From Cloacibacterium sp. TD35 (GTDB lineage: Bacteria; Bacteroidota; Bacteroidia; Flavobacteriales; Weeksellaceae): 64,000 nt of DNA. The position numbers were made by a program, and so were the translations under genes. The notes beneath the pieces were generated by a model. The model saw only the letters and a program-made list of their open reading frames with translations, had not been told where the DNA came from and did not search any database. How positions within the stretch are numbered: position 1 is the first letter of the stretch; the number at the start of each line of letters is the position of its first letter. Where the stretch lies: contig NZ_CP104850.1 in NCBI RefSeq assembly GCF_028864635.1, positions 812,001 through 876,000 of the forward strand. The letters run 5' to 3'. This document shows positions 1 to 64,000 of the stretch, one piece after another.

Positions 1-399
1 TTTTACTAAAGCTAAACTTGCAGGCATTAATGAAGCGCCAGAAAGTCCCTGGAAAATTCTACCCAACATTAATACTGGAGTAGATAAAGCTCCTGTAGGA
101 GTTAAAGCTACAAGTGCTGAACCTATAATACTGAATATAAAACCAATCTGTACCATTTTTACACGGCCTACTCTGTCTGCCAAACCTCCTAGTACCACAA
201 TAAAAATACCAGAGAATAACGAGGTAATAGAAACCGCAATATTCATCATATTTTGTTCCATTCCTAAATCTTTAGCCATTCCCACATTTATATTTAATGT
301 AGTTTGTGCGAATAGCCAGAAAGCTAAAACCCCAAGAATTATACCGTATAGTAAACGATCATTACCTTGAAAAGTCTGAGTTGCTGCTGTTGTTTTCAT
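1..399 (-). CDS. MFS transporter, DHA2 (EmrB/QacA-like) family, N-terminal part
   Basis: Only the first 133 residues are present; the gene runs off the left edge. I translated it directly: it starts MKTTAATQTFQGNDRLLYGI and has at least four hydrophobic segments. The cytoplasmic loop GGLADRVGRVKM is the MFS motif A between helices 2 and 3. GRIFQGLSGASLMPASLAL matches the helix-4 region of 14-helix DHA2 drug:proton antiporters. The product is an inner-membrane exporter whose substrate cannot be read from this part. It is the last gene of a probable minus-strand operon behind two outer-membrane barrel proteins (468-1238 and 1258-2058), so it may export something together with them. The start at 399 is the first ATG before the hydrophobic core. 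Confidence 0.85.
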   Translation of the reverse strand, partial: MKTTAATQTFQGNDRLLYGIILGVLAFWLFAQTTLNINVGMAKDLGMEQNMMNIAVSITSLFSGIFIVVLGGLADRVGRVKMVQIGFIFSIIGSALVALTPTGALSTPVLMLGRIFQGLSGASLMPASLALVK

Positions 400-467
400 A
401 ACGTTCTTTTTTTATTTTTTCTTGATTTATTTTTTTACTCTAATAGAGTCCTCTTAAAGTTACTACT

Positions 468-1238
468 TTATTTTAAATTTAAATTAACGGTGCATCCTGC
501 AATAAAATGCTGTGTTTTAGCGATAGGATTGTGTGCTACTTTTATGAATACAGGAAACGGAACGTTCTTGTTAATCACAAAATTGTATTGCACTTTTCCT
601 TCTAGATTGGTTATTCCTGCTTCTTTAGCATATAAACCTTTCCATGGAGTGCCTCCTACATAACCGTCAACTTGTAATTTGTTTAACTTAAAACCAGAAG
701 AGATTTCTGCATAGCTGGAATAATTTCTATTTCCATCAGCATTGGGGTCTTTTCCTAAGAATACGGTAGCCCATTTTAATTGAACAGGAAAATCTTTGAA
801 ACGATATACCATATAGTAATCCACAAAATGTTTAGAAGTGTAAAGGTCAAAATCCAAAGGTTTTGAATCCCAGAAATGTGTACCAGGAGAATAAATATCT
901 TGTACAGCTACCGAAAACTCTGGAGTTACTCTGTAAATTACAAAAGGCATTATTGTTTTGTAAATATTATCAAATGAAGCTCCTGCAAAAACCCCAAAAG
1001 TCCAGTTCTGATGAGTGAAAGTTACTTGAGGTTCTAGAGATGGTGCTTTTCCAAATAAGCCACCACGTCCTATTCCTCTCCAATAATGCTGAGTTACATA
1101 GGTAGCGCTTAAATTTATTTTCCAAGGGTGAGGATGAGGAACCACTACAGAATCTTTATGCTCGAATGCTACGGTTTGCTGTGTGAAGCCAAAACTGCTG
1201 ATTAAAACGAAAAGCAGTAAAGAGAGATTTTTTTTCAT
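468..1238 (-). CDS. Predicted outer-membrane beta-barrel protein (paralogue 1)
   Basis: A 256-residue exported protein. Residues 1-19 are a signal peptide (MKKNLSLLLFVLISSFGFTQ). The rest alternates aromatic and polar residues as in short-strand beta-barrels. The early motif HYWRGIGRGG recalls the strand-turn near the start of TorF/Gcw_chp-type putative porins, but this is only a resemblance. It aligns along most of its length with the next gene upstream (1258-2058): both have the WRG motif, a segment of the form YxVTPxFSxxxxD, and Y(S/T)(S/T)KHxxD. They are therefore tandem paralogues. It ends in NLNLK, not in the usual terminal Phe. It is 19 bases downstream of its paralogue and upstream of the MFS gene. 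Substrate unknown. Confidence 0.75.
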   Translation of the reverse strand: MKKNLSLLLFVLISSFGFTQQTVAFEHKDSVVVPHPHPWKINLSATYVTQHYWRGIGRGGLFGKAPSLEPQVTFTHQNWTFGVFAGASFDNIYKTIMPFVIYRVTPEFSVAVQDIYSPGTHFWDSKPLDFDLYTSKHFVDYYMVYRFKDFPVQLKWATVFLGKDPNADGNRNYSSYAEISSGFKLNKLQVDGYVGGTPWKGLYAKEAGITNLEGKVQYNFVINKNVPFPVFIKVAHNPIAKTQHFIAGCTVNLNLK

Positions 1239-1257
1239 TTTTACAATTATAATTTAA

Positions 1258-2058
1258 TTAAAATAGATTAGCACTTATCTGCACTCTAGCAATTTTTTGA
1301 GAAGGATTCCAAAACGCTACTCCAGTTACAGGGAATTGCCAATTAGATACTTTCACTTTGCGAACAGCCATGAATCCTACGTTTACTACATTAAAATTCC
1401 CTTTGCCATTTCCGTATCCCATAGAGTTGCCTTGGAATGACATTCCTATTCCTAATAATGGGCCAAAACGCATTTTAGGAGTGGTAATCATTCTATACAA
1501 ACCTTCAATATAAGTGGAATAAAGTCTAGTTTTTTTGCCAAAAGCATCAGTTTCGAAATCATTCCCATATAATGCGATATCACTTTGAAGACGAAGTGGA
1601 AACTGGTCTCCGAAATAATAAATCATTTCTAAATCTATATAATGTTTAGTAGAGTATTGGTTATAATCAAAAATATTGGGGTTGATTTGGTTTTTCATAG
1701 GAAACTGGTCCCAGATTCCCAAAGAAAATTTTGGAGTTACTTGATAAGTAATAAAATAGTCTATTTCTTTATAATGCACGCCAGAAGTCTCATTAGAAAT
1801 AGCACTAGCACCCCAAATTCCCATTTGCCATTTTTTATTTTTGTCTAGATTTACCTTTAGCGTTCCAGTAATCGTTGGGCGGTCAGAAGAAGCATTTCCT
1901 CTCCATCTGTGCATACTTTCTATTCTTGCATTTAATTCTACAATATTTTGATTAGGAATTATAGAATCTTTTTCCAATTTAGGATTTACAGATTCTTGCC
2001 CCATTAATGAATTACTGAAGAAAAGGATAAAAATTAATAAAGAGGGAAAAAGTTTCAT
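1258..2058 (-). CDS. Predicted outer-membrane beta-barrel protein (paralogue 2)
   Basis: A 266-residue exported protein with a signal peptide over about residues 1-20 (MKLFPSLLIFILFFSNSLMG). The body has alternating strands and ends ISANLF; a C-terminal Phe is typical of BAM-inserted barrels. It shares with the downstream gene the segments HRWRGNAS, YQVTPKFSLGIWDQFP and YSTKHYIDLEMIYYF. This is the first gene of the apparent operon barrel-barrel-MFS; the upstream 402 bp has no matching minus-strand promoter that I could recognise. A porin-like or pore role beside an exporter is inferred from context only. Confidence 0.75.
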   Translation of the reverse strand: MKLFPSLLIFILFFSNSLMGQESVNPKLEKDSIIPNQNIVELNARIESMHRWRGNASSDRPTITGTLKVNLDKNKKWQMGIWGASAISNETSGVHYKEIDYFITYQVTPKFSLGIWDQFPMKNQINPNIFDYNQYSTKHYIDLEMIYYFGDQFPLRLQSDIALYGNDFETDAFGKKTRLYSTYIEGLYRMITTPKMRFGPLLGIGMSFQGNSMGYGNGKGNFNVVNVGFMAVRKVKVSNWQFPVTGVAFWNPSQKIARVQISANLF

Positions 2059-2460
2059 TTTTTTAAATTGTAGTATTTAATCTTTTTATGGAGAAAAACA
2101 ATTATTAATTTCGCAATTAATTATGTGTTTCTTTCACGATGTAAAATTACTGCGTTTTAAAACCAGCTTAAAAAAAAGTTACGAAAACGATGTAGTAGAT
2201 TATTTTGGAAGAAAGAAATGACCTCTTTGTTAATAAACATTCAATGAAAGAAACCTTTCGTAATGGGGCGTGTAATTAGATTGGTAAAAGCACACAAAAT
2301 GAAAAATCTCTTCATTTTTAAAAATCAAGAAATTCGCAAGAATAAATGAAAACATGACATTCGTCATGTTTTAAAATTCTGAAAAATCGAGACACAGTAA
2401 TTATGCAGATAATTTTAAAATGTATAAATTAGATTTTAATAAATTTTTAAAACTAAAATC
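2059..2460. other. 402-bp divergent intergenic region
   Basis: This lies between the barrel/MFS operon (leftward) and the exonuclease gene (rightward). It holds one perfect inverted repeat at 2349-2372 (listed separately) and A/T-rich sequence. I could not place a TAnnTTTG promoter element with confidence on either strand; TAGATTTT near 2430 is only a near match for the rightward gene. I see no tRNA-like or riboswitch-like structure. A short ATG frame near 2244 codes for only 11 residues. Confidence 0.5.
2349..2372. promoter_or_regulatory. Perfect 10-bp inverted repeat with 4-base centre
   Basis: AAAACATGAC, then ATTC, then GTCATGTTTT. It could be a DNA operator for a dimeric regulator (core ACATGAC-N4-GTCATGT) or a terminator-like hairpin. 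No gene ends just upstream on either strand, so a terminator role is less natural. The position between divergent transcripts, one of them encoding an exporter, favours an operator. This is inference. Confidence 0.45.
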
Positions 2461-3159
2461 ATGATAAATTCCATTCCAATTGAGAGAGTTTTATTTTTAG
2501 ACATAGAAACTGTCCCTAATGCTTCTGCTTGGGAAGAACTTTCTGAAACCGAAAAAAAACTATGGGACAAAAAAACATCTAACCAAAGAAAAGAAGACTT
2601 TACTGCCGAAGAATTTTATAGAGAAAGAGCTGGAATCATGGCAGAGTTCGGGAAAATCATCTGTATTTCTATAGGAATGCTCGAGAAGAACGGCTCTCTA
2701 TTAATCAAAAGTTTTTTTGATGAAGACGAAAAAAAACTGCTCGAAGAATTTGGAGAAATTTTCAATAAACCTCAATTAAGAGACGTTATTCTTTGTGCTC
2801 ATAATGGTAAAGAGTTTGATTTTCCTTGGATTGCCAGACGTTTTCTCATTAATGGTATGCAACCGCCGCTTCCTTTTCAATTGTATGGGAAAAAACCTTG
2901 GGAAATTCCTCATTTAGACACCATGGAATTATGGAAGTTTGGAGACTATAAAAGCTATGTTTCATTAGAATTATTAGCGCATGTTTTTAATATTCCTACT
3001 CCAAAAGATGACATAGATGGCTCAATGGTTTCATCTATTTATTACATAGAGAAAGATTTATTTAGAATAGTTAAATATTGTGAAAAAGATGTCTTAACTT
3101 TGGCAAATGTTTTCAGACGTATGCGTCAGGAAGATTTATTGAAAAGATATAACGATTAA
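2461..3159 (+). CDS. 3'-5' exonuclease, PolB-exonuclease-like (DEDDy type)
   Basis: A 232-residue soluble protein of the predicted PolB-like 3'-5' exonuclease family (RNase H-like fold) widespread in Bacteroidota. Three exonuclease motifs are visible: FLDIETVP near residue 13 (Exo I, D and E), CAHNGKEFDFPWIARRF near 112 (Exo II), and YCEKDVLTLANVF near 207 (Exo III, with the DEDDy-type Tyr). No polymerase domain is attached, so it probably acts alone in trimming or repairing DNA ends. It is followed after 35 bases by the PaaD/SufT-like gene and shares its terminator at 3552-3579. Confidence 0.88.
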   Translation: MINSIPIERVLFLDIETVPNASAWEELSETEKKLWDKKTSNQRKEDFTAEEFYRERAGIMAEFGKIICISIGMLEKNGSLLIKSFFDEDEKKLLEEFGEIFNKPQLRDVILCAHNGKEFDFPWIARRFLINGMQPPLPFQLYGKKPWEIPHLDTMELWKFGDYKSYVSLELLAHVFNIPTPKDDIDGSMVSSIYYIEKDLFRIVKYCEKDVLTLANVFRRMRQEDLLKRYND

Positions 3160-3194
3160 ATTTTGCCAAAAAACTTTGGCTGTGTTTAAAAATT

Positions 3195-3524
3195 ATGAAA
3201 TATACAGACGAACAAATTGCAGTTATAGGAGAAAATATCATTAAAGCATTAAAAACCGTTTTCGATCCAGAAATCCCTGTAGATATCTACGAATTGGGAT
3301 TAGTGTATGATGTGCAAATTTCAGAAGATGGAGATGTAAAAGTAGTAATGACTCTTACTACGCCTAACTGTCCTGTAGCCGAATCTCTACCTCAAGAGGT
3401 AAAAGAAAAAGTAGCAGGAGTAGAAAATGTAAAATCTGTAGACTTAGAGCTTACTTTTGAGCCAAGTTGGAACAAAGACATGATGAGTGAAGAAGCAAAA
3501 TTTGAATTGGGAATACTTTTTTAA
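3195..3524 (+). CDS. MIP18/PaaD-like (DUF59) iron-sulfur assembly protein, SufT-like
   Basis: A 109-residue protein that is essentially one DUF59 domain. It contains DPEIPVDIYELGLVYDV near residue 25 and the conserved Cys segment TLTTPNCPVAESLP near residue 53-66, then ends FELGILF, as is usual for the Bacteroidota members. Family members help load Fe-S clusters onto target proteins (SufT, PaaD, eukaryotic MIP18). The other suf genes are not in this window. It is probably co-transcribed with the exonuclease just upstream. A strong terminator follows. Confidence 0.88.
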   Translation: MKYTDEQIAVIGENIIKALKTVFDPEIPVDIYELGLVYDVQISEDGDVKVVMTLTTPNCPVAESLPQEVKEKVAGVENVKSVDLELTFEPSWNKDMMSEEAKFELGILF

Positions 3525-3551
3525 TCTCCGTTCATTTCACAGATAAAAATT

Positions 3552-3579
3552 AAAAACACCAAGTAATTGGTGTTTTTTT
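3552..3579 (+). terminator. Rho-independent terminator
   Basis: An 11-bp stem AAAAACACCAA/TTGGTGTTTTT with a 4-base loop GTAA and a run of T, 28 bases after the DUF59 stop codon. The A-run on the left arm means it may also work for the convergent sulfurtransferase gene ending at 3601. Confidence 0.85.
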
Positions 3580-3600
3580 ATGGTTTAAATTTAAAAATAT

Positions 3601-4440
3601 TTAGACTTCTTTCGCGGTTTCCTTTCCTTCTCTTCGGCTCCACTCACTCCATGAACCCACGTATAAATTCGGGATGGGGAATCCTGCATAATCCAAAGCC
3701 AAAATCGTATGACAAGCAGTAACTCCAGAACCACAGTGAATGATTAATTTTTCTGGCTGGTGAAATAATAAGTTTTGATATTTTTCTTTCAAAATTTCAG
3801 GTGATAAAAACGCTCCATTTTCGTCTAAATTTTCAGAAAAAGGAATGTTAATCGCACCAGGAATATGTCCTGCTACTAAATCTATCGGTTCGCTTTCTCC
3901 ACGGTATCTGTAAGCATCTCTTACATCTATGACGGTAGCAGAATTTTCGGCAATTTCTTTTTCTACCTCTTCTAAAGTTGAGGTTGGCCAACTCCAGTTT
4001 TCTTTCAAGATAAAAGAAGTTTTTTCAAAAAATTCTTCTCCAGATTTTAAAGGAATCCCTGCCTTTTCTGCTGTTTGAAATCCACCACTTAAAACATGGA
4101 CTTTTTCAATTCCAAAAGATTTTAACATCCACCAACAACGAGCCGCTGCATTTGCGCCATTAGAAGTGTCATAAACCACAATGTAAGAATCCTCCGAAAT
4201 CCCTAAATTTTGTAAAGTTTCTGCAAATTCTGAAATCTTTGGCAAAGGATGCCTTCCTCCGAAAGCGGCATCTTCGCCAATTTCTGCTAAATCTTTGTCA
4301 AGGTCGATAAACCTAGCACCTTTGATGTGATTTTGTAGATAATTTTCACGAGCGTCTTTTCCCGTTCTAGCATCAAGAATCACTAAGTTTTCTTGATTGA
4401 AAATTTCTGAAAGTTCGGATACGGTGATAATGGGTTTCAT
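3601..4440 (-). CDS. sseA: Thiosulfate/3-mercaptopyruvate sulfurtransferase (tandem rhodanese)
   Basis: A 279-residue protein with two rhodanese domains, the usual size of the family. The inactive N-terminal domain carries ILDARTGKDAR and GGRHPLP. The catalytic domain contains VIDVRDAYRYRGESEP, GHIPGAINIPF and the active-site loop HCGSGVTAC with Cys236. A CGSGVTA loop is typical of 3-mercaptopyruvate sulfurtransferases, while thiosulfate sulfurtransferases usually have CRKGVT. It transfers sulfane sulfur from mercaptopyruvate to acceptors such as cyanide or thiols, in the cytoplasm. Its ATG overlaps the stop codon of the small membrane gene upstream (4437-4440), so translation is probably coupled. 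Confidence 0.9.
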   Translation of the reverse strand: MKPIITVSELSEIFNQENLVILDARTGKDARENYLQNHIKGARFIDLDKDLAEIGEDAAFGGRHPLPKISEFAETLQNLGISEDSYIVVYDTSNGANAAARCWWMLKSFGIEKVHVLSGGFQTAEKAGIPLKSGEEFFEKTSFILKENWSWPTSTLEEVEKEIAENSATVIDVRDAYRYRGESEPIDLVAGHIPGAINIPFSENLDENGAFLSPEILKEKYQNLLFHQPEKLIIHCGSGVTACHTILALDYAGFPIPNLYVGSWSEWSRREGKETAKEV

Positions 4441-4655
4441 TGAAAGAATATTATATATGAAATTAAGAAAATGTGTATTAATAGTAGTAAACTTGGAATT
4501 AATATTGACAGTTTTTTATTGCCTCTTTTTTTGAAGAAATTATAGGTTGATATTATTACTATCACTGGAATTACAAACACAGAGAAGATAACAATGATGA
4601 AAGTAACTAAGCCTAAACTTGCTAAAACTGGACTTTCTTCAAAGGCTTCTATCAT
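4437..4655 (-). CDS. Small two-helix membrane protein of unknown function
   Basis: A 72-residue protein with two strongly hydrophobic stretches at about residues 12-38 and 48-70, separated by the basic loop KKRGNKK. I do not recognise a family. It is supported as a real gene by its position: the stop overlaps the start of the sulfurtransferase gene by 4 bases, and only 10 bases separate it from the HMG-CoA-lyase-like gene upstream. The three form one minus-strand unit. Confidence 0.65.
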   Translation of the reverse strand: MIEAFEESPVLASLGLVTFIIVIFSVFVIPVIVIISTYNFFKKRGNKKLSILIPSLLLLIHIFLISYIIFFQ

Positions 4656-4665
4656 TATATTTTAT

Positions 4666-5511
4666 TTAAAACTTAAAAATATCTTTTGCTCTATTCCAAG
4701 CTGCTTCAAAATTAAGAAGGTTCAGTTTATGGTCTATTTTTTCAGTTGCCATAAAATTAATGACTTGTTCCGTTGGCATATTTCCTACCAAATCATCTTT
4801 TGCATAAGGACAACCGCCAATTCCTTTAATCGCAGAATCAAATCTTCTGCAACCTTTATCATAAGCCGCTTTAAGTTTTACGTATGAATCTTCGTATTTG
4901 TTGTGAAAATGCGCTCCGAAATGAATATCAGGAAACTGTGTAGGAATTTTTTCAAACAATTGCGAAATTCGCTCTACGTTACCAGTTCCTGTAGTGTCTG
5001 AAAGCAATATATTTTTGATGCCAATTTCTGCAAATCTTTTTGCCCAAAATTCTACATCTTGCCATTTCCAGATTTCACCATAAGGATTTCCGAAAGCCAT
5101 AGAAAAATAAAGGTTTAATTCTCTGTTTTCAGATTGTACCAACTCCCAGATTTTCACAATTTCTTCATACGCTTCTTCTTGGTTTTTATTGGTATTTCTG
5201 TACTGAAACGTTTCAGAAATAGAAAAAGGAAAGCCTAAAATATCAACGTTTTCATGCTTCAAGGCTCGTTCTGCACCAGAAACATTGGCTACAATGACAG
5301 AAATTTTGGTATTGTTTTTTTTATGGATTTCTGGGATTACGTCTTTAGTATCTGCCATTTGAGGAATGGCTTTTGGCGACACGAAACTTCCACAATCGAG
5401 TACATCAAAGCCTACTTCCATCAATGCATTAATGTAATCAATCTTTTTTTGAGTGGGAATAAATTCTCCCCAACCCTGCATGGCGTCTCGTGGACATTCA
5501 GTTAAAAACAT
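4666..5511 (-). CDS. Hydroxymethylglutaryl-CoA lyase-like (DRE-TIM) enzyme
   Basis: A 281-residue TIM-barrel lyase. The N-terminus has ECPRDAMQGW, corresponding to the PRDGLQ motif with the catalytic Arg-Asp. The C-terminal half has HFHNKY (metal-binding His pair) and IGGCPYAKDDLVGNMPTE, the family's Cys-containing active-site loop. HMG-CoA lyase splits HMG-CoA to acetoacetate and acetyl-CoA, the last step of leucine degradation. Without neighbouring leucine-degradation genes, a related DRE-TIM substrate is possible. The first gene of a three-gene minus-strand unit. Confidence 0.85.
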   Translation of the reverse strand: MFLTECPRDAMQGWGEFIPTQKKIDYINALMEVGFDVLDCGSFVSPKAIPQMADTKDVIPEIHKKNNTKISVIVANVSGAERALKHENVDILGFPFSISETFQYRNTNKNQEEAYEEIVKIWELVQSENRELNLYFSMAFGNPYGEIWKWQDVEFWAKRFAEIGIKNILLSDTTGTGNVERISQLFEKIPTQFPDIHFGAHFHNKYEDSYVKLKAAYDKGCRRFDSAIKGIGGCPYAKDDLVGNMPTEQVINFMATEKIDHKLNLLNFEAAWNRAKDIFKF

Positions 5512-5629
5512 TTCTAATTTTTAGATTTTATTTCTTGCCTAAAAATACGATTTTTTACGGATTTCAAAAATTTACGAATATCTCTAAAAAACTTCCAGCT
5601 TCCTTCTTCCAGCATCCAAACAAATGAAG

Positions 5630-5637
5630 TAAATTTG
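5630..5637 (+). promoter_or_regulatory. Candidate -7 element TAAATTTG for pepT
   Basis: Matches the Bacteroidetes TAnnTTTG box and ends 20 bases before the pepT start codon. I see no TTG at the usual distance upstream, so this is a partial match. Confidence 0.45.
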
Positions 5638-5657
5638 TAAGAAATAAAAATAAAGAA

Positions 5658-6908
5658 ATGCAGACAATAGAATTCAATCACGAATGGAAAATGCGTCTTC
5701 TGAACCGTTTCCTGACTTATGTTAAAATATATTCAACTAGCGATGCAGAAAGTGAAACCACGCCTTCTTCTCCACAGCAATGGGACATCGCGAAATATAT
5801 TTTTCAGGAATTACAAGATTTAGGACTTTCTGATGTTTCTATGGACGAAAATGGTTACATCATGGCGTATGTTCCTTCTAATATTTCAGAAAATGAGCCA
5901 ACGGTAGGTTTTATCGCGCATTATGATACTTCACCAGATTTTAACGGGAAAGATGTAAATCCACAAATTTGGGAAGATTATAACGGTGGAGATTTGGTGC
6001 TCAACAAAGAAACAGGTTTCACGCTTTCTTCTGAAAAGTTCCCAAGTTTGAAAAAATATGTAGGAAAAACATTGATTACTACAGACGGAACTTCGCTTCT
6101 TGGGGCTGATGATAAAGCGGGCGTTGCAGAAATTGTAACTGCTGCAGAATATCTTTTGGCGCATCCAGATATTAAAAACGGAAGAATTGCGATTGGTTTT
6201 ACACCAGACGAAGAAATCGGACGAGGTGCACACAAATTTGATGTAGCAAAATTCGGGGCAGAATATGCTTATACAATGGACGGAAGTGAAGTGGGCGAAT
6301 TAGAATACGAAAACTTCAATGCAGCAGGAGCAGTGGTGAAAATCAACGGACTTTCTGTGCATCCAGGTTATGCTTTTGGTCAAATGAAAAATGCAGGACT
6401 TCTCGCAGCAGAATTTGCACAGATGTTACCTGCTAATGAAACACCAGCTACCACCAAAGGGTTTGAAGGGTTTTATCATTTAATGGAAATTAAAGGTGAT
6501 GTTTCTGAAGCTAAATTGCAATACATCATCAGAGACCACGATGCTGATAAATTTGAAAATCGTAAAAAATTCATCACCGAAAAAGTAGCAGAATTTAATG
6601 TAAAACACGGTGAAAATACTGCCGAAATAGAAATTAAAGAGCAGTACCGTAACATGAAACAGCAATTTGAAGGCAAAATGCACATTGTAGAAATTGCAGA
6701 ACAAGCGATGAAAGACGCCAACATAGAACCGAAAATTAAAGCAATTAGAGGTGGAACTGATGGTGCGCAATTGTCTTACATGGGATTGCCTTGCCCAAAT
6801 ATTTTTGCAGGTGGAGAAAACTTCCACGGGCCGTATGAATATGTGGCGCTAGAATCTATGGAAAAGGCTGTGAAAGTAATTGTGAATATCGCAAAAGCGA
6901 AGAAATAG
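5658..6908 (+). CDS. pepT: Peptidase T (tripeptide aminopeptidase, M20B)
   Basis: A 416-residue cytoplasmic zinc dipeptidase-like enzyme of full length, removing N-terminal residues from tripeptides. Metal ligands and catalytic residues are visible: GFIAHYDTSPDF (His and Asp of metal site 1), GTSLLGADDKAG (bridging Asp), TPDEEIGRGAHKFD (catalytic Glu-Glu), and AIRGGTDGAQLSYMGLPC near the C-terminus, with the substrate-binding Arg and Gly-Gly. It stands alone: a terminator follows and the flanking leftward gene is divergent. Confidence 0.94.
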   Translation: MQTIEFNHEWKMRLLNRFLTYVKIYSTSDAESETTPSSPQQWDIAKYIFQELQDLGLSDVSMDENGYIMAYVPSNISENEPTVGFIAHYDTSPDFNGKDVNPQIWEDYNGGDLVLNKETGFTLSSEKFPSLKKYVGKTLITTDGTSLLGADDKAGVAEIVTAAEYLLAHPDIKNGRIAIGFTPDEEIGRGAHKFDVAKFGAEYAYTMDGSEVGELEYENFNAAGAVVKINGLSVHPGYAFGQMKNAGLLAAEFAQMLPANETPATTKGFEGFYHLMEIKGDVSEAKLQYIIRDHDADKFENRKKFITEKVAEFNVKHGENTAEIEIKEQYRNMKQQFEGKMHIVEIAEQAMKDANIEPKIKAIRGGTDGAQLSYMGLPCPNIFAGGENFHGPYEYVALESMEKAVKVIVNIAKAKK

Positions 6909-6929
6909 TTTTTTTAAGGAAAAAATGAG

Positions 6930-6957
6930 GCGCAAAGAATTTTCTTTGCGCTTTTTT
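6930..6957 (+). terminator. Rho-independent terminator after pepT
   Basis: Stem GCGCAAAGAA/TTCTTTGCGC closing a tight loop, followed by TTTTTT, 21 bases after the pepT stop codon. Confidence 0.88.
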
Positions 6958-7041
6958 ATTATAAATGAGGAAGTTACAAGAAATTTAAAACTCTGTTAAT
7001 CACCAATTAATACTGCCAGATTAATTTTACAAAAACTATTT

Positions 7042-7893
7042 ATGGCAAAACAAAAACGCGAAGTAGAAGTAGTAGTTTTATCTGATATACATTTGGGAAC
7101 GTATGGTTGTCATGCTAAAGAATTGGTGGCTTATCTCAAAAGTGTTTCTCCGAAAGTGTTAATTCTCAATGGTGATGTTATCGACGGTTGGGCTTTTTCT
7201 AAAAGGTATTTCCCAAATTCTCACATGGCAGTTTTGAGTGAGTTTTTCAAAATGATGAAAAAAGGAACTCAGGTGATTTACATTACAGGAAATCATGATG
7301 AATTCTTAAGAAAATACACTGATTTATCGATGGGAAATCTTTTTCTTACCGATAAATATTTATTAGAAATTGAAGGCAAAAAACATTGGATTTTTCACGG
7401 AGATGTTTTTGACCATACCACTTCTGGCGGGGCTAAATTCATAGCCAAATTAGGAGGGATGGGTTATGATTGGTTGATTTTGGTGAATAGAGCCATCAAT
7501 TGGATTTTAGAAAAATTCGGGAAAGGAAAAGTTTCGCTTTCTAAAAAAGTAAAAAATTCTGTAAAAAAAGCGGTGAAATTTATTGGTGATTTTGAGAAAA
7601 AAGCCACTGAAATTGCCATTAACAATCATTATGATTATGTGATTTGTGGGCATATTCATCAACCCGCAGATAAAATCTGGACAACGGAAAAAGGGAGTGT
7701 TCATTACCTAAATTCAGGCGACTGGATTGAGAATCTCTCTTGGCTAGAATACAACCATGGAGAATGGAGTTTAAAATTCTTTAACGAAAAAGATTTTGAA
7801 AAACCTATTATTGAGAAAAATGATATTTCAGTCAATATAGAAGAACTCATACACCCTAAAATATTAGCGAGTTTTGCTGAAGTGAAAATATAA
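7042..7893 (+). CDS. LpxH-like metallophosphoesterase (UDP-2,3-diacylglucosamine diphosphatase family)
   Basis: A 283-residue calcineurin-like phosphoesterase. The metal-binding blocks are in order: VLSDIHLGTYGC (D-x-H), LILNGDVIDGWAF (GD), TGNHDEFL (GNHD), a HGDVFDHT block, and YVICGHIHQPA (GHxH). LpxH hydrolyses UDP-2,3-diacylglucosamine to lipid X in lipid A synthesis. Members of this Bacteroidota subgroup are usually annotated that way, but they are longer than E. coli LpxH and I see no other lpx gene beside it, so the substrate is less certain than the fold. It shares a terminator with the convergent thiL. Confidence 0.8.
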   Translation: MAKQKREVEVVVLSDIHLGTYGCHAKELVAYLKSVSPKVLILNGDVIDGWAFSKRYFPNSHMAVLSEFFKMMKKGTQVIYITGNHDEFLRKYTDLSMGNLFLTDKYLLEIEGKKHWIFHGDVFDHTTSGGAKFIAKLGGMGYDWLILVNRAINWILEKFGKGKVSLSKKVKNSVKKAVKFIGDFEKKATEIAINNHYDYVICGHIHQPADKIWTTEKGSVHYLNSGDWIENLSWLEYNHGEWSLKFFNEKDFEKPIIEKNDISVNIEELIHPKILASFAEVKI

Positions 7894-7895
7894 AA

Positions 7896-7919
7896 AAAGC
7901 CACCTAATTTGGTGGCTTT
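7896..7919. terminator. Bidirectional terminator between phosphoesterase gene and thiL
   Basis: Stem AAAGCCACC/GGTGGCTTT with loop TAATTT. Reading leftward, the stem is followed by a clean T-run (the A-run at 7892-7898), so it serves thiL well; reading rightward the tail is TTTCATTTTT. Confidence 0.85.
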
Positions 7920-7924
7920 CATTT

Positions 7925-8977
7925 TTATTTCTTCAAAAAAGCATCCCAACCTTGCGCAGTAATTTGCGCCAGTTCGTTGCTTCCTCGTAAAACCATAAAA
8001 TTACCCTGTTCCAAATCTACAGCGTGACCAATCACCGTAAAATCTGGATGATTTCTCAGTTTTTCAAAATCGTTTGGAGAAATGGTGAATAATAGTTCAT
8101 AATCTTCACCACCACTTAATGCACACATTGCAGGATTAAGGTTAAATTCATCTGCGGTAGTAATCGTAAGCGTGTCTAAAGGAATTTTTTCTTCATACAA
8201 TCTGAAACCAACTTTACTTTGGTCAGAAAGATGCAGGATTTCCGAAGCCAAACCATCAGAAACATCAATCATAGAAGTCGGTTTTATGTAGAGTTCTTCT
8301 AACGTTTTCTTGATGTCTGTTCTTGCTTCAGGTTTTAATTGACGTTCCAAAATGTAATCATAGCCTTCCATTTCAGGTTGCATATTCGGATTGGTTAGAT
8401 AAACGGTATGTTCTCTTTCCAAAATTTGTAAACCCATGTAAGCGCCACCTAAATCTCCGGTAACTACTAATAAATCGTTAGGTTTTGCACCATTTCTGGT
8501 AACTATATTTTCAGAATTTTCTAATCCAATAGCAGTAATGGTAATCACTAAACCAGAGGTAGAACTGGTAGTATCTCCACCCACTAAATCTACATTGTAT
8601 TTTTCGCAAGCTCTGTAAATTCCATCGTAAATTTCATCAAGAGCTTCCACAGGAAATCTGTTAGAAACCGCCATAGAAACTAAAATCTGTGTAGGTACAG
8701 CGTTCATTGCGGCAATGTCGCTTAGATTTACAACAACCGCTTTGTACCCTAAATGTTTCAATGGAACATAGCCCAAATTAAAATGCACTCCTTCTGCTAA
8801 AACATCAGACGTAATCACTACTTTTTTCCCTTCAGGATTTATGATTGCGGCGTCATCACCAATAGAACATTCGGTGGAAGAATTCTTAATAGGGAAATTT
8901 TCGGTAAGATGTTTAATCAATCCAAATTCTCCTAATTCAGAAATTGGTGTTAATTGAGGTTTTTTATCTTCTAACAT
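7925..8977 (-). CDS. thiL: Thiamine-monophosphate kinase
   Basis: A 350-residue enzyme of the AIR synthase-related (PurM/ThiL) superfamily that phosphorylates thiamine monophosphate to thiamine diphosphate with ATP. The N-terminus has ELGEFGLIKHL; the Mg/ATP site has SIGDDAAII, followed by TSDVLAEGVHF. LVGGDTTSS and MIDVSDGLASE, together with LSGGEDYELLFT, are ThiL hallmarks. No TPP riboswitch-like sequence is evident upstream. The thioesterase gene lies 60 bases upstream in the same direction; they may or may not be co-transcribed. Confidence 0.93.
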   Translation of the reverse strand: MLEDKKPQLTPISELGEFGLIKHLTENFPIKNSSTECSIGDDAAIINPEGKKVVITSDVLAEGVHFNLGYVPLKHLGYKAVVVNLSDIAAMNAVPTQILVSMAVSNRFPVEALDEIYDGIYRACEKYNVDLVGGDTTSSTSGLVITITAIGLENSENIVTRNGAKPNDLLVVTGDLGGAYMGLQILEREHTVYLTNPNMQPEMEGYDYILERQLKPEARTDIKKTLEELYIKPTSMIDVSDGLASEILHLSDQSKVGFRLYEEKIPLDTLTITTADEFNLNPAMCALSGGEDYELLFTISPNDFEKLRNHPDFTVIGHAVDLEQGNFMVLRGSNELAQITAQGWDAFLKK

Positions 8978-9037
8978 AATTGTAAAGGCTAAGTAAAATA
9001 AAATGAGCCAAAATTTTGACTCTTAATTTTTTAAAAT

Positions 9038-9538
9038 TTAACGATTTAAATCCATTAAACTCGCATCTATATTTTCTGGACGGAAAGGCAATGCTTTAAT
9101 GTCTTCTCTAGAAAGCAGTTTAGTATTTTCGGTCTTAAACTGATTCATCACCACCAAAATATCATCTGGCGGAGTGGTGGTTTTTCTGAGCATCATATCA
9201 ATCCAAACTCCCATTGCTTCGGCAGTTGCACAATGTGTACCGTCTGGCAAATAGAACTTGTGCGTGAATTGGTAAATACTTGCATCTTCAGAGCTTCCAG
9301 AAATTTCTAATGAAACAATCACTTCTTGGTCAGCATGAACTTCCTTAAAAAAAGAATATCTTTCATGCAAAATTACAGGGCCAATTCCCCATCTGTTGAG
9401 TTGAGCAACGCCCATTTTATGTTTTGTCATAAAAGCCATTCTTGTTTGCGCACAATATTGCACATAAGAAGAGTTTGCTAAATGTCTGTTGGCATCTATA
9501 TCGCTCCAGCGAACTTCGTGTTTATGGTAGTAAATCAT
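9038..9538 (-). CDS. Acyl-CoA thioesterase, hotdog fold (4HBT/YbgC-like)
   Basis: A 166-residue protein. The opening HEVRWSDIDANRHLANSSYVQY is split here as HEVRWSDIDANRHL then ANSSYVQY, and holds the catalytic Asp of 4-hydroxybenzoyl-CoA thioesterase-type hotdog enzymes (R-x-x-D-x-D-x-x-x-H). It resembles acyl-CoA or acyl-ACP thioesterases hydrolysing acyl chains from CoA/ACP. The exact acyl substrate cannot be read. A TATTTTTG promoter box (complement of 9558-9565) sits 20 bases upstream of the ATG, back to back with the flavoprotein gene. Confidence 0.85.
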   Translation of the reverse strand: MIYYHKHEVRWSDIDANRHLANSSYVQYCAQTRMAFMTKHKMGVAQLNRWGIGPVILHERYSFFKEVHADQEVIVSLEISGSSEDASIYQFTHKFYLPDGTHCATAEAMGVWIDMMLRKTTTPPDDILVVMNQFKTENTKLLSREDIKALPFRPENIDASLMDLNR

Positions 9539-9557
9539 TTTTAAGTTTTTTAGGCTT

Positions 9558-9565
9558 CAAAAATA
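9558..9565 (-). promoter_or_regulatory. Candidate -7 element TATTTTTG for the thioesterase gene
   Basis: Complement of CAAAAATA. It matches TAnnTTTG and leaves a leader of roughly a dozen bases. No TTG at the right spacing was seen. Confidence 0.45.
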
Positions 9566-9616
9566 CGCAATAATCGTGGTTTTAAAAAATTTAACACAAA
9601 GGCGACAAGTTTTATT

Positions 9617-9624
9617 TATTTTTG
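9617..9624 (+). promoter_or_regulatory. Candidate -7 element TATTTTTG for the flavoprotein gene
   Basis: Matches TAnnTTTG, 61 bases before the ATG at 9686. The -33 TTG is not evident. It lies back to back with the thioesterase promoter. Confidence 0.4.
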
Positions 9625-9685
9625 CAAAGAATTCAAGTCCTGAACTTTTGGTTCTTTTGTCTTGAAGCAAGAGAACAGATAAAAT

Positions 9686-10894
9686 ATGAAAAAGAAAATC
9701 ACCATCATTGGAGGCGGCGCTGCAGGATTTTTCTGTGCAGCAAACCTCGATGCAGAAAAATACTACGTTACTATTTTAGAACAAAATAATGAAACCCTCC
9801 AAAAAGTAAAAATCTCTGGAGGCGGAAGATGTAATGTAACTCATGCCTGCTTTGATCCTCGTGAATTGGTGAAATTTTACCCAAGAGGAAACAAAGAATT
9901 GCTAAGCGTTTTCAGTAAATTTAAACCAGGAGATACGATGGATTGGTTTGATCAACGAAATGTTTCGTTGAAGATAGAAGATGATAACAGAATTTTCCCG
10001 GAAAGTAATTCCTCCCAAACCATTATAGATTGTTTCTTGAAAGAAGTTCAAACTAAAAATTTTGAAATCAAAACACAATCAGTCGTTTTAGAAATTCAGA
10101 AATTAGAAGAAGGCTATAAAATCATCACCAAAGAAGGAGAAATTCTTACCGATTATGTAATTTATACCACAGGAAGTTCGCCGAAATCTTTGAAAATGAT
10201 TGAAAATTTAGGGCATAAAATTGTTTCGCCAGTTCCGTCATTATTCACTTTTAATATAAAAAATGATGTACTGAATGATTTAATGGGAACGAGTTTTCCT
10301 CATGCAGAAGTTTCTATTCCAAAATTGAAAATGGAAGAATTTGGTCCACTTCTCATTACGCATTGGGGACTTTCTGGTCCTGCCATTCTTAAACTTTCTG
10401 CTTGGAAAGCCAGAGAACTTTCTGATTTAAAATATAATTTCGAGATTAAAGTCAATTTCATAGGCGTAGACAAAGAACAAGCGGAAGAACTTTTCAAAAA
10501 TTACAGAGAAGAAAATCCCAAAAAAACAATTGGTAATGCGAAAGTTTTTGAAATTACCACTCGCTTTTGGCACCGAATTTTGTGGTTGTCTAAAGTAGAT
10601 TTGGAGAAAAATATTTCTCACATCACAAAGCAAGAACTCCAAAAAATTCTAGAAAATCTTTGTGAAAACACAATGCAAGTCAAAGGAAAATCTACCTTTA
10701 AAGACGAATTTGTAACTGCAGGTGGTGTAGATTTGAAGGAGATAAATTTCAAAACGATGGAATCTAAAATTTTGGAAAATTTCTACATTGCAGGAGAAGT
10801 TTTGAATATTGACGCTGTAACTGGAGGTTTTAATTTCCAAGCTTGTTGGAGTGAAGCATGGCTGATTGCGCAGGATTTGAATGCTAAAAATTAA
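9686..10894 (+). CDS. NAD(P)/FAD-dependent oxidoreductase, HI0933/BaiN family
   Basis: A 402-residue flavoprotein. It begins with the dinucleotide fold IIGGGAAGFFCAANL and the HI0933-type motif KVKISGGGRCNVTH near residue 40-53. The C-terminus has IAGEVLNIDAVTGGFNFQ, the second FAD-binding block typical of this family. Some relatives reduce bile-acid enones (BaiN) but the general family function is not established, so no substrate is given. Its last 4 bases overlap the convergent end of the DUF4403 gene, leaving no room for a separate terminator. Confidence 0.87.
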   Translation: MKKKITIIGGGAAGFFCAANLDAEKYYVTILEQNNETLQKVKISGGGRCNVTHACFDPRELVKFYPRGNKELLSVFSKFKPGDTMDWFDQRNVSLKIEDDNRIFPESNSSQTIIDCFLKEVQTKNFEIKTQSVVLEIQKLEEGYKIITKEGEILTDYVIYTTGSSPKSLKMIENLGHKIVSPVPSLFTFNIKNDVLNDLMGTSFPHAEVSIPKLKMEEFGPLLITHWGLSGPAILKLSAWKARELSDLKYNFEIKVNFIGVDKEQAEELFKNYREENPKKTIGNAKVFEITTRFWHRILWLSKVDLEKNISHITKQELQKILENLCENTMQVKGKSTFKDEFVTAGGVDLKEINFKTMESKILENFYIAGEVLNIDAVTGGFNFQACWSEAWLIAQDLNAKN

Positions 10895-12252
10895 AAACTC
10901 ATTCCCTCGATTTTCAATTCTACTTTTGCATAAGTATCAACTACCGTTGTAATATGTTCATCAGAAATTAAGAATTCTGTAGGTTTAAAATCCATTACTT
11001 TTCCCGAAAGTTTAAATCCTTTTTGGTATTCTTTGTTGAAGCTTTCTTCAATAGATTTTTTTGATGCGTTTTCGAGTTCTAAAAACGGAATTCCGTAGTC
11101 TTGTTCAATCATTCTCACTATTTTTCCTTCAAAAAGTGAAGTGATTGCTTTGTGAAAAATATTTTTGGTTTTCAGTTTAAAATCAGATTTGGTGAATCCT
11201 ATTTTATGTTTTTGGGCGTCATAAATGAGTTTTCCTTTGATATAAGAAATGCCATTTACTTTTCCAGAAGTTTGAATTTCGATGACTACATTTTCGTTTT
11301 CTGCATAGACTTTTATGTCTTCTACTTTAATTTTTGATTTCCCTTCGTTAAAAGGAAATTCTTTCCCTAGAAATTGTTTTTGGGCAATCGTTGTAGCTTC
11401 AGAAAAAGGAATATTGGTGGTGGTTTTGAGCAGAAATTCTCTACCCAGATTTTGAGCAGAAGTAAAATAAGGAACCGCATTCACCAAAGGATTTTTCGAA
11501 GGTTTGGTTCCCACAAATGTTTCTGAGAATAAGTCAATAGAAACCGTAGTTTTCATCTTGTCAAGGTAAATTTCTAGGGGCGACATTTTTACGGTTTGCG
11601 GAGTGATTTTCAGCCAAGTATTGTATTCATCAGAAATCTTCATAGGTTCAGAAAAGTTATTCCAAACTTTGAGAATATACGGTTGAAGATTCATTTTTTG
11701 TTGGATTTGTGCATCAATCATGTTGGTAAAATCCTTTTGTTGTTTCACCAAAATTTTTTCAATGACACTAGCTAAAGGAAATTTTATTTTCCCAAAATCT
11801 AAGACCGGTTTTTCTCGCCAAACAAAACCAGCGGTAGAAGTAGTGGTTTTTACTTGCCAATTTTGTAGAAATTCTACCGATGAAATAAAATTCATCACCA
11901 CTCTGAAATTGGTTTCTTGATAAGAGTATAAACCGAGCGTTCCAATGCCTTTTTCTGCCCAAATTTTAAGCGGAACAGAAAACATTAATCTATTATTGGT
12001 TAATGCTTTCATAACGATTTCGCCATCTTTTTCTACTTTGGTTTTCAGTTGGTCATTATCATTATTTTCATAGGATTGGTCTTCGTAAAGTGTTCCAGTG
12101 ATGGATTGGTTCGTTAATCTTTGGATTTCAGAAATCGGCAAAGAAATCGGCACGGAAATACTAGAAGGAATCTTCGGAAACTGATGTGTTTCGGTTTGTG
12201 AAAAACTGAAAATGGATAAAAATATGAATAGGAGTGATATTCTCATTCTCAA
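10891..12252 (-). CDS. DUF4403 family exported protein
   Basis: A 453-residue protein with a signal peptide at residues 1-19 (MRMRISLLFIFLSIFSFSQ). The repeated pattern SVPISLPISEIQRLTNQSI and later long amphipathic segments match DUF4403, a family of large secreted or periplasmic proteins. Structural relatives suggest TULIP-like lipid-binding folds, but the function is unknown. It starts 2 bases after the mutS stop codon, so it is almost certainly transcribed with mutS. The 3' end overlaps the convergent flavoprotein gene by 4 bases. Confidence 0.78.
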   Translation of the reverse strand: MRMRISLLFIFLSIFSFSQTETHQFPKIPSSISVPISLPISEIQRLTNQSITGTLYEDQSYENNDNDQLKTKVEKDGEIVMKALTNNRLMFSVPLKIWAEKGIGTLGLYSYQETNFRVVMNFISSVEFLQNWQVKTTTSTAGFVWREKPVLDFGKIKFPLASVIEKILVKQQKDFTNMIDAQIQQKMNLQPYILKVWNNFSEPMKISDEYNTWLKITPQTVKMSPLEIYLDKMKTTVSIDLFSETFVGTKPSKNPLVNAVPYFTSAQNLGREFLLKTTTNIPFSEATTIAQKQFLGKEFPFNEGKSKIKVEDIKVYAENENVVIEIQTSGKVNGISYIKGKLIYDAQKHKIGFTKSDFKLKTKNIFHKAITSLFEGKIVRMIEQDYGIPFLELENASKKSIEESFNKEYQKGFKLSGKVMDFKPTEFLISDEHITTVVDTYAKVELKIEGMSF

Positions 12253-12254
12253 AT

Positions 12255-14834
12255 TTATTTCCCAATCATCTTTTTAATTGCATTCAACTTCATTAATGCT
12301 TCAATTGGTGTTAAAGTATTGATATCAATTTTAGTAAGTTCTTCTCTGATGTTTTCCAAAACAGGATCATCCAATTGGAAGAAAGACAACTGAAGATTTT
12401 CTTCAGTCACACGTTTTATTTTTTCGGTAGAACCACTTTGAGAGCGAGAATCTTCCAAAGTTTTCAGAATTTCAGAAGCTCTGTTTACTACTTTTGAAGG
12501 CATTCCTGCTAATTTTGCAACGTGAATCCCGAAACTGTGTTCACTACCGCCAGCAACCAGTTTTCTGAGGAAAATAATATTGCCTTTGTTCTCCTGAATT
12601 GTCACGTGGAAATTTTTGATTCTCTCAAAATTCACGCTCATTTCATTGAGTTCGTGGTAATGCGTGGCGAAAAGTGTTTTCGGTTGAGTAGAATGCTGAT
12701 GAAGATATTCTGCAATCGCCCAAGCGATGGAAACCCCGTCATAAGTAGAAGTTCCACGCCCAATTTCATCAAGCAAAATCAAACTTCTCTCAGAAATATT
12801 GTTCAAAATATTCGCCGCTTCATTCATTTCTACCATAAAAGTAGATTCTCCAGCAGAAATATTATCGGTAGCGCCAACTCTAGTGAAAATTTTATCTAAA
12901 ATGCCAATTTCGGCATGTTTTGCAGGGACGAAACTTCCAATTTGCGCCAGTAAACAAATAATGGCAGTTTGTCTTAAAATCGCAGATTTACCCGCCATAT
13001 TTGGCCCGGTAACCATAATGATTTGTTGAGAATCTTTATCTAGAAAAACATCATTCGGAATGTATTTTTCTCCTAAAGGAAGTGATTTTTCTATAATTGG
13101 ATGTCTTCCTTCTTTAATATCAATCGCAAAAGTTTCGTTGAGGACGGGCTTTGTATAATTTTCAGAAATAGAAAGTTCCGAAAGCGAAACCGCACAATCA
13201 ATTTGAGCAATTAATCTAGAATTTTCTTGAATTTGGTCAATATACATCAGTACATTTTCACAAACCTGACGATATAATTGATGTTCAATCTGCGAAATTT
13301 TTTCTTCCGCTCCGAGAATTTGCGTTTCGTATTCCTTCAATTCTTCGGTAATGTAGCGTTCTGCGTTTACCAAAGTTTGTTTACGAATCCAATCTTCTGG
13401 AACCTTGTCTTTATGCGTGTTTCTAACCTCGATGTAGTAACCAAAAACATTATTAAAATCAATTTTTAGAGAAGAAATTCCCGTTCTTTCTATTTCTCTT
13501 TGGCACATTTCATCAAGAAAACCTTTCCCTTTGCTTTGAAGATTTCTCAATCTGTCGAGTTCTTCCGAAATTTCGGATTTGATGACATTTCCTTTGTTGA
13601 GGTTTACTGGAAGTTCTTCATTCAAATGATTTTGAAGATAAGAAATTAGTTCTTCCAAATTGTTCAGAGGTTCTAGCCAAGCCAAAACATCGTGATGAGA
13701 ACTCAATAATTCTCTAATTTTCTGAATATTGATTAAACTCTGACGAAGATAGCCGAGTTCTTTCGGTGAAATTTTTTCGGCAGCTAATTTCCCAATCAAT
13801 CTATCTAAATCTGAAATTCCTTTCAATAAATCTAAAATTTCAAATTTTAAAGAATCTTCTTTGTTGAAAAATTCAATTAAGGAAAGTCTGCGGTTGATTT
13901 CGTTTACTGATTTTAGAGGCAAAATTAATCTTCTACGAAGCAATCTTCCTCCCATTGCAGTGGAAGTTTTGTCAATTATATCGAGCAAAGATTTCCCTTG
14001 AAAATTACTAGAATGTACAATTTCTAAATTTCGCAAAGTGAAATTGTCCATCATCAAATAATCATCTTGCGGAATGCTCTGTATTTTTGTAATGTGTTGT
14101 AAAAGAGCGTGATGTGTATCTTCAACTAAATAAGCGAAAATCGCTCCAGCTGCAGTAATTCCCAATTTTTGTTCTTCAATTCCGAAACCTTTTAGCGATT
14201 TGGTTTTGAAATGGGAGTTCAGTTTTTCGTAGGCAAAATTATATTGATACGCCCAATCTTCTAGCTTGAAACAGTTTTTATTTTTAAGTTGGGAAGGAAT
14301 TTCTGCAGTTCTTTGGTAAATAATTTCCGAAGGATCAAAGGTGTGAACAATGTGTAAAAGTTTCTCTAAGTTACCTTCTGCCACAAGAAATTCACCCGTA
14401 GAAACATCTACTAATGCGATCCCAAATTTCTCTTTTTCTTTGTGAAGAGAAAGCAAGAAATTATTTTTCTTAGAATTCAAAACCTGCTCGTTAAACGTAA
14501 CTCCTGGAGTAACTAACTCTGTAACGCCACGTTTCACAATTCCTTTTACCATTTTAGGATCTTCTAGTTGGTCACATATTGCAACACGCATTCCTGCTCT
14601 TACCAATTTTGGCAAGTAAGAATCTACAGAATGATGCGGAAAACCTGCTAACTCAATATGACCTTCTCCATTGGCTCTTTTAGTAAGAACAATCCCTAAA
14701 ATCTGAGAAGTTTTAATGGCATCTTGACCGAAAGTCTCATAGAAATCTCCCACCCGAAAAAGTAACAAAGCATCAGGATATTTCGCCTTGATGGTATTGT
14801 ATTGTGTCATTAACGGAGTTTCTTTTTTTGCCAT
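12255..14834 (-). CDS. mutS: DNA mismatch repair ATPase MutS
   Basis: An 859-residue full-length MutS. The mismatch-recognition Phe-x-Glu is F31-Y32-E33 in RVGDFYETFG. The core and lever domains follow. The ATPase domain has Walker A GPNMAGKS (residues 610-617), LILLDEIGRGTSTYDG (Walker B and signature) and TLFATHYHEL. A C-terminal helix-turn-helix dimerisation region follows. It recognises mispairs and recruits MutL (not in the window). It heads a two-gene unit with the DUF4403 gene. Confidence 0.97.
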   Translation of the reverse strand: MAKKETPLMTQYNTIKAKYPDALLLFRVGDFYETFGQDAIKTSQILGIVLTKRANGEGHIELAGFPHHSVDSYLPKLVRAGMRVAICDQLEDPKMVKGIVKRGVTELVTPGVTFNEQVLNSKKNNFLLSLHKEKEKFGIALVDVSTGEFLVAEGNLEKLLHIVHTFDPSEIIYQRTAEIPSQLKNKNCFKLEDWAYQYNFAYEKLNSHFKTKSLKGFGIEEQKLGITAAGAIFAYLVEDTHHALLQHITKIQSIPQDDYLMMDNFTLRNLEIVHSSNFQGKSLLDIIDKTSTAMGGRLLRRRLILPLKSVNEINRRLSLIEFFNKEDSLKFEILDLLKGISDLDRLIGKLAAEKISPKELGYLRQSLINIQKIRELLSSHHDVLAWLEPLNNLEELISYLQNHLNEELPVNLNKGNVIKSEISEELDRLRNLQSKGKGFLDEMCQREIERTGISSLKIDFNNVFGYYIEVRNTHKDKVPEDWIRKQTLVNAERYITEELKEYETQILGAEEKISQIEHQLYRQVCENVLMYIDQIQENSRLIAQIDCAVSLSELSISENYTKPVLNETFAIDIKEGRHPIIEKSLPLGEKYIPNDVFLDKDSQQIIMVTGPNMAGKSAILRQTAIICLLAQIGSFVPAKHAEIGILDKIFTRVGATDNISAGESTFMVEMNEAANILNNISERSLILLDEIGRGTSTYDGVSIAWAIAEYLHQHSTQPKTLFATHYHELNEMSVNFERIKNFHVTIQENKGNIIFLRKLVAGGSEHSFGIHVAKLAGMPSKVVNRASEILKTLEDSRSQSGSTEKIKRVTEENLQLSFFQLDDPVLENIREELTKIDINTLTPIEALMKLNAIKKMIGK

Positions 14835-14886
14835 ATGATTTATTCTTTAACGCAAAAGCGCAAGATATTGTTAAAACTATTTTATA

Positions 14887-14894
14887 CAAAATTA
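14887..14894 (-). promoter_or_regulatory. Candidate -7 element TAATTTTG for mutS
   Basis: Complement of CAAAATTA; matches TAnnTTTG and lies 52 bases upstream of the mutS ATG, directly next to the palindromic element that starts at 14899. If real, the -33 region falls inside that element. Confidence 0.4.
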
Positions 14895-14898
14895 CTGT

Positions 14899-14986
14899 TT
14901 TTAAGTCGCAAAGATTCATCAGAGATGAATGATTTTGTTCAAAAAAATAAAAATTTTGTCAAAGACAAAATTCTTGCGACTTAAAA
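14899..14986. repeat. 88-bp palindromic element with three nested hairpins
   Basis: The outer arms are a perfect 13-bp inverted repeat: TTTTAAGTCGCAA at 14899-14911 and its complement at 14974-14986. Inside lie two perfect hairpins: ATTCATC-AGA-GATGAAT (14914-14930) and AATTTTGTC-AAA-GACAAAATT (14952-14972). The fold is a closed outer stem with two branches, like an imperfect cruciform. It has no coding potential and sits in the divergent gap between mutS and the SpoU methyltransferase gene. It resembles REP/MITE-type intergenic repeats; I found no second copy in this window. It could instead be a structured regulatory site. Confidence 0.7.
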
Positions 14987-15033
14987 GCATTCGAAAATCA
15001 AGATTTATATTTCGCCTTTGTATTATAAAACCT

Positions 15034-15041
15034 TAATTTTG
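15034..15041 (+). promoter_or_regulatory. Candidate -7 element TAATTTTG for the methyltransferase gene
   Basis: Matches TAnnTTTG, 14 bases before the ATG at 15056. The nearest TTG (15018-15020) is only 13 bases away, shorter than usual. Confidence 0.45.
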
Positions 15042-15055
15042 CCAAAAATACAAAA

Positions 15056-15592
15056 ATGCAGCCTACCAAAAAACTGAAATTAGAAGAATTAGGAAGAATA
15101 GATGTAGAAACCTTCAAGAATACGGAGAAAATTCCGTTAGTGGTGGTTTTAGATAATATCAGAAGTATGCATAATGTAGGTGCGGCTTTCCGAACTGCAG
15201 ATGCTTTTTTGGTAGAGAAAATTTTATTATGCGGAATTACACCAAAACCTCCTCACAGAGAAATCCATAAAGCAGCACTTGGCGCAACTGAAAGTGTAGA
15301 TTGGCAATTTTACGAAAGCGTGAAAGAAGCAGTAATTGATTTAAAAACTTTGGGTTATGAAGTTGTTGGGATTGAACAAACTACTAATTCTGTGATGATT
15401 ACGGATTTTAACATTGATAAAACTAAAAAATATGCTTTGGTTTTAGGCAATGAGGTTGATGGTATTTCAGATGAAATCCTTACAGATTTAGATGAATGTC
15501 TAGAAATTCCACAGTTGGGAACTAAGCATTCTCTTAATGTTTCGGTTTGCGGTGGAATCGTGATGTGGGAATTTTTTAAAAATTTGAAGTAG
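15056..15592 (+). CDS. SpoU/TrmH family RNA 2'-O-methyltransferase
   Basis: A 178-residue SPOUT methyltransferase. The three family motifs are present: motif 1 LDNIRSMHNVGAAFRTADAF (residues 32-51), motif 2 ALVLGNEVDGI, and motif 3 LGTKHSLNVSVCGGIVMWEF, which form the trefoil-knot SAM site. There is no N-terminal L30e-like substrate-binding domain, so it resembles TrmH/TrmL-type tRNA enzymes more than RlmB. The target nucleotide cannot be read from sequence. It is a single-gene unit ending at the shared terminator at 15629-15654. Confidence 0.9.
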   Translation: MQPTKKLKLEELGRIDVETFKNTEKIPLVVVLDNIRSMHNVGAAFRTADAFLVEKILLCGITPKPPHREIHKAALGATESVDWQFYESVKEAVIDLKTLGYEVVGIEQTTNSVMITDFNIDKTKKYALVLGNEVDGISDEILTDLDECLEIPQLGTKHSLNVSVCGGIVMWEFFKNLK

Positions 15593-15628
15593 AAAGTCCG
15601 AAAAATTTGTATAAAAGTTCATTATAAA

Positions 15629-15654
15629 AAAATCCCGAAAATTTTCGGGATTTT
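15629..15654. terminator. Bidirectional terminator, perfect palindrome
   Basis: AAAATCCCGAAAA joined directly to its complement, flanked by A on the left and T on the right. It sits between the convergent methyltransferase gene (ends 15592) and zinc metallopeptidase gene (ends 15663). Confidence 0.85.
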
Positions 15655-15662
15655 AGTTTTTA

Positions 15663-16511
15663 TTATTTTAAAAGTTGATCAAAAGTATTTCCTTGGGTAA
15701 AATCTCCAGAACTATAACCTTTCATAAACCATTCTACACGCTGTTCTGAACTACCATGAGTAAAAGCTTCTTGGTTTACATAGCCCGCCGTTCTTTTTTG
15801 GATATTATCATCGCCTACTGCTGCTGCAGCTTCCATAGCGCTTTGAATATCTTGAGGATCAAGGAATTTTTCTCTGTTATCGGTTTGTTTTGCCCATAAA
15901 CCTGCGTAGAAATCGGCTTGTAATTCTGTAGCTACTGAAACTCTATTCATATCAGCTTCGGAATATTGTCCTCTTGTGCGCATTTTATCTACTTGCTGAG
16001 TAGTTCCTAAAATCGTCTGAATGTGATGCCCAATTTCGTGAGCTAAAACATATGCCACCGTAAATTCTGTAACACGAGCGCCAAATTTTTGTTGCATTTC
16101 GCCAAAGAAACTCATATCCATATATACCGTTTCGTCTGCAGGGCAATAAAATGGTCCCATAGCAGCTTGTGCAGTTCCGCAGTTAGATTGTGTTACATTT
16201 TCGAAGAGTACAATTTTTGGGTCTCTGTATTGCATTCCGTTTTCTGAGAAAATTTTATCCCATGTTTGGTTGTTTTCCGCAGAAAGCATTCTTATAAATT
16301 CTCTTACCTGAATTTCTTCTGATGTAAGTTTTCTTTGTTCCGTTTGAGGAGTGTTGCCAACGCCATTATTTAAAATAGCAGAAGGATCGCCTCCCAAGAA
16401 AAATATAATTGCAGCAATGATTAAAGTTCCTAATCCACCTCCTACTAGCATCCCTCCACCAGAACCTCTTCTATCATCTACATTATCTGCTCTGTCGTTT
16501 GTCCATCTCAT
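15663..16511 (-). CDS. Neutral zinc metallopeptidase, YpfJ family
   Basis: A 282-residue membrane-anchored protein. It opens MRWTNDRADNVDDRRG, then a Gly-rich stretch and one transmembrane helix at about residues 25-45, as usual for the YpfJ (PF04228) family. The zinc site is HEIGHHIQ with H158, E159 and H162. A downstream ELQADFYAG segment supplies the third ligand Glu/Asp region. The catalytic domain probably faces the periplasm. The physiological substrate is unknown. It follows the LtaS-like gene by 45 bases in the same direction. Confidence 0.9.
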   Translation of the reverse strand: MRWTNDRADNVDDRRGSGGGMLVGGGLGTLIIAAIIFFLGGDPSAILNNGVGNTPQTEQRKLTSEEIQVREFIRMLSAENNQTWDKIFSENGMQYRDPKIVLFENVTQSNCGTAQAAMGPFYCPADETVYMDMSFFGEMQQKFGARVTEFTVAYVLAHEIGHHIQTILGTTQQVDKMRTRGQYSEADMNRVSVATELQADFYAGLWAKQTDNREKFLDPQDIQSAMEAAAAVGDDNIQKRTAGYVNQEAFTHGSSEQRVEWFMKGYSSGDFTQGNTFDQLLK

Positions 16512-16556
16512 GATTTTAATATTTTAGATTTAGTGATGGATAAATGTAATAAAAAA

Positions 16557-18641
16557 TTATTTGTCGAGCATTTTATTTTTCAGCCAAAAGCTTGTACTTT
16601 GATAAGCCGAAATGGTTTGCTCTACCAAATCTTTTCTAGGATTGTTTTGTAAAAGATTTTCAGTGTAATAGATGTTAAACTCAGTTGTGGTATTAGTATT
16701 AGGTTTTTGTACTAATTGATATTGCTTAATATTTTTAGTAGGAGAAATCACGGTAAGGTAATTATCTTTTATAAATCCTAAATCCTGATAAGTTGCAATA
16801 TACGCTCTAGGAACGAAATTTTTAGAGAAAACATCTTGACCTAAAAATTTAGATTGATATTTGAAGTTCAATAATCCCAAAACGGTTGGCATTACATCTA
16901 TCTGAGAGGTAATTTGTGAGAATTTCTGTGGTTCCACAAATTCTGGTGCATAAATAATCGCTGGAATTCTGTATTTATCCATTGGGAGTTCTGTTTTACC
17001 AGCACTAGATGAACAATGGTCTGCTACAATCACGAAAACGGTATTTTTAAACCAAGGCTGTTTTTGAGCCATTTCAAAAAATTTCATGATAGAATAGTCT
17101 GTGTATTTTACGCCACCTTTTCTAGATTTAGAATCTGCAGGAATGTCTATTTTCCCTTCTGGATAAGTAAAAGGTCTGTGGTTAGAAACCGTCATCCAAT
17201 GATGGAAGAAAGGTTTACCTGCTTTATAATCTTTGTTCATTTCGCTGATGGCTTTTCTGGCCATATCTTCGTCACAAACACCCCAAACATTTGCGAAAGT
17301 GATTTCTTCTGGCGTGAAATTATCTCTATCTACAATTTCGTAGCCGTTTCCTCCGTAGAAATCTTTCATATTGTCAAAATAACTGTAACCACCGTATAAG
17401 TATTTTACGCTGTAACCTTTTGACTTAAATACGCTTCCTGTGGTAAATTTATTTTTGTTTTCTTTTTCTCTTTTAATTACGCTTTCTCCTGCAGTTGGAG
17501 GAATACAAAGCGTTAGCGCTTCTAAACCTCTTACTGTTCTGTTTCCTGTGGCGTATAAATTGGTGAAAAATAAACTTTTTTGTGCCAGTTGGTCTAAGAA
17601 AGGAGTTACATTCTCTTCGTAACCATAAGCTTTCATGTAAGCTGCAGACAAACTTTCTATTGAAATGAGAACCACATTTTTTTGTAATTCTGGTTTCTCA
17701 GAAATGATAGGTCTGTTTAAAGTAGTGGTTCCTAAAGGAAGCAGAGTATTTTTTTCTGCGGTTTTTTGGTCAACAGTAGGATAGAATGTGAAAAAATCTA
17801 GCGTGTTATTGCTGAAAGCTTCGTAGAATTTTACCATTCCGTTCGCAGCGATTTCCTGTTGGAAGATATTTCCTTTTTTAAGGTTAATTTTCTCTGCAAA
17901 GCTTAAACTGATTCCCAATAAAACAGCAAAAACACCTAATAAGGTAAACTTTTGAACTAAATTAGGTAATTGTAAAAGGCTGTCTTTGGTCTTTTTGTAA
18001 ATCCACCAAGTTGCCAATCCTGTTACTACGAAAATAGCAGTAAATAGAGGAATGATAGGATAACTTTCCATAATGTTTCCTATAACTTCGGTGGTGTAGA
18101 TAAGATAATCTACAGCGATAAAATTATAACGAACCCCAAATTCATTGTAGAAGAAATATTCTGAAACGGCATTGAAAATAATCAAAAGCACGTACAAGAA
18201 TAGCGTGGTAAAGTATAAACTGTTTCTGATTTTGAGCCTTTGTTTTGGTAAAAACAGCATCAGTGCAAAAAATAAAATTTTAAGTCCCAAAAATGCTAAA
18301 ACAATTTTTACTACGCCACCTCCATATTGTTTGAAAATATTATTCGGGGTAGCTAAAATGTATATAAAAGCAAGAACCAGAACTCCTAGGATGATTTGTC
18401 CGTAAGGTTTTTGATATTTACCATTGGATAAGAATAAAAAATAAAGTGCTAAAAAGCTACTGGCAATTGTAAATACCAAAATGTCATTCACTAATCCTAG
18501 TGAAGTAACCTTCAGTACTTCTGCAAAAGAAAAATCTGCAGTGGTAATCGGGTGGAATACAAATACTAACCTTAATAAAAAGGAAACGATAAGGTAAAAA
18601 ATTCCTAAATAGAGAAAAGGTTTTACTTTTTGAAGATACAT
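16557..18641 (-). CDS. LtaS-like membrane sulfatase-fold protein (phosphoglycerol transferase family)
   Basis: A 694-residue protein. About five transmembrane helices in residues 1-250 precede an extracytoplasmic alkaline-phosphatase/sulfatase domain. Visible blocks are VVLISIESLSAAYMKAYG (metal-binding Glu-Ser), NRTVRGLEALTLC (nucleophile Thr region), FFHHWMTVSNHRPF and VFVIVADHCSSS (Asp-His metal site). Gram-positive relatives make lipoteichoic acid; in Gram-negatives such proteins transfer phosphoglycerol or phosphoethanolamine to glycans or lipids. The acceptor here is unknown. It is in a run with ribH (36 bases upstream) and the metallopeptidase gene. Confidence 0.85.
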   Translation of the reverse strand: MYLQKVKPFLYLGIFYLIVSFLLRLVFVFHPITTADFSFAEVLKVTSLGLVNDILVFTIASSFLALYFLFLSNGKYQKPYGQIILGVLVLAFIYILATPNNIFKQYGGGVVKIVLAFLGLKILFFALMLFLPKQRLKIRNSLYFTTLFLYVLLIIFNAVSEYFFYNEFGVRYNFIAVDYLIYTTEVIGNIMESYPIIPLFTAIFVVTGLATWWIYKKTKDSLLQLPNLVQKFTLLGVFAVLLGISLSFAEKINLKKGNIFQQEIAANGMVKFYEAFSNNTLDFFTFYPTVDQKTAEKNTLLPLGTTTLNRPIISEKPELQKNVVLISIESLSAAYMKAYGYEENVTPFLDQLAQKSLFFTNLYATGNRTVRGLEALTLCIPPTAGESVIKREKENKNKFTTGSVFKSKGYSVKYLYGGYSYFDNMKDFYGGNGYEIVDRDNFTPEEITFANVWGVCDEDMARKAISEMNKDYKAGKPFFHHWMTVSNHRPFTYPEGKIDIPADSKSRKGGVKYTDYSIMKFFEMAQKQPWFKNTVFVIVADHCSSSAGKTELPMDKYRIPAIIYAPEFVEPQKFSQITSQIDVMPTVLGLLNFKYQSKFLGQDVFSKNFVPRAYIATYQDLGFIKDNYLTVISPTKNIKQYQLVQKPNTNTTTEFNIYYTENLLQNNPRKDLVEQTISAYQSTSFWLKNKMLDK

Positions 18642-18677
18642 TTTAATACAATTTTGAGATTTGTGTGTAGAATTTGA

Positions 18678-19166
18678 TTATTTATTCAAATTTCTTCTGA
18701 ATTCAATCATTCTAAGAGCAGTAACCGCAGCTTCTACGCCTTTGTTTCCTAGGTTTCCGCCACTTCTTGCCAAAGATTGCTCCTTGTTATCGTCTGTCAA
18801 AACACAGAAAATAGCGGGAACATCTGTCATTACATTACAATCTTTAATTCCTTGAGCTACAGCGCTGCAAACGTAATCAAAATGTGGAGTTTCTCCTCTG
18901 ATGACATTCCCAATGGCTATTACTGCATCGTGGTTTTCAGCAGCGCACAATTGCATGCATGCATAGCTTAACTCAAATGCACCAGGAACAGAGAAAATTT
19001 CTATATTTTCTTTTTTTACGCCTTCTTTTTCTAGAATTTGTATCGCTGCATCGCGAAGGTTATATGTTACAAAATCATTCCAATCTGAAACAACAATGCC
19101 GATTCTAAAAGAATCAGCATTTGAGATTTGTAATGGTTTGTAATCCGAAAGATTTACAGTTGCCAT
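18678..19166 (-). CDS. ribH: 6,7-dimethyl-8-ribityllumazine synthase
   Basis: A 162-residue subunit, the usual length. It condenses 5-amino-6-ribitylaminouracil with 3,4-dihydroxy-2-butanone 4-phosphate in the penultimate step of riboflavin synthesis. Characteristic segments are IVVSDWNDFVTYNLRDAA (substrate site), VPGAFELSYA, IGNVIRGETPHFDYV with the catalytic His, and GNKGVEAAVTAL for phosphate binding. No other rib gene is beside it. It starts 9 bases after the TPR protein's stop codon. Confidence 0.95.
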   Translation of the reverse strand: MATVNLSDYKPLQISNADSFRIGIVVSDWNDFVTYNLRDAAIQILEKEGVKKENIEIFSVPGAFELSYACMQLCAAENHDAVIAIGNVIRGETPHFDYVCSAVAQGIKDCNVMTDVPAIFCVLTDDNKEQSLARSGGNLGNKGVEAAVTALRMIEFRRNLNK

Positions 19167-19175
19167 TTTATATTT

Positions 19176-19886
19176 TTAAAAGTTTTTTACCATTTCTATA
19201 TAAGCATCAGAAGTACCGCCGTCATAATCTGCATATTTTTCTTCGATGGTTTCGAAGTATTTTTTAGCTTCAGCGTTTTTCTTCATTGCAAGTGCTAGTA
19301 AACCAGCTTTTCTTGTAAAGTAATAAGAAGTGTAAGCATCATCAGAAGCAGAAGCAGCTTTGTCTAAAAGAGAAAGTGCATCTTCATTTTTGTTAAGATT
19401 TGCTTGTGCATCTCCCATTGCTCCATATTTTAGAGCCATTAAGATTTTATTATCAGAAGAAAATTTATCTAATAAATCGTAAGCTTCTTGGTATTTACCT
19501 TCTTTGAATTTTAGTAAACCTGCGTTATAAGCAGAAAGTTTACCAGCATCTGTACTAGCAAATTGCTCATAAGTACCTTTGAACCCTGGGTTTGCAGCAG
19601 ATTTTCCACCTAGTGCGATGTCATCTTTTCCTTCAGAAAGGTTTTTTTGAGCAGCCAGATAGCTCATAGTAGCTTCTTCGTTTTTAGGATTTGCGATAAA
19701 TTGCTGATAAGCAAAGTACAGTAAAACTGCTAATACTACAGCCGCAAAAATAATCCCAATTTGTTTAGCGTATTTTTCAATGAACATCTCTGTTTTGAGC
19801 GCGGTTTGGTCTAAATCTTGAAAAATTTCTACCGTTTCTTTTCCTTCGTTCTCTAGCTCTTTTTTGCTTTTATGCTTGTCTGTCAT
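19176..19886 (-). CDS. Membrane-anchored tetratricopeptide protein (YfgM-like)
   Basis: About 236 residues from the start MTDKHKSKKELENEG. One transmembrane helix lies at about residues 44-64 (GIIFAAVVLAVLLYFAY), followed by periplasmic helical TPR repeats (TYEQFASTDAG..., EGKYQEAYDLLDKF, NKNEDALSLLDKA). This matches the YfgM type, which interacts with the Sec/PpiD chaperone network in E. coli; the role here is inferred. I use the ATG at 19886 because an upstream ATG at 19907 lies inside a good promoter box (19905-19912) and would be lost from the transcript. It is first in a run with ribH. Confidence 0.82.
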   Translation of the reverse strand: MTDKHKSKKELENEGKETVEIFQDLDQTALKTEMFIEKYAKQIGIIFAAVVLAVLLYFAYQQFIANPKNEEATMSYLAAQKNLSEGKDDIALGGKSAANPGFKGTYEQFASTDAGKLSAYNAGLLKFKEGKYQEAYDLLDKFSSDNKILMALKYGAMGDAQANLNKNEDALSLLDKAASASDDAYTSYYFTRKAGLLALAMKKNAEAKKYFETIEEKYADYDGGTSDAYIEMVKNF

Positions 19887-19904
19887 AATTTTGAAATTGA
19901 AATG

Positions 19905-19935
19905 CAAAAATAATAGTTTCTATTGTGATATACAA
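19905..19935 (-). promoter_or_regulatory. Promoter TTG-N20-TATTTTTG for the TPR gene and ribH
   Basis: On the minus strand the -33 TTG is the complement of 19933-19935 and the -7 TATTTTTG is the complement of 19905-19912, with 20 bases between. This matches the Bacteroidetes housekeeping promoter and decides the start codon of the gene downstream. Confidence 0.65.
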
Positions 19936-19985
19936 TATTTATTTTCAGTGGTTTTCTGTTAGGGTTATTAAAAAAAATATTTGCC

Positions 19986-20999
19986 TTATTTTGGGTAAAT
20001 GTTTTGAAGGTTTTCAATCTGATGAGGTTGCCCTAGAATGAAGATACAGCTATTAGACTCTATGAGTTTACTCTCGTCAGGATTGATGATGTATTCGCCA
20101 TAAACGTCTTTGTAGCCTACAATTTTACAGCCTGTTTTAGGGAAAATCTTTAGTTCTTCTAGTTTTTTGCCAATAAATTCTTTGGGAAGTTTATCTGTAT
20201 AAATTTCTAAAACATTAATTTTCTTAGTGCCTTCCAATACAATATTGTCAATAAATTCTACCAAATCTGGTGTAATAAGTAGAGAAGCCATGTGTTCACC
20301 ACCAATTTTATCTGGCATAATTACATTTTCTGCACCCGCTGTTTTTAATTTTTTGATGGTACTGCTGTTAGACGCCCTGCTAATGACTTTAATTTTGGGA
20401 TTCAATTCTTTTGAACTGATTACAATAAAGAGATTGTCTGCATCTGAAGGCAAACAAGCGATAATTCCATTTGCTTTTTCTACTCCAGCTTTTATCAGAA
20501 TTTCATCTTCTACTGCATTTCCGTTAATAAAAATAGTGTCGCGGAACTCATCATCTCTATTTTCAAGAGGTTTTTTGTCAATAATTACAAAAGGTTTTTT
20601 GTGGAGAATAAGTTTTCTGGCGGCTTGTCTACCATTTCTCCCGAAACCACAAATGATGATGTGATTTTCTAAATTTTTCATGTTGCGTTTGATGAGATTT
20701 TGTTTGTATTCTTTAGCGAAATTTCCATTAAAAAACTCTAATGAAAGGGCTGTTAAGCCATAGAGCACGGCTCCCACGCCGAAAAGCATTAAAAAAATAG
20801 TAATTATTTTTCCTAAATCTGAGAAATTTTCGGGTACTCCAAAACCTACGGTTGTGAGCGTCATAAGGCTATACCAAACAGCGTCTAGAAAACTCATTTT
20901 TTCTGAATACATAAAAGCTAAAGCTCCTAGTATCACAAAAATGAGAATAGATACAACTAAAATTAATATTCTTTTATATAAGGCTGAAAACCTATTCAT
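19986..20999 (-). CDS. Potassium channel with RCK (TrkA-N/TrkA-C) domains
   Basis: A 337-residue two-helix channel. TM1 lies at about residues 10-30, then a pore loop MTLTTVGFGVPENF with the selectivity filter TVGFG, and TM2 at about 62-85. The cytosolic RCK domain has HIIICGFGRNGRQAARKLI (Rossmann NAD/ligand fold) and continues into a TrkA-C domain (ELKIFPKTGCKIVGYKD). It resembles MthK/Kch-type ligand-gated K+ channels. TVGFG instead of TVGYG is a common variant and still fits K+ selectivity. Confidence 0.9.
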   Translation of the reverse strand: MNRFSALYKRILILVVSILIFVILGALAFMYSEKMSFLDAVWYSLMTLTTVGFGVPENFSDLGKIITIFLMLFGVGAVLYGLTALSLEFFNGNFAKEYKQNLIKRNMKNLENHIIICGFGRNGRQAARKLILHKKPFVIIDKKPLENRDDEFRDTIFINGNAVEDEILIKAGVEKANGIIACLPSDADNLFIVISSKELNPKIKVISRASNSSTIKKLKTAGAENVIMPDKIGGEHMASLLITPDLVEFIDNIVLEGTKKINVLEIYTDKLPKEFIGKKLEELKIFPKTGCKIVGYKDVYGEYIINPDESKLIESNSCIFILGQPHQIENLQNIYPK

Positions 21000-21132
21000 T
21001 GATAATGAATTCTTGTATAAATTTACGAAAATTACAATTACAATGAGATATTTGTAAAAAATATATTGAAATTACCTTCAGCATCATAAACATGAGCTGA
21101 AAGTTGTAAAATGGATAAGAAAATAATTAAAA

Positions 21133-21669
21133 TTAGTAGTTCAGAATACTGTAAACTTCAGCGTCAAACTGTTTCAGTTTATCTTCGCCGTGTAAATCTT
21201 TTAGACCAATTAAAAAACTGAATTGGGTTACTTTTGCACCTTGTTTTTCAACCAATTTAGCGGCAGCTTCAGTTGTTCCGCCTGTTGCTAATAAATCATC
21301 ATGAATTAATACTCTTTGATTAGGCTGAATTTGGTTCGTGCGCATTTCTATTTCGGCAGTTCCGTATTCTAAATCGTATTTTTCTGAAATAAATGGAGGA
21401 GGAAGTTTACCTTTTTTTCTAATTAAAACAAATGGAACTTCTAGGGCAACAGCAATTGCAATTCCGAAGAGGTAGCCTCTACTTTCTATTCCGCATACTA
21501 CATCTACTTTTCCTCTGCTGAATTCTACTAAATCTGCAATTACGTCTTCGTATAATTTAGGATTTAAGAAAATGGGCGTAATGTCTTTGAATTGTATTCC
21601 TTCGATTGGGAAATCTGGAATATTCTGAATTGTGCTTTCTAATCTAGCGATTAAATCTTGCGTTGCCAT
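21133..21669 (-). CDS. apt: Adenine phosphoribosyltransferase
   Basis: A 178-residue type-I phosphoribosyltransferase converting adenine and PRPP to AMP in purine salvage. DFPIEGIQFKDITPIF is the APRT N-terminal signature, with CGIESRGYLFG and RKKGKLP for the base and pyrophosphate, and RVLIHDDLLATGGT as the PRPP-binding loop (usual form VDDLLATGGT). It starts 16 bases after the upstream lipoprotein gene, so the two are probably co-transcribed. Confidence 0.95.
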   Translation of the reverse strand: MATQDLIARLESTIQNIPDFPIEGIQFKDITPIFLNPKLYEDVIADLVEFSRGKVDVVCGIESRGYLFGIAIAVALEVPFVLIRKKGKLPPPFISEKYDLEYGTAEIEMRTNQIQPNQRVLIHDDLLATGGTTEAAAKLVEKQGAKVTQFSFLIGLKDLHGEDKLKQFDAEVYSILNY

Positions 21670-21685
21670 TTTATGGGTTTTTAAT

Positions 21686-22834
21686 TTATTTTTTTTGAGA
21701 AGAATTTATTTTATAGCTGGTGATTTTCCAACCTGTTTCTGTAGCTTTTAAACCATAAGAAACGTCAAGTGAAGTTGCGTTTCCAGATTTATCTGTTACG
21801 GTATACGTTGCATTCACACTTGCAGTGTTATTGGCATTCGCTTTAGTAGAAACGTTGGTTACGTCTATACTTTTTACGGTTCCGAAACCTGAAGTAGGAT
21901 TAGCAAATGTTTCATATGAACCCCAGGTAGGATTTTCTGATTGGCTGTAAGCTGCTTTTAAGTTCTGACTGTTTAAGTTGCTTAAGAAATTCACAACGGT
22001 ATTTTTTGGATCGCCAATTACTTTTGGAGAGTCGGTTCCCGTAGCATTTTCTTCTGGAGTTCCTTCAAGATTTTCAAGATTTTCTGTGCTTTGTGGCATC
22101 AAAAGAGCGTTAGGATTTACATCTACCCCCATTTTGGTCATTTGAATGGTTTTCTTAGAAGTCTTTACAGTAACTTTTATGTCAATTTTATTATCCATTA
22201 CTTTCTCTTGAGGAAGAGAATAAAATCTCATATAAAATCCTTTGAAATTATTGTTTTGCATTAAATTTTTAGAAGTCAAAAGTTTTACACCTTGGCTAGA
22301 AACTTCTAAAGTGGTTTCTAAGGCTGCATTTTCGAAATCTACTTTATTTCCTGCTGCATCTAATAATCTTGGAATGATTTGTAAAGCTTTTGGTCCTAAA
22401 ACACTATCTACAGAGACTTCACTGGTTGTAATTTGCAAAGAATTTGCGGTAATATCATTTACATCTGTTTCAGACGGCATAATATTTTGGAAGATATTCA
22501 TTTCACCTAATGAAGGAGGAGCTGTACTCGCCCAGTTGATTCCATTTTCTTGTGCTACTTTGTCTGCCATTGCAAAAATTTCTGGCACTTTTTTCCCTTC
22601 AAGAAGTTTACCAAGAGCTTTTAACTCTTCGATATCGCCTTCTGCGTCTACCCCAAAGGTTTTTAGAATATAAAGGGCTTCATTAAACTTAATTTGTTTA
22701 ATAGTAGGAAGCGAAGAAGACATATCATTGATACTTTCTTGGAAGGCTTTTGTACTGCTTGCATCTACTGCATCTTTTTTACAACCGATTAAAAAAAGCA
22801 ATGAAAATATGCTTAGAAAAAGGAAACGTTTCAT
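21686..22834 (-). CDS. Lipoprotein of unknown function
   Basis: About 382 residues from the start MKRFLFLSIFSLLFLIGCKKD; the lipobox LIGC predicts lipidation at Cys18. The middle is helical and soluble. The last 110 residues (VIGDPKNTVVNFLSNLN... to the C-terminus) look like an NTF2-like/DUF4878-type domain that ends in antiparallel strands. I do not recognise a named family for the whole. The start at 22834 is preferred over an in-frame ATG at 22855 because the latter lies inside a promoter-like box. It is upstream of apt with a 16-base gap. Confidence 0.75.
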   Translation of the reverse strand: MKRFLFLSIFSLLFLIGCKKDAVDASSTKAFQESINDMSSSLPTIKQIKFNEALYILKTFGVDAEGDIEELKALGKLLEGKKVPEIFAMADKVAQENGINWASTAPPSLGEMNIFQNIMPSETDVNDITANSLQITTSEVSVDSVLGPKALQIIPRLLDAAGNKVDFENAALETTLEVSSQGVKLLTSKNLMQNNNFKGFYMRFYSLPQEKVMDNKIDIKVTVKTSKKTIQMTKMGVDVNPNALLMPQSTENLENLEGTPEENATGTDSPKVIGDPKNTVVNFLSNLNSQNLKAAYSQSENPTWGSYETFANPTSGFGTVKSIDVTNVSTKANANNTASVNATYTVTDKSGNATSLDVSYGLKATETGWKITSYKINSSQKK

Positions 22835-22852
22835 AAAATGAATATTTATATA

Positions 22853-22860
22853 CAAAAATA
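22853..22860 (-). promoter_or_regulatory. Candidate -7 element TATTTTTG for the lipoprotein-apt unit
   Basis: Complement of CAAAAATA, 18 bases before the ATG at 22834. The terminator of the act operon (22864-22888) overlaps its -33 region, so the two signals are packed together. Confidence 0.45.
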
Positions 22861-22863
22861 AAA

Positions 22864-22888
22864 AAATCCCAACAATAAGTTGGGATTT
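22864..22888 (-). terminator. Rho-independent terminator of the act operon
   Basis: Stem AAATCCCAAC/GTTGGGATTT with loop AATAA. On the minus strand it is followed by a T-run (A-run at 22861-22866). It lies 22 bases after the actF stop codon. Confidence 0.85.
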
Positions 22889-22909
22889 ATATGATGTTTC
22901 TTTCTGAAA

Positions 22910-24244
22910 TTAGAAAGGATATTCAAAAATTTTAGATTCTTTTACTAGAGGATTTCCTTCAGGAATCAATTTAAGTTTAGATAATGCAGACATTACTACT
23001 AAAACGAATAAACCTACCATGAATAAGAATGCACCAACTACTAATAAGAATGTGTATGCATTATTCCAGAAAGGTCCTACTGTTCCTGGCATTACCATGT
23101 TGAAGAAATCTAACCAGTGACCTAGAATTACTAGAACAGCCATAGTAGTTACTACTTTGTAATTTCTCTTGATGCTAGAACTTACTAACACCAATAGTGG
23201 TATTAAGAAGTTGATGATAAGCATTGGTAAGAATGTGTACTTGTAGTAAGCAAATCTATCGAAGAAATATCTTACTTCTTCTGGGATGTTTGCATACCAG
23301 TAAAGCATAAATTGGTCAAAGAATAAATAAGTCCATAACATTGAAGTAGCAAATAAGAATTTAGCTAAATCATGTAAGTGGTTATCATTAAACTGTGGTA
23401 AAACTCCTTTTTTCTTTAAGTAAACTGCAACAATAATGATTACTGCAACAGCACTAGATAAAGTAGATACCATAGAATACCAAATATAAAGAGTAGAATA
23501 CCAGTGAGGGTCAATAGACATTAAGAAATCCCAAGCCCAAGCTGCAGAAGCAAATCCGAAGAATGCTATGTAACCTACGCTCCAGTTGTATAATGCTTTG
23601 TAATCTTTTCTATCTTTAGTTTCATCTAATCTCTTAGAAACTTTCTTAATTTTCCAAACGAAGAACCAAGAACCAATTACATAAATAAGGATTCTCACTA
23701 CATAGAAAGGAATATTTAAGAATTTTGATTTTTCGTAAAGGATAACATCAAAGTTTGGAGAATTAGGATCTACTAAATCTGGATCCATCCAGTGATATAA
23801 ATGAGCAATGCCACCTACATTTAAGAAGGTTAAGATTAATAAAACAATCCCACCTACTGGAATGAAAGAAGCTACTGCTTCCATTACTCTTGTTACAATT
23901 ACAGACCAACCAGCGTGAGCTGCGTGCTGAATTGATAAAAAGAATAAAGCACAAGCAGAAATTCCGAAGAATAACATAGCAGCAGTTAATAAAGCCGAGA
24001 ACGGTGTATTATGAATCTGATGCGTAGCATGTTCTAAGTGTGCTGCATTATCTTGAGGTCCTACTAATTCTGCAGAGTTCATTGGGGTATGATGTTGTGT
24101 ACCATGGTGTACATTATCCATCATTGTCTGAACAGCAGACTCATCTAAACCATGGTTTAACATGTAGCCAATACCGAATAGTACCAATCCAACAACTATC
24201 AGTATAATAGAATACAATTTTAATTTTGGTGAAAAACTATACAT
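22910..24244 (-). CDS. actF: Alternative complex III subunit ActF (NrfD-like membrane subunit)
   Basis: A 444-residue polytopic membrane protein with about ten transmembrane helices. It ends the actA-F operon. ActF is an inactive-looking NrfD/polysulfide-reductase-type quinone-module subunit paired with ActC. Recognisable features are the long N-terminal helix followed by a His-rich periplasmic loop (HHGTQHHTPMNSAEL), the FASAAWAWDFLMSIDPHWYS segment typical of ActF, and a helix pair near the C-terminus. It helps anchor the complex and may contribute to proton translocation. A terminator follows 22 bases downstream. Confidence 0.93.
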   Translation of the reverse strand: MYSFSPKLKLYSIILIVVGLVLFGIGYMLNHGLDESAVQTMMDNVHHGTQHHTPMNSAELVGPQDNAAHLEHATHQIHNTPFSALLTAAMLFFGISACALFFLSIQHAAHAGWSVIVTRVMEAVASFIPVGGIVLLILTFLNVGGIAHLYHWMDPDLVDPNSPNFDVILYEKSKFLNIPFYVVRILIYVIGSWFFVWKIKKVSKRLDETKDRKDYKALYNWSVGYIAFFGFASAAWAWDFLMSIDPHWYSTLYIWYSMVSTLSSAVAVIIIVAVYLKKKGVLPQFNDNHLHDLAKFLFATSMLWTYLFFDQFMLYWYANIPEEVRYFFDRFAYYKYTFLPMLIINFLIPLLVLVSSSIKRNYKVVTTMAVLVILGHWLDFFNMVMPGTVGPFWNNAYTFLLVVGAFLFMVGLFVLVVMSALSKLKLIPEGNPLVKESKIFEYPF

Positions 24245-24259
24245 TTTTTTCTGTTTTTA

Positions 24260-24943
24260 TTATTTAGTATTGGTTTGAGGTGTAGTTGCATCAGCAGCTG
24301 CTACAGGAGCTACAGCATCAGCTTTGAAAGCGCTCATTACATACATTGCTACTCTCCATCTATCTGCAGGAGCTAATTGACCTGCGTAAGATCCCATCAA
24401 GTTTCTTCCGTTTACAATTACATAATGAGTAGAACCCACAGTAATCTGTCTGTCTTTGTAATTAGGAACACCAGAATATGCACCACTTTGTACAATTGGG
24501 CCTTGTCCATCACCTCCCACACCATGACAAGCTGCACAAGTCATTTCGTATAATTTTTTACCTCTTGCTAGGTCCTTTTCTTTATTGTTAGGATTTAGAG
24601 GCGAAACAGTAACATTTTTTGACTCGTCATAAAATGCAGTATATTCTTCTACATTTTTAGGAGTTTTATCTTCTGGCAAAATTCCTTCCTTATCTTGAGG
24701 AACCGTACCTTCTACAGGAGAAAGTAGAGTAGAGCCGTAGTTATTTACAAAAGCCGGGATTTCGTTTTCTTTGCTTACATAATGACCATCTGCTTTGCTA
24801 GCAGTTTTAATCATTGGATCATAAGCTACTGGGAAATACATATCCGGAAAGTAAACTAATGGCGGATTATCTTTTGGCCCACAAGAATTCAGCGCGATAA
24901 CTGAGATTCCCAAGATGGTTGTTATTTTTAAAATATTTTTCAT
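24260..24943 (-). CDS. actE: Alternative complex III subunit ActE (monohaem cytochrome c lipoprotein)
   Basis: About 227 residues from MKNILKITTILGIS. The signal ends in a lipobox ALNSC, so the protein is lipid-anchored on the periplasmic face. After a DMYFPVAYDPM segment typical of ActE there is one haem-c site, MTCAACHGVGGDGQGP, and a later Met (RNLMGSYAGQ) as possible axial ligand. It receives electrons from ActA and passes them to the terminal oxidase. An ATG at 24952 is also possible; I prefer 24943 because it gives a standard lipoprotein signal directly after the actD stop codon. Confidence 0.92.
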   Translation of the reverse strand: MKNILKITTILGISVIALNSCGPKDNPPLVYFPDMYFPVAYDPMIKTASKADGHYVSKENEIPAFVNNYGSTLLSPVEGTVPQDKEGILPEDKTPKNVEEYTAFYDESKNVTVSPLNPNNKEKDLARGKKLYEMTCAACHGVGGDGQGPIVQSGAYSGVPNYKDRQITVGSTHYVIVNGRNLMGSYAGQLAPADRWRVAMYVMSAFKADAVAPVAAADATTPQTNTK

Positions 24944-24944
24944 A

Positions 24945-25466
24945 TTACGCATCTTTTACAGTTATTTCTTCTACACCTGTTTCAATCAGCATCTGTTTAA
25001 TGGTTTCTACATCGTCAGATACAAACTCCATCATAAACTTATCATCCGTAGTTCTAGGATCTGGATTCTGAGGAGCAGCACCAGGATACATTTTATTTCT
25101 TACTAAGAAAGTAAGAGACATCATGTGTGCAGCACAGAATACCATTAATTCAAACATTGGAACTACAAAAGCTGGCATGTTATGACCCCACCAGAAAGCT
25201 GGTTTACCACCTATGTTTTGCGGCCAGTCATGATTCATCATGTACCAAGTTGCTAAAGCACCAATGGTAACACCATAACAAGCATAAATGAAAGCTGCGT
25301 CTGAAATCCTAGTTTTCTTAAGACCTAAAGCTTTATCTAGCCCGTGAACTGGGAATGGAGTATACACTTCGGTAATTTCAATACCTTTATCTCTGAAAGC
25401 TTTAACGCCGTTCATTAAATCGTCGTCATCGCCATAAAGTCCATATATTCTTTTAGTGGTGCTCAT
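24945..25466 (-). CDS. actD: Alternative complex III subunit ActD (DUF3341)
   Basis: About 173 residues starting MSTTKRIYGLYGDDDDLMNG. This is the DUF3341 family: an N-terminal cytoplasmic alpha/beta part followed by two transmembrane helices (AFIYACYGVTIGALATWYM and a second at about residues 95-118). ActD is a small membrane subunit flanking ActC/ActF. An upstream in-frame ATG at 25493 would overlap actC far more; the start at 25466 overlaps it by 14 bases, suggesting coupled translation. Confidence 0.92.
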   Translation of the reverse strand: MSTTKRIYGLYGDDDDLMNGVKAFRDKGIEITEVYTPFPVHGLDKALGLKKTRISDAAFIYACYGVTIGALATWYMMNHDWPQNIGGKPAFWWGHNMPAFVVPMFELMVFCAAHMMSLTFLVRNKMYPGAAPQNPDPRTTDDKFMMEFVSDDVETIKQMLIETGVEEITVKDA

Positions 25467-26850
25467 CTCCTTCTTTTGCTTTATAAGTTTCACCTGAAAT
25501 TTTCAAAATAGTCTTCAATTCAGCCTGTGCAATTACAGGGAATGTTCTAGCGTACAATAGGAATAATACTCCGAAGAAACCAATTGTTCCTAAATAAACT
25601 CCTACGTCTATAATCGTTGGTTTAAACATCGTCCAAGAACCTGGTAAGTAGTCTCTAGAAAGGTTGATAACAATGATGTCAAATCTTTCAAACCACATAC
25701 CGATGTTAATGATTAATGCTACAAAGAAAGTCCAAATAATATTTGTTCTTAATTTTTTGAACCAGAAAGAAGCAGGAACAACTAAGTTACAGATAATTAG
25801 CGCCCAGAATGCCCACCAGTAAGGACCAGTAGCAGCACCTGGAGATAAATATGTAAAGTCTTCATATCTACTTCCTGAGTACCAACCGATGAAGTATTCT
25901 ACAGCATAAGCTACTGTTACCATACCACCTGTTACGATGATTACGATATTCATAATTTCGATATGATACATGGTAATATAATCTTCTAAGTGTGCTACTT
26001 TTCTAGCAACTAATAGAAGGGTTTGTACCATTGCAAATCCTGAGAAAATCGCACCTGCTACGAAGTAAGGAGGATAGATTGTAGAGTGCCATCCTTTGAT
26101 TACTGAAGTTGCGAAGTCAAATGATACGGTAGTGTGTACTGAGAATACAAGAGGTGTTGCTAAACCAGCTAATACAAGAGATAATTCTTCGAATCTTTGC
26201 CAGTGTTTTGCTTTACCACCCCAACCGAATGCTAGGAATGTATAAATCTTTTTAGTCCAAGGAGTTTTTGCTCTATCTCTAATCATTGCAAAGTCTGGGA
26301 TTAATCCCATGAACCAGAATACGGTAGATACAGAGAAGTAAGTAGAGATTGCAAACACATCCCACAGTAGTGGAGAGTTAAAGTTAGTCCAAAGAGAACC
26401 AAATTGGTTTGGTAAAGGGAATACCCAATATCCTACCCAAACTCTACCCATGTGAATTACTGGGAAGATTGCTGCCTGTACAACTGCAAAAATCGTCATC
26501 GCTTCTGCTGAACGGTTTACAGACATTCTCCATCTTTGTCTAAATAATAACAATACTGCAGAGATTAAGGTTCCTGCGTGACCAATACCTACCCACCAAA
26601 CGAAGTTAGTAATATCCCAACCCCAGTTAATGGTTTTGTTTAGTCCCCAAGCTCCGATACCGGTACCAATGGTGTAAGCAATACATCCAAAACCGTATAC
26701 AAATAGAGCTAGAGCTGCCCAAAAAGAAATCCACCAGAGTTTTCCGGCTCTTTCTTCGATAGGTCTTGCAATATCTTCGGTGATATCGTGATAAGTCTTG
26801 TGACCAATAATTAGCGGTTCCCTAATAGGGGCTTCGTAATGTCCTGACAT
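25453..26850 (-). CDS. actC: Alternative complex III subunit ActC (NrfD/polysulfide reductase-like)
   Basis: A 465-residue protein with about ten transmembrane helices. It binds menaquinol and couples its oxidation to ActB iron-sulfur clusters. Features include the N-terminal segment IREPLIIGHKTYHDITEDI typical of ActC, GIGHAGTLISAVLLLFRQRW (quinone-site region with His and Arg), and NIGMWFERFDIIVINLSRDY near residue 385. It follows actB after 20 bases and overlaps actD by 14 bases. Confidence 0.94.
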   Translation of the reverse strand: MSGHYEAPIREPLIIGHKTYHDITEDIARPIEERAGKLWWISFWAALALFVYGFGCIAYTIGTGIGAWGLNKTINWGWDITNFVWWVGIGHAGTLISAVLLLFRQRWRMSVNRSAEAMTIFAVVQAAIFPVIHMGRVWVGYWVFPLPNQFGSLWTNFNSPLLWDVFAISTYFSVSTVFWFMGLIPDFAMIRDRAKTPWTKKIYTFLAFGWGGKAKHWQRFEELSLVLAGLATPLVFSVHTTVSFDFATSVIKGWHSTIYPPYFVAGAIFSGFAMVQTLLLVARKVAHLEDYITMYHIEIMNIVIIVTGGMVTVAYAVEYFIGWYSGSRYEDFTYLSPGAATGPYWWAFWALIICNLVVPASFWFKKLRTNIIWTFFVALIINIGMWFERFDIIVINLSRDYLPGSWTMFKPTIIDVGVYLGTIGFFGVLFLLYARTFPVIAQAELKTILKISGETYKAKEGDEHH

Positions 26851-26870
26851 TTTTTACCTATTTATATTAT

Positions 26871-29800
26871 TTAAACGTTGTTTTCTTTTCTGTTTCTCAC
26901 TTTTGTATGGTAGAATACGTTTGGTTTAGTACCCACTTCTTCTAGCAATACATATTTTCTCTTGTCATTGAATAATGCTCTTACTTCTGATGATTTGTCA
27001 TTCATATCACCGAATTTAAGTGCTCCTGTAGAACAAGCCTGTGAACAAGCTGTTTTAAGTTCTCCATCTTCAATTCTTCTGCCTTCTTTTTTAGCTTCTA
27101 GAATTGTAGCTTGAGTCATTTGGATACACATAGAACATTTTTCCATTACCCCTCTAGTTCTTACTACAACATCTGGATTTAGAACCATTCTTCCTAAATC
27201 GTTATTCATGTTGAAGTCAAACTTATCATTCAAGTTATAAGTAAACCAATTGAATCTTCTTACTTTGTAAGGACAGTTGTTTGCACAATATCTTGTACCG
27301 ATACATCTGTTGTAAGCCATTTGGTTTTGACCTTGCTTACCGTGAGAAGTTGCAGCAACAGGACATACTGTTTCACAAGGTGCGTGATTACAGTGCTGAC
27401 ACATTACTGGTTGGAAAATCACATCAGGACTTTCGTTTGGTTCAATTAATATATCATAAAGGTTAGGAACGTTTAATCCCTTGTCTAAACCTTCTTTTAC
27501 TTCTATTTTTTCTTTAGCAGAGTAATATCTATCGATTCTTAGCCAAGCCATATCTCTAGACATTCTTACCTCTTCTTTACCTACTACAGGTACGTTGTTT
27601 TCTGCCTGACAAGCAATGATACAAGCTCCACAACCGATACATGAGTTAAGGTCTACAGAAAGGTTAAAGTGAGGGCCATCAGTATCATCGAAAGCATCCC
27701 AAAGGTCTACTTTACCAATTGGTAGAGCACCTTGTAGTGTTTCCATTGTTAATGGCTTATTCCACTTGTTTACGTCTTCGTTTAAGTAAGTATCTAGTGT
27801 TACTTCTTTAGCGATTTCGTAACGACCCATTAATGTATTTTGAAGCTGTACACCTGCAAATTCATGATTATCTGCTGCTGATTTTTCAATAGAAACATTA
27901 GATATTACAGTGTTATATCCATCAAATAAAGGATAAGCGTTTACACCTGTTTCAGCTACTTTACCTGAGTCTTTTTTACCATAACCTAAAGCAAGACCTA
28001 ATGAACCTTCTGCTTGACCTGGCTGAATGAAAACAGGAACGTTTTCTAATTTCACACCATTTACAGTAAGATTTACCACAGTACCATCTAACTGCATTCT
28101 AGCGTTTAATTCATTCTCGATACCAAATTCTTTAGCGTCTGCTGGAGAAATAGTAAGGTAGTTGTCCCAAGCCATTCTCGTAATTGGATCTGGTAACTCT
28201 TGTAACCAAGGGTTATTGGCTTGAGTACCGTCTCCCATTGCAGTAGTAGTATAAAGTACAAGCTCTAATTTAGAAGCTTTGAAACCTTGTAATTCTGAAA
28301 CCGCTTTTGCAGCATCTCCACCTGTGTAAGATAGAGTTCCTGTAATGTTCCCTGCATTAAAACCATTATAAAGAGCTTGGTTAAATGAAGTTCCATTAAG
28401 AATTGTTGCAGCATTGGCTTTTAAATATTCATAATAGTTAGGAGTAAATCCTTTTCCGTTTATCCAAACAAGAAGTGATTCTTCGATTTGTCTAGATTTG
28501 AATATTTTTTGGATAGTAGGTTGCATTAATGAATAAGCACCAGTTTGAGGAGCGATATCACCCCAAGATTCTAACCAGTGTGCTGCTGGAATTACTACTT
28601 TTGCTGCTTGAGCAATTTCATTTTTCTTATCAGCTACAGCAACTACAGTTCCTACTTTGCTTAATGATTTTTTGAATTCTGCACCTTTTGCGTGAGAATA
28701 GATTGGGTTTACGTTGTTAGCAACTAAAACACCAACTTGACCAGCATTTACCCAAGTTAAAAACTCGTTAAATCTAGCGTTGTCATATTCTTTTAATAGG
28801 TTAGCTTTTCCAGTGAAAGCTACTGAACCTAATTTTTGATTGATTAAGTGAGCTAAAACATAAGAAGCTTTAGAACCGTCTGCAAAAACTACCGCTTTGT
28901 TTCCTTTAGCTTGTAATTCTTTAGCAATTTCAGAAGCTACTTTATCAGAAGTACCACCTCCTACGATTGCGTTATAAACTTCTACTAAAGTTTTATTTAC
29001 AGCAGAAGGTTTTTGCTTAATTCTAGTATCAGCATTAGCACCAGTAAGAGACATGTTAGATTCTACTTGAATATGTCTAAGCATGTTAGCTCCTGGTTTT
29101 CTAGCAGCTGCGTATGATGTTTCTAAGCTATTTGCGTTATAATCTCCTAAGAAATCTGCTTGGAAAGAAACCACTAATTCAGTTGCTGATAAGTCGTAAA
29201 CAGGTAATGCTCTATTACCGAAAACTTCTTGAGCAGCGTCTAATGCAGCAGCATAGGTATAAGCATCGTAAGTTACTAATTCTGCATTAGGATATTTGGT
29301 TTTAAACTCTCCGAATAATTTCTTGAATGTAGGAGAAGGATATGAATGAGAAAGAACTACAATTTTCTTATTTTCAGCTTGAGCTTTAGTTAGTGCTTCT
29401 AGAACTACAGAATCTACTTTGTCGAAAGTTTCGTCTTTACCGTCTAGTTTTGGTTGTTTAATTTTATCATTATCATATAATGACAATACACTTGCTTGAG
29501 CTCTAGCATTAGTTTTACCTAGATCATTTGCAGTTTTATTCGGTTCAATTTTAATTGGTCTACCTTCTCTAGTTTTTACTAAAACACTAGCAAAGTCAAA
29601 CCCGTCAAAATAGGTAGATGCATAGTAATTAGGAATTCCTGGGATAATACTGTGTGGTTTTACCACGTAAGGAATTGTTTTGATTACTGGCGCTTCACAC
29701 GCTGCAAGAGTAACTGCAGCTGTAGAGAAGCCTAATAATTTTAAGAAATCCCTTCTAGAAGTCCCAGAATTGTTCATTTTTTCTGCATCACCCAAGAACT

Positions 29801-29906
29801 CATCTACAGGAATTTCGTTTTGAAATTCTTTTTGAGCCAATTTCGCATTAAGCGATTGGTCTTTAAGTTCGTGAATACTTCTGAATTGTATTTTATTTGA
29901 AGCCAT
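26871..29906 (-). CDS. actB: Alternative complex III subunit ActB (molybdopterin-like and ferredoxin-like fused)
   Basis: A 1011-residue protein. The N-terminus has a Tat-type signal, SRRDFLKLLGFSTAAVTLAA, followed by Cys, so export through Tat with lipid anchoring is possible. Residues about 80-700 resemble a molybdopterin oxidoreductase that in characterised ActB proteins lacks the cofactor. From about residue 745 a ferredoxin-like domain carries four cysteine groups: CIGCGACIIACQAEN, CQHCNHAPCETVCPV, CIGTRYCANNCPY, and CSMC with CSQAC. These fit the three [4Fe-4S] and one [3Fe-4S] clusters known for ActB, passing electrons from ActC to ActA. It is 22 bases downstream of actA. Confidence 0.94.
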   Translation of the reverse strand: MASNKIQFRSIHELKDQSLNAKLAQKEFQNEIPVDEFLGDAEKMNNSGTSRRDFLKLLGFSTAAVTLAACEAPVIKTIPYVVKPHSIIPGIPNYYASTYFDGFDFASVLVKTREGRPIKIEPNKTANDLGKTNARAQASVLSLYDNDKIKQPKLDGKDETFDKVDSVVLEALTKAQAENKKIVVLSHSYPSPTFKKLFGEFKTKYPNAELVTYDAYTYAAALDAAQEVFGNRALPVYDLSATELVVSFQADFLGDYNANSLETSYAAARKPGANMLRHIQVESNMSLTGANADTRIKQKPSAVNKTLVEVYNAIVGGGTSDKVASEIAKELQAKGNKAVVFADGSKASYVLAHLINQKLGSVAFTGKANLLKEYDNARFNEFLTWVNAGQVGVLVANNVNPIYSHAKGAEFKKSLSKVGTVVAVADKKNEIAQAAKVVIPAAHWLESWGDIAPQTGAYSLMQPTIQKIFKSRQIEESLLVWINGKGFTPNYYEYLKANAATILNGTSFNQALYNGFNAGNITGTLSYTGGDAAKAVSELQGFKASKLELVLYTTTAMGDGTQANNPWLQELPDPITRMAWDNYLTISPADAKEFGIENELNARMQLDGTVVNLTVNGVKLENVPVFIQPGQAEGSLGLALGYGKKDSGKVAETGVNAYPLFDGYNTVISNVSIEKSAADNHEFAGVQLQNTLMGRYEIAKEVTLDTYLNEDVNKWNKPLTMETLQGALPIGKVDLWDAFDDTDGPHFNLSVDLNSCIGCGACIIACQAENNVPVVGKEEVRMSRDMAWLRIDRYYSAKEKIEVKEGLDKGLNVPNLYDILIEPNESPDVIFQPVMCQHCNHAPCETVCPVAATSHGKQGQNQMAYNRCIGTRYCANNCPYKVRRFNWFTYNLNDKFDFNMNNDLGRMVLNPDVVVRTRGVMEKCSMCIQMTQATILEAKKEGRRIEDGELKTACSQACSTGALKFGDMNDKSSEVRALFNDKRKYVLLEEVGTKPNVFYHTKVRNRKENNV

Positions 29907-29928
29907 TTATACTTCTAATTTTCTGTTA

Positions 29929-31272
29929 TTAATAATGACATTTACCACACTCTAAACCACCAATAGCATCTACGGTCATTTTAGTTTCTCCACCGTATTG
30001 TTTTTTCAACTTGTCGTGAAGTTTTTGGTAGTATTCTTTGTTATAACCGTTTGTCATGTCTACTTCTGTAGTTCTGTGACAATCAATACACCATCCCATT
30101 GTAAAGTTATTTGCCATTTGTACTTTGTCCATTTCTTGAACTTGACCGTGACAAGCTTTACATACTACGTCTACTTTTTTAGCTTTAATGATAGTTTGTT
30201 CACCAGCTACCACGTGTTGTGCGTGATTGAAGTATACGAAATCTGGCATATTGTGAATTCTCACCCACTCGATTGGTTTAGTTTTTCCAGTGTAAGACTG
30301 TGAACCTTCATCCCAACCAGCAGCTTCGTAGATTTTCTTAATCTCCGCAGTATAGAATTCTCTAGATTTTCCTTCTTCTATGTATTTTCCTTTGTATTCT
30401 GAAATACCTTTGTGGCAATTCATACAAACGTTTACAGAAGGAATTTCTGATACCTTACCATACTTAGCACTTGAGTGACATAATTGACAATCGATTTTAT
30501 TCTCACCAGCGTGAATTTTGTGAGAGAAGTAAATAGGTTGCTCTGGTTGATAACCTTTGTATACACCTACCCACATTAACCAATTCCAAATTCCGTAAAG
30601 TGCAAATAGGGCTAATAATCCCATTAATGCTTTACCTAGCGTATTGTACTTCTCGTAGAATTCGCCAATTGAGTTGATTCTTGTAGCGTCTAGAGCAGAA
30701 ATTTCTCCAGATTTTCTGTGTAAATTTACGAGTTGGGTTAATCTGAAAAGTAACCAAAGAAGTAATCCACCGATTGCAGCTAAAGAAATTAATAGAGCAG
30801 ATGAATTATTTTTTTCATCTTGAGCAGCTTTGATGGCCTCTGGTGAGTTTACATCAGTTTCTGCTGCAGCAGGCTCTGCTTTTGGCGGATTAGTGGTGTA
30901 TTCTAGAAGGTCTGCAATATCCTGATCTGTAAGATTCGGGAATTGAGTCATCTCTACTTTGTTGAATTTTAAAAAGACTTCATTCGCGTACTTATCGCCA
31001 GAAGCTCTAAGTGCTTTGTTATCTTTAATCCATTTTTGGAACCAATCTACACCTAAATTTTGTTCCTTTTTTAATCTGTCTACTACGCCTCCTAAAGCTG
31101 GGCCTACCATTTGTTTGTCTAGCGCGTGACACGCAGAACAATTGGTTTTAAAAAGGGTTTCTCCCTTCTTAGCGTCACCTTTTAGATCTTGAGCGTAAAT
31201 AGAAGCACTGGTTGTTAAGAGCAAACTACATGCTAACAACACTCTCTTGTAATGCTTTCTCCAACTAATCAT
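29929..31272 (-). CDS. actA: Alternative complex III subunit ActA, multihaem cytochrome c with extra N-terminal c-domain
   Basis: A 447-residue protein with six CXXCH haem-c sites. CSACH at 45-49 lies in a separate N-terminal class-I-like cytochrome domain directly after the signal sequence. A transmembrane helix follows at about residues 155-180 and another near 215-235. The usual pentahaem module then carries CQLCH (about 261), CMNCH (about 282), CKACH (about 370), CIDCH (about 394) and CGKCH (442-446, at the very C-terminus). ActA hands electrons from ActB to ActE or soluble cytochrome. It is the first gene of the act operon. A TATTTTTG box lies 45 bases upstream. Confidence 0.93.
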   Translation of the reverse strand: MISWRKHYKRVLLACSLLLTTSASIYAQDLKGDAKKGETLFKTNCSACHALDKQMVGPALGGVVDRLKKEQNLGVDWFQKWIKDNKALRASGDKYANEVFLKFNKVEMTQFPNLTDQDIADLLEYTTNPPKAEPAAAETDVNSPEAIKAAQDEKNNSSALLISLAAIGGLLLWLLFRLTQLVNLHRKSGEISALDATRINSIGEFYEKYNTLGKALMGLLALFALYGIWNWLMWVGVYKGYQPEQPIYFSHKIHAGENKIDCQLCHSSAKYGKVSEIPSVNVCMNCHKGISEYKGKYIEEGKSREFYTAEIKKIYEAAGWDEGSQSYTGKTKPIEWVRIHNMPDFVYFNHAQHVVAGEQTIIKAKKVDVVCKACHGQVQEMDKVQMANNFTMGWCIDCHRTTEVDMTNGYNKEYYQKLHDKLKKQYGGETKMTVDAIGGLECGKCHY

Positions 31273-31317
31273 TTAAATAATCTTGGGTTAATACTATTGA
31301 GTTTACATTCAATTCCG

Positions 31318-31325
31318 CAAAAATA
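31318..31325 (-). promoter_or_regulatory. Candidate -7 element TATTTTTG for the act operon
   Basis: Complement of CAAAAATA, 45 bases upstream of the actA ATG. A TTG lies too close upstream (11 bases) to be a normal -33, so the assignment is tentative. Confidence 0.45.
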
Positions 31326-31407
31326 ATACTTTAACACAATATTAACAGAAGGTTTGTATGTATTTTATCAATTTTTTTTAATTTATAATTATTCTAAATA
31401 AGAAAGA

Positions 31408-31437
31408 TTGGTATAATTTTTATTTGTATTAACTTTG
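31408..31437 (+). promoter_or_regulatory. Promoter TTG-N19-TAACTTTG for the SPOR-domain gene
   Basis: TTG at 31408-31410, 19 bases, then TAACTTTG at 31430-31437. It is one of the best matches to the Bacteroidetes consensus in the window. The start codon at 31453 is only 15 bases after it, so the leader is about 8 bases. Confidence 0.75.
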
Positions 31438-31452
31438 TCAAAAATAATTTTA

Positions 31453-31968
31453 ATGAAAAACGTAATAAAAATACTATCATTATTAGCTTTTTTAAGTTTT
31501 AATTTCTCTAATGCTCAGGTAGTTGAGAAAAAAGAAACACATAATGGAACAGAGTTAAAAGTTTCTATGGACAGCAGAGTAAATGAGCTTTTAACGGATC
31601 TGGAAGGAAAATGTGATAAGATTAAAGAGGAAGAAGCGAGCAAAAATGAAGCTCCGAAAGTGGAAATTTCTACTAAACCTAAAACGAATGCCGAAATATG
31701 TAGAGATAATCCTAGAATTTTAGGTTACAAAATTCAGGTGGCGGTTGTAAAAAGTAATGAAGAAGCCAATAAAGTGAAATCTTATTTCCGTACGAAATTC
31801 CCAAATATGAAAGCAGAAACCGATGCTTCACTAAGACCAAATTATAAGGTTTTGGTGGGCAGCTATTTCAGTAAGCAATCTGCTAGTGGTGATTTAGCAA
31901 GAATTAGAAGTTATTTCCCTGCTGCAATTGCGGTACAATACAGAGTTTTCTGTGTAGAAGCCAAATAA
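31453..31968 (+). CDS. SPOR-domain exported protein
   Basis: About 171 residues from MKNVIKILSLLAFLSFNFSN with a signal peptide over about the first 21. A Lys/Glu-rich linker follows, then a C-terminal SPOR-like domain from about residue 95: YKIQVAVVKSNEEANKVKSY and YKVLVGSYFSKQSASGDLAR are its two halves. SPOR domains bind denuded peptidoglycan glycan at division sites. The true start is the ATG at 31453; a TTG at 31435 is inside the promoter. It is a single-gene unit with a terminator shared with the response regulator gene. Confidence 0.85.
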   Translation: MKNVIKILSLLAFLSFNFSNAQVVEKKETHNGTELKVSMDSRVNELLTDLEGKCDKIKEEEASKNEAPKVEISTKPKTNAEICRDNPRILGYKIQVAVVKSNEEANKVKSYFRTKFPNMKAETDASLRPNYKVLVGSYFSKQSASGDLARIRSYFPAAIAVQYRVFCVEAK

Positions 31969-31988
31969 TTTCTACCATTTACTATAAC

Positions 31989-32020
31989 AAAAAATCCACC
32001 AAAATTTTGGTGGATTTTTT
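31989..32020. terminator. Bidirectional terminator, perfect palindrome
   Basis: AAAATCCACCAAAA (31991-32004) followed directly by its complement (32005-32018) and more T. It lies between the converging SPOR gene and response regulator gene. Confidence 0.87.
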
Positions 32021-32023
32021 TAT

Positions 32024-32710
32024 TTAATTTTTTACTAAAAGTCTGAACCCTTCTCCGTGAACGTTGATGATTTCTAATCCTTCATCATCTTTTAAGAGTT
32101 TTCTCAGTTTAGCAATGTACACGTCCATACTTCTTGCAGTGAAATAATTTTCTTTTTTCCAGATTTTTCTTAATGCTAAATCTCTTGGCATGAAATCATT
32201 TCTGTGTAGGCAAAGAAGTTTTAGTAATTCATTTTCTTTTGGCGAAAGTTTGTATTCATTATCGCCTACTCGCAATTGTCTTAGAACAGAGTCGAAAAAT
32301 ACATTAGAGATTTTAAATTGCTCTTGTTCTTCGTCTTCTACTACTGCGCTTCTTTGTAAAATAGCTTTGATTTTGTATAAAAGTAATTCGGTGTCAAATG
32401 GCTTTGTGATGTAATCATCTGCACCAATTTGATAGCCTTTTAACACGTCTTCACGCTGGTTTCTTGCTGTTAAAAATATAATTGGAGTGTTTTTGTCAAT
32501 TTTTCTCACGTCTTCAGCTAGTGAAAAGCCGTCTTTTTTAGGCATCATGACATCGAAAATACAAATGTCAAATTCCTTTTCTGTAAATTCTTTTAACCCT
32601 AATTCTCCGTCTGTAGCAAGGGTTACATCAAAGTTGTTAATGCTTAAATAATCTTTAAGTACCGCTCCGAAACTTTGGTCGTCTTCTACTAATAAGATTC
32701 TGTTACTCAT
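32024..32710 (-). CDS. OmpR/PhoB-type response regulator
   Basis: A 228-residue two-domain regulator. The receiver domain has acidic residues E9-D10-D11, the phosphorylated Asp53 in ICIFDVMMPKKDG, Thr/Ser near FLTARN and Lys in YITKPFD. The C-terminal winged helix has LSPKENELLKLLCLHRND and MDVYIAKLRKLLKDD with the recognition helix. It resembles the RprY type of Bacteroides. It lies 25 bases downstream of the sensor kinase gene in the same direction, which is its evident partner. Target genes cannot be read. Confidence 0.93.
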   Translation of the reverse strand: MSNRILLVEDDQSFGAVLKDYLSINNFDVTLATDGELGLKEFTEKEFDICIFDVMMPKKDGFSLAEDVRKIDKNTPIIFLTARNQREDVLKGYQIGADDYITKPFDTELLLYKIKAILQRSAVVEDEEQEQFKISNVFFDSVLRQLRVGDNEYKLSPKENELLKLLCLHRNDFMPRDLALRKIWKKENYFTARSMDVYIAKLRKLLKDDEGLEIINVHGEGFRLLVKN

Positions 32711-32735
32711 AATATTTGGTGTTTTTTATTTGTTG

Positions 32736-34280
32736 TTATTTCATCGGCAGTTTGATGGTAAATGTGCTGCCTTTGTCTTTTTCTGATTCTACAATCACTT
32801 GACCGTGATGCAGTTCTACAATTTTCTTCACATAAGACAATCCTAAACCTTGTCCTTTTACATTGTGAATATTCCCAGTTTCTTCTCTGAAGAATTTTTC
32901 AAAAATTTTGGTTTTGTTGTGTTGTTCCATTCCCATTCCTTTATCAGAAATCGAAATAACATAAAACCCTGGTTCATTTCTAGTAGTAATTCTAATTTCT
33001 GGTGTTTCTGGCGAATATTTATTGGCATTGTCCAGTAAGTTGACCAGTGCGTTAGAGAGATGGAACTCATCTACTTTTACATGATAGTGTTCCGCTTTGA
33101 ATTCTTCGGTTAATGTTCCGCCCCTCTCTTCTACAATGAGTCTAAATGACTGAGAAATTTGCTTAATGAGTTCTCTTACATTGGTTTCTTTTAAGAAGAG
33201 TTTCACCTCGTTTCTCTCTAATTTAGACATGTTGAGAACGTTTTCTACCTGTTTTTTCATTCTCAAGTTCTCTTGCTTGATGAGTTGAGAATAATATTTT
33301 ACCTTTTCTGGATTGGTAGAGATTTTATCATTAGCCAAAGCATCTGTAGCCACAGAAATCGTAGCAAGTGGTGTTTTGAATTCATGAGACATGTTATTGA
33401 TGAAATCAGTTTTTACTTCTGAGATTTTTTTCTGTTTCATCATGTAATTAATCGAGATAATGTAGATTCCTAAAATCGTCAATAATGACATGAATGTTCC
33501 TAATAGCATAGGCAAATTATTCATTGCCAAAGACGCATCTTTTCTTGGGAAAACGAGCGAAAGCGTAAAAAGCGTTCGGTCTTTATCGTCTGTAAAAAGT
33601 GGAAAATTATAATTGGTTTTGTCTCGTTGATCTAAATAGGTATTATTTGAAATCTGAGTCAATTTATTGTTTTTGTCTAAAATTCCATATCCGAATTTAG
33701 AGTTTATTCCATTGTTTTTCAATTCTTTAGCGAGAACTGAATCTAACATTTTTGAATTAACTCTTTGGTTGATAGGTAAGTTAGATGCATTAAATTTTGC
33801 AAACTCAGTCAAAGTAAATTGTCCACTGCTGATGTCTTGACTCTGAACCGAAGAAATAATTTGAGGAGTGCTTTCAGTTTTTTTAATGCTGTATAAGCCC
33901 TCGTCTTTGTAAAGTTTTATTTTGGTAATGCTGTCTCCCTTTTTAGAAATAGGAATATTTTGTTTTTCAATAATAGTTTTATTGAAAGTAAGCGTAGTTT
34001 TGTTAGCAGAATCCTGCGTTTGCTGGATTTGGAAAAGTGTAGGGCTTTTAGCGTTATTGGCTAAAGTTTTGTCGAAATTTTTAAACTTTTCGTTGTACTT
34101 CTGAATTTCTAATTCTTCAATTTTTTTACTTGAGCTTTCTAGCGCGGTGTACACTTTATTAGAAAAATCTTGCTCTAGTGCGGTGTAATATTCTTTAAGC
34201 CAATAAAATTGCAATGACACGAAAACAACAAGTGAAATCGTCATGAATACGGAGATTATTGGGATAAATTTATTATTCAT
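32736..34280 (-). CDS. Sensor histidine kinase
   Basis: A 514-residue kinase. TM1 lies at about residues 7-27, followed by a long extracytoplasmic sensor region of some 230 residues with no family I recognise, then TM2 at about 260-283. No HAMP domain is evident. The kinase core has NMSHEFKTPLATIS with phospho-acceptor His299, the N box LVNLLDNANKYSP, the G1 ISDKGMGM, the F box EKFFREETGN and the G2 GQGLGLSYVKK. It resembles RprX-type sensors of Bacteroidota. It is the first gene of the pair with the regulator. Confidence 0.92.
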   Translation of the reverse strand: MNNKFIPIISVFMTISLVVFVSLQFYWLKEYYTALEQDFSNKVYTALESSSKKIEELEIQKYNEKFKNFDKTLANNAKSPTLFQIQQTQDSANKTTLTFNKTIIEKQNIPISKKGDSITKIKLYKDEGLYSIKKTESTPQIISSVQSQDISSGQFTLTEFAKFNASNLPINQRVNSKMLDSVLAKELKNNGINSKFGYGILDKNNKLTQISNNTYLDQRDKTNYNFPLFTDDKDRTLFTLSLVFPRKDASLAMNNLPMLLGTFMSLLTILGIYIISINYMMKQKKISEVKTDFINNMSHEFKTPLATISVATDALANDKISTNPEKVKYYSQLIKQENLRMKKQVENVLNMSKLERNEVKLFLKETNVRELIKQISQSFRLIVEERGGTLTEEFKAEHYHVKVDEFHLSNALVNLLDNANKYSPETPEIRITTRNEPGFYVISISDKGMGMEQHNKTKIFEKFFREETGNIHNVKGQGLGLSYVKKIVELHHGQVIVESEKDKGSTFTIKLPMK

Positions 34281-34418
34281 TTTCGCCTAAAAGTTTTGTT
34301 AAAATTAGAAATTTAACACAAATTAAACAAAAAAATCACAGTATTTTTATATGATTTTTCTTAAAAACGAGAATTTTAACAAATTATTGTGAATTAATTT
34401 CCCATTTGTAGAAATTTT

Positions 34419-34778
34419 TTAAGAAACTTCTAACAAGTCTTCGTCTATAAAATATTGAATAATGGCTTTTTTCATGAGGAGTTGTTGCTCGTTCGGTTTT
34501 AGCTCTGGGAGTTCTTCTAATTGCTTGTACATTGGCCAACCGTCATCATCATAATCTTCGAATTCATAAAAACCGAAAGGTTCCAGCAATCTGCAAACCG
34601 CTATGTGAATAAGATTTACCTTGTCATCTTTAGAATATTTTTGTTTTCCACTACCTAATTCTTGGATTCCTATCAAAAACAAAAGCGTTTCAATAGGGGG
34701 ATTTTTCTCCGTTTGAAAATTCTCAACGAAAAATTTTTCTACATCTTTCCAAACTTCTATTTCGTTAATTTCTTCCAT
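34419..34778 (-). CDS. Conserved small acidic protein, unknown function
   Basis: A 119-residue soluble protein with many Glu/Asp and a helical composition (DVEKFFVENF, ETLLFLIGIQELG, HIAVCRLLEPFGFYEFEDYD). I do not recognise a named family. Its start overlaps the end of the prolyl oligopeptidase gene by 14 bases, so it is expressed with that gene. The compact, unbroken overlap and codon use support a real gene. Confidence 0.7.
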   Translation of the reverse strand: MEEINEIEVWKDVEKFFVENFQTEKNPPIETLLFLIGIQELGSGKQKYSKDDKVNLIHIAVCRLLEPFGFYEFEDYDDDGWPMYKQLEELPELKPNEQQLLMKKAIIQYFIDEDLLEVS

Positions 34779-36816
34779 TTTTTTCTAATTTTAATAAAAA
34801 TGCATATTCTAGTGCGTCTTCTTTTAAGCTTTCAAATCTTCCAGAAGCACCACCATGACCAGACTTCATATCGGTCTTGAAGATGAGAATATTATTATCT
34901 GTCTTTAAATCACGCAATTTTGCCACCCATTTTGCAGGTTCCCAATATTGCACTTGGCTGTCGTGAAAACCAGTGGTGATTAATGTATTTGGATAATTTT
35001 TTGCTTCTATATTATCATAAGGAGAATAAGAAAGCATGTAATCATAATATTTTTTCTTTTTCGGATTGCCCCATTCATCAAATTCTCCAGTTGTGAGAGG
35101 AATTGTTTCGTCTAACATGGTAGTGACCACATCTACAAAAGGAACTTGTGCCACAATTCCGTTGAAAATTTCAGGTTCGTAATTCATAACCGCTCCCATC
35201 AAAAGTCCACCAGCTGAGCCACCCATTGCATAAAGATGCTTTGGTGAAGTATAATTTTCTGATATTAAAAACTTGGCAGCATCTATAAAATCAAAGAAAG
35301 TATTTTTCTTTTTCAGCATTTTTCCATTATCATACCATTCTCTTCCTAAATATTCACCACCACGAACGTGTGCGATAGCATAAAAGAAGCCTCGGTCTAA
35401 AATTGATAATCTTACATTAGAAAAACTTGCATCAATCGTGTGTCCGTAACTTCCGTAACCGTATAATAAAAGAGGGGTTTCAGCAGATTTTGGAGTGTCT
35501 TTATGATAGACTAAAGAAATCGGAATTTTCACTTTTCCGTCTCTGGAATTTGCCCAAATTCTCTCCGAAATATAGTTTTTAGCATCAAAAGTTCCGCCCA
35601 AAACTTCCTGTTGTTTCAAGAGTTTGGTTTCACCCGTTTTCATATTGTATTCATACGTAGAACTTGGCATGGTAAGCGAAGTGTAACCATAACGCAAAAC
35701 TTCTGTGTCAAAATCTAAATTTAGCCCAACATAAGCCGTGTAAGTAGGTTCGTCAAAAGGCAAATAATGAAATTTTCCTGTAGAATTGTCTATAATTTTC
35801 AGTTGAAGTAAACCTTCAGTTCTTTCTTCAATCACGAAATAATCTTTGAAAATTTCAAAACCTTCCAATAAAGTTTCTTTTTTATGCGGAATTACCTCTT
35901 TCCAATGTTCTTTAGAAGGTTTATCCATCGAAGTTTTCATGATTTTGAAATTGGTAGCATCGCCTTCATTGGTGATGATGTAAAAATCATTTTGATAATG
36001 TTCTACTGCGTATTCTAAATCGTCTTCACGTTTTTGGATGACTTGCCATTCTGCAAAAACATTATCAGCAGGAATAAACCAATGTTCATCTGAAATGGTA
36101 GAAGAACTCGCGATAAAAATATATTCCAAAGATTTTGATTTATAAACGCTTACGTCAAAAGTTTCATCTTCTTCGTGGAAAACCAAAACATCTTCTTCTT
36201 GTGAAGTGCCTATTTTATGTCTATAAATTTGGAAAGCGCGTAACGTTTCGTCTTTTCTTATGTAGAAAAAATGTTCATTATCTGCTGCCCAAACTGTTTT
36301 ACCGGTGGTATTTTCTATTTTGTCGTTTAGAAATTCTCCCGTTTCTAGATTTTTGAGCAAAATGGTATAGATTCTTCTTCCTATAATGTCTTCCGAAAAT
36401 GCAGCCAACTGATTGTTAACCGAAACAGAGAAGCTTCCTACATCGTAAAAATCTTTACCAGCAGCCATTTCGTTGACATCCAGCATAAGTTCTGCTTCAT
36501 TTTCTAGACTTTTAAAATGTCTGTAGAACAGTGGATACTCTTTTCCTTTTTGAAATTTTACCACATACCAATATTCATTGAAAAAATAAGGTAAGCTCTC
36601 GTCATCTTCTTTGTAACGAGCTTTCATTTCTTGGAAAAGTTGTTCTTGCAGATCTTCGGTGTCTTTCATCACGAAATTGCAATAAGTGTTTTCTTCTTCC
36701 AAATACTGTAAAACTTCGGGGTTTTCTCTTTCATTAAGCCAGAAATACGGGTCGTTTCTTTGGTGACCGTGAATTTCTATTGATTTATCTATTTTTTTTG
36801 CTTTGGGAGCATTCAT
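34765..36816 (-). CDS. Oligopeptidase B-like serine peptidase, S9 family
   Basis: A 683-residue S9A peptidase. Residues about 70-410 form a seven-bladed beta-propeller, and 415-683 an alpha/beta hydrolase domain. The catalytic serine is S534 in YAMGGSAGG. TTGFHDSQVQYWEP contains the Asp region and SGHGGASGRF the His. The N-terminus HQRNDPYFWLNER is typical of PtrB/S9 members. It cleaves short peptides after basic residues in PtrB; the specificity here is inferred. No signal peptide is seen, so it should be cytoplasmic. It is followed by a 14-base overlapping small gene. Confidence 0.92.
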   Translation of the reverse strand: MNAPKAKKIDKSIEIHGHQRNDPYFWLNERENPEVLQYLEEENTYCNFVMKDTEDLQEQLFQEMKARYKEDDESLPYFFNEYWYVVKFQKGKEYPLFYRHFKSLENEAELMLDVNEMAAGKDFYDVGSFSVSVNNQLAAFSEDIIGRRIYTILLKNLETGEFLNDKIENTTGKTVWAADNEHFFYIRKDETLRAFQIYRHKIGTSQEEDVLVFHEEDETFDVSVYKSKSLEYIFIASSSTISDEHWFIPADNVFAEWQVIQKREDDLEYAVEHYQNDFYIITNEGDATNFKIMKTSMDKPSKEHWKEVIPHKKETLLEGFEIFKDYFVIEERTEGLLQLKIIDNSTGKFHYLPFDEPTYTAYVGLNLDFDTEVLRYGYTSLTMPSSTYEYNMKTGETKLLKQQEVLGGTFDAKNYISERIWANSRDGKVKIPISLVYHKDTPKSAETPLLLYGYGSYGHTIDASFSNVRLSILDRGFFYAIAHVRGGEYLGREWYDNGKMLKKKNTFFDFIDAAKFLISENYTSPKHLYAMGGSAGGLLMGAVMNYEPEIFNGIVAQVPFVDVVTTMLDETIPLTTGEFDEWGNPKKKKYYDYMLSYSPYDNIEAKNYPNTLITTGFHDSQVQYWEPAKWVAKLRDLKTDNNILIFKTDMKSGHGGASGRFESLKEDALEYAFLLKLEKNGRN

Positions 36817-36877
36817 TGTTTAGTTCAATTTGAGTGGAGTAATAAGTAATTTTATTTCTCTAAATTTTAAATTTTTG

Positions 36878-36885
36878 CAAATATA
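36878..36885 (-). promoter_or_regulatory. Candidate -7 element TATATTTG for the S9 peptidase gene
   Basis: Complement of CAAATATA, 61 bases upstream of the ATG. No TTG at the usual spacing was seen. Confidence 0.4.
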
Positions 36886-36902
36886 GGTTTTCTAAAAAAG
36901 AA

Positions 36903-36931
36903 AAAAATCACCAAAAATATTTTGATGATTT
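36903..36931 (-). terminator. Rho-independent terminator after hemD
   Basis: A 13-bp stem with one mismatch (AAAATCACCAAAA pairing with TTTTGATGATTTT). On the minus strand a long T-run follows. It lies 25 bases after the hemD stop codon. Confidence 0.75.
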
Positions 36932-36955
36932 TGATAATATCTATAATGTAGAATT

Positions 36956-37699
36956 TTATTTATGATTGGCTCTGATGTATTTTTCAATTGCCATCGTCAT
37001 AGATGGGTTTTCTTTAGTAGGAGCCATTACATCTATTTTTAGTCCAGCTTCTTCTGCGGCGTTTTGGGTAGTTACCCCGAAAACTGCAATTTTTCTATCT
37101 CCTTGTTGGAAATTAGGGAAATTATGGAAAAGAGATTTAATTCCTTGGTGAGAGAAGAAAACGAGCATATCATATTCTTCTATTTTTACATCAGATAAAT
37201 CACTAGCTACTGTTCTGTACATAACAGCTTTGGTCCAATCAATTCCTGATTGATCTAAAATTTTAGTTGTTTCATCTGTTACTACATCAGAACAAGGTAG
37301 AAGATATTTCTCTTCATGATGTTTTTTGAAAAGTGGTAATAAATCTGCCATAGATTTTTCACCAAAAGAAATTTTTCTTTTTCTGTAAATAATGTGTTTT
37401 TGAAGATAATTTGCAATCGCTTCTGATTGGCAAATGTATCTCATGGTATCAGGGACAGAAAAACGCATTTCTTCTGCCAATCTGAAATAGTGGTCTATCG
37501 CATTTTTACTAGTGAAAATAACACCTGTATAATGAGAAAGGTCAATTTTTTGAGTTCTTAGTTCCTTAGCATCTACACCTTCAACATGGATGAAAGGTCT
37601 GAAATCAATTTTAATTTTTTCACTTTTAGCCATCTCTAAATAAGGTGAAGAGTCACCTTGTGGAGCAGGCTGAGAAACCAAAATAGATTTTATTTTCAT
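36956..37699 (-). CDS. hemD: Uroporphyrinogen-III synthase
   Basis: A 247-residue protein with the weakly conserved HemD fold. Supporting segments are the N-terminal KSILVSQPAPQGDSSPYLEMA, VIFTSKNAIDHYFRLA, LLPCSDVVTDETTKIL and FFSHQGIKSLFHNFP. The enzyme closes hydroxymethylbilane into uroporphyrinogen III in haem synthesis. HemD sequences diverge strongly, so the assignment rests on these blocks and on the adjoining DUF4271 gene, a pairing I recall from flavobacterial genomes. A terminator follows. Confidence 0.85.
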   Translation of the reverse strand: MKIKSILVSQPAPQGDSSPYLEMAKSEKIKIDFRPFIHVEGVDAKELRTQKIDLSHYTGVIFTSKNAIDHYFRLAEEMRFSVPDTMRYICQSEAIANYLQKHIIYRKRKISFGEKSMADLLPLFKKHHEEKYLLPCSDVVTDETTKILDQSGIDWTKAVMYRTVASDLSDVKIEEYDMLVFFSHQGIKSLFHNFPNFQQGDRKIAVFGVTTQNAAEEAGLKIDVMAPTKENPSMTMAIEKYIRANHK

Positions 37700-37720
37700 T
37701 CTTTAACTTAATAAAACGAT

Positions 37721-38365
37721 TTATAAAAACCAAAATTTCCAAAGTACCAATATCGGTAGAATTTGGAGAGTGCAAATATACAAAAATTTATAATACCATT
37801 GTCTAGGCAAAATTTGCTGAGGGTGAAATAGGTAAATTAATACTTTGATAATGAATGCGATAAAAACAATGCTACTATAGTAAATAAAGGCATTAGAAGT
37901 TTTAATATGCAAGTAATAATGAAAAACACTCATGACTAAAATCACGAGTGAATACACCATGAAATACTTCTGTGCAATAAAAGAATATCTGCCAAATCGT
38001 TCTAATTGATTGATGCTTCCGTAAAAAAGGTAGACAAAGATGTTTTTTATCCCATAAAACATGAGTAATGAGACAAAGATAAAACCAAATTTATTAAGAG
38101 TTACGTCACCAAAAACTAAGTTTTGACTTATAAATAAGGGAACGATTGGGATGAATTGTGAAAATAACACCGAAAAACTTATCGAAAAAAGAATAGTAGT
38201 GAAAACCCAACTGAGAATATTATTATTGGACTCTTCATAAGGTTGTAAAATGAATTCAATCAGTGTAACATCTCTGTGCAAGGTTTTAAATATGATAATA
38301 TAAGACAGAATAATGCCTATAATACAGTAAATAACCCAGTCGTGATGTTCTACAACTCTTATCAA
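37721..38365 (-). CDS. DUF4271 family membrane protein
   Basis: A 214-residue protein with about six transmembrane helices (for example IGIILSYIIIFKTL, TTILFSISFSVLFSQFIPIV, VSLLMFYGIKNIFVYLFYG). The arrangement fits DUF4271, a flavobacterial family of unknown function. It lies 21 bases upstream of hemD in the same direction and is probably co-transcribed with it. No catalytic motif is visible. Confidence 0.8.
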   Translation of the reverse strand: MIRVVEHHDWVIYCIIGIILSYIIIFKTLHRDVTLIEFILQPYEESNNNILSWVFTTILFSISFSVLFSQFIPIVPLFISQNLVFGDVTLNKFGFIFVSLLMFYGIKNIFVYLFYGSINQLERFGRYSFIAQKYFMVYSLVILVMSVFHYYLHIKTSNAFIYYSSIVFIAFIIKVLIYLFHPQQILPRQWYYKFLYICTLQILPILVLWKFWFL

Positions 38366-38381
38366 TTTATTAGAATTTTTG

Positions 38382-38389
38382 CAAAAGTA
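38382..38389 (-). promoter_or_regulatory. Candidate -7 element TACTTTTG for DUF4271-hemD
   Basis: Complement of CAAAAGTA; matches TAnnTTTG and leaves a leader of about 10 bases to the ATG at 38365. Confidence 0.4.
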
Positions 38390-38455
38390 AGAATTTTAAG
38401 GAATACATTTTGATATAAGGCTATATTAAATAATTATTTAAAACCTTAAAAACAT

Positions 38456-38463
38456 TATCTTTG
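38456..38463 (+). promoter_or_regulatory. Candidate -7 element TATCTTTG for the DPM-like gene
   Basis: Matches TAnnTTTG and ends 15 bases before the ATG at 38479. It shows that a TTG at 38461 is promoter, not a start codon. Confidence 0.55.
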
Positions 38464-38478
38464 CATTTTCTTATCTCT

Positions 38479-39195
38479 ATGAAAAAATTAGTCATTATCC
38501 CAACCTACAACGAAAAAGAAAATATAGAAAACATTATTAAAGCTGTATTTGCTTTAGAACAAGATTTTCATGTTTTGATTGTAGATGATTCATCACCAGA
38601 TGGAACCGCAGAAATCGTAAAAAAAATGCAGCATGAATTTCCGCATTTGCTACATCTTACTATAAGAAAAGTAAAAGACGGATTAGGCAAAGCTTATATT
38701 CATGGTTTTAAGTGGGCATTAGAAAATGGTTATGACTATATCTTCGAGATGGATGCAGATTTTTCGCACAATCCTAATGATTTGCCAAAATTATTTGATG
38801 CCGCACAAAAAGGCGATATGAGCATCGGGTCTAGATATTGTAAAGGTGTAAATGTGGTAAACTGGCCTATGTCTAGAGTTCTATTGTCGTATTTCGCTTC
38901 TAAATATGTGAGATTCGTTTTAGGAATTCCTATTTTTGATACCACTGCTGGTTTTGTTTGTTTTTCTAGAAAAGTTTTAGAAAATATCGGTCTTGACCAA
39001 GTGAAAATGACAGGGTATGGTTTCCAAGTAGAGATGAAATACAGAGCCTACAGAAAAGGTTTTAAAATAAATGAAGTTCCTATTATTTTCACAGATAGAA
39101 CAGAAGGAGAAAGTAAAATGAGTGGCGGAATTATTAAAGAAGCCATTTTTGGAGTAATTAATTTGAAATTAAAATCTATCTTCGGTAAAATATGA
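38479..39195 (+). CDS. Polyprenol monophosphomannose synthase-like glycosyltransferase (GT2)
   Basis: About 238 residues from MKKLVIIPTYNEKENIENII, the DPM1-type N-terminus. The GT2 motifs are VDDSSPDGTA (nucleotide sugar), FEMDADFSHNPND (DxD metal site), GSRYCKGVNVVNW and GYGFQVEMKYRAYRKGF. It lacks the C-terminal membrane domain of longer relatives. It transfers mannose or a related hexose from GDP-sugar to polyprenyl phosphate as a donor for periplasmic glycosylation. The start codon is set by the TATCTTTG promoter box. It overlaps the DUF4296 gene by 4 bases and leads a run with tgt and an LptF/G gene. Confidence 0.9.
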   Translation: MKKLVIIPTYNEKENIENIIKAVFALEQDFHVLIVDDSSPDGTAEIVKKMQHEFPHLLHLTIRKVKDGLGKAYIHGFKWALENGYDYIFEMDADFSHNPNDLPKLFDAAQKGDMSIGSRYCKGVNVVNWPMSRVLLSYFASKYVRFVLGIPIFDTTAGFVCFSRKVLENIGLDQVKMTGYGFQVEMKYRAYRKGFKINEVPIIFTDRTEGESKMSGGIIKEAIFGVINLKLKSIFGKI

Positions 39196-39563
39196 GAAAA
39201 CTCCTCGTTTTTTTTATAATATTTTCACTGTTTTCCTGCGAAAAAATTATTGATAAGCCCCAAAATCTTATCGAAAAACATAAAATGGCAGAAATAATAG
39301 CAGATTTTGCTATTTATGACCAGACCTATACGGTAAAACCAGATGCCAATATGGAATTGGTAAGCAGATTTGTTTTGAAAAAACATAAAATAGATGCTAA
39401 AACTTACCGAGACAGCTATAAATATTATATTTCTAATCCAGAGGAAATGGATGACATCTTTGCCGAAGCTAAAGAAATTATCTTAGACAAAGACCCGAAA
39501 TTAGAAGACTACATAGAAAAAAAGAAAAAGGAGAATCCTAATCTCCCAGAATTTTTAAGATAA
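39192..39563 (+). CDS. DUF4296 lipoprotein
   Basis: A 123-residue protein with a lipoprotein signal (MRKLLVFFIIFSLFSC; Cys16). The mature part KMAEIIADFAIYDQTYTV, VLKKHKIDAKTYRDSYKYYI and the charged C-terminus fit DUF4296, a flavobacterial family of unknown role. Its ATG overlaps the stop of the glycosyltransferase gene (ATGA), and it is 26 bases upstream of tgt. Confidence 0.82.
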   Translation: MRKLLVFFIIFSLFSCEKIIDKPQNLIEKHKMAEIIADFAIYDQTYTVKPDANMELVSRFVLKKHKIDAKTYRDSYKYYISNPEEMDDIFAEAKEIILDKDPKLEDYIEKKKKENPNLPEFLR

Positions 39564-39589
39564 AGTACCAAACTTACTTTTATAAAATA

Positions 39590-40723
39590 ATGCAGAAATT
39601 TTTTGAAGTTGAAAAAAACACTTCCGGAAAAGCAAGAGCCGGAAAAATAACTACAGACCACGGCGAAATTCTTACTCCTATTTTTATGCCAGTAGGAACA
39701 GTAGCTTCTGTAAAAACCGTTCATCAGCATGAGCTAAGAGAAGACATAAAAGCACAAATCATTCTAGGGAATACCTATCATCTATACTTAAGACCAGGCA
39801 TGGAAATCATGCAAGAAGCAGGTGGTTTGCATAAATTTATGAATTGGGAAAAACCAATTCTTACAGATTCTGGTGGTTATCAGGTTTTTTCACTTTCTTC
39901 GAGCAGAAAAATGACAGAAGAAGGCGTGAAATTCAAGTCGCATATTGATGGAAGTTACCATTTCATTTCTCCAGAAAAATCTATGGAAATTCAGCGTCAG
40001 ATTGGGGCAGATATTTTCATGGCTTTTGATGAATGTACACCTTATCCTTGCGAATACAATCAAGCAAAACTTTCAATGGAACTTACGCACCGTTGGTTGA
40101 AAAGATGTATTGATTGGACCAATGAAAATCAAGAAATTTACGGTCATAAACAACACCTTTTCCCAATTGTTCAAGGATCTACGTATTCTGATTTGAGAAA
40201 AATTTCAGCAGAAGTAATTTCTGAAGCTGGAGCAGACGGTAATGCGATTGGTGGGCTTTCAGTAGGGGAGCCAGAAGAAGAAATGTACAGAATTACAGAT
40301 GAAGTAACTGATATTTTGCCAAAAGATAAGCCGAGATATTTAATGGGAGTAGGTACACCTTGGAACATTATCGAAAGCATTGGTCTGGGAATTGATATGA
40401 TGGATTGTGTAATGCCTACCAGAAATGCCAGAAACGCGATGCTTTTCACTTGGCAAGGCGTAATGAACATGAAAAATAAAAAATGGGAAAAAGATTTTTC
40501 TCCATTAGATGAATTCGGGACGAGTTATGTTGATAGAGATTATTCTAAAGCGTATGTTCGTCACTTATTTGTAGCCAAAGAATATTTAGCAAAACAAATC
40601 GCTTCTATTCATAATTTGGCATTTTATTTAGATTTGGTAAAAGTTGCTAGAGAGCACATTATTGCTGGAGACTTCTACGAGTGGAAAGAACAAATCATTC
40701 CACAGTTGAAGCAAAGACTTTAA
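39590..40723 (+). CDS. tgt: tRNA-guanine(34) transglycosylase, zinc-site cysteines replaced
   Basis: A 377-residue enzyme that exchanges G34 in tRNAs with GU anticodons for the queuosine precursor. The catalytic TIM-barrel residues are visible: ILTDSGGYQVFSLSS (base-binding Asp), IVQGSTYSDLR, AIGGLSVGEP and GIDMMDCVMPTRNARN, including the nucleophilic Asp and RNARN substrate loop. The usual zinc motif C-x-C-x2-C is absent: the aligned positions are G310, S312 and D315, while the fourth ligand region IHNLAFY with His341 remains. This may be a lineage trait. It sits between DUF4296 and the LptF/G permease gene. Confidence 0.93.
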   Translation: MQKFFEVEKNTSGKARAGKITTDHGEILTPIFMPVGTVASVKTVHQHELREDIKAQIILGNTYHLYLRPGMEIMQEAGGLHKFMNWEKPILTDSGGYQVFSLSSSRKMTEEGVKFKSHIDGSYHFISPEKSMEIQRQIGADIFMAFDECTPYPCEYNQAKLSMELTHRWLKRCIDWTNENQEIYGHKQHLFPIVQGSTYSDLRKISAEVISEAGADGNAIGGLSVGEPEEEMYRITDEVTDILPKDKPRYLMGVGTPWNIIESIGLGIDMMDCVMPTRNARNAMLFTWQGVMNMKNKKWEKDFSPLDEFGTSYVDRDYSKAYVRHLFVAKEYLAKQIASIHNLAFYLDLVKVAREHIIAGDFYEWKEQIIPQLKQRL

Positions 40724-40765
40724 AAACAATTTCGTAGTTTTATAATTGAACGATTTTAGAATTCA

Positions 40766-41863
40766 ATGAAAATTTTAGATAGATACATCCTTAAAAAATA
40801 CTTAGGAACTCTTGCTTTCATGCTGGTGTTGCTTTCTGTTATTATTGTGGTAATAGATGTACAAGCAAAATCTCCCAGAATTGAGAGTAACGGTTTTACG
40901 GTAGGCTATTTTTTGATAAATTTCTACCCATTTTTGATGGTGTATTATCTGATTACATTCTTTTCAATCTTGGTTTTTATTTCGGTAATTTACTTTACTT
41001 CTAGAATTGCAAATAATACAGAAATTGTAGCCTACATTAGTAGTGGTGCGAGTTTTCACCGTTTTGCGAAACCGTATCTTATTGCTGCGCTCATTATCGC
41101 CACAGCAATTCTTGCAGTGAACCATTTTATTTTGCCTTGGTCTAATATCAAGAAAAATAAATTAGAAATCTACACCATGAACACCACGAACCGTGAAAAA
41201 TTTACGGCAAATGCACAGATTTCTACTCAACTGAATCCTCAGGAATATATTTTTATCAATAGTTATAACCGTCAAATGAACAGAGGTTCTGGTTACCTAT
41301 ATCAGAAATTTGATAAAAACAAAAAACTGATTTATCAAATAAATGGCATGGAAATTTACTGGGACGAGAAAAAGAAAAACTTCGTTATCAGTAATTATTT
41401 AGAAAAAAGAGTTGATAAAAATGACCACGAAATCTTGACGAATGGTGATACCAAAACACAAGATTTTAAACATACACCAGAAGAATTATTCCCGAATGAA
41501 TTATTGGGTCAAAATAAAACTACTCCAGATTTAATTAATTTCATCGAAAGAGAAAGAGAAAAAGGAAATAGCAATATCAATACTTATCTCAATGAACTTC
41601 ATCAGCGAACCGCGATGCCAGTCTCTATCATTATTCTTACCTTTTTAGCGCTTTCTCTTTCTTCACAGAAAAAAAGAGGAGGTCTAGGAATGAATTTAGC
41701 CATAGGGATTTCTCTGGCTTTCGTTTTCGTATTCTCATTTGAAGTGCTCAAAATTGTAGCATCTGGTAATAATTCTATTCCTCCACTTTTGGCGATGTGG
41801 TTACCGAATATTGTTTTCGGAGCATTGGCATTTTACCTCTACATGAAGAGAGCTAATCAATAA
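40766..41863 (+). CDS. LptF/LptG family lipopolysaccharide export permease
   Basis: A 365-residue YjgP/YjgQ-family protein. It opens MKILDRYILKKYLGTLAFML, characteristic of LptF/LptG, and has about six transmembrane helices, three on each side of a periplasmic beta-jellyroll domain (about residues 130-255). With LptB2 it extracts LPS from the inner membrane; LptF and LptG cannot be told apart here. LptB, LptA and LptC are not in the window. Its 3' end overlaps the convergent birA gene by 7 bases. It lies 42 bases after tgt, probably in one transcript. Confidence 0.9.
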   Translation: MKILDRYILKKYLGTLAFMLVLLSVIIVVIDVQAKSPRIESNGFTVGYFLINFYPFLMVYYLITFFSILVFISVIYFTSRIANNTEIVAYISSGASFHRFAKPYLIAALIIATAILAVNHFILPWSNIKKNKLEIYTMNTTNREKFTANAQISTQLNPQEYIFINSYNRQMNRGSGYLYQKFDKNKKLIYQINGMEIYWDEKKKNFVISNYLEKRVDKNDHEILTNGDTKTQDFKHTPEELFPNELLGQNKTTPDLINFIEREREKGNSNINTYLNELHQRTAMPVSIIILTFLALSLSSQKKRGGLGMNLAIGISLAFVFVFSFEVLKIVASGNNSIPPLLAMWLPNIVFGALAFYLYMKRANQ

Positions 41864-42567
41864 AGAAGTTCAATTTCTTTGTGGAAAAATTTTTGTAAAC
41901 CTTCGTTTTCTAGGTCTATCCAAATATAACCATTTTCGTCTACGTTTTGAATTATGCCATTTTGTCGCACCTTGTTTTTTTCAAAAACGGAAACTTCATT
42001 TTTGCGATAAAGATGGAGATGATAAAGTTCTAAAATATTATTGGGAATTTCCTTTTGAACCAAATGTTCAAATAAATATTGATGAAGACTTTCTGCAAAG
42101 GCTTTCAGCTCAAAAGACAGTCCGGTTTGGCTTAGAACAGAACCTGCTTTTGGTAGGTTTTTGAAATTTTCTTGAAGAATATTAATGCCAATTCCCACCA
42201 CGAAATAATTTTTATTCTTTTCGAAAAGCATTCCGCAGAATTTTTTGTTTTTGAGAATCAAATCATTAGGCCATTTAATTTTCACCTCAGTTTTTGTCAA
42301 ATTGGCAATAAAATCTCTCACAAGAATTGCGGTATAGAAATTGAAGCAAGTATCAGAAACATTTATGTTTTTGGTTTTTAGAGCAAATGAATAGGCGAGG
42401 TTTTCCTCGGGTAGGTTTTCCCAAGAATTTCCGTACTGTCCTCTTCCTTTGGTTTGGTTAAAGGTATAAACCGCTAAAAAATCTTCAGAAAGATAATGCT
42501 GATTGAGAAAATCTATAAGCTCATCTTGCGTTGAAGCACAATTATTGAAGTAAATTAGACTGTTCAT
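41857..42567 (-). CDS. birA: Biotin--[acetyl-CoA-carboxylase] ligase, lacking the DNA-binding domain
   Basis: A 236-residue catalytic-domain-only ligase. It starts MNSLIYFNNCASTQDELIDF, with the Ser-Thr (AST) biotin-pocket motif. FNQTKGRGQYGNSW is the GRGRxG-type biotinyl-AMP loop, followed by VKIKWPNDLILKNKKFCG and VGIGINILQ. It activates biotin with ATP and attaches it to the carboxyl carrier protein. With no N-terminal helix-turn-helix domain it cannot act as the E. coli-type repressor. Its stop overlaps the convergent LptF/G gene by 7 bases. Confidence 0.92.
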   Translation of the reverse strand: MNSLIYFNNCASTQDELIDFLNQHYLSEDFLAVYTFNQTKGRGQYGNSWENLPEENLAYSFALKTKNINVSDTCFNFYTAILVRDFIANLTKTEVKIKWPNDLILKNKKFCGMLFEKNKNYFVVGIGINILQENFKNLPKAGSVLSQTGLSFELKAFAESLHQYLFEHLVQKEIPNNILELYHLHLYRKNEVSVFEKNKVRQNGIIQNVDENGYIWIDLENEGLQKFFHKEIELLY

Positions 42568-42617
42568 TTAACAAAACTTTAAGTAACCTTAATCACCAAA
42601 AACTGAATAAAAAACAA

Positions 42618-42625
42618 TAAATTTG
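42618..42625 (+). promoter_or_regulatory. Candidate -7 element TAAATTTG for rsfS
   Basis: Matches TAnnTTTG and lies 21 bases before the ATG. A second match (TATTTTTG at 42638-42645) ends only 1 base before the ATG and would give transcripts lacking the start codon. Confidence 0.45.
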
Positions 42626-42646
42626 CAATTAAACATATATTTTTGA

Positions 42647-43009
42647 ATGAGTAAAAATACAGAAAAAGAAGCATTAATCGCTAAAATTGTTGATGCAATA
42701 CAAGACACAAAAGGTGAAGACATTAAAATACTAGACCTTACTAAAATAGAAAATTCTGTGGCAGATTATTTTGTGATTTGTAGTGGTAATTCTAATACGC
42801 AAGTATCTTCTATCGCAGGAAATGTAGAAAAAAAAGTACGTAACGAGCTTCAAGACAGACCTTGGCATGTAGAAGGAAGCGAAAACGCAATGTGGGTTTT
42901 AGTAGATTATATTTCTGTAGTCGTTCACGTTTTCCAAAAACATATCAGAGAGTATTACGATATAGAAGAGCTTTGGGGAGATGCCAAAGTGATTACCGTA
43001 GAAAATTAA
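42647..43009 (+). CDS. rsfS: Ribosome silencing factor RsfS
   Basis: A 120-residue member of the DUF143/RsfS family, which binds L14 on the large subunit and blocks subunit joining when nutrients are scarce. Recognisable blocks are KGEDIKILDLTKIENSVADY, FVICSGNSNTQVSSIA and WHVEGSENAMWVLVDY, then VVHVFQKHIREYYDIEELWG. It is followed after 66 bases by ftsH, and the two are commonly adjacent in flavobacteria. Confidence 0.95.
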   Translation: MSKNTEKEALIAKIVDAIQDTKGEDIKILDLTKIENSVADYFVICSGNSNTQVSSIAGNVEKKVRNELQDRPWHVEGSENAMWVLVDYISVVVHVFQKHIREYYDIEELWGDAKVITVEN

Positions 43010-43075
43010 TATTAACCTAAAATAGTATCCTGATGAAGTTCTCTGAATTTCTATCAGGATTTTAATGATTATAAA

Positions 43076-45055
43076 ATGAAAGAAAAAAGTAGTTTCAACT
43101 GGTTTTATCTGGTGGTTTTTGCAGTATTAGCTATCACCATTTATCCGTTGCTCAATCTTGATCCGCCTCAGTCTATAAATGAGAACGGATTTTTCACTTT
43201 GCTGAAAGAAAACAAGGTAGAAAAAGTAATTGTGTACACAGATACGCCTAGAGCAGATGTGTTTCTTACCAAAGAAGCTAGAGCTGCAATGGTGAAAAAT
43301 GCTAAAAAAGACACTCAGAATCTTTTGCCAGCAATGCAAGAGCAAAAACCAGATTTTGATTTCAATTACGGAAATTTACAATACTTCCAAGAGAAATTTG
43401 ACAATTTGAAAAAAGAAAATCCTCAGGTTAAAACGCAATATGATTTTAAAACTGCAGGTTCTCCTTTTCAAGATATTTTAATCCAAGCTTTAATTTGGTT
43501 TGGAATTATGGCAGTTATTTATTACTTCCTTTTCAGAAAAATGGGAAGCGGAGGCGGACCTGGTGGTCAAATCTTCAGCATCGGTAAATCTAGAGCTAAA
43601 CTTTTTGACGAAAATGAAAAAGTTCAAGTAACCTTTAAAGATGTAGCAGGTCTAGAAGGCGCTAAAGAAGAAGTCCAAGAAGTAGTAGATTTCTTGAAAA
43701 ATTCAGAAAAATATACAAAATTAGGAGGTAAAATCCCGAAAGGTGTTCTTTTGGTAGGTCCTCCAGGAACGGGTAAAACCTTATTGGCAAAAGCAGTTGC
43801 TGGTGAAGCCAAAGTTCCTTTCTTCTCGCTTTCTGGTTCAGATTTCGTAGAAATGTTTGTAGGAGTTGGTGCTTCTAGAGTACGAGATTTGTTTGCACAA
43901 GCTAAAGCAAAATCTCCAGCCATTATTTTCATTGACGAGATTGATGCGATTGGTAGAGCTAGAGGAAGAGGCGGATTACAAGGTGGAAATGACGAGAGAG
44001 AAAACACGCTGAACCAATTGCTTACGGAAATGGACGGTTTCGGTACAGATACCAATGTAATTGTAATGGCGGCAACCAACAGAGCTGACATTTTAGATAA
44101 AGCATTGATGAGAGCAGGACGTTTCGACCGTTCTATCTATGTAGATTTACCAGAAATGCACGAAAGAAGAGAAATTTTTGATGTGCATTTAGCTAAAATT
44201 AAATTAGCTCCAGATATTGATAGAGATTTCTTAGCAAAACAAACTCCAGGATTTTCGGGAGCAGATATTGCGAATGTTTGTAACGAAGCAGCGCTTATTG
44301 CAGCAAGAAACAATCATGAATTTGTTACCAAGCAAGATTTCTTAGATGCTGTAGATAGAATTATCGGTGGTTTAGAAAAGAAAAACAAAGCGATTAAGCC
44401 ATCAGAAAAGAAAAGAGTGGCTTTCCACGAAGCGGGACACGCTACGATTTCTTGGCTAGTAGAACACGCAGCGCCTTTGTTAAAAGTAACAATTGTTCCA
44501 AGAGGAAGAAGTTTAGGTGCAGCTTGGTATTTACCAGAAGAACGTTCATTAACCACTACAGAACAAATGCTAGACGAAATGTGTGCTACCCTAGGTGGTA
44601 GAGCTGCAGAACAAGTAGCGTTTGGAAATATTTCTACAGGTGCGCTTTCGGATTTAGAAAGAGTTACTAAACAGGCTCAAGCAATGGTTACGATTTATGG
44701 TTTGAGCGAAAACATAGGTAATATTTCCTACTATGACAGTTCTGGTCAGTCAGAATATAGTTTTGGTAAGCCTTATTCAGAAGAAACGGCTAAGAAAATA
44801 GATGCAGAGATTAAAGATATTATCGAAAATCAGTATCAAAGAGCGGTAACCATTCTTCATGAGAATAGAGATAAGTTAGATGCTCTTGCTCAAAAGCTTT
44901 TAGACAAAGAAGTAATCTTCAGAGAAGACTTAGAAGAGATTTTTGGCAAAAGAGCTTGGGATCCTGAATTAACAGAGCGTCCAGTCACTGAAGCGGTAGT
45001 AGAAAATACTCCAGAAAACACTTCTAGTGAAGAGTCGCAAGAGTCTCAAAATTAA
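43076..45055 (+). CDS. ftsH: ATP-dependent zinc metalloprotease FtsH
   Basis: A 659-residue membrane AAA+ protease. TM1 lies at about residues 9-26 and TM2 near 138-156, framing a periplasmic domain. The ATPase has GPPGTGKT (228-235), [13 protein letters not shown] (Walker B) and the second region of homology [20 protein letters not shown]. The protease has the zinc motif HEAGH (H451, E452, H455). A Ser/Glu-rich tail ends the protein. It degrades membrane and cytosolic substrates. A terminator follows at 45078-45109, separating it from the LUD-cdsA-psd run. Confidence 0.97.
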
Positions 45056-45077
45056 GTTTTTACATTCATTTATATAG

Positions 45078-45109
45078 AAGTTCCTAATATTTTTATTAGG
45101 AACTTTTTT
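45078..45109 (+). terminator. Rho-independent terminator after ftsH
   Basis: A 12-bp stem AAGTTCCTAATA/TATTAGGAACTT with loop TTTT and a T-tail, 23 bases after the ftsH stop codon. Confidence 0.88.
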
Positions 45110-45150
45110 ATTTATATCTTTGATATATAGTTAGTTTCTAAATTATTTTA

Positions 45151-45158
45151 TATTTTTG
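45151..45158 (+). promoter_or_regulatory. Candidate -7 element TATTTTTG for the LUD-cdsA-psd unit
   Basis: Matches TAnnTTTG, 31 bases before the TTG start at 45190. A second match, TATCTTTG at 45115-45122, lies further upstream. No clear -33 TTG was seen for either. Confidence 0.45.
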
Positions 45159-45189
45159 TTGTTGGCTAAGTTTAAAAATCTGAAGAAAA

Positions 45190-45771
45190 TTGAGTTTATT
45201 TAAGAAAATTGTAAGTAAAATTCTTAATCAAGAGGAGCAGCAAGATGACACCAATGTTACCAAATTGGCAGATCAACTTAAAAATGCTGATCTTGATTAT
45301 AAATTTGCGCAATTATTTACGGCTTCAGGTGGTTTTTTTAACTATTGCGGAGACGAAGCAGAAGCATTACAAGTCTTAAATCAGATTATCAAAATCGAGG
45401 GGATTAAGAATGTTTTTTGTTGTGATGATGACTTACAGAATTTTTTAAACGTTACCAAAACCAATTTCACCAAAAATTTAGATATTAATAATGATGCCGC
45501 TTTTATTACCTGCGAATTTTTAATCGCTTATGACGGCAGAATTATGCTTTCTTACAATAATATTTTGCACTATCATTCTTCTAGATTACCTGGTAAAATT
45601 ATTATCATGGGAACCGTTTCTCAGATTGTAAGAGACTTAAATGAAGCCATGATGAAAATTAAGAGAAGAGGGAACGTAAGGAATCTTACTTCCATCAGCG
45701 GAAGCCAATCTAAGTTAGATGCTCCTACTCAAGATCAAACTAAACTTTTCTTAATTTTACTTGAAGACTAA
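45190..45771 (+). CDS. LUD-domain protein (LutB/LutC-like fold), TTG start
   Basis: A 193-residue soluble protein. Segments LFTASGGFFNYCGDEAEALQ, DAAFITCEFLIAYDGRIMLS and RLPGKIIIMGTVSQIVRDL fit the LUD family (LutC/YkgG fold). In lactate-utilisation operons such proteins accompany Fe-S oxidases, but none is present here. The position between ftsH and cdsA is typical of flavobacteria, and the role is unknown. The start must be a TTG: there is no in-frame ATG before the conserved MSLFKKIVSKIL-type opening. It is 26 bases upstream of cdsA. Confidence 0.8.
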   Translation: MSLFKKIVSKILNQEEQQDDTNVTKLADQLKNADLDYKFAQLFTASGGFFNYCGDEAEALQVLNQIIKIEGIKNVFCCDDDLQNFLNVTKTNFTKNLDINNDAAFITCEFLIAYDGRIMLSYNNILHYHSSRLPGKIIIMGTVSQIVRDLNEAMMKIKRRGNVRNLTSISGSQSKLDAPTQDQTKLFLILLED

Positions 45772-45797
45772 TTCTTTCTATTTTTAAATTTCACAAA

Positions 45798-46670
45798 TTG
45801 GATAAAAATCTCATTCAGCGAGTTGGCTCTGGTCTCATCTACGGATTACTTACTTTTCTGTGTACTACAGAATACGGAGCAATACTTATCAATAAAATTT
45901 CGCCAGATTTAGTAAAACCTCATCAGCTTTTTTATGGATTAATCACATTTTTCTTAGTTGTAGGAGCTTATGAAGGCGTGAGAATTATGAAATTTCAAGG
46001 GAACTTGTATCAATGGTTGGTTTTGCCTTTAGTCGCATTGGTTTATTATAAATTTACGACTAGATTCTTTGGTTTTGGATTTTATTACACCTTTGATTTA
46101 TCTGAAATTTTAGCACTTTCATTAATCGTAATTGCTGCTATTACCTTATTTAAATTCCCTCAAGAATTATATCAAGACGAAGGTAAGCTCATTTTCATCG
46201 TTATTTATACGGTTTTACCATTTGGTTTCGCATTAGGTTTGCCAAAATATTTCTTAAACGATAATGCTTTCACTTGGGAAGTTTTTCTTCTTTTTGTTTT
46301 GATATGGAGTAGCGATTCATTTGCTTATTTTACCGGAAGAATGTTCGGAAAACATAAAATGGCCCCGAAAATTTCACCAAAAAAAACTTGGGAAGGCTTT
46401 GCAGGAGGCGTTTTCTTTACCCTAATTTTAGGATATTTCATCGAGCAAAAATTTCCAGATTTACGTGGAAATTGGATTGTAGTAGGATTATTGGTCTCTA
46501 TTTTTGCTCCACTTGGTGATTTGGTAGAAAGTCAACTGAAAAGAACATTCGGTGTAAAAGACAGCGGAAATATCATTCCTGGACATGGTGGCGTGCTTGA
46601 TAGATTAGACAGTTTTATAATCGCAGCACCTGTTGTATATTTGTACTTTATTCTAGAAAACATATTCTAA
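45798..46670 (+). CDS. cdsA: Phosphatidate cytidylyltransferase, TTG start
   Basis: A 290-residue polytopic membrane enzyme making CDP-diacylglycerol from phosphatidate and CTP. The C-terminal signature is intact: SDSFAYFTGRMFGKHKMAP, ISPKKTWEGFAGGVFFTL and PLGDLVESQLKRTFGVKDSG, then IIPGHGGVLDRLDSF. The opening residues DKNLIQRVGSGLIYGLLTF are typical of CdsA and follow a TTG codon; the first ATG would delete several helices, so TTG is used. It is followed by psd (25 bases). Confidence 0.93.
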   Translation: MDKNLIQRVGSGLIYGLLTFLCTTEYGAILINKISPDLVKPHQLFYGLITFFLVVGAYEGVRIMKFQGNLYQWLVLPLVALVYYKFTTRFFGFGFYYTFDLSEILALSLIVIAAITLFKFPQELYQDEGKLIFIVIYTVLPFGFALGLPKYFLNDNAFTWEVFLLFVLIWSSDSFAYFTGRMFGKHKMAPKISPKKTWEGFAGGVFFTLILGYFIEQKFPDLRGNWIVVGLLVSIFAPLGDLVESQLKRTFGVKDSGNIIPGHGGVLDRLDSFIIAAPVVYLYFILENIF

Positions 46671-46695
46671 AAACATAACTTATTAACTCATAAAA

Positions 46696-47349
46696 ATGAA
46701 ACTACATAAAGAAAGTAAAGGAACCATTTTAGTTGCTACCATTGCAGTAGCTGTATTAGGTTTTTTAGCAGTATATTTTCTAGAAATTTGGTCATTAATC
46801 ATCCTTATTCCATTGTTAATTTTATATGGATTGGTTTTTTGGTTCTTCAGAGTTCCCAATAGAGATATTGTAGACCATAAAGAAAACGTAATTGCACCAG
46901 TAGACGGAAAAGTGGTGATGATAAAGGAAGTTTTCGAAGATGAATTTTTAAAGGAAAAAGCCATTCAGGTTTCTATTTTTATGTCTCCGCTGAATGTTCA
47001 TATTTGTAGATATCCAGTTTCTGGGAAAGTGATTTATAAGAAATATCACCCAGGGAAATATTTAGTAGCTTGGCACGAAAAATCTTCTACCGAAAACGAG
47101 AGAACTACTGTAGCTGTAGAAAGTTTAACCAATCATAAAGTGGTTTTTCGCCAGATTGCGGGTTATGTAGCAAGAAGAATTGTTTTCTATTGTAATGAAG
47201 GCGATACTTCTAAGGCTGGTCACGAATTTGGATTCATTAAATTCGGTTCTAGAATGGATGTTTTCTTACCTCTTGACACCGAAATTACTTGTAAAATTGG
47301 GGATAAAACCAAAGGCGGAATAGATGTGATTGCTAAGATGAAAGAGTAA
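46696..47349 (+). CDS. psd: Phosphatidylserine decarboxylase (short, psd-related proenzyme)
   Basis: A 217-residue proenzyme with two N-terminal transmembrane segments (about residues 11-50). The decarboxylase part has FRVPNRDIV, VIAPVDGKVVMI, the FMSPLNVHICRYPVSG segment and the cleavage site KFGSRMDVFLP, where Ser after Gly becomes the pyruvoyl group. It converts phosphatidylserine to phosphatidylethanolamine. With cdsA upstream it forms the phospholipid unit; pssA is not in the window. A terminator follows. Confidence 0.92.
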   Translation: MKLHKESKGTILVATIAVAVLGFLAVYFLEIWSLIILIPLLILYGLVFWFFRVPNRDIVDHKENVIAPVDGKVVMIKEVFEDEFLKEKAIQVSIFMSPLNVHICRYPVSGKVIYKKYHPGKYLVAWHEKSSTENERTTVAVESLTNHKVVFRQIAGYVARRIVFYCNEGDTSKAGHEFGFIKFGSRMDVFLPLDTEITCKIGDKTKGGIDVIAKMKE

Positions 47350-47377
47350 TCTTTCACTTTATATGAATAAAAATTAA

Positions 47378-47411
47378 AAACCCGCAAAGATTATATAGTC
47401 TTTGCGGGTTT
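47378..47411. terminator. Bidirectional terminator after psd
   Basis: A 13-bp perfect stem AAACCCGCAAAGA/TCTTTGCGGGTTT with loop TTATATAG. It also serves the convergent small membrane gene, whose stop lies at 47410-47412. Confidence 0.87.
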
Positions 47412-47718
47412 ATTTTAAACTTTTTAGTTCTCTTTCAATATCATATTTATTTCTCTTCATTTGGTCATATTCTTTGTATATCAAATATGGCATAAAAATG
47501 AGAATCATAATTCCAAATAGCATTACTGCATTCCAATATCCTATTCCTGTTGCAAAATTAACTGATTTTTTCGTGGGAAAAAATGGTAATATAAAAGGGC
47601 AAATTATTGAAACAAAAATAGCCCAAATGATTTTTAATTTCTTTTTTGAATTTTCCTTTAATTTTTTTTCAAGAAAACTTTTTCTTTCGTCATTCTTTTG
47701 AGAAGTCATTTTACCCAA
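47410..47718 (-). CDS. Small membrane protein with charged N-terminus, unknown
   Basis: About 102 residues. The first 30 are rich in Lys/Glu (KKLKENSKKKLK), followed by two transmembrane segments (KIIWAIFVSIICPFILPFF and YWNAVMLFGIMILIFMPYL). I do not recognise a family. Its start overlaps the end of the ABC exporter gene by 8 bases, or sits 1 base past it if the in-frame ATG at 47709 is used. Overlap and shared direction make it part of the exporter transcript. Not certain as a gene, but plausible. Confidence 0.55.
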   Translation of the reverse strand: MGKMTSQKNDERKSFLEKKLKENSKKKLKIIWAIFVSIICPFILPFFPTKKSVNFATGIGYWNAVMLFGIMILIFMPYLIYKEYDQMKRNKYDIERELKSLK

Positions 47719-49543
47719 AATTCTGTAATTCTACTAGCTTTTTATAAACATTATTATTGGTAATCAACTCGTCATGAGTACCTTGTTCTACGATGTTTCC
47801 GCGTTCCATTACTACAATGTGATCTGCTTTTTGAATCGTCGAAAGTCTGTGTGCAATTACGATAGAAGTTCGGTTTTCCATCATGTGATCTAGAGCGTCT
47901 TGAACCAAACGTTCAGATTCTGTATCGAGTGCAGAAGTTGCTTCGTCGAGAATCATAATTGGCGGATTTTTAAGTACTGCTCTTGCAATAGAAATCCTTT
48001 GTTTTTGTCCACCAGAAAGCTTGTTCCCGTCATCGCCAATATTGGTTTGGTATTTTTCTGGTAAGTTTTCTATGAATTGATGAGCATTGGCAATCTTTGC
48101 AGCTTGAATCACTTCTTCTTCCGATGCTTCAGTTTTTCCCATCCAAATGTTATTATAAACACTGTCATTAAACAATACCGATTCTTGAGTAACCATTCCT
48201 AGAAGTTTACGGTATTCAGTTAAATTTAAGTCTTTAATATTGATGCCATCAATTAAAATTTCTCCATCTGTTACATCATAAAATCTGGCTAAAAGATTCG
48301 CAATCGTGGTTTTTCCGCTTCCTGATTGTCCTACCAAAGCCACTGTTTTTCCTCTCGGAATGGTCAAATTGAAATTCTTAAGAATTTGATTGTCTTTGTC
48401 ATAATAGAAAGAAATATTTTTGAATTCTATTTGATGATTGAGGTTTTTGATTGAAATAGGATTGGCAATTTCTTCTACCTTTAAATCGTAATCTAAAACT
48501 TCCAGAACTCTTTGCACTGCGGGAATTCCTCCTTGCATGTTAGAAATAGCGGCAGATAATCTTTTGGCAGGTTCTAGAATTTGGAAAAAGATAGCGATGA
48601 ATCCTATGAAAGTTACCGCATCCATAGTTTGTTTTTCTAGAATTTGGATTCCTGCAAACCAAGTAATTAACAAAATGGTTACCGAACCTAGAAATTCTGA
48701 ACTTGGAGAAGCTAATTCTCTTCTTCGGCTCATGGCAATTGCATGATTTTTCCAGTTTTGCGTGGTTTTTTCAAAACGAGTATTCAGAATGATATCAGCA
48801 TTGAAAATTTTAATGATTTTTGATGATTTCAAGGTTTCATCTACGATAGAAAAAAGATTTCCGAGTTCTTCTTGTGCTTTTTTAGACTTTCTTTTCAGGC
48901 TTTTTCCTACCCAAGAAATAATTCCGCCCATTACAGGGAAAACCAATAGAGAGAACAAGGTTAGACTTGGTGATAACGCAAATAGCGTAATTATAGAAGC
49001 CGTAATCATAAAAGGCGCATTAATTACGTCTACCAAACTTCCCATAATAGAATTTTCTATACTCCCGATGTCGTTTGAAATTCTACTCATCATGTCTCCT
49101 TTTCTCTGTTCTGTGAAGAAAGAAACGGGTAATTTTAGAAATTTTTGATAGACTTTGCTTCTTAAGTCTTTGGTAATGCCTACTCTGTAGTTCACTAGCA
49201 TGAATGAACCAAAATATCTAGAAATATTTCTAAACAAGAATGAAGTTGCGGTGATAATACACAGCGCTGCCAAAACTTTTATGGCACCATATTCTGCGAT
49301 GCTTTCTTGGATGTTGTAAAAAGCAGAAGTTTTGATGTAAGAAAAATATTCTGAAAACTTTCCGCTGTAAACAGGTTTGGTTATTTTTTCTTGGTCTACA
49401 TTGAAAATCATTTGTAGCACAGGAAGCATGACCAAAACGGAAAAAATCTGAAAAACGGAATACAAAAGATTGAAAAATATACTTAAAAAAAGATATTTCT
49501 GATGAGGTTTTGCAAAAGCAAGTATTCTTTTTAGTGGACTCAT
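47711..49543 (-). CDS. ABC exporter with fused permease and ATPase, MsbA-like
   Basis: A 610-residue half-transporter. Six transmembrane helices lie in residues 1-320, followed by the nucleotide-binding domain. It carries Walker A GQSGSGKTT (about residue 390), LSGGQKQRISIARAVL (signature), ILDEATSALD (Walker B) and the switch His in SIVIAHRLSTI. The protein dimerises to flip lipid or drug substrates; MsbA-type function for lipid A is likely but not proven by sequence. A candidate promoter TAATTTTG (complement of 49563-49570) lies 20 bases upstream of the ATG. Confidence 0.9.
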   Translation of the reverse strand: MSPLKRILAFAKPHQKYLFLSIFFNLLYSVFQIFSVLVMLPVLQMIFNVDQEKITKPVYSGKFSEYFSYIKTSAFYNIQESIAEYGAIKVLAALCIITATSFLFRNISRYFGSFMLVNYRVGITKDLRSKVYQKFLKLPVSFFTEQRKGDMMSRISNDIGSIENSIMGSLVDVINAPFMITASIITLFALSPSLTLFSLLVFPVMGGIISWVGKSLKRKSKKAQEELGNLFSIVDETLKSSKIIKIFNADIILNTRFEKTTQNWKNHAIAMSRRRELASPSSEFLGSVTILLITWFAGIQILEKQTMDAVTFIGFIAIFFQILEPAKRLSAAISNMQGGIPAVQRVLEVLDYDLKVEEIANPISIKNLNHQIEFKNISFYYDKDNQILKNFNLTIPRGKTVALVGQSGSGKTTIANLLARFYDVTDGEILIDGINIKDLNLTEYRKLLGMVTQESVLFNDSVYNNIWMGKTEASEEEVIQAAKIANAHQFIENLPEKYQTNIGDDGNKLSGGQKQRISIARAVLKNPPIMILDEATSALDTESERLVQDALDHMMENRTSIVIAHRLSTIQKADHIVVMERGNIVEQGTHDELITNNNVYKKLVELQNFG

Positions 49544-49562
49544 TTATATTTAAAATAAAGTG

Positions 49563-49570
49563 CAAAATTA
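49563..49570 (-). promoter_or_regulatory. Candidate -7 element TAATTTTG for the ABC exporter
   Basis: Complement of CAAAATTA. It matches TAnnTTTG, 20 bases upstream of the start codon at 49543. No TTG at the right spacing was seen. Confidence 0.4.
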
Positions 49571-49625
49571 CACTTTTTTAATTTGAAAATTTGAAAATGA
49601 AAGAATTTGAGGGAGGAAATAAAAA

Positions 49626-49653
49626 AAAACAGCTTCGTTTCCGAAACTGTTTT
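49626..49653 (-). terminator. Rho-independent terminator after the DUF4293 gene
   Basis: A 12-bp stem with one mismatch (AAAACAGCTTCG / CGAAACTGTTTT) and loop TTTC. On the minus strand a run of at least nine T follows. It lies 27 bases after the DUF4293 stop codon. Confidence 0.75.
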
Positions 49654-49679
49654 CACTCAAAATAAATCGTTGGTAAGAT

Positions 49680-50069
49680 TTATCGAATTCTGTCTACAGA
49701 TTTTACGAGTTTCTCATCTTTCTTAATATTCATGTTTGCCATAAACAAACCAAACAAAGAAATCAGAGGGAATGCTAACTCAATACCTTTCTCAGGAAAA
49801 TCTATTCCTCCAGATAAATTTAGTAGCCAATAAATCAATAAACCAGTCAACAAAGCGTTTATGAAAATGTTGATATTATTCAACAGAATCTGTCTCATTC
49901 TCTTTTTGTAACTGAAAATAGATATTAAAGCCAATAAAAATGATACTAAACTTAGGGTAGCAATAACATAAATACTGCCAAAAAGCGCTACATCTAGACC
50001 TGTAAAATGCAGTGCAACTTGCGCCAATACTACAATCAGTAAAAATATAGTTTGTATTCTCTGTATCAT
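49680..50069 (-). CDS. DUF4293 membrane protein
   Basis: About 129 residues from MIQRIQTIFLLIVVLAQVAL, which is the DUF4293 opening. Four transmembrane helices fill the sequence. I use the ATG at 50069: an in-frame ATG at 50126 would lie upstream of a promoter box (50077-50084), and the family starts MIQRIQTIFLL. The function is unknown; it is divergent from rho, a pairing I recall from other flavobacterial genomes. Confidence 0.85.
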   Translation of the reverse strand: MIQRIQTIFLLIVVLAQVALHFTGLDVALFGSIYVIATLSLVSFLLALISIFSYKKRMRQILLNNINIFINALLTGLLIYWLLNLSGGIDFPEKGIELAFPLISLFGLFMANMNIKKDEKLVKSVDRIR

Positions 50070-50076
50070 TTCAGTG

Positions 50077-50107
50077 CAAAAATAATTTATTTTTTTGTAT
50101 TTGTCAA
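50077..50107 (-). promoter_or_regulatory. Promoter TTG-N20-TATTTTTG for the DUF4293 gene
   Basis: Minus strand: -33 TTG is the complement of 50105-50107 and -7 TATTTTTG the complement of 50077-50084, with 20 bases between. Only 7 bases separate it from the ATG, so the transcript should be nearly leaderless. It interleaves with the rho promoter. Confidence 0.65.
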
Positions 50108-50123
50108 AAAAAGTGTAGATTTG
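50095..50123 (+). promoter_or_regulatory. Promoter TTG-N18-TAGATTTG for rho
   Basis: TTG at 50095-50097, 18 bases, TAGATTTG at 50116-50123. It leaves a leader of about 85 bases before the rho ATG at 50215, which holds a short hairpin (GAATC/GATTC at 50150-50163). The -33 region overlaps the divergent DUF4293 promoter. Confidence 0.65.
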
Positions 50124-50214
50124 CAAGTAACAAGTTCAGCAAAAAAGAAGAATCGCCTGATTCAACTTTCTTACTTACAATTACTTATATTATTACAACT
50201 TTTTCACATATTTT

Positions 50215-52008
50215 ATGTTTAATATTGAAACGTTAAGGTCTAAGTCCTTATCGGAACTGACCAAAATCTCAAAAGATTTAGGCGTTAAAATTCCCAGAAA
50301 TAGTACTGAAGAAACCATCGTCTTTGCTATTTTAGATTTTCAGGCTTCTAATCCGAAAGTAACAAAGGAATATTTTAACGCTACCGAAAATACTATGGAA
50401 GAAAAAAAAGAATCTCCAAAACCAAAAGCGAAAACTCCTGTAAAAAAGAAAGTAGCGACAAAGCCCGCAGAAAAACCTGCAGAACTCTTTGAAGAAACTA
50501 TTTCCGAAGCAAAGCCTGAAGAAGTAACAGAACCGAAAGTAGAAGCAGCAGAAAAACCTGCGGAAGCAAATACTTCTTCTAAAAAACAAAGGAAAAGAAT
50601 TGCTCCTAAAACAGAAGAAAAAACTACAGAGCCAGAAGTTACTGCAGAAACCACAGAAACTGCAGTAGTCGCAAAAACCGAAGATGCAGAGCCAGAAATT
50701 CCACAGGCTACTTCTAATCAAAATCAACAGAAGCAAAAACAGCATCAACAAAATCAACAAAATCAACAAAAGAATCAAAAAAATAAAAACCGTAATCAAA
50801 ACGGAAATGGTGCTCAAAATCACCAAAATCAAACTCAATCTCACGGAAATCAAGAAAACACCGAAGAAAATCCACCTAAAAAAGATTTTAACTTTGACAA
50901 TATTGTAACAGTAGAAGGTGTTTTAGAAATTTTACCAGACAACTACGGTTTCCTTCGTTCAGCAGACTTTTCTTACATTTCTTCACCAGATGATGTATTT
51001 GTTTCTACACAACAAATCAGAAATTACGGACTTAAAACGGGTGATACCGTAAAAGGAATTGTAAGATTACCTAAAGAAGGCGAAAAATACTTTTCTCTAC
51101 AGAGAGCTTTAGAAGTAAATGGTAGAGATTTAGACTTTATAAAAGACAGAGTAGCGTTTGAATACTTAACGCCGCTTTTTCCGCAAGAAAAATTTAATTT
51201 AGCAGGTAAAAATGCTACGATTTCTACCAGAATTGTAGACCTTTTTGCTCCGATTGGTAAAGGACAACGTGCCATGATTGTTGCACAACCAAAAACGGGT
51301 AAAACCATGCTACTGAAAGAAATTGCGAATTCTATTTCTGCAAACCATCCAGAAGCGTATATGATGATTCTTTTGATTGACGAAAGACCAGAAGAAGTTA
51401 CAGATATGGAGCGTAGTGTAAATGCAGAAGTAATTGCTTCTACATTTGATGAATCAGCCGAAAAACACGTGAAAGTAGCAAATTTGGTTCTTGCAAAAGC
51501 ACAAAGAATGGTAGAATGTGGTCATGATGTGGTGATTCTTCTAGATTCTATCACTAGATTGGCTAGAGCTTACAATACCGTAACGCCTGCTTCAGGGAAG
51601 GTACTTTCTGGTGGAGTAGATGCGAATGCAATGCACAAACCAAAGAGATTTTTCGGGGCTGCCAGAAAAATTGAAAACGGAGGTTCGTTAACCATTATTG
51701 CGACTGCACTTATTGATACAGGTTCTAAGATGGACGAAGTAATTTTCGAAGAATTTAAAGGAACGGGTAATATGGAACTTCAGTTGGATAGAAAAATTTC
51801 TAACAAGCGTATTTTCCCAGCTGTAGATTTAGTGGCTTCTTCTACCAGAAGAGACGACTTATTGCATGATGATGTTACGCAACAAAGAATGTGGATTCTT
51901 AGAAAATATTTAGCAGATATGAATCCTCTTGAAGCAATGGAATTTGTACAAAAACAAATGCAAACCACTAGAAATAATGAAGAGTTCTTAATGTCTATGA
52001 ATAGATAA
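50215..52008 (+). CDS. rho: Transcription termination factor Rho with long disordered insert
   Basis: A 597-residue Rho, about 180 longer than E. coli Rho (419). Residues 1-40 are the Rho N-terminal helical domain. Residues about 45-225 are disordered: first Lys/Glu/Ala/Pro-rich, then Gln/Asn-rich (about 168-220). The cold-shock-like RNA-binding domain follows (about 226-300: [17 protein letters not shown]). The hexameric ATPase has PKTGKT (359-364), the Walker B region [16 protein letters not shown] and the Q/R loops [14 protein letters not shown]. It terminates transcripts genome-wide. The insert is typical of Bacteroidota Rho. Confidence 0.96.
50716..50877 (+). other. Q/N-rich low-complexity segment within rho
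   Basis: About residues 168-221 of Rho are mainly Gln, Asn, His and Lys, with groups such as [14 protein letters not shown]. The reading frame stays open on both sides, so it is a true insert and not a frameshift. Its composition is prion-like. Confidence 0.85.
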
Positions 52009-52154
52009 AAGACTTTCAATATAAAATTTAGATAAAAAGTAAGAACACGCAAAATGCGTGTTCTTTTTTTGTGAGGAAGGTAATATTTGGTTTCATCTAT
52101 ATTAAGTATAAAATTTTTAAAAAAAATTATAAATGAAAGTACGATGAGAATTTT

Positions 52155-52162
52155 TATCTTTG
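52155..52162 (+). promoter_or_regulatory. Candidate -7 element TATCTTTG for sodA
   Basis: Matches TAnnTTTG and lies 24 bases before the ATG at 52187. It shows that the in-frame TTG at 52160 is promoter sequence. Confidence 0.55.
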
Positions 52163-52186
52163 GACAAATTTAAAAACATAAACATT

Positions 52187-52786
52187 ATGTCATTCGAATT
52201 ACCAAAATTAAATTACGCTTATGATGCTCTTGAACCAGTAATTGATGCAAGAACAATGGAAATTCACCATACAAAACATCATCAAGCTTACGTAGATAAC
52301 CTAAACAATGCTATAAAAGGTACAGCGCACGAAGGAAAAACAATTGAAGAAATCTGTAAAACAGCTTCTGATGTTCCTGCAATTAGAAATAATGGTGGTG
52401 GTCACTTTAATCACACTCTTTTCTGGGAAATTCTTACTCCAGGAGGAAGCAAAGAGCCTGTAGGAAATGTAAAATCAGCAATTGAAGCTTATGGTGGCTT
52501 TGAAAAATTCAAAGAAGATTTTTCTACAGCGGCTAAAACGAGATTCGGCTCTGGTTGGGCTTGGCTATGTAAAAAAGAAGATGGTAGCTTAGAAGTTTGT
52601 TCTTCGGCTAATCAAGATAATACTTTAATGCCTGGAGTGGGTTGTGGAAATCCTGCAATTCTAGGTTTAGACGTTTGGGAACATGCTTATTACTTGCATT
52701 ACCAAAACAGAAGACCAGATTATGTTTCTGCATTTTTTGATGTAATCAACTGGGATAAAGTAGAAGAAAATTATAATAAATTATAA
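52187..52786 (+). CDS. sodA: Superoxide dismutase, Mn-type
   Basis: About 199 residues from [20 protein letters not shown]. Metal ligands are His27 in [10 protein letters not shown], His in HFNHTLFWE, and Asp/His in [14 protein letters not shown]. Two features favour manganese over iron: the NNGGGHFNH segment without the iron-type Gln, and [10 protein letters not shown], which carries the Mn-type Gln. Cytoplasmic; it converts superoxide to peroxide. An upstream TTG at 52160 is inside the promoter and is not used. A strong terminator follows. Confidence 0.95.
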
Positions 52787-52807
52787 TCACTTTTAATTTC
52801 AATAAAA

Positions 52808-52838
52808 AAAAGGTTCAGAGCTTTTCTGAACCTTTTTT
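52808..52838 (+). terminator. Rho-independent terminator after sodA
   Basis: A 12-bp stem AAAAGGTTCAGA/TCTGAACCTTTT with a 5-base loop and more T. It lies 22 bases after the sodA stop codon and 19 bases before the converging lipoprotein gene's stop. Confidence 0.87.
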
Positions 52839-52856
52839 ATTTTCTTCGTATAGAAA

Positions 52857-53276
52857 TTATCGTATTTCGGTCATGCTTAAACTTTGCAGTTTTAGACCGT
52901 ATTTCCATTGTACATAGGCAAAAACCTGATACAGTTTATACTCGAATTTTAAGCCGTATTTTTCGTTTGGGTCATAATTAATAGAAGATTCTATGATGTT
53001 TCTGTATCTCCCAGAATAGTAATAATTGTTCCACTCATTAACGAGAAAGGTGTTTTTAGATTTCAAATATTCTTCGGAATAATAGCTCATTGGTTTTGCA
53101 ATGGCGTTTAAGAAATAATCATATTGAGTATCTATCACGTCTAAATCCCATTCTCCATCATCATTTTTCTCTGGCTTCATTGCAGTTTGATTATTGGCAT
53201 CTTTAGCAATATTTTGTGGGCTACTACAACTTATAATTAAGAATATTGTAGCAATAATTAGAATAACTTTTTTCAT
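52857..53276 (-). CDS. Small lipoprotein, probably DUF6146 family
   Basis: A 139-residue protein with a lipoprotein signal (MKKVILIIATIFLIISC, Cys17). The mature part EWDLDVIDTQYDYFLNAIAKPM, here split as EWDLDVIDTQYDYF and LNAIAKPM, and YYSEEYLKSKNTFLVNEWN, fits a flavobacterial family I recall as DUF6146; I am not certain of the number. Function unknown. It is a single gene between terminators. Confidence 0.75.
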   Translation of the reverse strand: MKKVILIIATIFLIISCSSPQNIAKDANNQTAMKPEKNDDGEWDLDVIDTQYDYFLNAIAKPMSYYSEEYLKSKNTFLVNEWNNYYYSGRYRNIIESSINYDPNEKYGLKFEYKLYQVFAYVQWKYGLKLQSLSMTEIR

Positions 53277-53321
53277 GATGAGGTGGTTTTATTTTAAAGT
53301 AAAGTTAATCATAAAAAACAA

Positions 53322-53350
53322 AAACCGCTTCAAAAGAATTGAAGCGGTTT
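53322..53350 (-). terminator. Rho-independent terminator after the nuclease-like gene
   Basis: A 12-bp stem AAACCGCTTCAA/TTGAAGCGGTTT with loop AAGAA. Reading leftward, T-rich sequence follows, 20 bases after the stop codon at 53371. Confidence 0.85.
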
Positions 53351-53370
53351 AATTTTCATTTGTTTCCAGT

Positions 53371-54576
53371 TTATTGAGCTGGTGTAAATTCTTTTTGTAA
53401 AACTACTAAAGATGGGAAGTGGTCACTGTATCCTCCTGTAAAAGTGTCTCCAGCCCATGAACGATAAGGGTAGCCTTTATACTGTCCGTCTGGTGTTATG
53501 AGATAAGAAGGCGCGAATACTTCAGCTTTATAAACACTGTAGTTTTTCTGAAGTGTATCAGATAAAGCGTTTTTAGATACAATAATTTGGTCAAATAAGT
53601 TCGGAGCGTCTCTGTAACCTAATGATGCTACACCGCTTTTGAACATTTTATACATTAAATTATAGTAAGGCCTTTCTTCTGATAATTCTTTTTTATCACC
53701 TACAGCTCCTAAATGTTTAGTTAAACTCGCATTTACAGGGTCGTCATTAAAGTCTCCCATCGCAAAAAGAAGTCTGTCTGGTTCTTCGGCTCTTATTTTA
53801 TCCATTTCTGCTTTTAGAACTGCCGCGGCTGCATTTCTTCTAGGTGCAGATGCAGCTTCGCCGCCGCTTCTACTTGGCCAGTGGTTCATGAAAACGGCTA
53901 CTTTTTCTCCGTCTAATAAACCTTTTACTACCATAACATCTCTGGTGTAACTTCTTTTGCCTTCTTCATTATAATTTACCACTTCTTTTTTATAAGTATC
54001 TGTTACGGTAAATCTTTTCTTTTGGTAAATTACAGCTACGTCTATTCCTCTTGCGTCATAAGAATTGTAGTGTACGATGCCCCATTCTACTTTGTTAAGC
54101 GCAGGTTGTTTGACTAAATCCTGAACAACTTGTCTGTTTTCTACTTCTATTAAACCTACGATTGCGGGTAGAGTTTTGGTGTATTGATAACCTAGCTCAG
54201 AGATTACTTTAGATTCATTCGCTAGTTTAGTTTGGTAAACTTTAGAATTATAGTTTTTAGCACTTTTTGGGGTAAAATCATCTGCTAAGTTCTGATATCT
54301 GATTACTTTTTTCCCGATAAGAAGTTCATCACTCCATTGACCTTTGTATTCTTCTGTTACTGGTAAAAACTTTAGGGAATCAATTGGTACACTTCTGTGG
54401 AAAGCAGGGTTGTTGATTGGTAATGTTCCGTCAATGTAATCTGCAGATGGAATGGTATCCCAAAGGTTTTCAACATTTAGGAAGGCAATAGTAGCTCTTT
54501 TAACCTGAACTTGTGATTTTTGAGCAAATCCTATGAAGAAAATCGCTATTGCAATAAGGCTAAAATATTTTCTCAT
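53371..54576 (-). CDS. Secreted endonuclease/exonuclease/phosphatase-fold protein
   Basis: A 401-residue protein with a signal peptide (MRKYFSLIAIAIFFIGFAQ). The EEP-fold motifs are: TIAFLNVENLWDTIP (metal-binding N-E), IVGLIEVENRQVVQDL (catalytic Glu), VFMNHWPSRSGG (His), LFAMGDFNDDPVNASL (Asp-Asn) and GGYSDHFPSLVVL (terminal Asp-His). It is therefore a DNase I-like phosphodiesterase acting outside the cytoplasm, on extracellular nucleic acid or phosphoesters. It is divergent from a TonB receptor and DUF5689 gene, suggesting shared use. Confidence 0.88.
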   Translation of the reverse strand: MRKYFSLIAIAIFFIGFAQKSQVQVKRATIAFLNVENLWDTIPSADYIDGTLPINNPAFHRSVPIDSLKFLPVTEEYKGQWSDELLIGKKVIRYQNLADDFTPKSAKNYNSKVYQTKLANESKVISELGYQYTKTLPAIVGLIEVENRQVVQDLVKQPALNKVEWGIVHYNSYDARGIDVAVIYQKKRFTVTDTYKKEVVNYNEEGKRSYTRDVMVVKGLLDGEKVAVFMNHWPSRSGGEAASAPRRNAAAAVLKAEMDKIRAEEPDRLLFAMGDFNDDPVNASLTKHLGAVGDKKELSEERPYYNLMYKMFKSGVASLGYRDAPNLFDQIIVSKNALSDTLQKNYSVYKAEVFAPSYLITPDGQYKGYPYRSWAGDTFTGGYSDHFPSLVVLQKEFTPAQ

Positions 54577-54600
54577 TTTATAAAATTAAAAAGTGGGTTA

Positions 54601-54608
54601 CAAATTTA
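54601..54608 (-). promoter_or_regulatory. Candidate -7 element TAAATTTG for the nuclease-like gene
   Basis: Complement of CAAATTTA. It matches TAnnTTTG, 24 bases upstream of the ATG at 54576. No TTG at the right spacing. Confidence 0.4.
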
Positions 54609-54771
54609 AAGCATTTCGTTTGAATAACGCATATAATTATTTGCAAATATATATCCAAAAAAATGCCAGATTGGCATTATATTAAACATTATTAAAAAAA
54701 ATATGATAATTATTAGGTTTGATTTTTGTGAAAAAAAGATTAAAAAAAGTTAAAGTAAAGGAAATTTCACA

Positions 54772-54779
54772 TAAATTTG
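54772..54779 (+). promoter_or_regulatory. Candidate -7 element TAAATTTG for the TonB receptor operon
   Basis: Matches TAnnTTTG, 49 bases before the ATG. The leader contains a perfect 6-bp hairpin CAATAG-TTCA-CTATTG at 54786-54801. The -33 element is not clear. Confidence 0.45.
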
Positions 54780-54828
54780 TAGGTTCAATAGTTCACTATT
54801 GTAAAGAAGGAAAAAAATAAAATAAGTT

Positions 54829-57666
54829 ATGATTAAGAAATTATCAATTATCTCAATATTTGGGATACTTTCTTTCTCGGCACTACAAGCGCAAACTACA
54901 GTTTATGCCTATCTTAAAGATGCACAAGGCAAACCAGTAGAAAATGCTGAAGTTGATTTGAGAGATTCAGACAATGATGTTAAGGCTGACAAAATTGGCT
55001 ATTTCCAATTTGTGGATATGAAGCCAGGACATTATTCTATTACAATTTCGAAGCCGGGCTTTGACCAAAAAATCATTGAATTTGATGTTTATGCAAATGA
55101 GAGCAAAAAAGATTTAGGTTCTATTTCTCTTGCACCTGCACTAGACATGGCAGATTTAGGAGTTATTACTATTGACGATTCTGACACTCAAGACTCAGAT
55201 AACGGTAGCGTTCAGCCTACTGTAGGTTTGTTAAGTTCTGGTAGAGATGCTTTTGCTAATGTAGCAGCATTCGAATTAGGGGCATATTGGTTTAGACCTA
55301 GAGGTGTAGATAACCGCTTTGAAGATATTTTATTCAATGGTGTTTCTATGTCTAAAAATGATGATGGTAGAGTAGATTTCAGTAACTGGGGAGGTTTAAA
55401 TGATGTAACTAGATATCCATTAGAATATGTAGAAAACATTACTCCATCGGAATATACTTTTGGTAACTTAGGAGGTGTAGCTTACTATAACACAAGAGCT
55501 TCTTCTTATAGAAAAGGTACCTCGTTAGCATATTCTTTTACCAATAGAAGTTATTTCCACAGAGCGATGGCTACTTATAATAGTGGACTTAATAAAAAAG
55601 GATGGGCATACACATTCTCTGCAAGTAGAAGATGGGCAGAAGAAGGTGTGATAGAAGGCACATACCAAGATGCTTATGCATACTTCTTGTCTGTAGAGAA
55701 AAGATTAGGAGAAAGACATTCACTTAATTTTACTGCATTTGGAGCGCCAACTTATAGAGGCTCTAACAGCCCAAATACACAAGAGGTGTATGACTTATCA
55801 GGTAAAAACTATAACTCTTATTGGGGATGGCAAGATGGTGAGAAAAGAAACTCTAGAATCAGAAAAGTTTTCGAACCTGTATTCCAAATGGCTCATTATT
55901 GGAAAATCGGAAAATCATCTAACTTAAATTCTACTTTCTCTTACCAACAAGGTGAGGATGCTAGAAGCAGATTAGATTGGTTTCATGGTGCAGATCCTAA
56001 CCCTACTTACTACAGAAAATTACCAAGTTATGTTTTCGCTCCAGCTACTTATGATGATAGTGACGGCGGATATAGTATTACTACTGAAGAATTTAATGCA
56101 TACACACCATTATATAATGATGCAATTAACAGTTGGAGACAAAATAAAGCAGGACAACAAATCGATTGGGCTTCTCTTTACAATGCTAACTTAAACAATC
56201 TCGAAAGAGGTGCTGTTTATACAGTGGTGGAAGATGTAAATAGAGATAAAACATTAAATTTTGTTTCTCACTTTGATACGAGATTAAAGGATAACTGGAA
56301 ATTAAATGTTAACTTTAATTACCAAAACCTAAGATCAGATAACTTTAGAAGAATCAAAGATTTATTAGGCGCTGCGTATGCTAATAATTTAGATGCTTTC
56401 GGTGGAGATAAACCATACAATCTAGACAGAGAAAGCACTATAGTTTATGAAGGAGATAGAACACAATATTCTTACCTTCTTAATAGAGATGCAGCTTCAC
56501 TAAACATTTCTACAGAAATAGATTTAAAAAGATGGAACTTTATCTTATCTGGTTTCTCTTCTTATTCAGAATCATTTAGAGATGGTCACTACAGAAACCA
56601 CTTCTACTTAAATAATTCTAAAGGTAAGAGTGATGTTTACACTTCATTAGACTATGGGGTAAAAGGTAAACTTACATATAAATTAGACGGTAAAAATTTC
56701 TTAGTATATAACGGCGCTTTCTTTACATTAGCACCTACACTTAATGAAATTTTCATTAACCCAAGAGTAAATGATTTTGTAACTCCAAATTTACAAAACC
56801 AAGAAATTGCTTCTTCTGATTTCAGTTACATTACAAGAGGTCAAGTTCTTAAACTAAGATTAACAGGTTACTATACTTCAATCAAAAACTCTACAGAAAT
56901 TGCTAGATATTTTGCAGAAGGTATTCAATTAGGTACAGATGCTACAGCACAAGATGCTTTCGTAGCAGAAATCTTATCAGGAATTGATAAAAAATATATG
57001 GGAGCAGAATTTGCTGCAGATGTTAAAATTTCACCTACTTTAACTACAGTATTAGTAGTAAGCTACGGTGATTATACCATCAATAATAACCCTACTGCTT
57101 ACGTTTCTATTGACTCAGATTTATATCCTAATGGTTATGACGAAATAGGGGCGGCAAAACTTAAAGGTTATAAAATTGCTGGAACTCCGCAAAAAGCCGC
57201 TTCATTAAGCTTCAGATATAATTCACCTAAATACTGGTGGTTTGGTATGTCTGCAAACTATTTGATGGATCAATATTTAGATTTCTCTGCACTAAACAGA
57301 ACCCCTAACTTCTATACTAATCCAGAAACTGGTGATAATTATATTCACCCAATTACTGGTGAGGTAGTAACTCAAAGTGATGTAGATGCATTAAACAAGC
57401 AAAAGAAATTTGATGACCAGTTTATGCTTAATGCAAACGTTGGTAAGTCATTCTTATTAGGTAAATACAGAATGGGAATTAGTTTAAGTGTAAACAATAT
57501 CCTAAATAATAGAGATTATGTAACTGGTGGTTTTGAACAAGGTAGAAAGTCTAACTTTACAGAATCATATGTAGATAATGTAATTTCGCCAGTTTCATTA
57601 TTTGGTCCGAAATTATGGTATGACAGAGGAACTACTTTCTTTGCTAATGTTTACTTAAGATTTTAA
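54829..57666 (+). CDS. TonB-dependent outer-membrane receptor with carboxypeptidase-regulatory domain
   Basis: A 945-residue receptor. A signal peptide (about residues 1-21) is followed by a carboxypeptidase-D regulatory-like beta-sandwich (about 22-105; VYAYLKDAQGKPVENAEVDL). A possible TonB box lies near MADLGVITIDDSD, then comes the plug domain and a C-terminal beta-barrel that ends NVYLRF. It imports a large solute using TonB energy; no SusD partner is adjacent. It is 18 bases upstream of a DUF5689 lipoprotein, with a nuclease-like gene divergent from it, so the substrate may be phosphate- or nucleic-acid-derived. That is inference. Confidence 0.9.
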   Translation: MIKKLSIISIFGILSFSALQAQTTVYAYLKDAQGKPVENAEVDLRDSDNDVKADKIGYFQFVDMKPGHYSITISKPGFDQKIIEFDVYANESKKDLGSISLAPALDMADLGVITIDDSDTQDSDNGSVQPTVGLLSSGRDAFANVAAFELGAYWFRPRGVDNRFEDILFNGVSMSKNDDGRVDFSNWGGLNDVTRYPLEYVENITPSEYTFGNLGGVAYYNTRASSYRKGTSLAYSFTNRSYFHRAMATYNSGLNKKGWAYTFSASRRWAEEGVIEGTYQDAYAYFLSVEKRLGERHSLNFTAFGAPTYRGSNSPNTQEVYDLSGKNYNSYWGWQDGEKRNSRIRKVFEPVFQMAHYWKIGKSSNLNSTFSYQQGEDARSRLDWFHGADPNPTYYRKLPSYVFAPATYDDSDGGYSITTEEFNAYTPLYNDAINSWRQNKAGQQIDWASLYNANLNNLERGAVYTVVEDVNRDKTLNFVSHFDTRLKDNWKLNVNFNYQNLRSDNFRRIKDLLGAAYANNLDAFGGDKPYNLDRESTIVYEGDRTQYSYLLNRDAASLNISTEIDLKRWNFILSGFSSYSESFRDGHYRNHFYLNNSKGKSDVYTSLDYGVKGKLTYKLDGKNFLVYNGAFFTLAPTLNEIFINPRVNDFVTPNLQNQEIASSDFSYITRGQVLKLRLTGYYTSIKNSTEIARYFAEGIQLGTDATAQDAFVAEILSGIDKKYMGAEFAADVKISPTLTTVLVVSYGDYTINNNPTAYVSIDSDLYPNGYDEIGAAKLKGYKIAGTPQKAASLSFRYNSPKYWWFGMSANYLMDQYLDFSALNRTPNFYTNPETGDNYIHPITGEVVTQSDVDALNKQKKFDDQFMLNANVGKSFLLGKYRMGISLSVNNILNNRDYVTGGFEQGRKSNFTESYVDNVISPVSLFGPKLWYDRGTTFFANVYLRF

Positions 57667-57684
57667 TTTTATTAATATTAAAAC

Positions 57685-59733
57685 ATGAAAAAATATTTTT
57701 CAATTATAAGAATTTTCATTTTGTCACTTACGGTCTTTTTAACCAGTTGTGTACAAGATGATGTGTATTCGACACCAGATTTACAAGGAAAGTGTCAAGA
57801 TCTAACGCCTACTAAAACTATTGCTGAGGTAAAGGCAGCTTTTGCTTCTGCTTCAACTAATAATATTACCATTACAGAAGATATCATCATAGAAGGCTAT
57901 GTTTCTTCTTCTGATGAAACAGGAAATGTTTATAAGACTATTTATTTACAAGACGCACCAGAAAATCCTACTCAAGGTTTAGTAGTAAGTGTAGACGCTG
58001 TAAGTACTTATACTTCTTATCCACAAGGTGCTAAAGTATACATTAAACTAAAAGGCTTAGCTTTTGGTAAATATGGTAACGTTTTACAAGTAGGTTATAT
58101 GAACCTAGATCCTGTGACCAATACTACTACTTTTGGAAGAATTCCAGAAAAATTAGTAGCAAATCACTTAGTAAGATCTTGTGCTCCTAAAGCTAAAATT
58201 GTTCCTAAAGTAATTACTTTATCTCAATTGGCATCTTCTATCGATCCACTAATTGGAGCTTTAGTTCAAGTGAATAATGCAGAGTTCCCAGTAAATCTTC
58301 TTTGTAATGTTTATGCTCCAAACGGAACTTCTGTGGATAGAAGAATTGTAGACCCTACTAGACCTACCGATGCAAGTACTAGAGTAGTAAGAAATAGTGG
58401 CTATGCGTCTTTTGCATCAGATCAGTTGCCAGCAGGTAATGGTACTTTTGTAGGTGTTTTAAGTAAATATAACACTACTTATCAATTCTATATCAATAGA
58501 GTTTCAGATCTTAAGATGAATGGCCCTAGATTAGATGGTTCTACACCTTCTTGTTCTTTTAGCACTACTGGAAAAACCATGAAAACTGTAGCAGAAGTAA
58601 AAGCTTATTTCTCTGGTACTTTAGTGCAAATTCCAGATAATGCATATCTTAAAGCTCAAGTAACTGCTAATGATAAAACAGGAAATTTATACAAATACAT
58701 TTATGTAGAAGATAAAACAGGTGGTATTAGAGTGAATATAGACATGACTTCTCTATATGCAGACCCAAGATTCTTTGTAGGTAAACACGTATTAATCAAT
58801 CTTAAAGATTTATATGTAGGTGCTGTAAATGGTGAAGTACAATTGGGTGGATTATTTAATACAAACGTAGGTAGAGTTTTACCAAATGATATTTATAAAC
58901 ACTTCTTCCCAACTACTGATTTTAGTGAAGTTATCGCTACAGAAAAAACCATTGCAGGTCTTGCAGATTCTGATGTAGGTAGATGGATTAAAATTAAAGA
59001 CCTTCAATTTATTGAAAATGATTTAGGAGAAACTTATTCTGGTCTTAGAACTTTAGAAGACTGTTCAGGTAAGAAAATTACACTAAACACTAGTAGTTTT
59101 GCTACATTCTCTGGTGATCAGTTAGATACAGGAAAAGGTGATGTTTATGCAATCCTTACTAAATATAACACTTCATATGAACTTTGGATTACCAATAGAT
59201 TAGGAGCTGATTTAGATGGTAATAGATGTGATGGCACATTGCCAGTTTTCACAACTATTTTTAGTGATGGATTTACTAACCTTTCAAATTGGACTGCTGT
59301 TAATGTTACTGGTACAAAAGTTTGGACCACTACTACCTATGGAAATCCAGCGCCAAGTGCTTATATGGATGGTGGTCGTGCTGTCAATGAGGACTGGTTA
59401 ATATCTAAAAAAATTGCAATTCCTTCTGATTATTCTACAATATCATTCTCATTTGAATCAGATGGTAGATATAATTCTGATCCAAATGTTCCATCGCTAG
59501 AAGTTTATGTTACTGATAATTATACAGGTAATGTAACAACTACAGCTTGGACTAAGAAAACAGTTAACCTAGATACAGATTTAAATGCATTTGCAGGATT
59601 TGTGGGTACTGGTAAAATAGATGTAACTTCTTTTAAAGGAAAAGATTTAGTAGTAGCATTCAAGTATAAGTCTGTAGCAGGCTTTTCTACAACCTGGGAA
59701 TTAGACAACTTCTCTGTAAAAGGCATGAAGTAA
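57685..59733 (+). CDS. Lipoprotein with two DUF5689 domains and a choice-of-anchor J domain
   Basis: A 682-residue lipoprotein (lipobox LTSC after MKKYFSIIRIFILSLTVFL). Two related DUF5689 units lie at about residues 40-280 and 295-510: each has an (T)IAEVKAxF opening, a GNxYKxIYxxD strand and a DLKM or DLDGNRCDG ending, showing an internal duplication. Residues about 525-682 form a choice-of-anchor J-like jelly roll (DGFTNLSNWTAVNVTG to ELDNFSV). Lipidation suggests surface or periplasmic anchoring beside the TonB receptor. It may bind the ligand before uptake. Function inferred. Confidence 0.87.
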   Translation: MKKYFSIIRIFILSLTVFLTSCVQDDVYSTPDLQGKCQDLTPTKTIAEVKAAFASASTNNITITEDIIIEGYVSSSDETGNVYKTIYLQDAPENPTQGLVVSVDAVSTYTSYPQGAKVYIKLKGLAFGKYGNVLQVGYMNLDPVTNTTTFGRIPEKLVANHLVRSCAPKAKIVPKVITLSQLASSIDPLIGALVQVNNAEFPVNLLCNVYAPNGTSVDRRIVDPTRPTDASTRVVRNSGYASFASDQLPAGNGTFVGVLSKYNTTYQFYINRVSDLKMNGPRLDGSTPSCSFSTTGKTMKTVAEVKAYFSGTLVQIPDNAYLKAQVTANDKTGNLYKYIYVEDKTGGIRVNIDMTSLYADPRFFVGKHVLINLKDLYVGAVNGEVQLGGLFNTNVGRVLPNDIYKHFFPTTDFSEVIATEKTIAGLADSDVGRWIKIKDLQFIENDLGETYSGLRTLEDCSGKKITLNTSSFATFSGDQLDTGKGDVYAILTKYNTSYELWITNRLGADLDGNRCDGTLPVFTTIFSDGFTNLSNWTAVNVTGTKVWTTTTYGNPAPSAYMDGGRAVNEDWLISKKIAIPSDYSTISFSFESDGRYNSDPNVPSLEVYVTDNYTGNVTTTAWTKKTVNLDTDLNAFAGFVGTGKIDVTSFKGKDLVVAFKYKSVAGFSTTWELDNFSVKGMK

Positions 59734-59755
59734 TAAAATTTCAATAAATAATTTG

Positions 59756-59786
59756 AAACAGCTCCAAGAAACGGAGCTGTTTTTTT
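59756..59786 (+). terminator. Rho-independent terminator after the DUF5689 gene
   Basis: A 10-bp stem AAACAGCTCC/GGAGCTGTTT with loop AAGAAAC and a T-run, 23 bases after the stop codon. Confidence 0.88.
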
Positions 59787-59918
59787 ATGTAAATATTGGT
59801 GATAGAATATAAGAAAATACTCATCCTATTCTTTGAAAAAGAATGGTGTTTTAGCATAAAGATAGCATTCCAAAAGACAACATCTACAAAATAGAATATA
59901 TCATAATGTTATGGTTAA

Positions 59919-59951
59919 AAAAAAGCCTTACAAAATCTGTAAGGCTTTTTT
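59919..59951. terminator. Bidirectional terminator before the DUF6702-like gene
   Basis: A 14-bp perfect stem AAAAAAGCCTTACA/TGTAAGGCTTTTTT with loop AAATC. It lies 17 bases after the stop of the leftward gene at 59968. The 132 bases between the two terminators hold no gene, only a small imperfect hairpin at 59825-59844. Confidence 0.87.
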
Positions 59952-59967
59952 ATCGTTTAAATTGTTG

Positions 59968-60438
59968 TTAAAAAGAAATTTCGTTTACTTCTTTACCTCT
60001 CATAAAGGTCATGTTTTTTTGTGAACCTTTATAAGCAATGTTTACCAAGTTGAGCTGTTTAGGATAAGCCTCTAGTAAGATATTGTTCTTGATTTTTAAG
60101 CTAGAAATATCAGAAACACCATTTGCTTCGAAATATACCCAGACACTTTCTCCATTTACTTGGCTCCCTGTGAAAGTAAGCACTTTATTTTGACCATTTA
60201 CATACACGTCAAAATGGTCATTTACATATCTTTTTACTTCTGCTTCAAAAGCAGTAGTATTAGGGTTAATTTTTAAAACTTCTGCAATATGCCCAGAATT
60301 TAATTTTGTGGTAAATTTAAGCGTTTTACTGCCTTCCACGTAATCTACCTTGGTCATAGAAGAATAAAAATCTGAGAGTGTAAAACTCATCAGCATTGTG
60401 ATTAAACCTATTGCGATTATTCCTATAAATTTTTTCAT
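59968..60438 (-). CDS. Exported protein, probably DUF6702 family
   Basis: About 156 residues from MKKFIGIIAIGLITMLMSF with a signal peptide. The mature part YSSMTKVDYVEGSKTLKFTTK, split here as YSSMTKVDYVEG and SKTLKFTTK, then DHFDVYVNGQNKVL, fits a flavobacterial family I recall as DUF6702, of unknown function. I use the second ATG (60438) as it gives a standard signal; an ATG at 60465 adds KKALNKKK. It is a single gene; a possible TACATTTG promoter box is the complement of 60480-60487. Confidence 0.75.
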   Translation of the reverse strand: MKKFIGIIAIGLITMLMSFTLSDFYSSMTKVDYVEGSKTLKFTTKLNSGHIAEVLKINPNTTAFEAEVKRYVNDHFDVYVNGQNKVLTFTGSQVNGESVWVYFEANGVSDISSLKIKNNILLEAYPKQLNLVNIAYKGSQKNMTFMRGKEVNEISF

Positions 60439-60517
60439 TTTTTTCTTATTTAATGCTTTTTTCAAAGTTGTATTTTATTCAAATGTATATAAAAAATGTC
60501 AAATCCTGTGCCAAATT

Positions 60518-61237
60518 CTAGAAATTTACGCTTACTGAGTATTTGTCGTAGAAAGCTTTAATATGAGCTACTGCTTCATCTGCTGTATCTACCACTCTGA
60601 AAAGACTTAAATCTTCTTCTTTGATTAAATGATTTTTCAGTAAAGTTTCGGTAAACCAATCAAGAAGACCGCTCCAAAACTCAGTTCCTACTAAAACGAT
60701 CGGGAATTTGCCAATTTTATGCGTCTGAATTAATGTTAGCGCTTCCGAAAGTTCATCCAGCGTTCCAAAACCTCCCGGTAAAACGATGAAGCCTTGAGAA
60801 TACTTTACAAACATCACTTTTCTTACGAAAAAGTAATCGAAATTAATAGAATAAGGTTTATCTATAAAAGCATTAAAATTCTGTTCGAATGGCAATTCTA
60901 TATTTAAGCCAATAGATTTTCCGTTGCCTTCTTTCGCTCCTTTATTCCCAGCTTCCATAATTCCAGGTCCTCCTCCAGTAATAACACCGAAGCCTATTTC
61001 TGTAATTTTTCTGGCAATATCTACCGCCATTTGATAATAAGGATCTTCTGGTTTTAACCTTGAAGAGCCAAAAATAGAAACACATGGTCCTATTTTGGCT
61101 AATTTTTCGTAGCCATCTACAAATTCAGACATTACTTTGAAAACCATCCAAGAATCTTTGGTTACGGTTTCGTCCCAAGTTTTTTGTCTTAAACTGTCTT
61201 GTAGTCTTTTATCTTCTGAAGTATTATCGTCTAGCAT
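60518..61237 (-). CDS. LOG family protein (TIGR00730, Rossmann fold)
   Basis: A 239-residue protein. The nucleotide-binding motif is IVLPGGFGTLDELSEALTLI, the PGGxGTxxE signature of LOG/YgdH-type proteins. CVSIFGSSRLKPEDPYYQMA and GFGVITGGGPGIMEAGNKGA form the rest of the active site. LOG proteins hydrolyse nucleoside 5'-monophosphates (cytokinin-type in plants); bacterial roles include nucleotide turnover. It is last in the kinase/RapZ-C/nucleotidyltransferase run, 10 bases after the nucleotidyltransferase stop. Confidence 0.88.
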   Translation of the reverse strand: MLDDNTSEDKRLQDSLRQKTWDETVTKDSWMVFKVMSEFVDGYEKLAKIGPCVSIFGSSRLKPEDPYYQMAVDIARKITEIGFGVITGGGPGIMEAGNKGAKEGNGKSIGLNIELPFEQNFNAFIDKPYSINFDYFFVRKVMFVKYSQGFIVLPGGFGTLDELSEALTLIQTHKIGKFPIVLVGTEFWSGLLDWFTETLLKNHLIKEEDLSLFRVVDTADEAVAHIKAFYDKYSVSVNF

Positions 61238-61247
61238 TTTTAAGTTT

Positions 61248-61967
61248 TTATTTAAAATATTTTTCTGCTTCTATCACAGATTCTGGCCTTCCTACATCTA
61301 TTAATCTTGCCTCGTGCTGAAATCCTAAGATGTTATTTTCAAACATTAAATCCAAATATTCCTCCATGATAGAAAATTTTCCTCTTCTTTTTATTTTTTC
61401 AAAGATAGAAGAATTAATACAATGTATTCCGCTGAAAGCCAATTCTTTAAAATTATTGTTAAATTCTGCCATTTTGGTTTCCCCAGAATTTTTGTTCATC
61501 CAACCTTTTAAAACCATCTCTGAATTGAAGAAAAGTTTTCGGGAAGAATTTCTATCCGAAACCGCTAGAGTAGCTAATGGAAGATGCGTTTCATGAAATT
61601 TTACCAATTCATGAATATTCAGATCGGTAAGAATGTCAGCATTCATAATCAGGAAATTATTTTCGTTTTCCAGATATTTTTGAGCAAAAAGTAATCCACC
61701 TCCTGTTTCTAGAAGTTCATCTTTTTCATCAGAAATATCAATTTTAGCTCCAAAATGATTGTTTTTCTCTAAAAATTCTACAATTTGTTCCCCGAAATGA
61801 TGCACGTTAATCACAAATTCTGTAACCCCAAAACTTTGCAGATATTTTATATTTCTTTCCAGCAGCGGAACATCATTTACCAAAGCCAAAGCTTTGGGAT
61901 GGCTGTCTGTAAAAGGTTTTAAACGAGTACCTTTTCCTGCTGCGAAAATGAGAGCTTTTTTAATCAT
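61248..61967 (-). CDS. Sugar-1-phosphate nucleotidyltransferase, MurU-like
   Basis: A 239-residue NTP-transferase. IFAAGKGTRLKPFTDSHPKA is the NTP-binding loop, followed by ETGGGLLFAQKYLENENNF and IMNADILTDLN with the metal Asp. The short length and ETGGG motif match MurU, which makes UDP-MurNAc from MurNAc-1-phosphate, more than mannose-1-phosphate guanylyltransferases. A kinase of the AmgK type is encoded two genes upstream, supporting this reading. Substrate assignment is inference. It lies between the RapZ-C and LOG genes (30 and 10 bases). Confidence 0.8.
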   Translation of the reverse strand: MIKKALIFAAGKGTRLKPFTDSHPKALALVNDVPLLERNIKYLQSFGVTEFVINVHHFGEQIVEFLEKNNHFGAKIDISDEKDELLETGGGLLFAQKYLENENNFLIMNADILTDLNIHELVKFHETHLPLATLAVSDRNSSRKLFFNSEMVLKGWMNKNSGETKMAEFNNNFKELAFSGIHCINSSIFEKIKRRGKFSIMEEYLDLMFENNILGFQHEARLIDVGRPESVIEAEKYFK

Positions 61968-61996
61968 GTAGAATGAATATTGTAGATTTTATGATG

Positions 61997-62413
61997 TTAA
62001 TTAAGTTGGGGTTGTTCGTTATGCGTTACCCTAACATTTACCAATTCTGGATATTTTTCCTGTAAAAATTCGCCTAGTTTAATGGCGCAATAAACACTTC
62101 TGTGTTGACCGCCTGTACAACCAAAAGCAATTTGCAAATGGTCAAAACCACGAGCGATATAATCATTGATGGTAATGCTTACTAAGTTTTTGATGAGGTC
62201 TATAAATTGAGGCATTTCAGTTTTGGTTTCTAAAAAATCCTGAACAGGTTTATCATTACCAGTTTGAGGTTTGTATTCTTCTATTCTTCCTGGATTGAGA
62301 ATTCCTCTACAATCGAATACAAAACCGCCACCATTTCCGCTGTTATCTACTGGTATTCCACCTTTTTTATAAGAAAAACTGTAAATGTCTATGTTAAGTT
62401 TATTGTCCATCAA
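61997..62413 (-). CDS. RapZ C-terminal-domain protein
   Basis: A 138-residue stand-alone version of the RapZ C-terminal domain. The motifs are GGFVFDCRGILNPGR and IAFGCTGGQHRSVYCAIKL, both diagnostic of RapZ. The N-terminal kinase-like domain of enterobacterial RapZ is absent. In E. coli this C-terminal domain binds glucosamine-6-phosphate and small RNAs. Its start overlaps the end of the kinase gene by 14 bases, so the two are translated together. A regulatory link to amino-sugar recycling is inferred. Confidence 0.87.
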   Translation of the reverse strand: MMDNKLNIDIYSFSYKKGGIPVDNSGNGGGFVFDCRGILNPGRIEEYKPQTGNDKPVQDFLETKTEMPQFIDLIKNLVSITINDYIARGFDHLQIAFGCTGGQHRSVYCAIKLGEFLQEKYPELVNVRVTHNEQPQLN

Positions 62414-63422
62414 TTAATTTTTGAATTTTATTTTTAGTTTCTGTTGTGTTCAGTTGTAGAATTAACTTTTTAAGCTCAGGATATTCATTCATTTCGAGTT
62501 CCGTTTTGGTGAATTCTACTAAATTCTGAATTCCCTTTTCTAAACTTGTAATAAAATGGGGCTTTCTCTGAATGAGTCCTCTAAAACCATACGCTCCTAA
62601 AACTTGAGTGAAACGAATCATTTTACAATATTTCAAAGATTTTTCTAAATTATTTCTTTTTTCTGAAGGATGAAAAGAGAAGTAATATTCTAGCATTTCA
62701 TTTTTGAAATTTTCAGAAAAATTGGCCTTGGCTTGGAAAAGAAAAGAAACTACATCGTAAAGAGCCAGCCCTTCCATTGCCGCTTGATAATCGATGAAAA
62801 AAACTTCGTCTTTATCATTTACCATAATATTTCTTGCCTGAAAATCTCGTATCATCAATGATTTTGGGGCTAAATTTTCTATTCTTTCTGCAATTTTTTT
62901 GAATTCTTTTAATAAAGAAGATTTGTGATAAGGCAACTCTAGAATGTCTATCAAATAATTTTTGAAGTAGTACAAATCATGTATAATTGGCAGTTCGTCA
63001 TACTTTTCGTACTCGAAAGTTTTAGAAAAATCTATTTTGTTTTGGGTTTTTTCTTGAAGTTGGAATAAATGGTCTAAAGTTTTTTTGACCATAGATTTCA
63101 CCCTTTCAGATTCACCTTCTTGCGTAATGATGTCAGACAGTGTTTTGTCTCCTAAAAATTCCTGTATATAAAGTTTTCTTTCTTCGTTGATTTTAAAAAT
63201 CTGAGGCGTGTTCAACTTTAAATCTGAAAAAACCTGTGTGAAATAGAAAAATGCTTCGTTTTCTAGAAGATTTTCATTGTAAGTAATTACGTAAGTTTCA
63301 TTCGAAGATTTTCCTATAAAATTCATTCGCGCAGAGCCACTTTGGGGCAATGCCAAAAATGCGGTCGCCTTTTCGCTTAAAAATTCTTCGAAAAAAAGTT
63401 GTGCTATTTCTTGATTTGTCAT
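62400..63422 (-). CDS. Sugar kinase of the aminoglycoside-phosphotransferase fold, AmgK-like
   Basis: About 340 residues from MTNQEIAQLFFEEFLSEKAT. Kinase motifs are the SGSARMNFIGKSSNETYVIT nucleotide loop, the catalytic LMIRDFQARNIMV (Asp) and the metal-binding FFIDYQAAMEGLALYDVVS. AmgK phosphorylates the anomeric carbon of MurNAc/GlcNAc; the presence of a MurU-like gene in the same transcript supports that activity. I use the ATG at 63422 because the upstream ATG at 63491 lies beyond a promoter box (63430-63437) and overlaps the divergent XrtF gene. It overlaps the RapZ-C gene by 14 bases. Confidence 0.82.
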   Translation of the reverse strand: MTNQEIAQLFFEEFLSEKATAFLALPQSGSARMNFIGKSSNETYVITYNENLLENEAFFYFTQVFSDLKLNTPQIFKINEERKLYIQEFLGDKTLSDIITQEGESERVKSMVKKTLDHLFQLQEKTQNKIDFSKTFEYEKYDELPIIHDLYYFKNYLIDILELPYHKSSLLKEFKKIAERIENLAPKSLMIRDFQARNIMVNDKDEVFFIDYQAAMEGLALYDVVSFLFQAKANFSENFKNEMLEYYFSFHPSEKRNNLEKSLKYCKMIRFTQVLGAYGFRGLIQRKPHFITSLEKGIQNLVEFTKTELEMNEYPELKKLILQLNTTETKNKIQKLIDGQ

Positions 63423-63429
63423 TACAAAG

Positions 63430-63437
63430 CAAATATA
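63430..63437 (-). promoter_or_regulatory. Candidate -7 element TATATTTG for the kinase operon
   Basis: Complement of CAAATATA. It matches TAnnTTTG and leaves only 7 bases before the ATG at 63422. It lies back to back with the XrtF promoter. Confidence 0.45.
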
Positions 63438-63442
63438 ATAAT

Positions 63443-63470
63443 TTGAAAAGGGATTTTTTGTGTATTTTTG
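63443..63470 (+). promoter_or_regulatory. Promoter TTG-N17-TATTTTTG for xrtF
   Basis: TTG at 63443-63445, 17 bases, TATTTTTG at 63463-63470. The ATG is 7 bases further on, so the transcript should start at or next to the start codon. Confidence 0.6.
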
Positions 63471-63477
63471 TTTTAAT

Positions 63478-64000
63478 ATGAAAGATTTCAAAGAAATATT
63501 GGGGGTTCTTCTAAGGTTTTTAGGGATTTGGTTAGTACTATTTCTCTTATACCAATTGTATTTGAATCAATATTCTAAAGACATCGATGGGTTTACCAAA
63601 GTCATTTCTGATCAAAGTGCCTTTTTCCTCAATTTTACAGGTTATGAAACGGTTACCAAAGATTTCCCTAGCCACGAAACCATTCAGTTTTATATCAATG
63701 GAAAATTGGCAACCAGAATGATAGAAGGCTGTAACGCCATTTCGGTGATGATTATGTTTCTATCTTTTATTTTTGCTTTTTACAAAGGAGTTAAAACTTT
63801 TTATTTTGCGATTGTAGGGATTATGCTTTTGTATGTTTTAAACCTTTTTAGAATTTATATTATCAATATGATTGTGGTAGATTTTCCTTCATTTACCAAG
63901 CCTGCACATGATTATTTCTTTCCTGCAATTATTTATGGTGGCGTAGTTATTTTGTGGTTAATTTGGATTAATAAATTTGTAATTACAGATGAGAAAAATT
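63478..64000 (+). CDS. xrtF: Exosortase family protein XrtF, 3' end cut by window
   Basis: 174 residues are readable (I translated them) before the window ends. It starts MKDFKEILGVLLRFLGIWLV and has five or so transmembrane helices. The exosortase catalytic motifs are present: Cys in MIEGCNAISVMIMF, Arg in LNLFRIYIIN, and His in AHDYFFPAIIYGG. These match the Cys-Arg-His triad of exosortases, membrane transpeptidase-like sorting enzymes. Bacteroidota XrtF proteins are a defined subgroup whose substrate is unknown to me. A close promoter lies upstream, divergent from the kinase operon. Confidence 0.87.
   Translation, partial: MKDFKEILGVLLRFLGIWLVLFLLYQLYLNQYSKDIDGFTKVISDQSAFFLNFTGYETVTKDFPSHETIQFYINGKLATRMIEGCNAISVMIMFLSFIFAFYKGVKTFYFAIVGIMLLYVLNLFRIYIINMIVVDFPSFTKPAHDYFFPAIIYGGVVILWLIWINKFVITDEKN

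Follow-up and report, generated by a model that had tools for sequence, protein, structure and literature searches.

The fold between mutS and the neighboring methyltransferase gene is the core of a 183-bp element composed of two inverted, tail-to-tail half-units, which belong to a repeat family dispersed in this genome and in its congeners. The element is probably an ORF-less, non-autonomous, MITE-like member of this palindromic family, the ORF-bearing form of which would be a cassette encoding a GxxExxY protein. All coordinates refer to the window, i.e., the whole 64-kb stretch of DNA that we analyzed, and are collected in Table 1.

Results

An earlier note on this DNA had described an 88-bp symmetric element with three perfect inverted repeats and had judged its fold too regular for chance. 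The repeats were recovered as claimed, namely, a pair of 13-bp arms with first bases at 14899 (TTTTAAGTCGCAA) and 14974 (TTGCGACTTAAAA), a 7-bp stem with an AGA loop, and a 9-bp stem with an AAA loop. The fold itself is real, but its extent was underestimated, since the 88 bp form only the core of the element at 14846-15028. Both strands were folded, as had been proposed, and each was more stable than all of its shuffled versions: the RNA fold of 14896-14990 reached -32.4 kcal/mol (z -7.5; 0 of 200 shuffles equally stable), and the minus strand folded as DNA gave a z of -5.7 (0 of 200). As a whole, the fold is strongly non-random. The 13-bp arms taken alone are weaker evidence, because 264 of 20,000 simulations of the 221-bp gap with an order-1 Markov model (1.3%) produced such a pair and arm pairs of this type occur at five places within the window. 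Rfam covariance models gave no match at gathering score, either in the 64-kb window or in 10 loci with copies.

Each half-unit consists, in order, of an outer arm (TTTAACGCAAARGCGCAA-like), an AT-rich spacer, an inner arm (TTTTTAAGNCGCAA), and a terminal hairpin, and a full family element comprises two half-units in inverted orientation. Related copies have the outer arm TTTTTAACGCAAAGGCGCAA, a spacer of 21 to 35 nt (median, 24), the inner arm TTTTTAAGNCGCAA, and the terminal hairpin. The neighbors named in the earlier note, mutS and a methyltransferase gene, were confirmed by their family matches; the two genes are divergent, and the element nearly fills the 221-bp gap between them, leaving 12 and 28 bp at its sides.

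Table 1. Positions of the element, its parts, and neighboring features in the window
Feature	Position	Strand	Basis
Whole element, two half-units, tail-to-tail inverted, 183 bp	14846..15028		Own-genome-free profile, E 7.9e-11 and 3.1e-10
Left outer arm, TTTAACGCAAAAGCGCAAGAT	14846..14866	+	Profile match and terminus-pattern count
Left inner arm, TTTTTAAGTCGCAAAGA	14898..14914	+	Sequence and family alignments
Left-half terminal hairpin, 7-bp stem, C-AGA-G loop	14914..14930		Fold; stem of at least 6 here in 40 of 52 half-units
Centre, 21 bp; place of the gene in ORF-bearing relatives	14931..14951		Comparison with relatives
Right-half terminal hairpin, 9-bp stem, plus-strand loop C-AAA-G	14952..14972		Fold
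Right inner arm	14971..14987	-	Sequence
Right outer arm, degraded; minus strand reads TTTATAATACAAAGGCGAAATAT	15007..15029	-	Profile match
TAATTTTG box, 5' of the methyltransferase gene whether or not a relative has the element	15034..15041	+	By eye
mutS	12255..14834	-	MutS, NCBIfam E 5.7e-303
SpoU-family RNA methyltransferase gene	15056..15592	+	PF00588, E 1.7e-35
Decayed left half of another copy, located 5' of the gene at 9686	9590..9621	+	E 0.011

The family was delimited with a profile that contains no sequence of this genome, being built from 29 half-units, all from other genomes. At E ≤ 1, it found exactly three matches in the window: 14846-14929 on the plus strand (E 7.9e-11), 14954-15028 on the minus strand (E 3.1e-10), and the remnant at 9590-9621 (plus strand, E 0.011), whose orthologous site in the congener G004 holds an intact full element (L129:1200-1345). 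Both halves of the element match the profile of other genomes and several copies are intergenic, which places it in the family defined by outer arm, spacer, inner arm, and hairpin. With a profile that includes the copies of this genome, the seven genomes of the genus yielded at least 129 half-units (at least 11, 18, 20, 17, 18, 15, and 30 in G000 to G006), these counts being lower bounds since 150 first-look candidates per genome were scored. This genome has at least 11 half-units at eight sites; of the seven sites checked, six are clear of ORFs of at least 90 aa, and the seventh runs 4 bp into the end of an ORF. Two of its three full copies, including the one at mutS, lie 12 to 29 bp from ORFs on both sides; for the third, the distance on the left is 536 bp.

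The outer terminus pattern, with at most one mismatch, matched 67 times in the seven genomes versus once for the reversed pattern. The many copies with matching ends and the intergenic placement that the earlier note expected of a mobile repeat were thus observed. Its suggestion to search with the 13-bp inner arm alone proved uninformative, with 10 matches in the genus versus 23 for a reversed-pattern control and hence no enrichment; the diagnostic ends are the outer arms, which lie outside the 88 bp. Within the window, the inner arm matched 3 times versus a mean of 1.1, and a related terminus pattern matched at chance level (2 versus a mean of 2.3). Two other probes were set aside, namely, a misspaced terminus pattern, which hit one site, and a nucleotide search with 98 bp as the query. 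In the latter, 40 of 40 relatives had matches at E ≤ 1, most of which were short and AT-rich, and the few matches to the arms were the useful ones.

A terminal hairpin with a stem of at least 6 is present in 40 of 52 half-units, a set that includes orthologues, versus 7.9% of controls made by plain base shuffling. Those 40 hairpins have 20 different stems, and 30 of them close with a C-NNN-G triloop; the pairing is therefore conserved and the sequence is not. In one congener, four half-units in one orientation lie within less than 800 bp (G006:C1:1876207-1876987; L127 and L076).

Empty sites, also proposed as a mark of mobility, exist at mutS: the gap to the methyltransferase gene lacks the element in three congeners (83 bp in G002, G003, and G005) and in two genomes from outside the genus, G016 (86 bp) and G012 (56 bp). 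Because genomes of other genera share the element-free form, the simpler interpretation is that this lineage gained the element. A right-end-like sequence is all that remains in the 138-bp gap of G001. G004 and G006 have kept the left arm, with a DUF2625 gene directly after the left outer arm (L112:5143-5892 and L113:3361-4125), and in G006 a right-end-like sequence precedes the methyltransferase gene. About 5 bp separate the end of the element from the TAATTTTG box. The Bacteroidota -7 box has the consensus TAnnTTTG, which TAATTTTG resembles by eye; a consistent -33 box did not appear by eye near it. We found two sigma-70-like sites versus 2.0 expected, which is no excess, and no terminator-like site.

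The ORF-bearing form was recognized in G002, where two halves bracket a 125-aa GxxExxY gene (PF13366, E 1.1e-39; TIGR04256, E 3.3e-41) between an ABC permease gene and that of its ATPase (flanking genes assigned by eye). It occupies 545 to 784 bp between the flanking genes of this transporter junction, and its parts follow the order outer arm, spacer, inner arm, hairpin, and GxxExxY gene, then the same parts mirrored. It shares the ends of the element but encodes GxxExxY and not a known transposase. We compared the junction in the best 30 loci of 77 matching genomes, out of 120 in the family, 29 of which could be parsed, with states assigned by eye. GxxExxY with the outer-arm/inner-arm/hairpin architecture occupies the junction in 6 of 29 genomes, belonging to three genera; the gap is 4 bp or less in 10, this genome and G001 among them, and 23 to 46 bp in 7, of which 3 resemble right-end scars. 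Another small ORF lies there in four genomes, and an ORF-less palindrome of other dialects lies there in two. The junction (L350-L356 and L437-L459) is an insertion hotspot with alternative small ORFs, arm dialects, ORF-less palindromes, and scars. No target-site duplication was seen by eye at the junction, and the flanks of the mutS site are too diverged for this comparison.

GxxExxY genes are present in 18 of 40 relatives, and many of them sit between inverted arms, whose dialects vary. Inverted repeats from flank to flank scored above 95% of mismatched pairs for 31 of 47 distinct GxxExxY proteins with flanks above 150 bp, versus 0 of 29 methyltransferase control loci (from 30, one being short), 18 of 25 23S-IVP genes (without L382 and the short L374), and 4 of 17 Y1 genes (from 21). 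Orthologues were kept in each set, which lowers the percentiles, most of all for Y1, whose median score was 20.5 versus 9. CRCRRAG iterons at GxxExxY genes are oriented, with 35 forward and 15 reverse upstream and 5 and 38 downstream. The corresponding upstream and downstream counts were 1/3 and 0/2 for 23S-IVP, 1/6 and 1/1 for the controls, and 7/1 and 2/4 for Y1, which is intermediate. Unmutated AACGCAAAGNCGC-type arms stand on both sides in 4 of the 50 GxxExxY gene rows in relatives (three distinct loci, one orthologous site), and locus L320 has them on both sides with one mismatch each; most of the 50 rows have other arm sequences. The 23S-IVP (PF05635) genes at L357-L386 are often bracketed by inverted arms as well, with sequences unlike those of the GxxExxY arms. 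Such arms also have DUF2625 or other ORFs next to them or enclosed by them, so that a bracketed gene need not be the mobilizer.

GxxExxY proteins constitute PF13366 in the PD-(D/E)XK superfamily. The predicted structure (pLDDT, 82.7) is PD-(D/E)XK-like, and its nearest neighbor is 4ic1, a Cas4-type nuclease. Foldseek ranked 4ic1 first (E 1.3e-3), and no match reached an E of 0.001. The VIA list gave 4ic1 (Z 9.5; 104 aligned; rmsd, 4.5) and 3ijm (Z 8.4; 99 aligned; rmsd, 3.0), with Holliday-junction resolvases ranking lower (1gef; Z 6.5; 87 aligned; rmsd, 3.4). The comparison of the predicted model supports a PD-(D/E)XK fold, nothing more specific. No PDB chain matched GxxExxY by sequence at E ≤ 1, and no relative was found in the viral contigs scanned.

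The earlier note had invoked a transposase acting in trans, which our searches did not find: this genome has no match to Y1_Tnp (Y1/RAYT), and the gene bracketed by the family arms is not a known transposase. This genome has no PF13366 match either. Y1_Tnp matches occur in all six congeners. Of 21 Y1/RAYT-like genes inspected in relatives, one has an outer arm in its neighborhood, at a distance of 1.4 kb; the repeats that flank RAYT-like genes differ from the element. One group of RAYT-like genes (L162, L168, L169, and L171) is flanked by a hairpin, CCCGCTGCGCAAAGT..., in which GCGCAAAG is common to the arms of the element. Across the seven genomes, the numbers of half-units correlate with those of GxxExxY genes (rho 0.81, P 0.03) and not with those of Y1 (rho 0.23) or 23S-IVP genes (rho 0.13), a weak correlation given seven related genomes and the counting of GxxExxY genes of all dialects.

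The ends recur far beyond the genus. The exact outer-arm 20-mer occurs in at least 118 sequence stretches, versus about 0.5 expected in random sequence, and the 80 titles listed cover many phyla. A mirrored arm with at most two substitutions follows within 1.2 kb downstream at 65 of 124 20-mer sites, an uncontrolled count. A GxxExxY ORF is present in the fetched DNA at 6 of 118 loci, and most cross-phylum copies are without one. At those six loci, arms of the same dialect lie near the gene, on one flank or on both, a result favored by the choice of the loci via the 20-mer; bracketing is clean in Geobacteraceae and Marinilabiliaceae metagenome-assembled genomes, and the arms are reversed in L242 and L296. 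PF13366 matches were found in 11 of 12 picked genomes that carry the 20-mer. The exception, a Caldilineaceae chromosome (OY282381.1), has at least seven copies of the 20-mer (L212, L228, L234, L237, L240, and L255) and no PF13366 match. In Sorangium, AACGCAAAGGCGCAAAGGCGCAAAGGCGCAAA and its mirror stand on either side of a GxxExxY gene. The iterons of the 20-mer-bearing genomes, Sorangium included, number 21 forward and 8 reverse upstream and 0 and 21 downstream, over 23 loci (24 of 30 were looked at and one was too short).

Discussion

The copies, the matching ends, the intergenic sites, and the empty sites uphold the part of the earlier note that saw the element as a mobile repeat, but neither the transposase in trans nor the REP tags and RAYT linkage found support. 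MITEs are non-autonomous elements with terminal inverted repeats, and it is a MITE that our element works like: it is short and ORF-less, has terminal inverted repeats, the right arm being degraded, shares its ends with a longer ORF-bearing form, lies between genes, and is missing from orthologous sites. It is unlike a MITE in that the bracketed protein is PD-(D/E)XK-like GxxExxY, that no target-site duplication was seen by eye at the transporter junction, and that it has long internal arms and hairpins. We infer that GxxExxY is the mover of the element. ORF-less copies would have arisen from ORF-bearing ones or been copied together with them; the PD-(D/E)XK-like protein may target the paired arms, where it could, for instance, nick or cut a cruciform once extruded or a hairpin of single-stranded DNA, and host repair may then copy the cassette into intergenic DNA. 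The copies in this genome are probably relics, because neither a GxxExxY nor a Y1/RAYT match was found in the genome, the element has a degraded right outer arm, and half of the copy at 9590 is gone.

Several other accounts deserve consideration. The arms might be the passive recombination ends of a cassette-holding site, at which unrelated small genes (GxxExxY, DUF2625, or a membrane ORF) are swapped by host recombination with no dedicated enzyme. The DUF2625 gene right behind the same left arm at mutS in two congeners and the different ORFs and arm dialects at the transporter junction are in line with this account, which we nevertheless regard as rather improbable, since GxxExxY recurs in the two-arm architecture at one junction in three genera and with the same terminus dialect in other phyla. 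We consider it unlikely that the element is of the REP/REPIN type and owes its movement to a RAYT (a Y1 tyrosine transposase) acting in trans, with a secondary GxxExxY association. Single and inverted-pair half-units do resemble REP singlets and dimers, every congener has Y1_Tnp matches, and one RAYT-like group has a flanking hairpin that contains GCGCAAAG. Against these points, Y1/RAYT-like genes of relatives have different flanking repeats and the outer arm is rarely near them, this genome is without a Y1 match, the Y1 counts do not track the half-units, and neither GTAG nor CGTC occurs on either strand of 14846-15028.

Also raised by the earlier note, a regulatory role of the element for mutS or the methyltransferase gene is unsupported. 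That it is a domesticated structure, be it a shared leader, an RNase III site, or a promoter-proximal structure for both genes, appears very unlikely to us: the element has a very stable fold, nearly fills the divergent gap, and ends close to TAATTTTG, but the gap does without it in five relatives from this and other genera, the same family occupies unrelated sites, and terminator-like sites, an excess of sigma-70-like sites, and Rfam matches did not turn up. As for chance secondary structure in an AT-rich spacer, the frequency of 13-bp arms in simulated gaps is the one point in its favor, and its probability is negligible in view of the shuffled folds, the terminus matches, and the number of half-units; the match of both halves to a profile free of this genome refutes it.

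The proposed MITE-like element can be set beside other described repeats. One account gives GTAG and CGTC as tags of REP super-families (PMC3733652). As described there, REP/REPIN sequences with their RAYT are similar in that half-units occur singly or as inverted pairs, lie between genes, and form hairpins; the element differs by having neither GTAG nor CGTC, half-units of about 75 to 85 nt with two arms, and no linkage to the RAYT-like genes examined (PMC3733652). Neither an end tag in 14846-15028 nor the repeat flanking a RAYT gene in the 21 neighborhoods was found. In concept, the 23S rRNA intervening sequence comes closest; in it, as described for Coxiella, a small ORF for the S23 protein sits in the loop of an inverted-repeat-bounded element, as in the GxxExxY cassettes; that element is called selfish and is patchily distributed (PMC4990558). 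The inverted repeats at 18 of 25 PF05635 genes in the relatives extend this likeness, whereas our element lies between mutS and the methyltransferase gene and not in 23S rRNA, its family encodes GxxExxY and not S23, and its arm sequences are others. The "multicopy nucleotide sequences" of Geobacter are described in two reports as dispersed intergenic families, some palindromic and some direct repeats (PMC2996986, PMC2700814); compared by description only, they resemble the element in being dispersed, intergenic, and in part palindromic.

In the literature searched, outside which lie preprints and most subscription journals, six arm sequences of 12 to 15 bases had no occurrence, and among the matches listed such repeats were not linked to a partner gene. 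In the passages available from that literature, a role of GxxExxY/PDDEXK_3 proteins is nowhere stated; GxxExxY occurs in two papers there and, in one of them, is mentioned in passing.

More tentatively, GxxExxY proteins may be the mobilizing nucleases of undescribed selfish cassettes that cross phyla and have lineage-specific arm dialects, the gene-less intergenic palindromes of many bacteria, the one at mutS among them, being their non-autonomous copies. On this broader proposal, which we put forward with less than even confidence, each lineage could have one dialect built on short iterons (CGCAAAG, CACAGAG, CACGAAG, CACAAAG, and others), and the 23S-IVP four-helix-bundle proteins might form a parallel class of cassettes with arm dialects of their own. 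An isolated fold beside mutS has become the entry point to a class of repeats whose ends recur across phyla. If true, our proposal would give GxxExxY/PDDEXK_3 proteins a testable function and would provide a reason for the buildup of small palindromes between genes in many bacteria.
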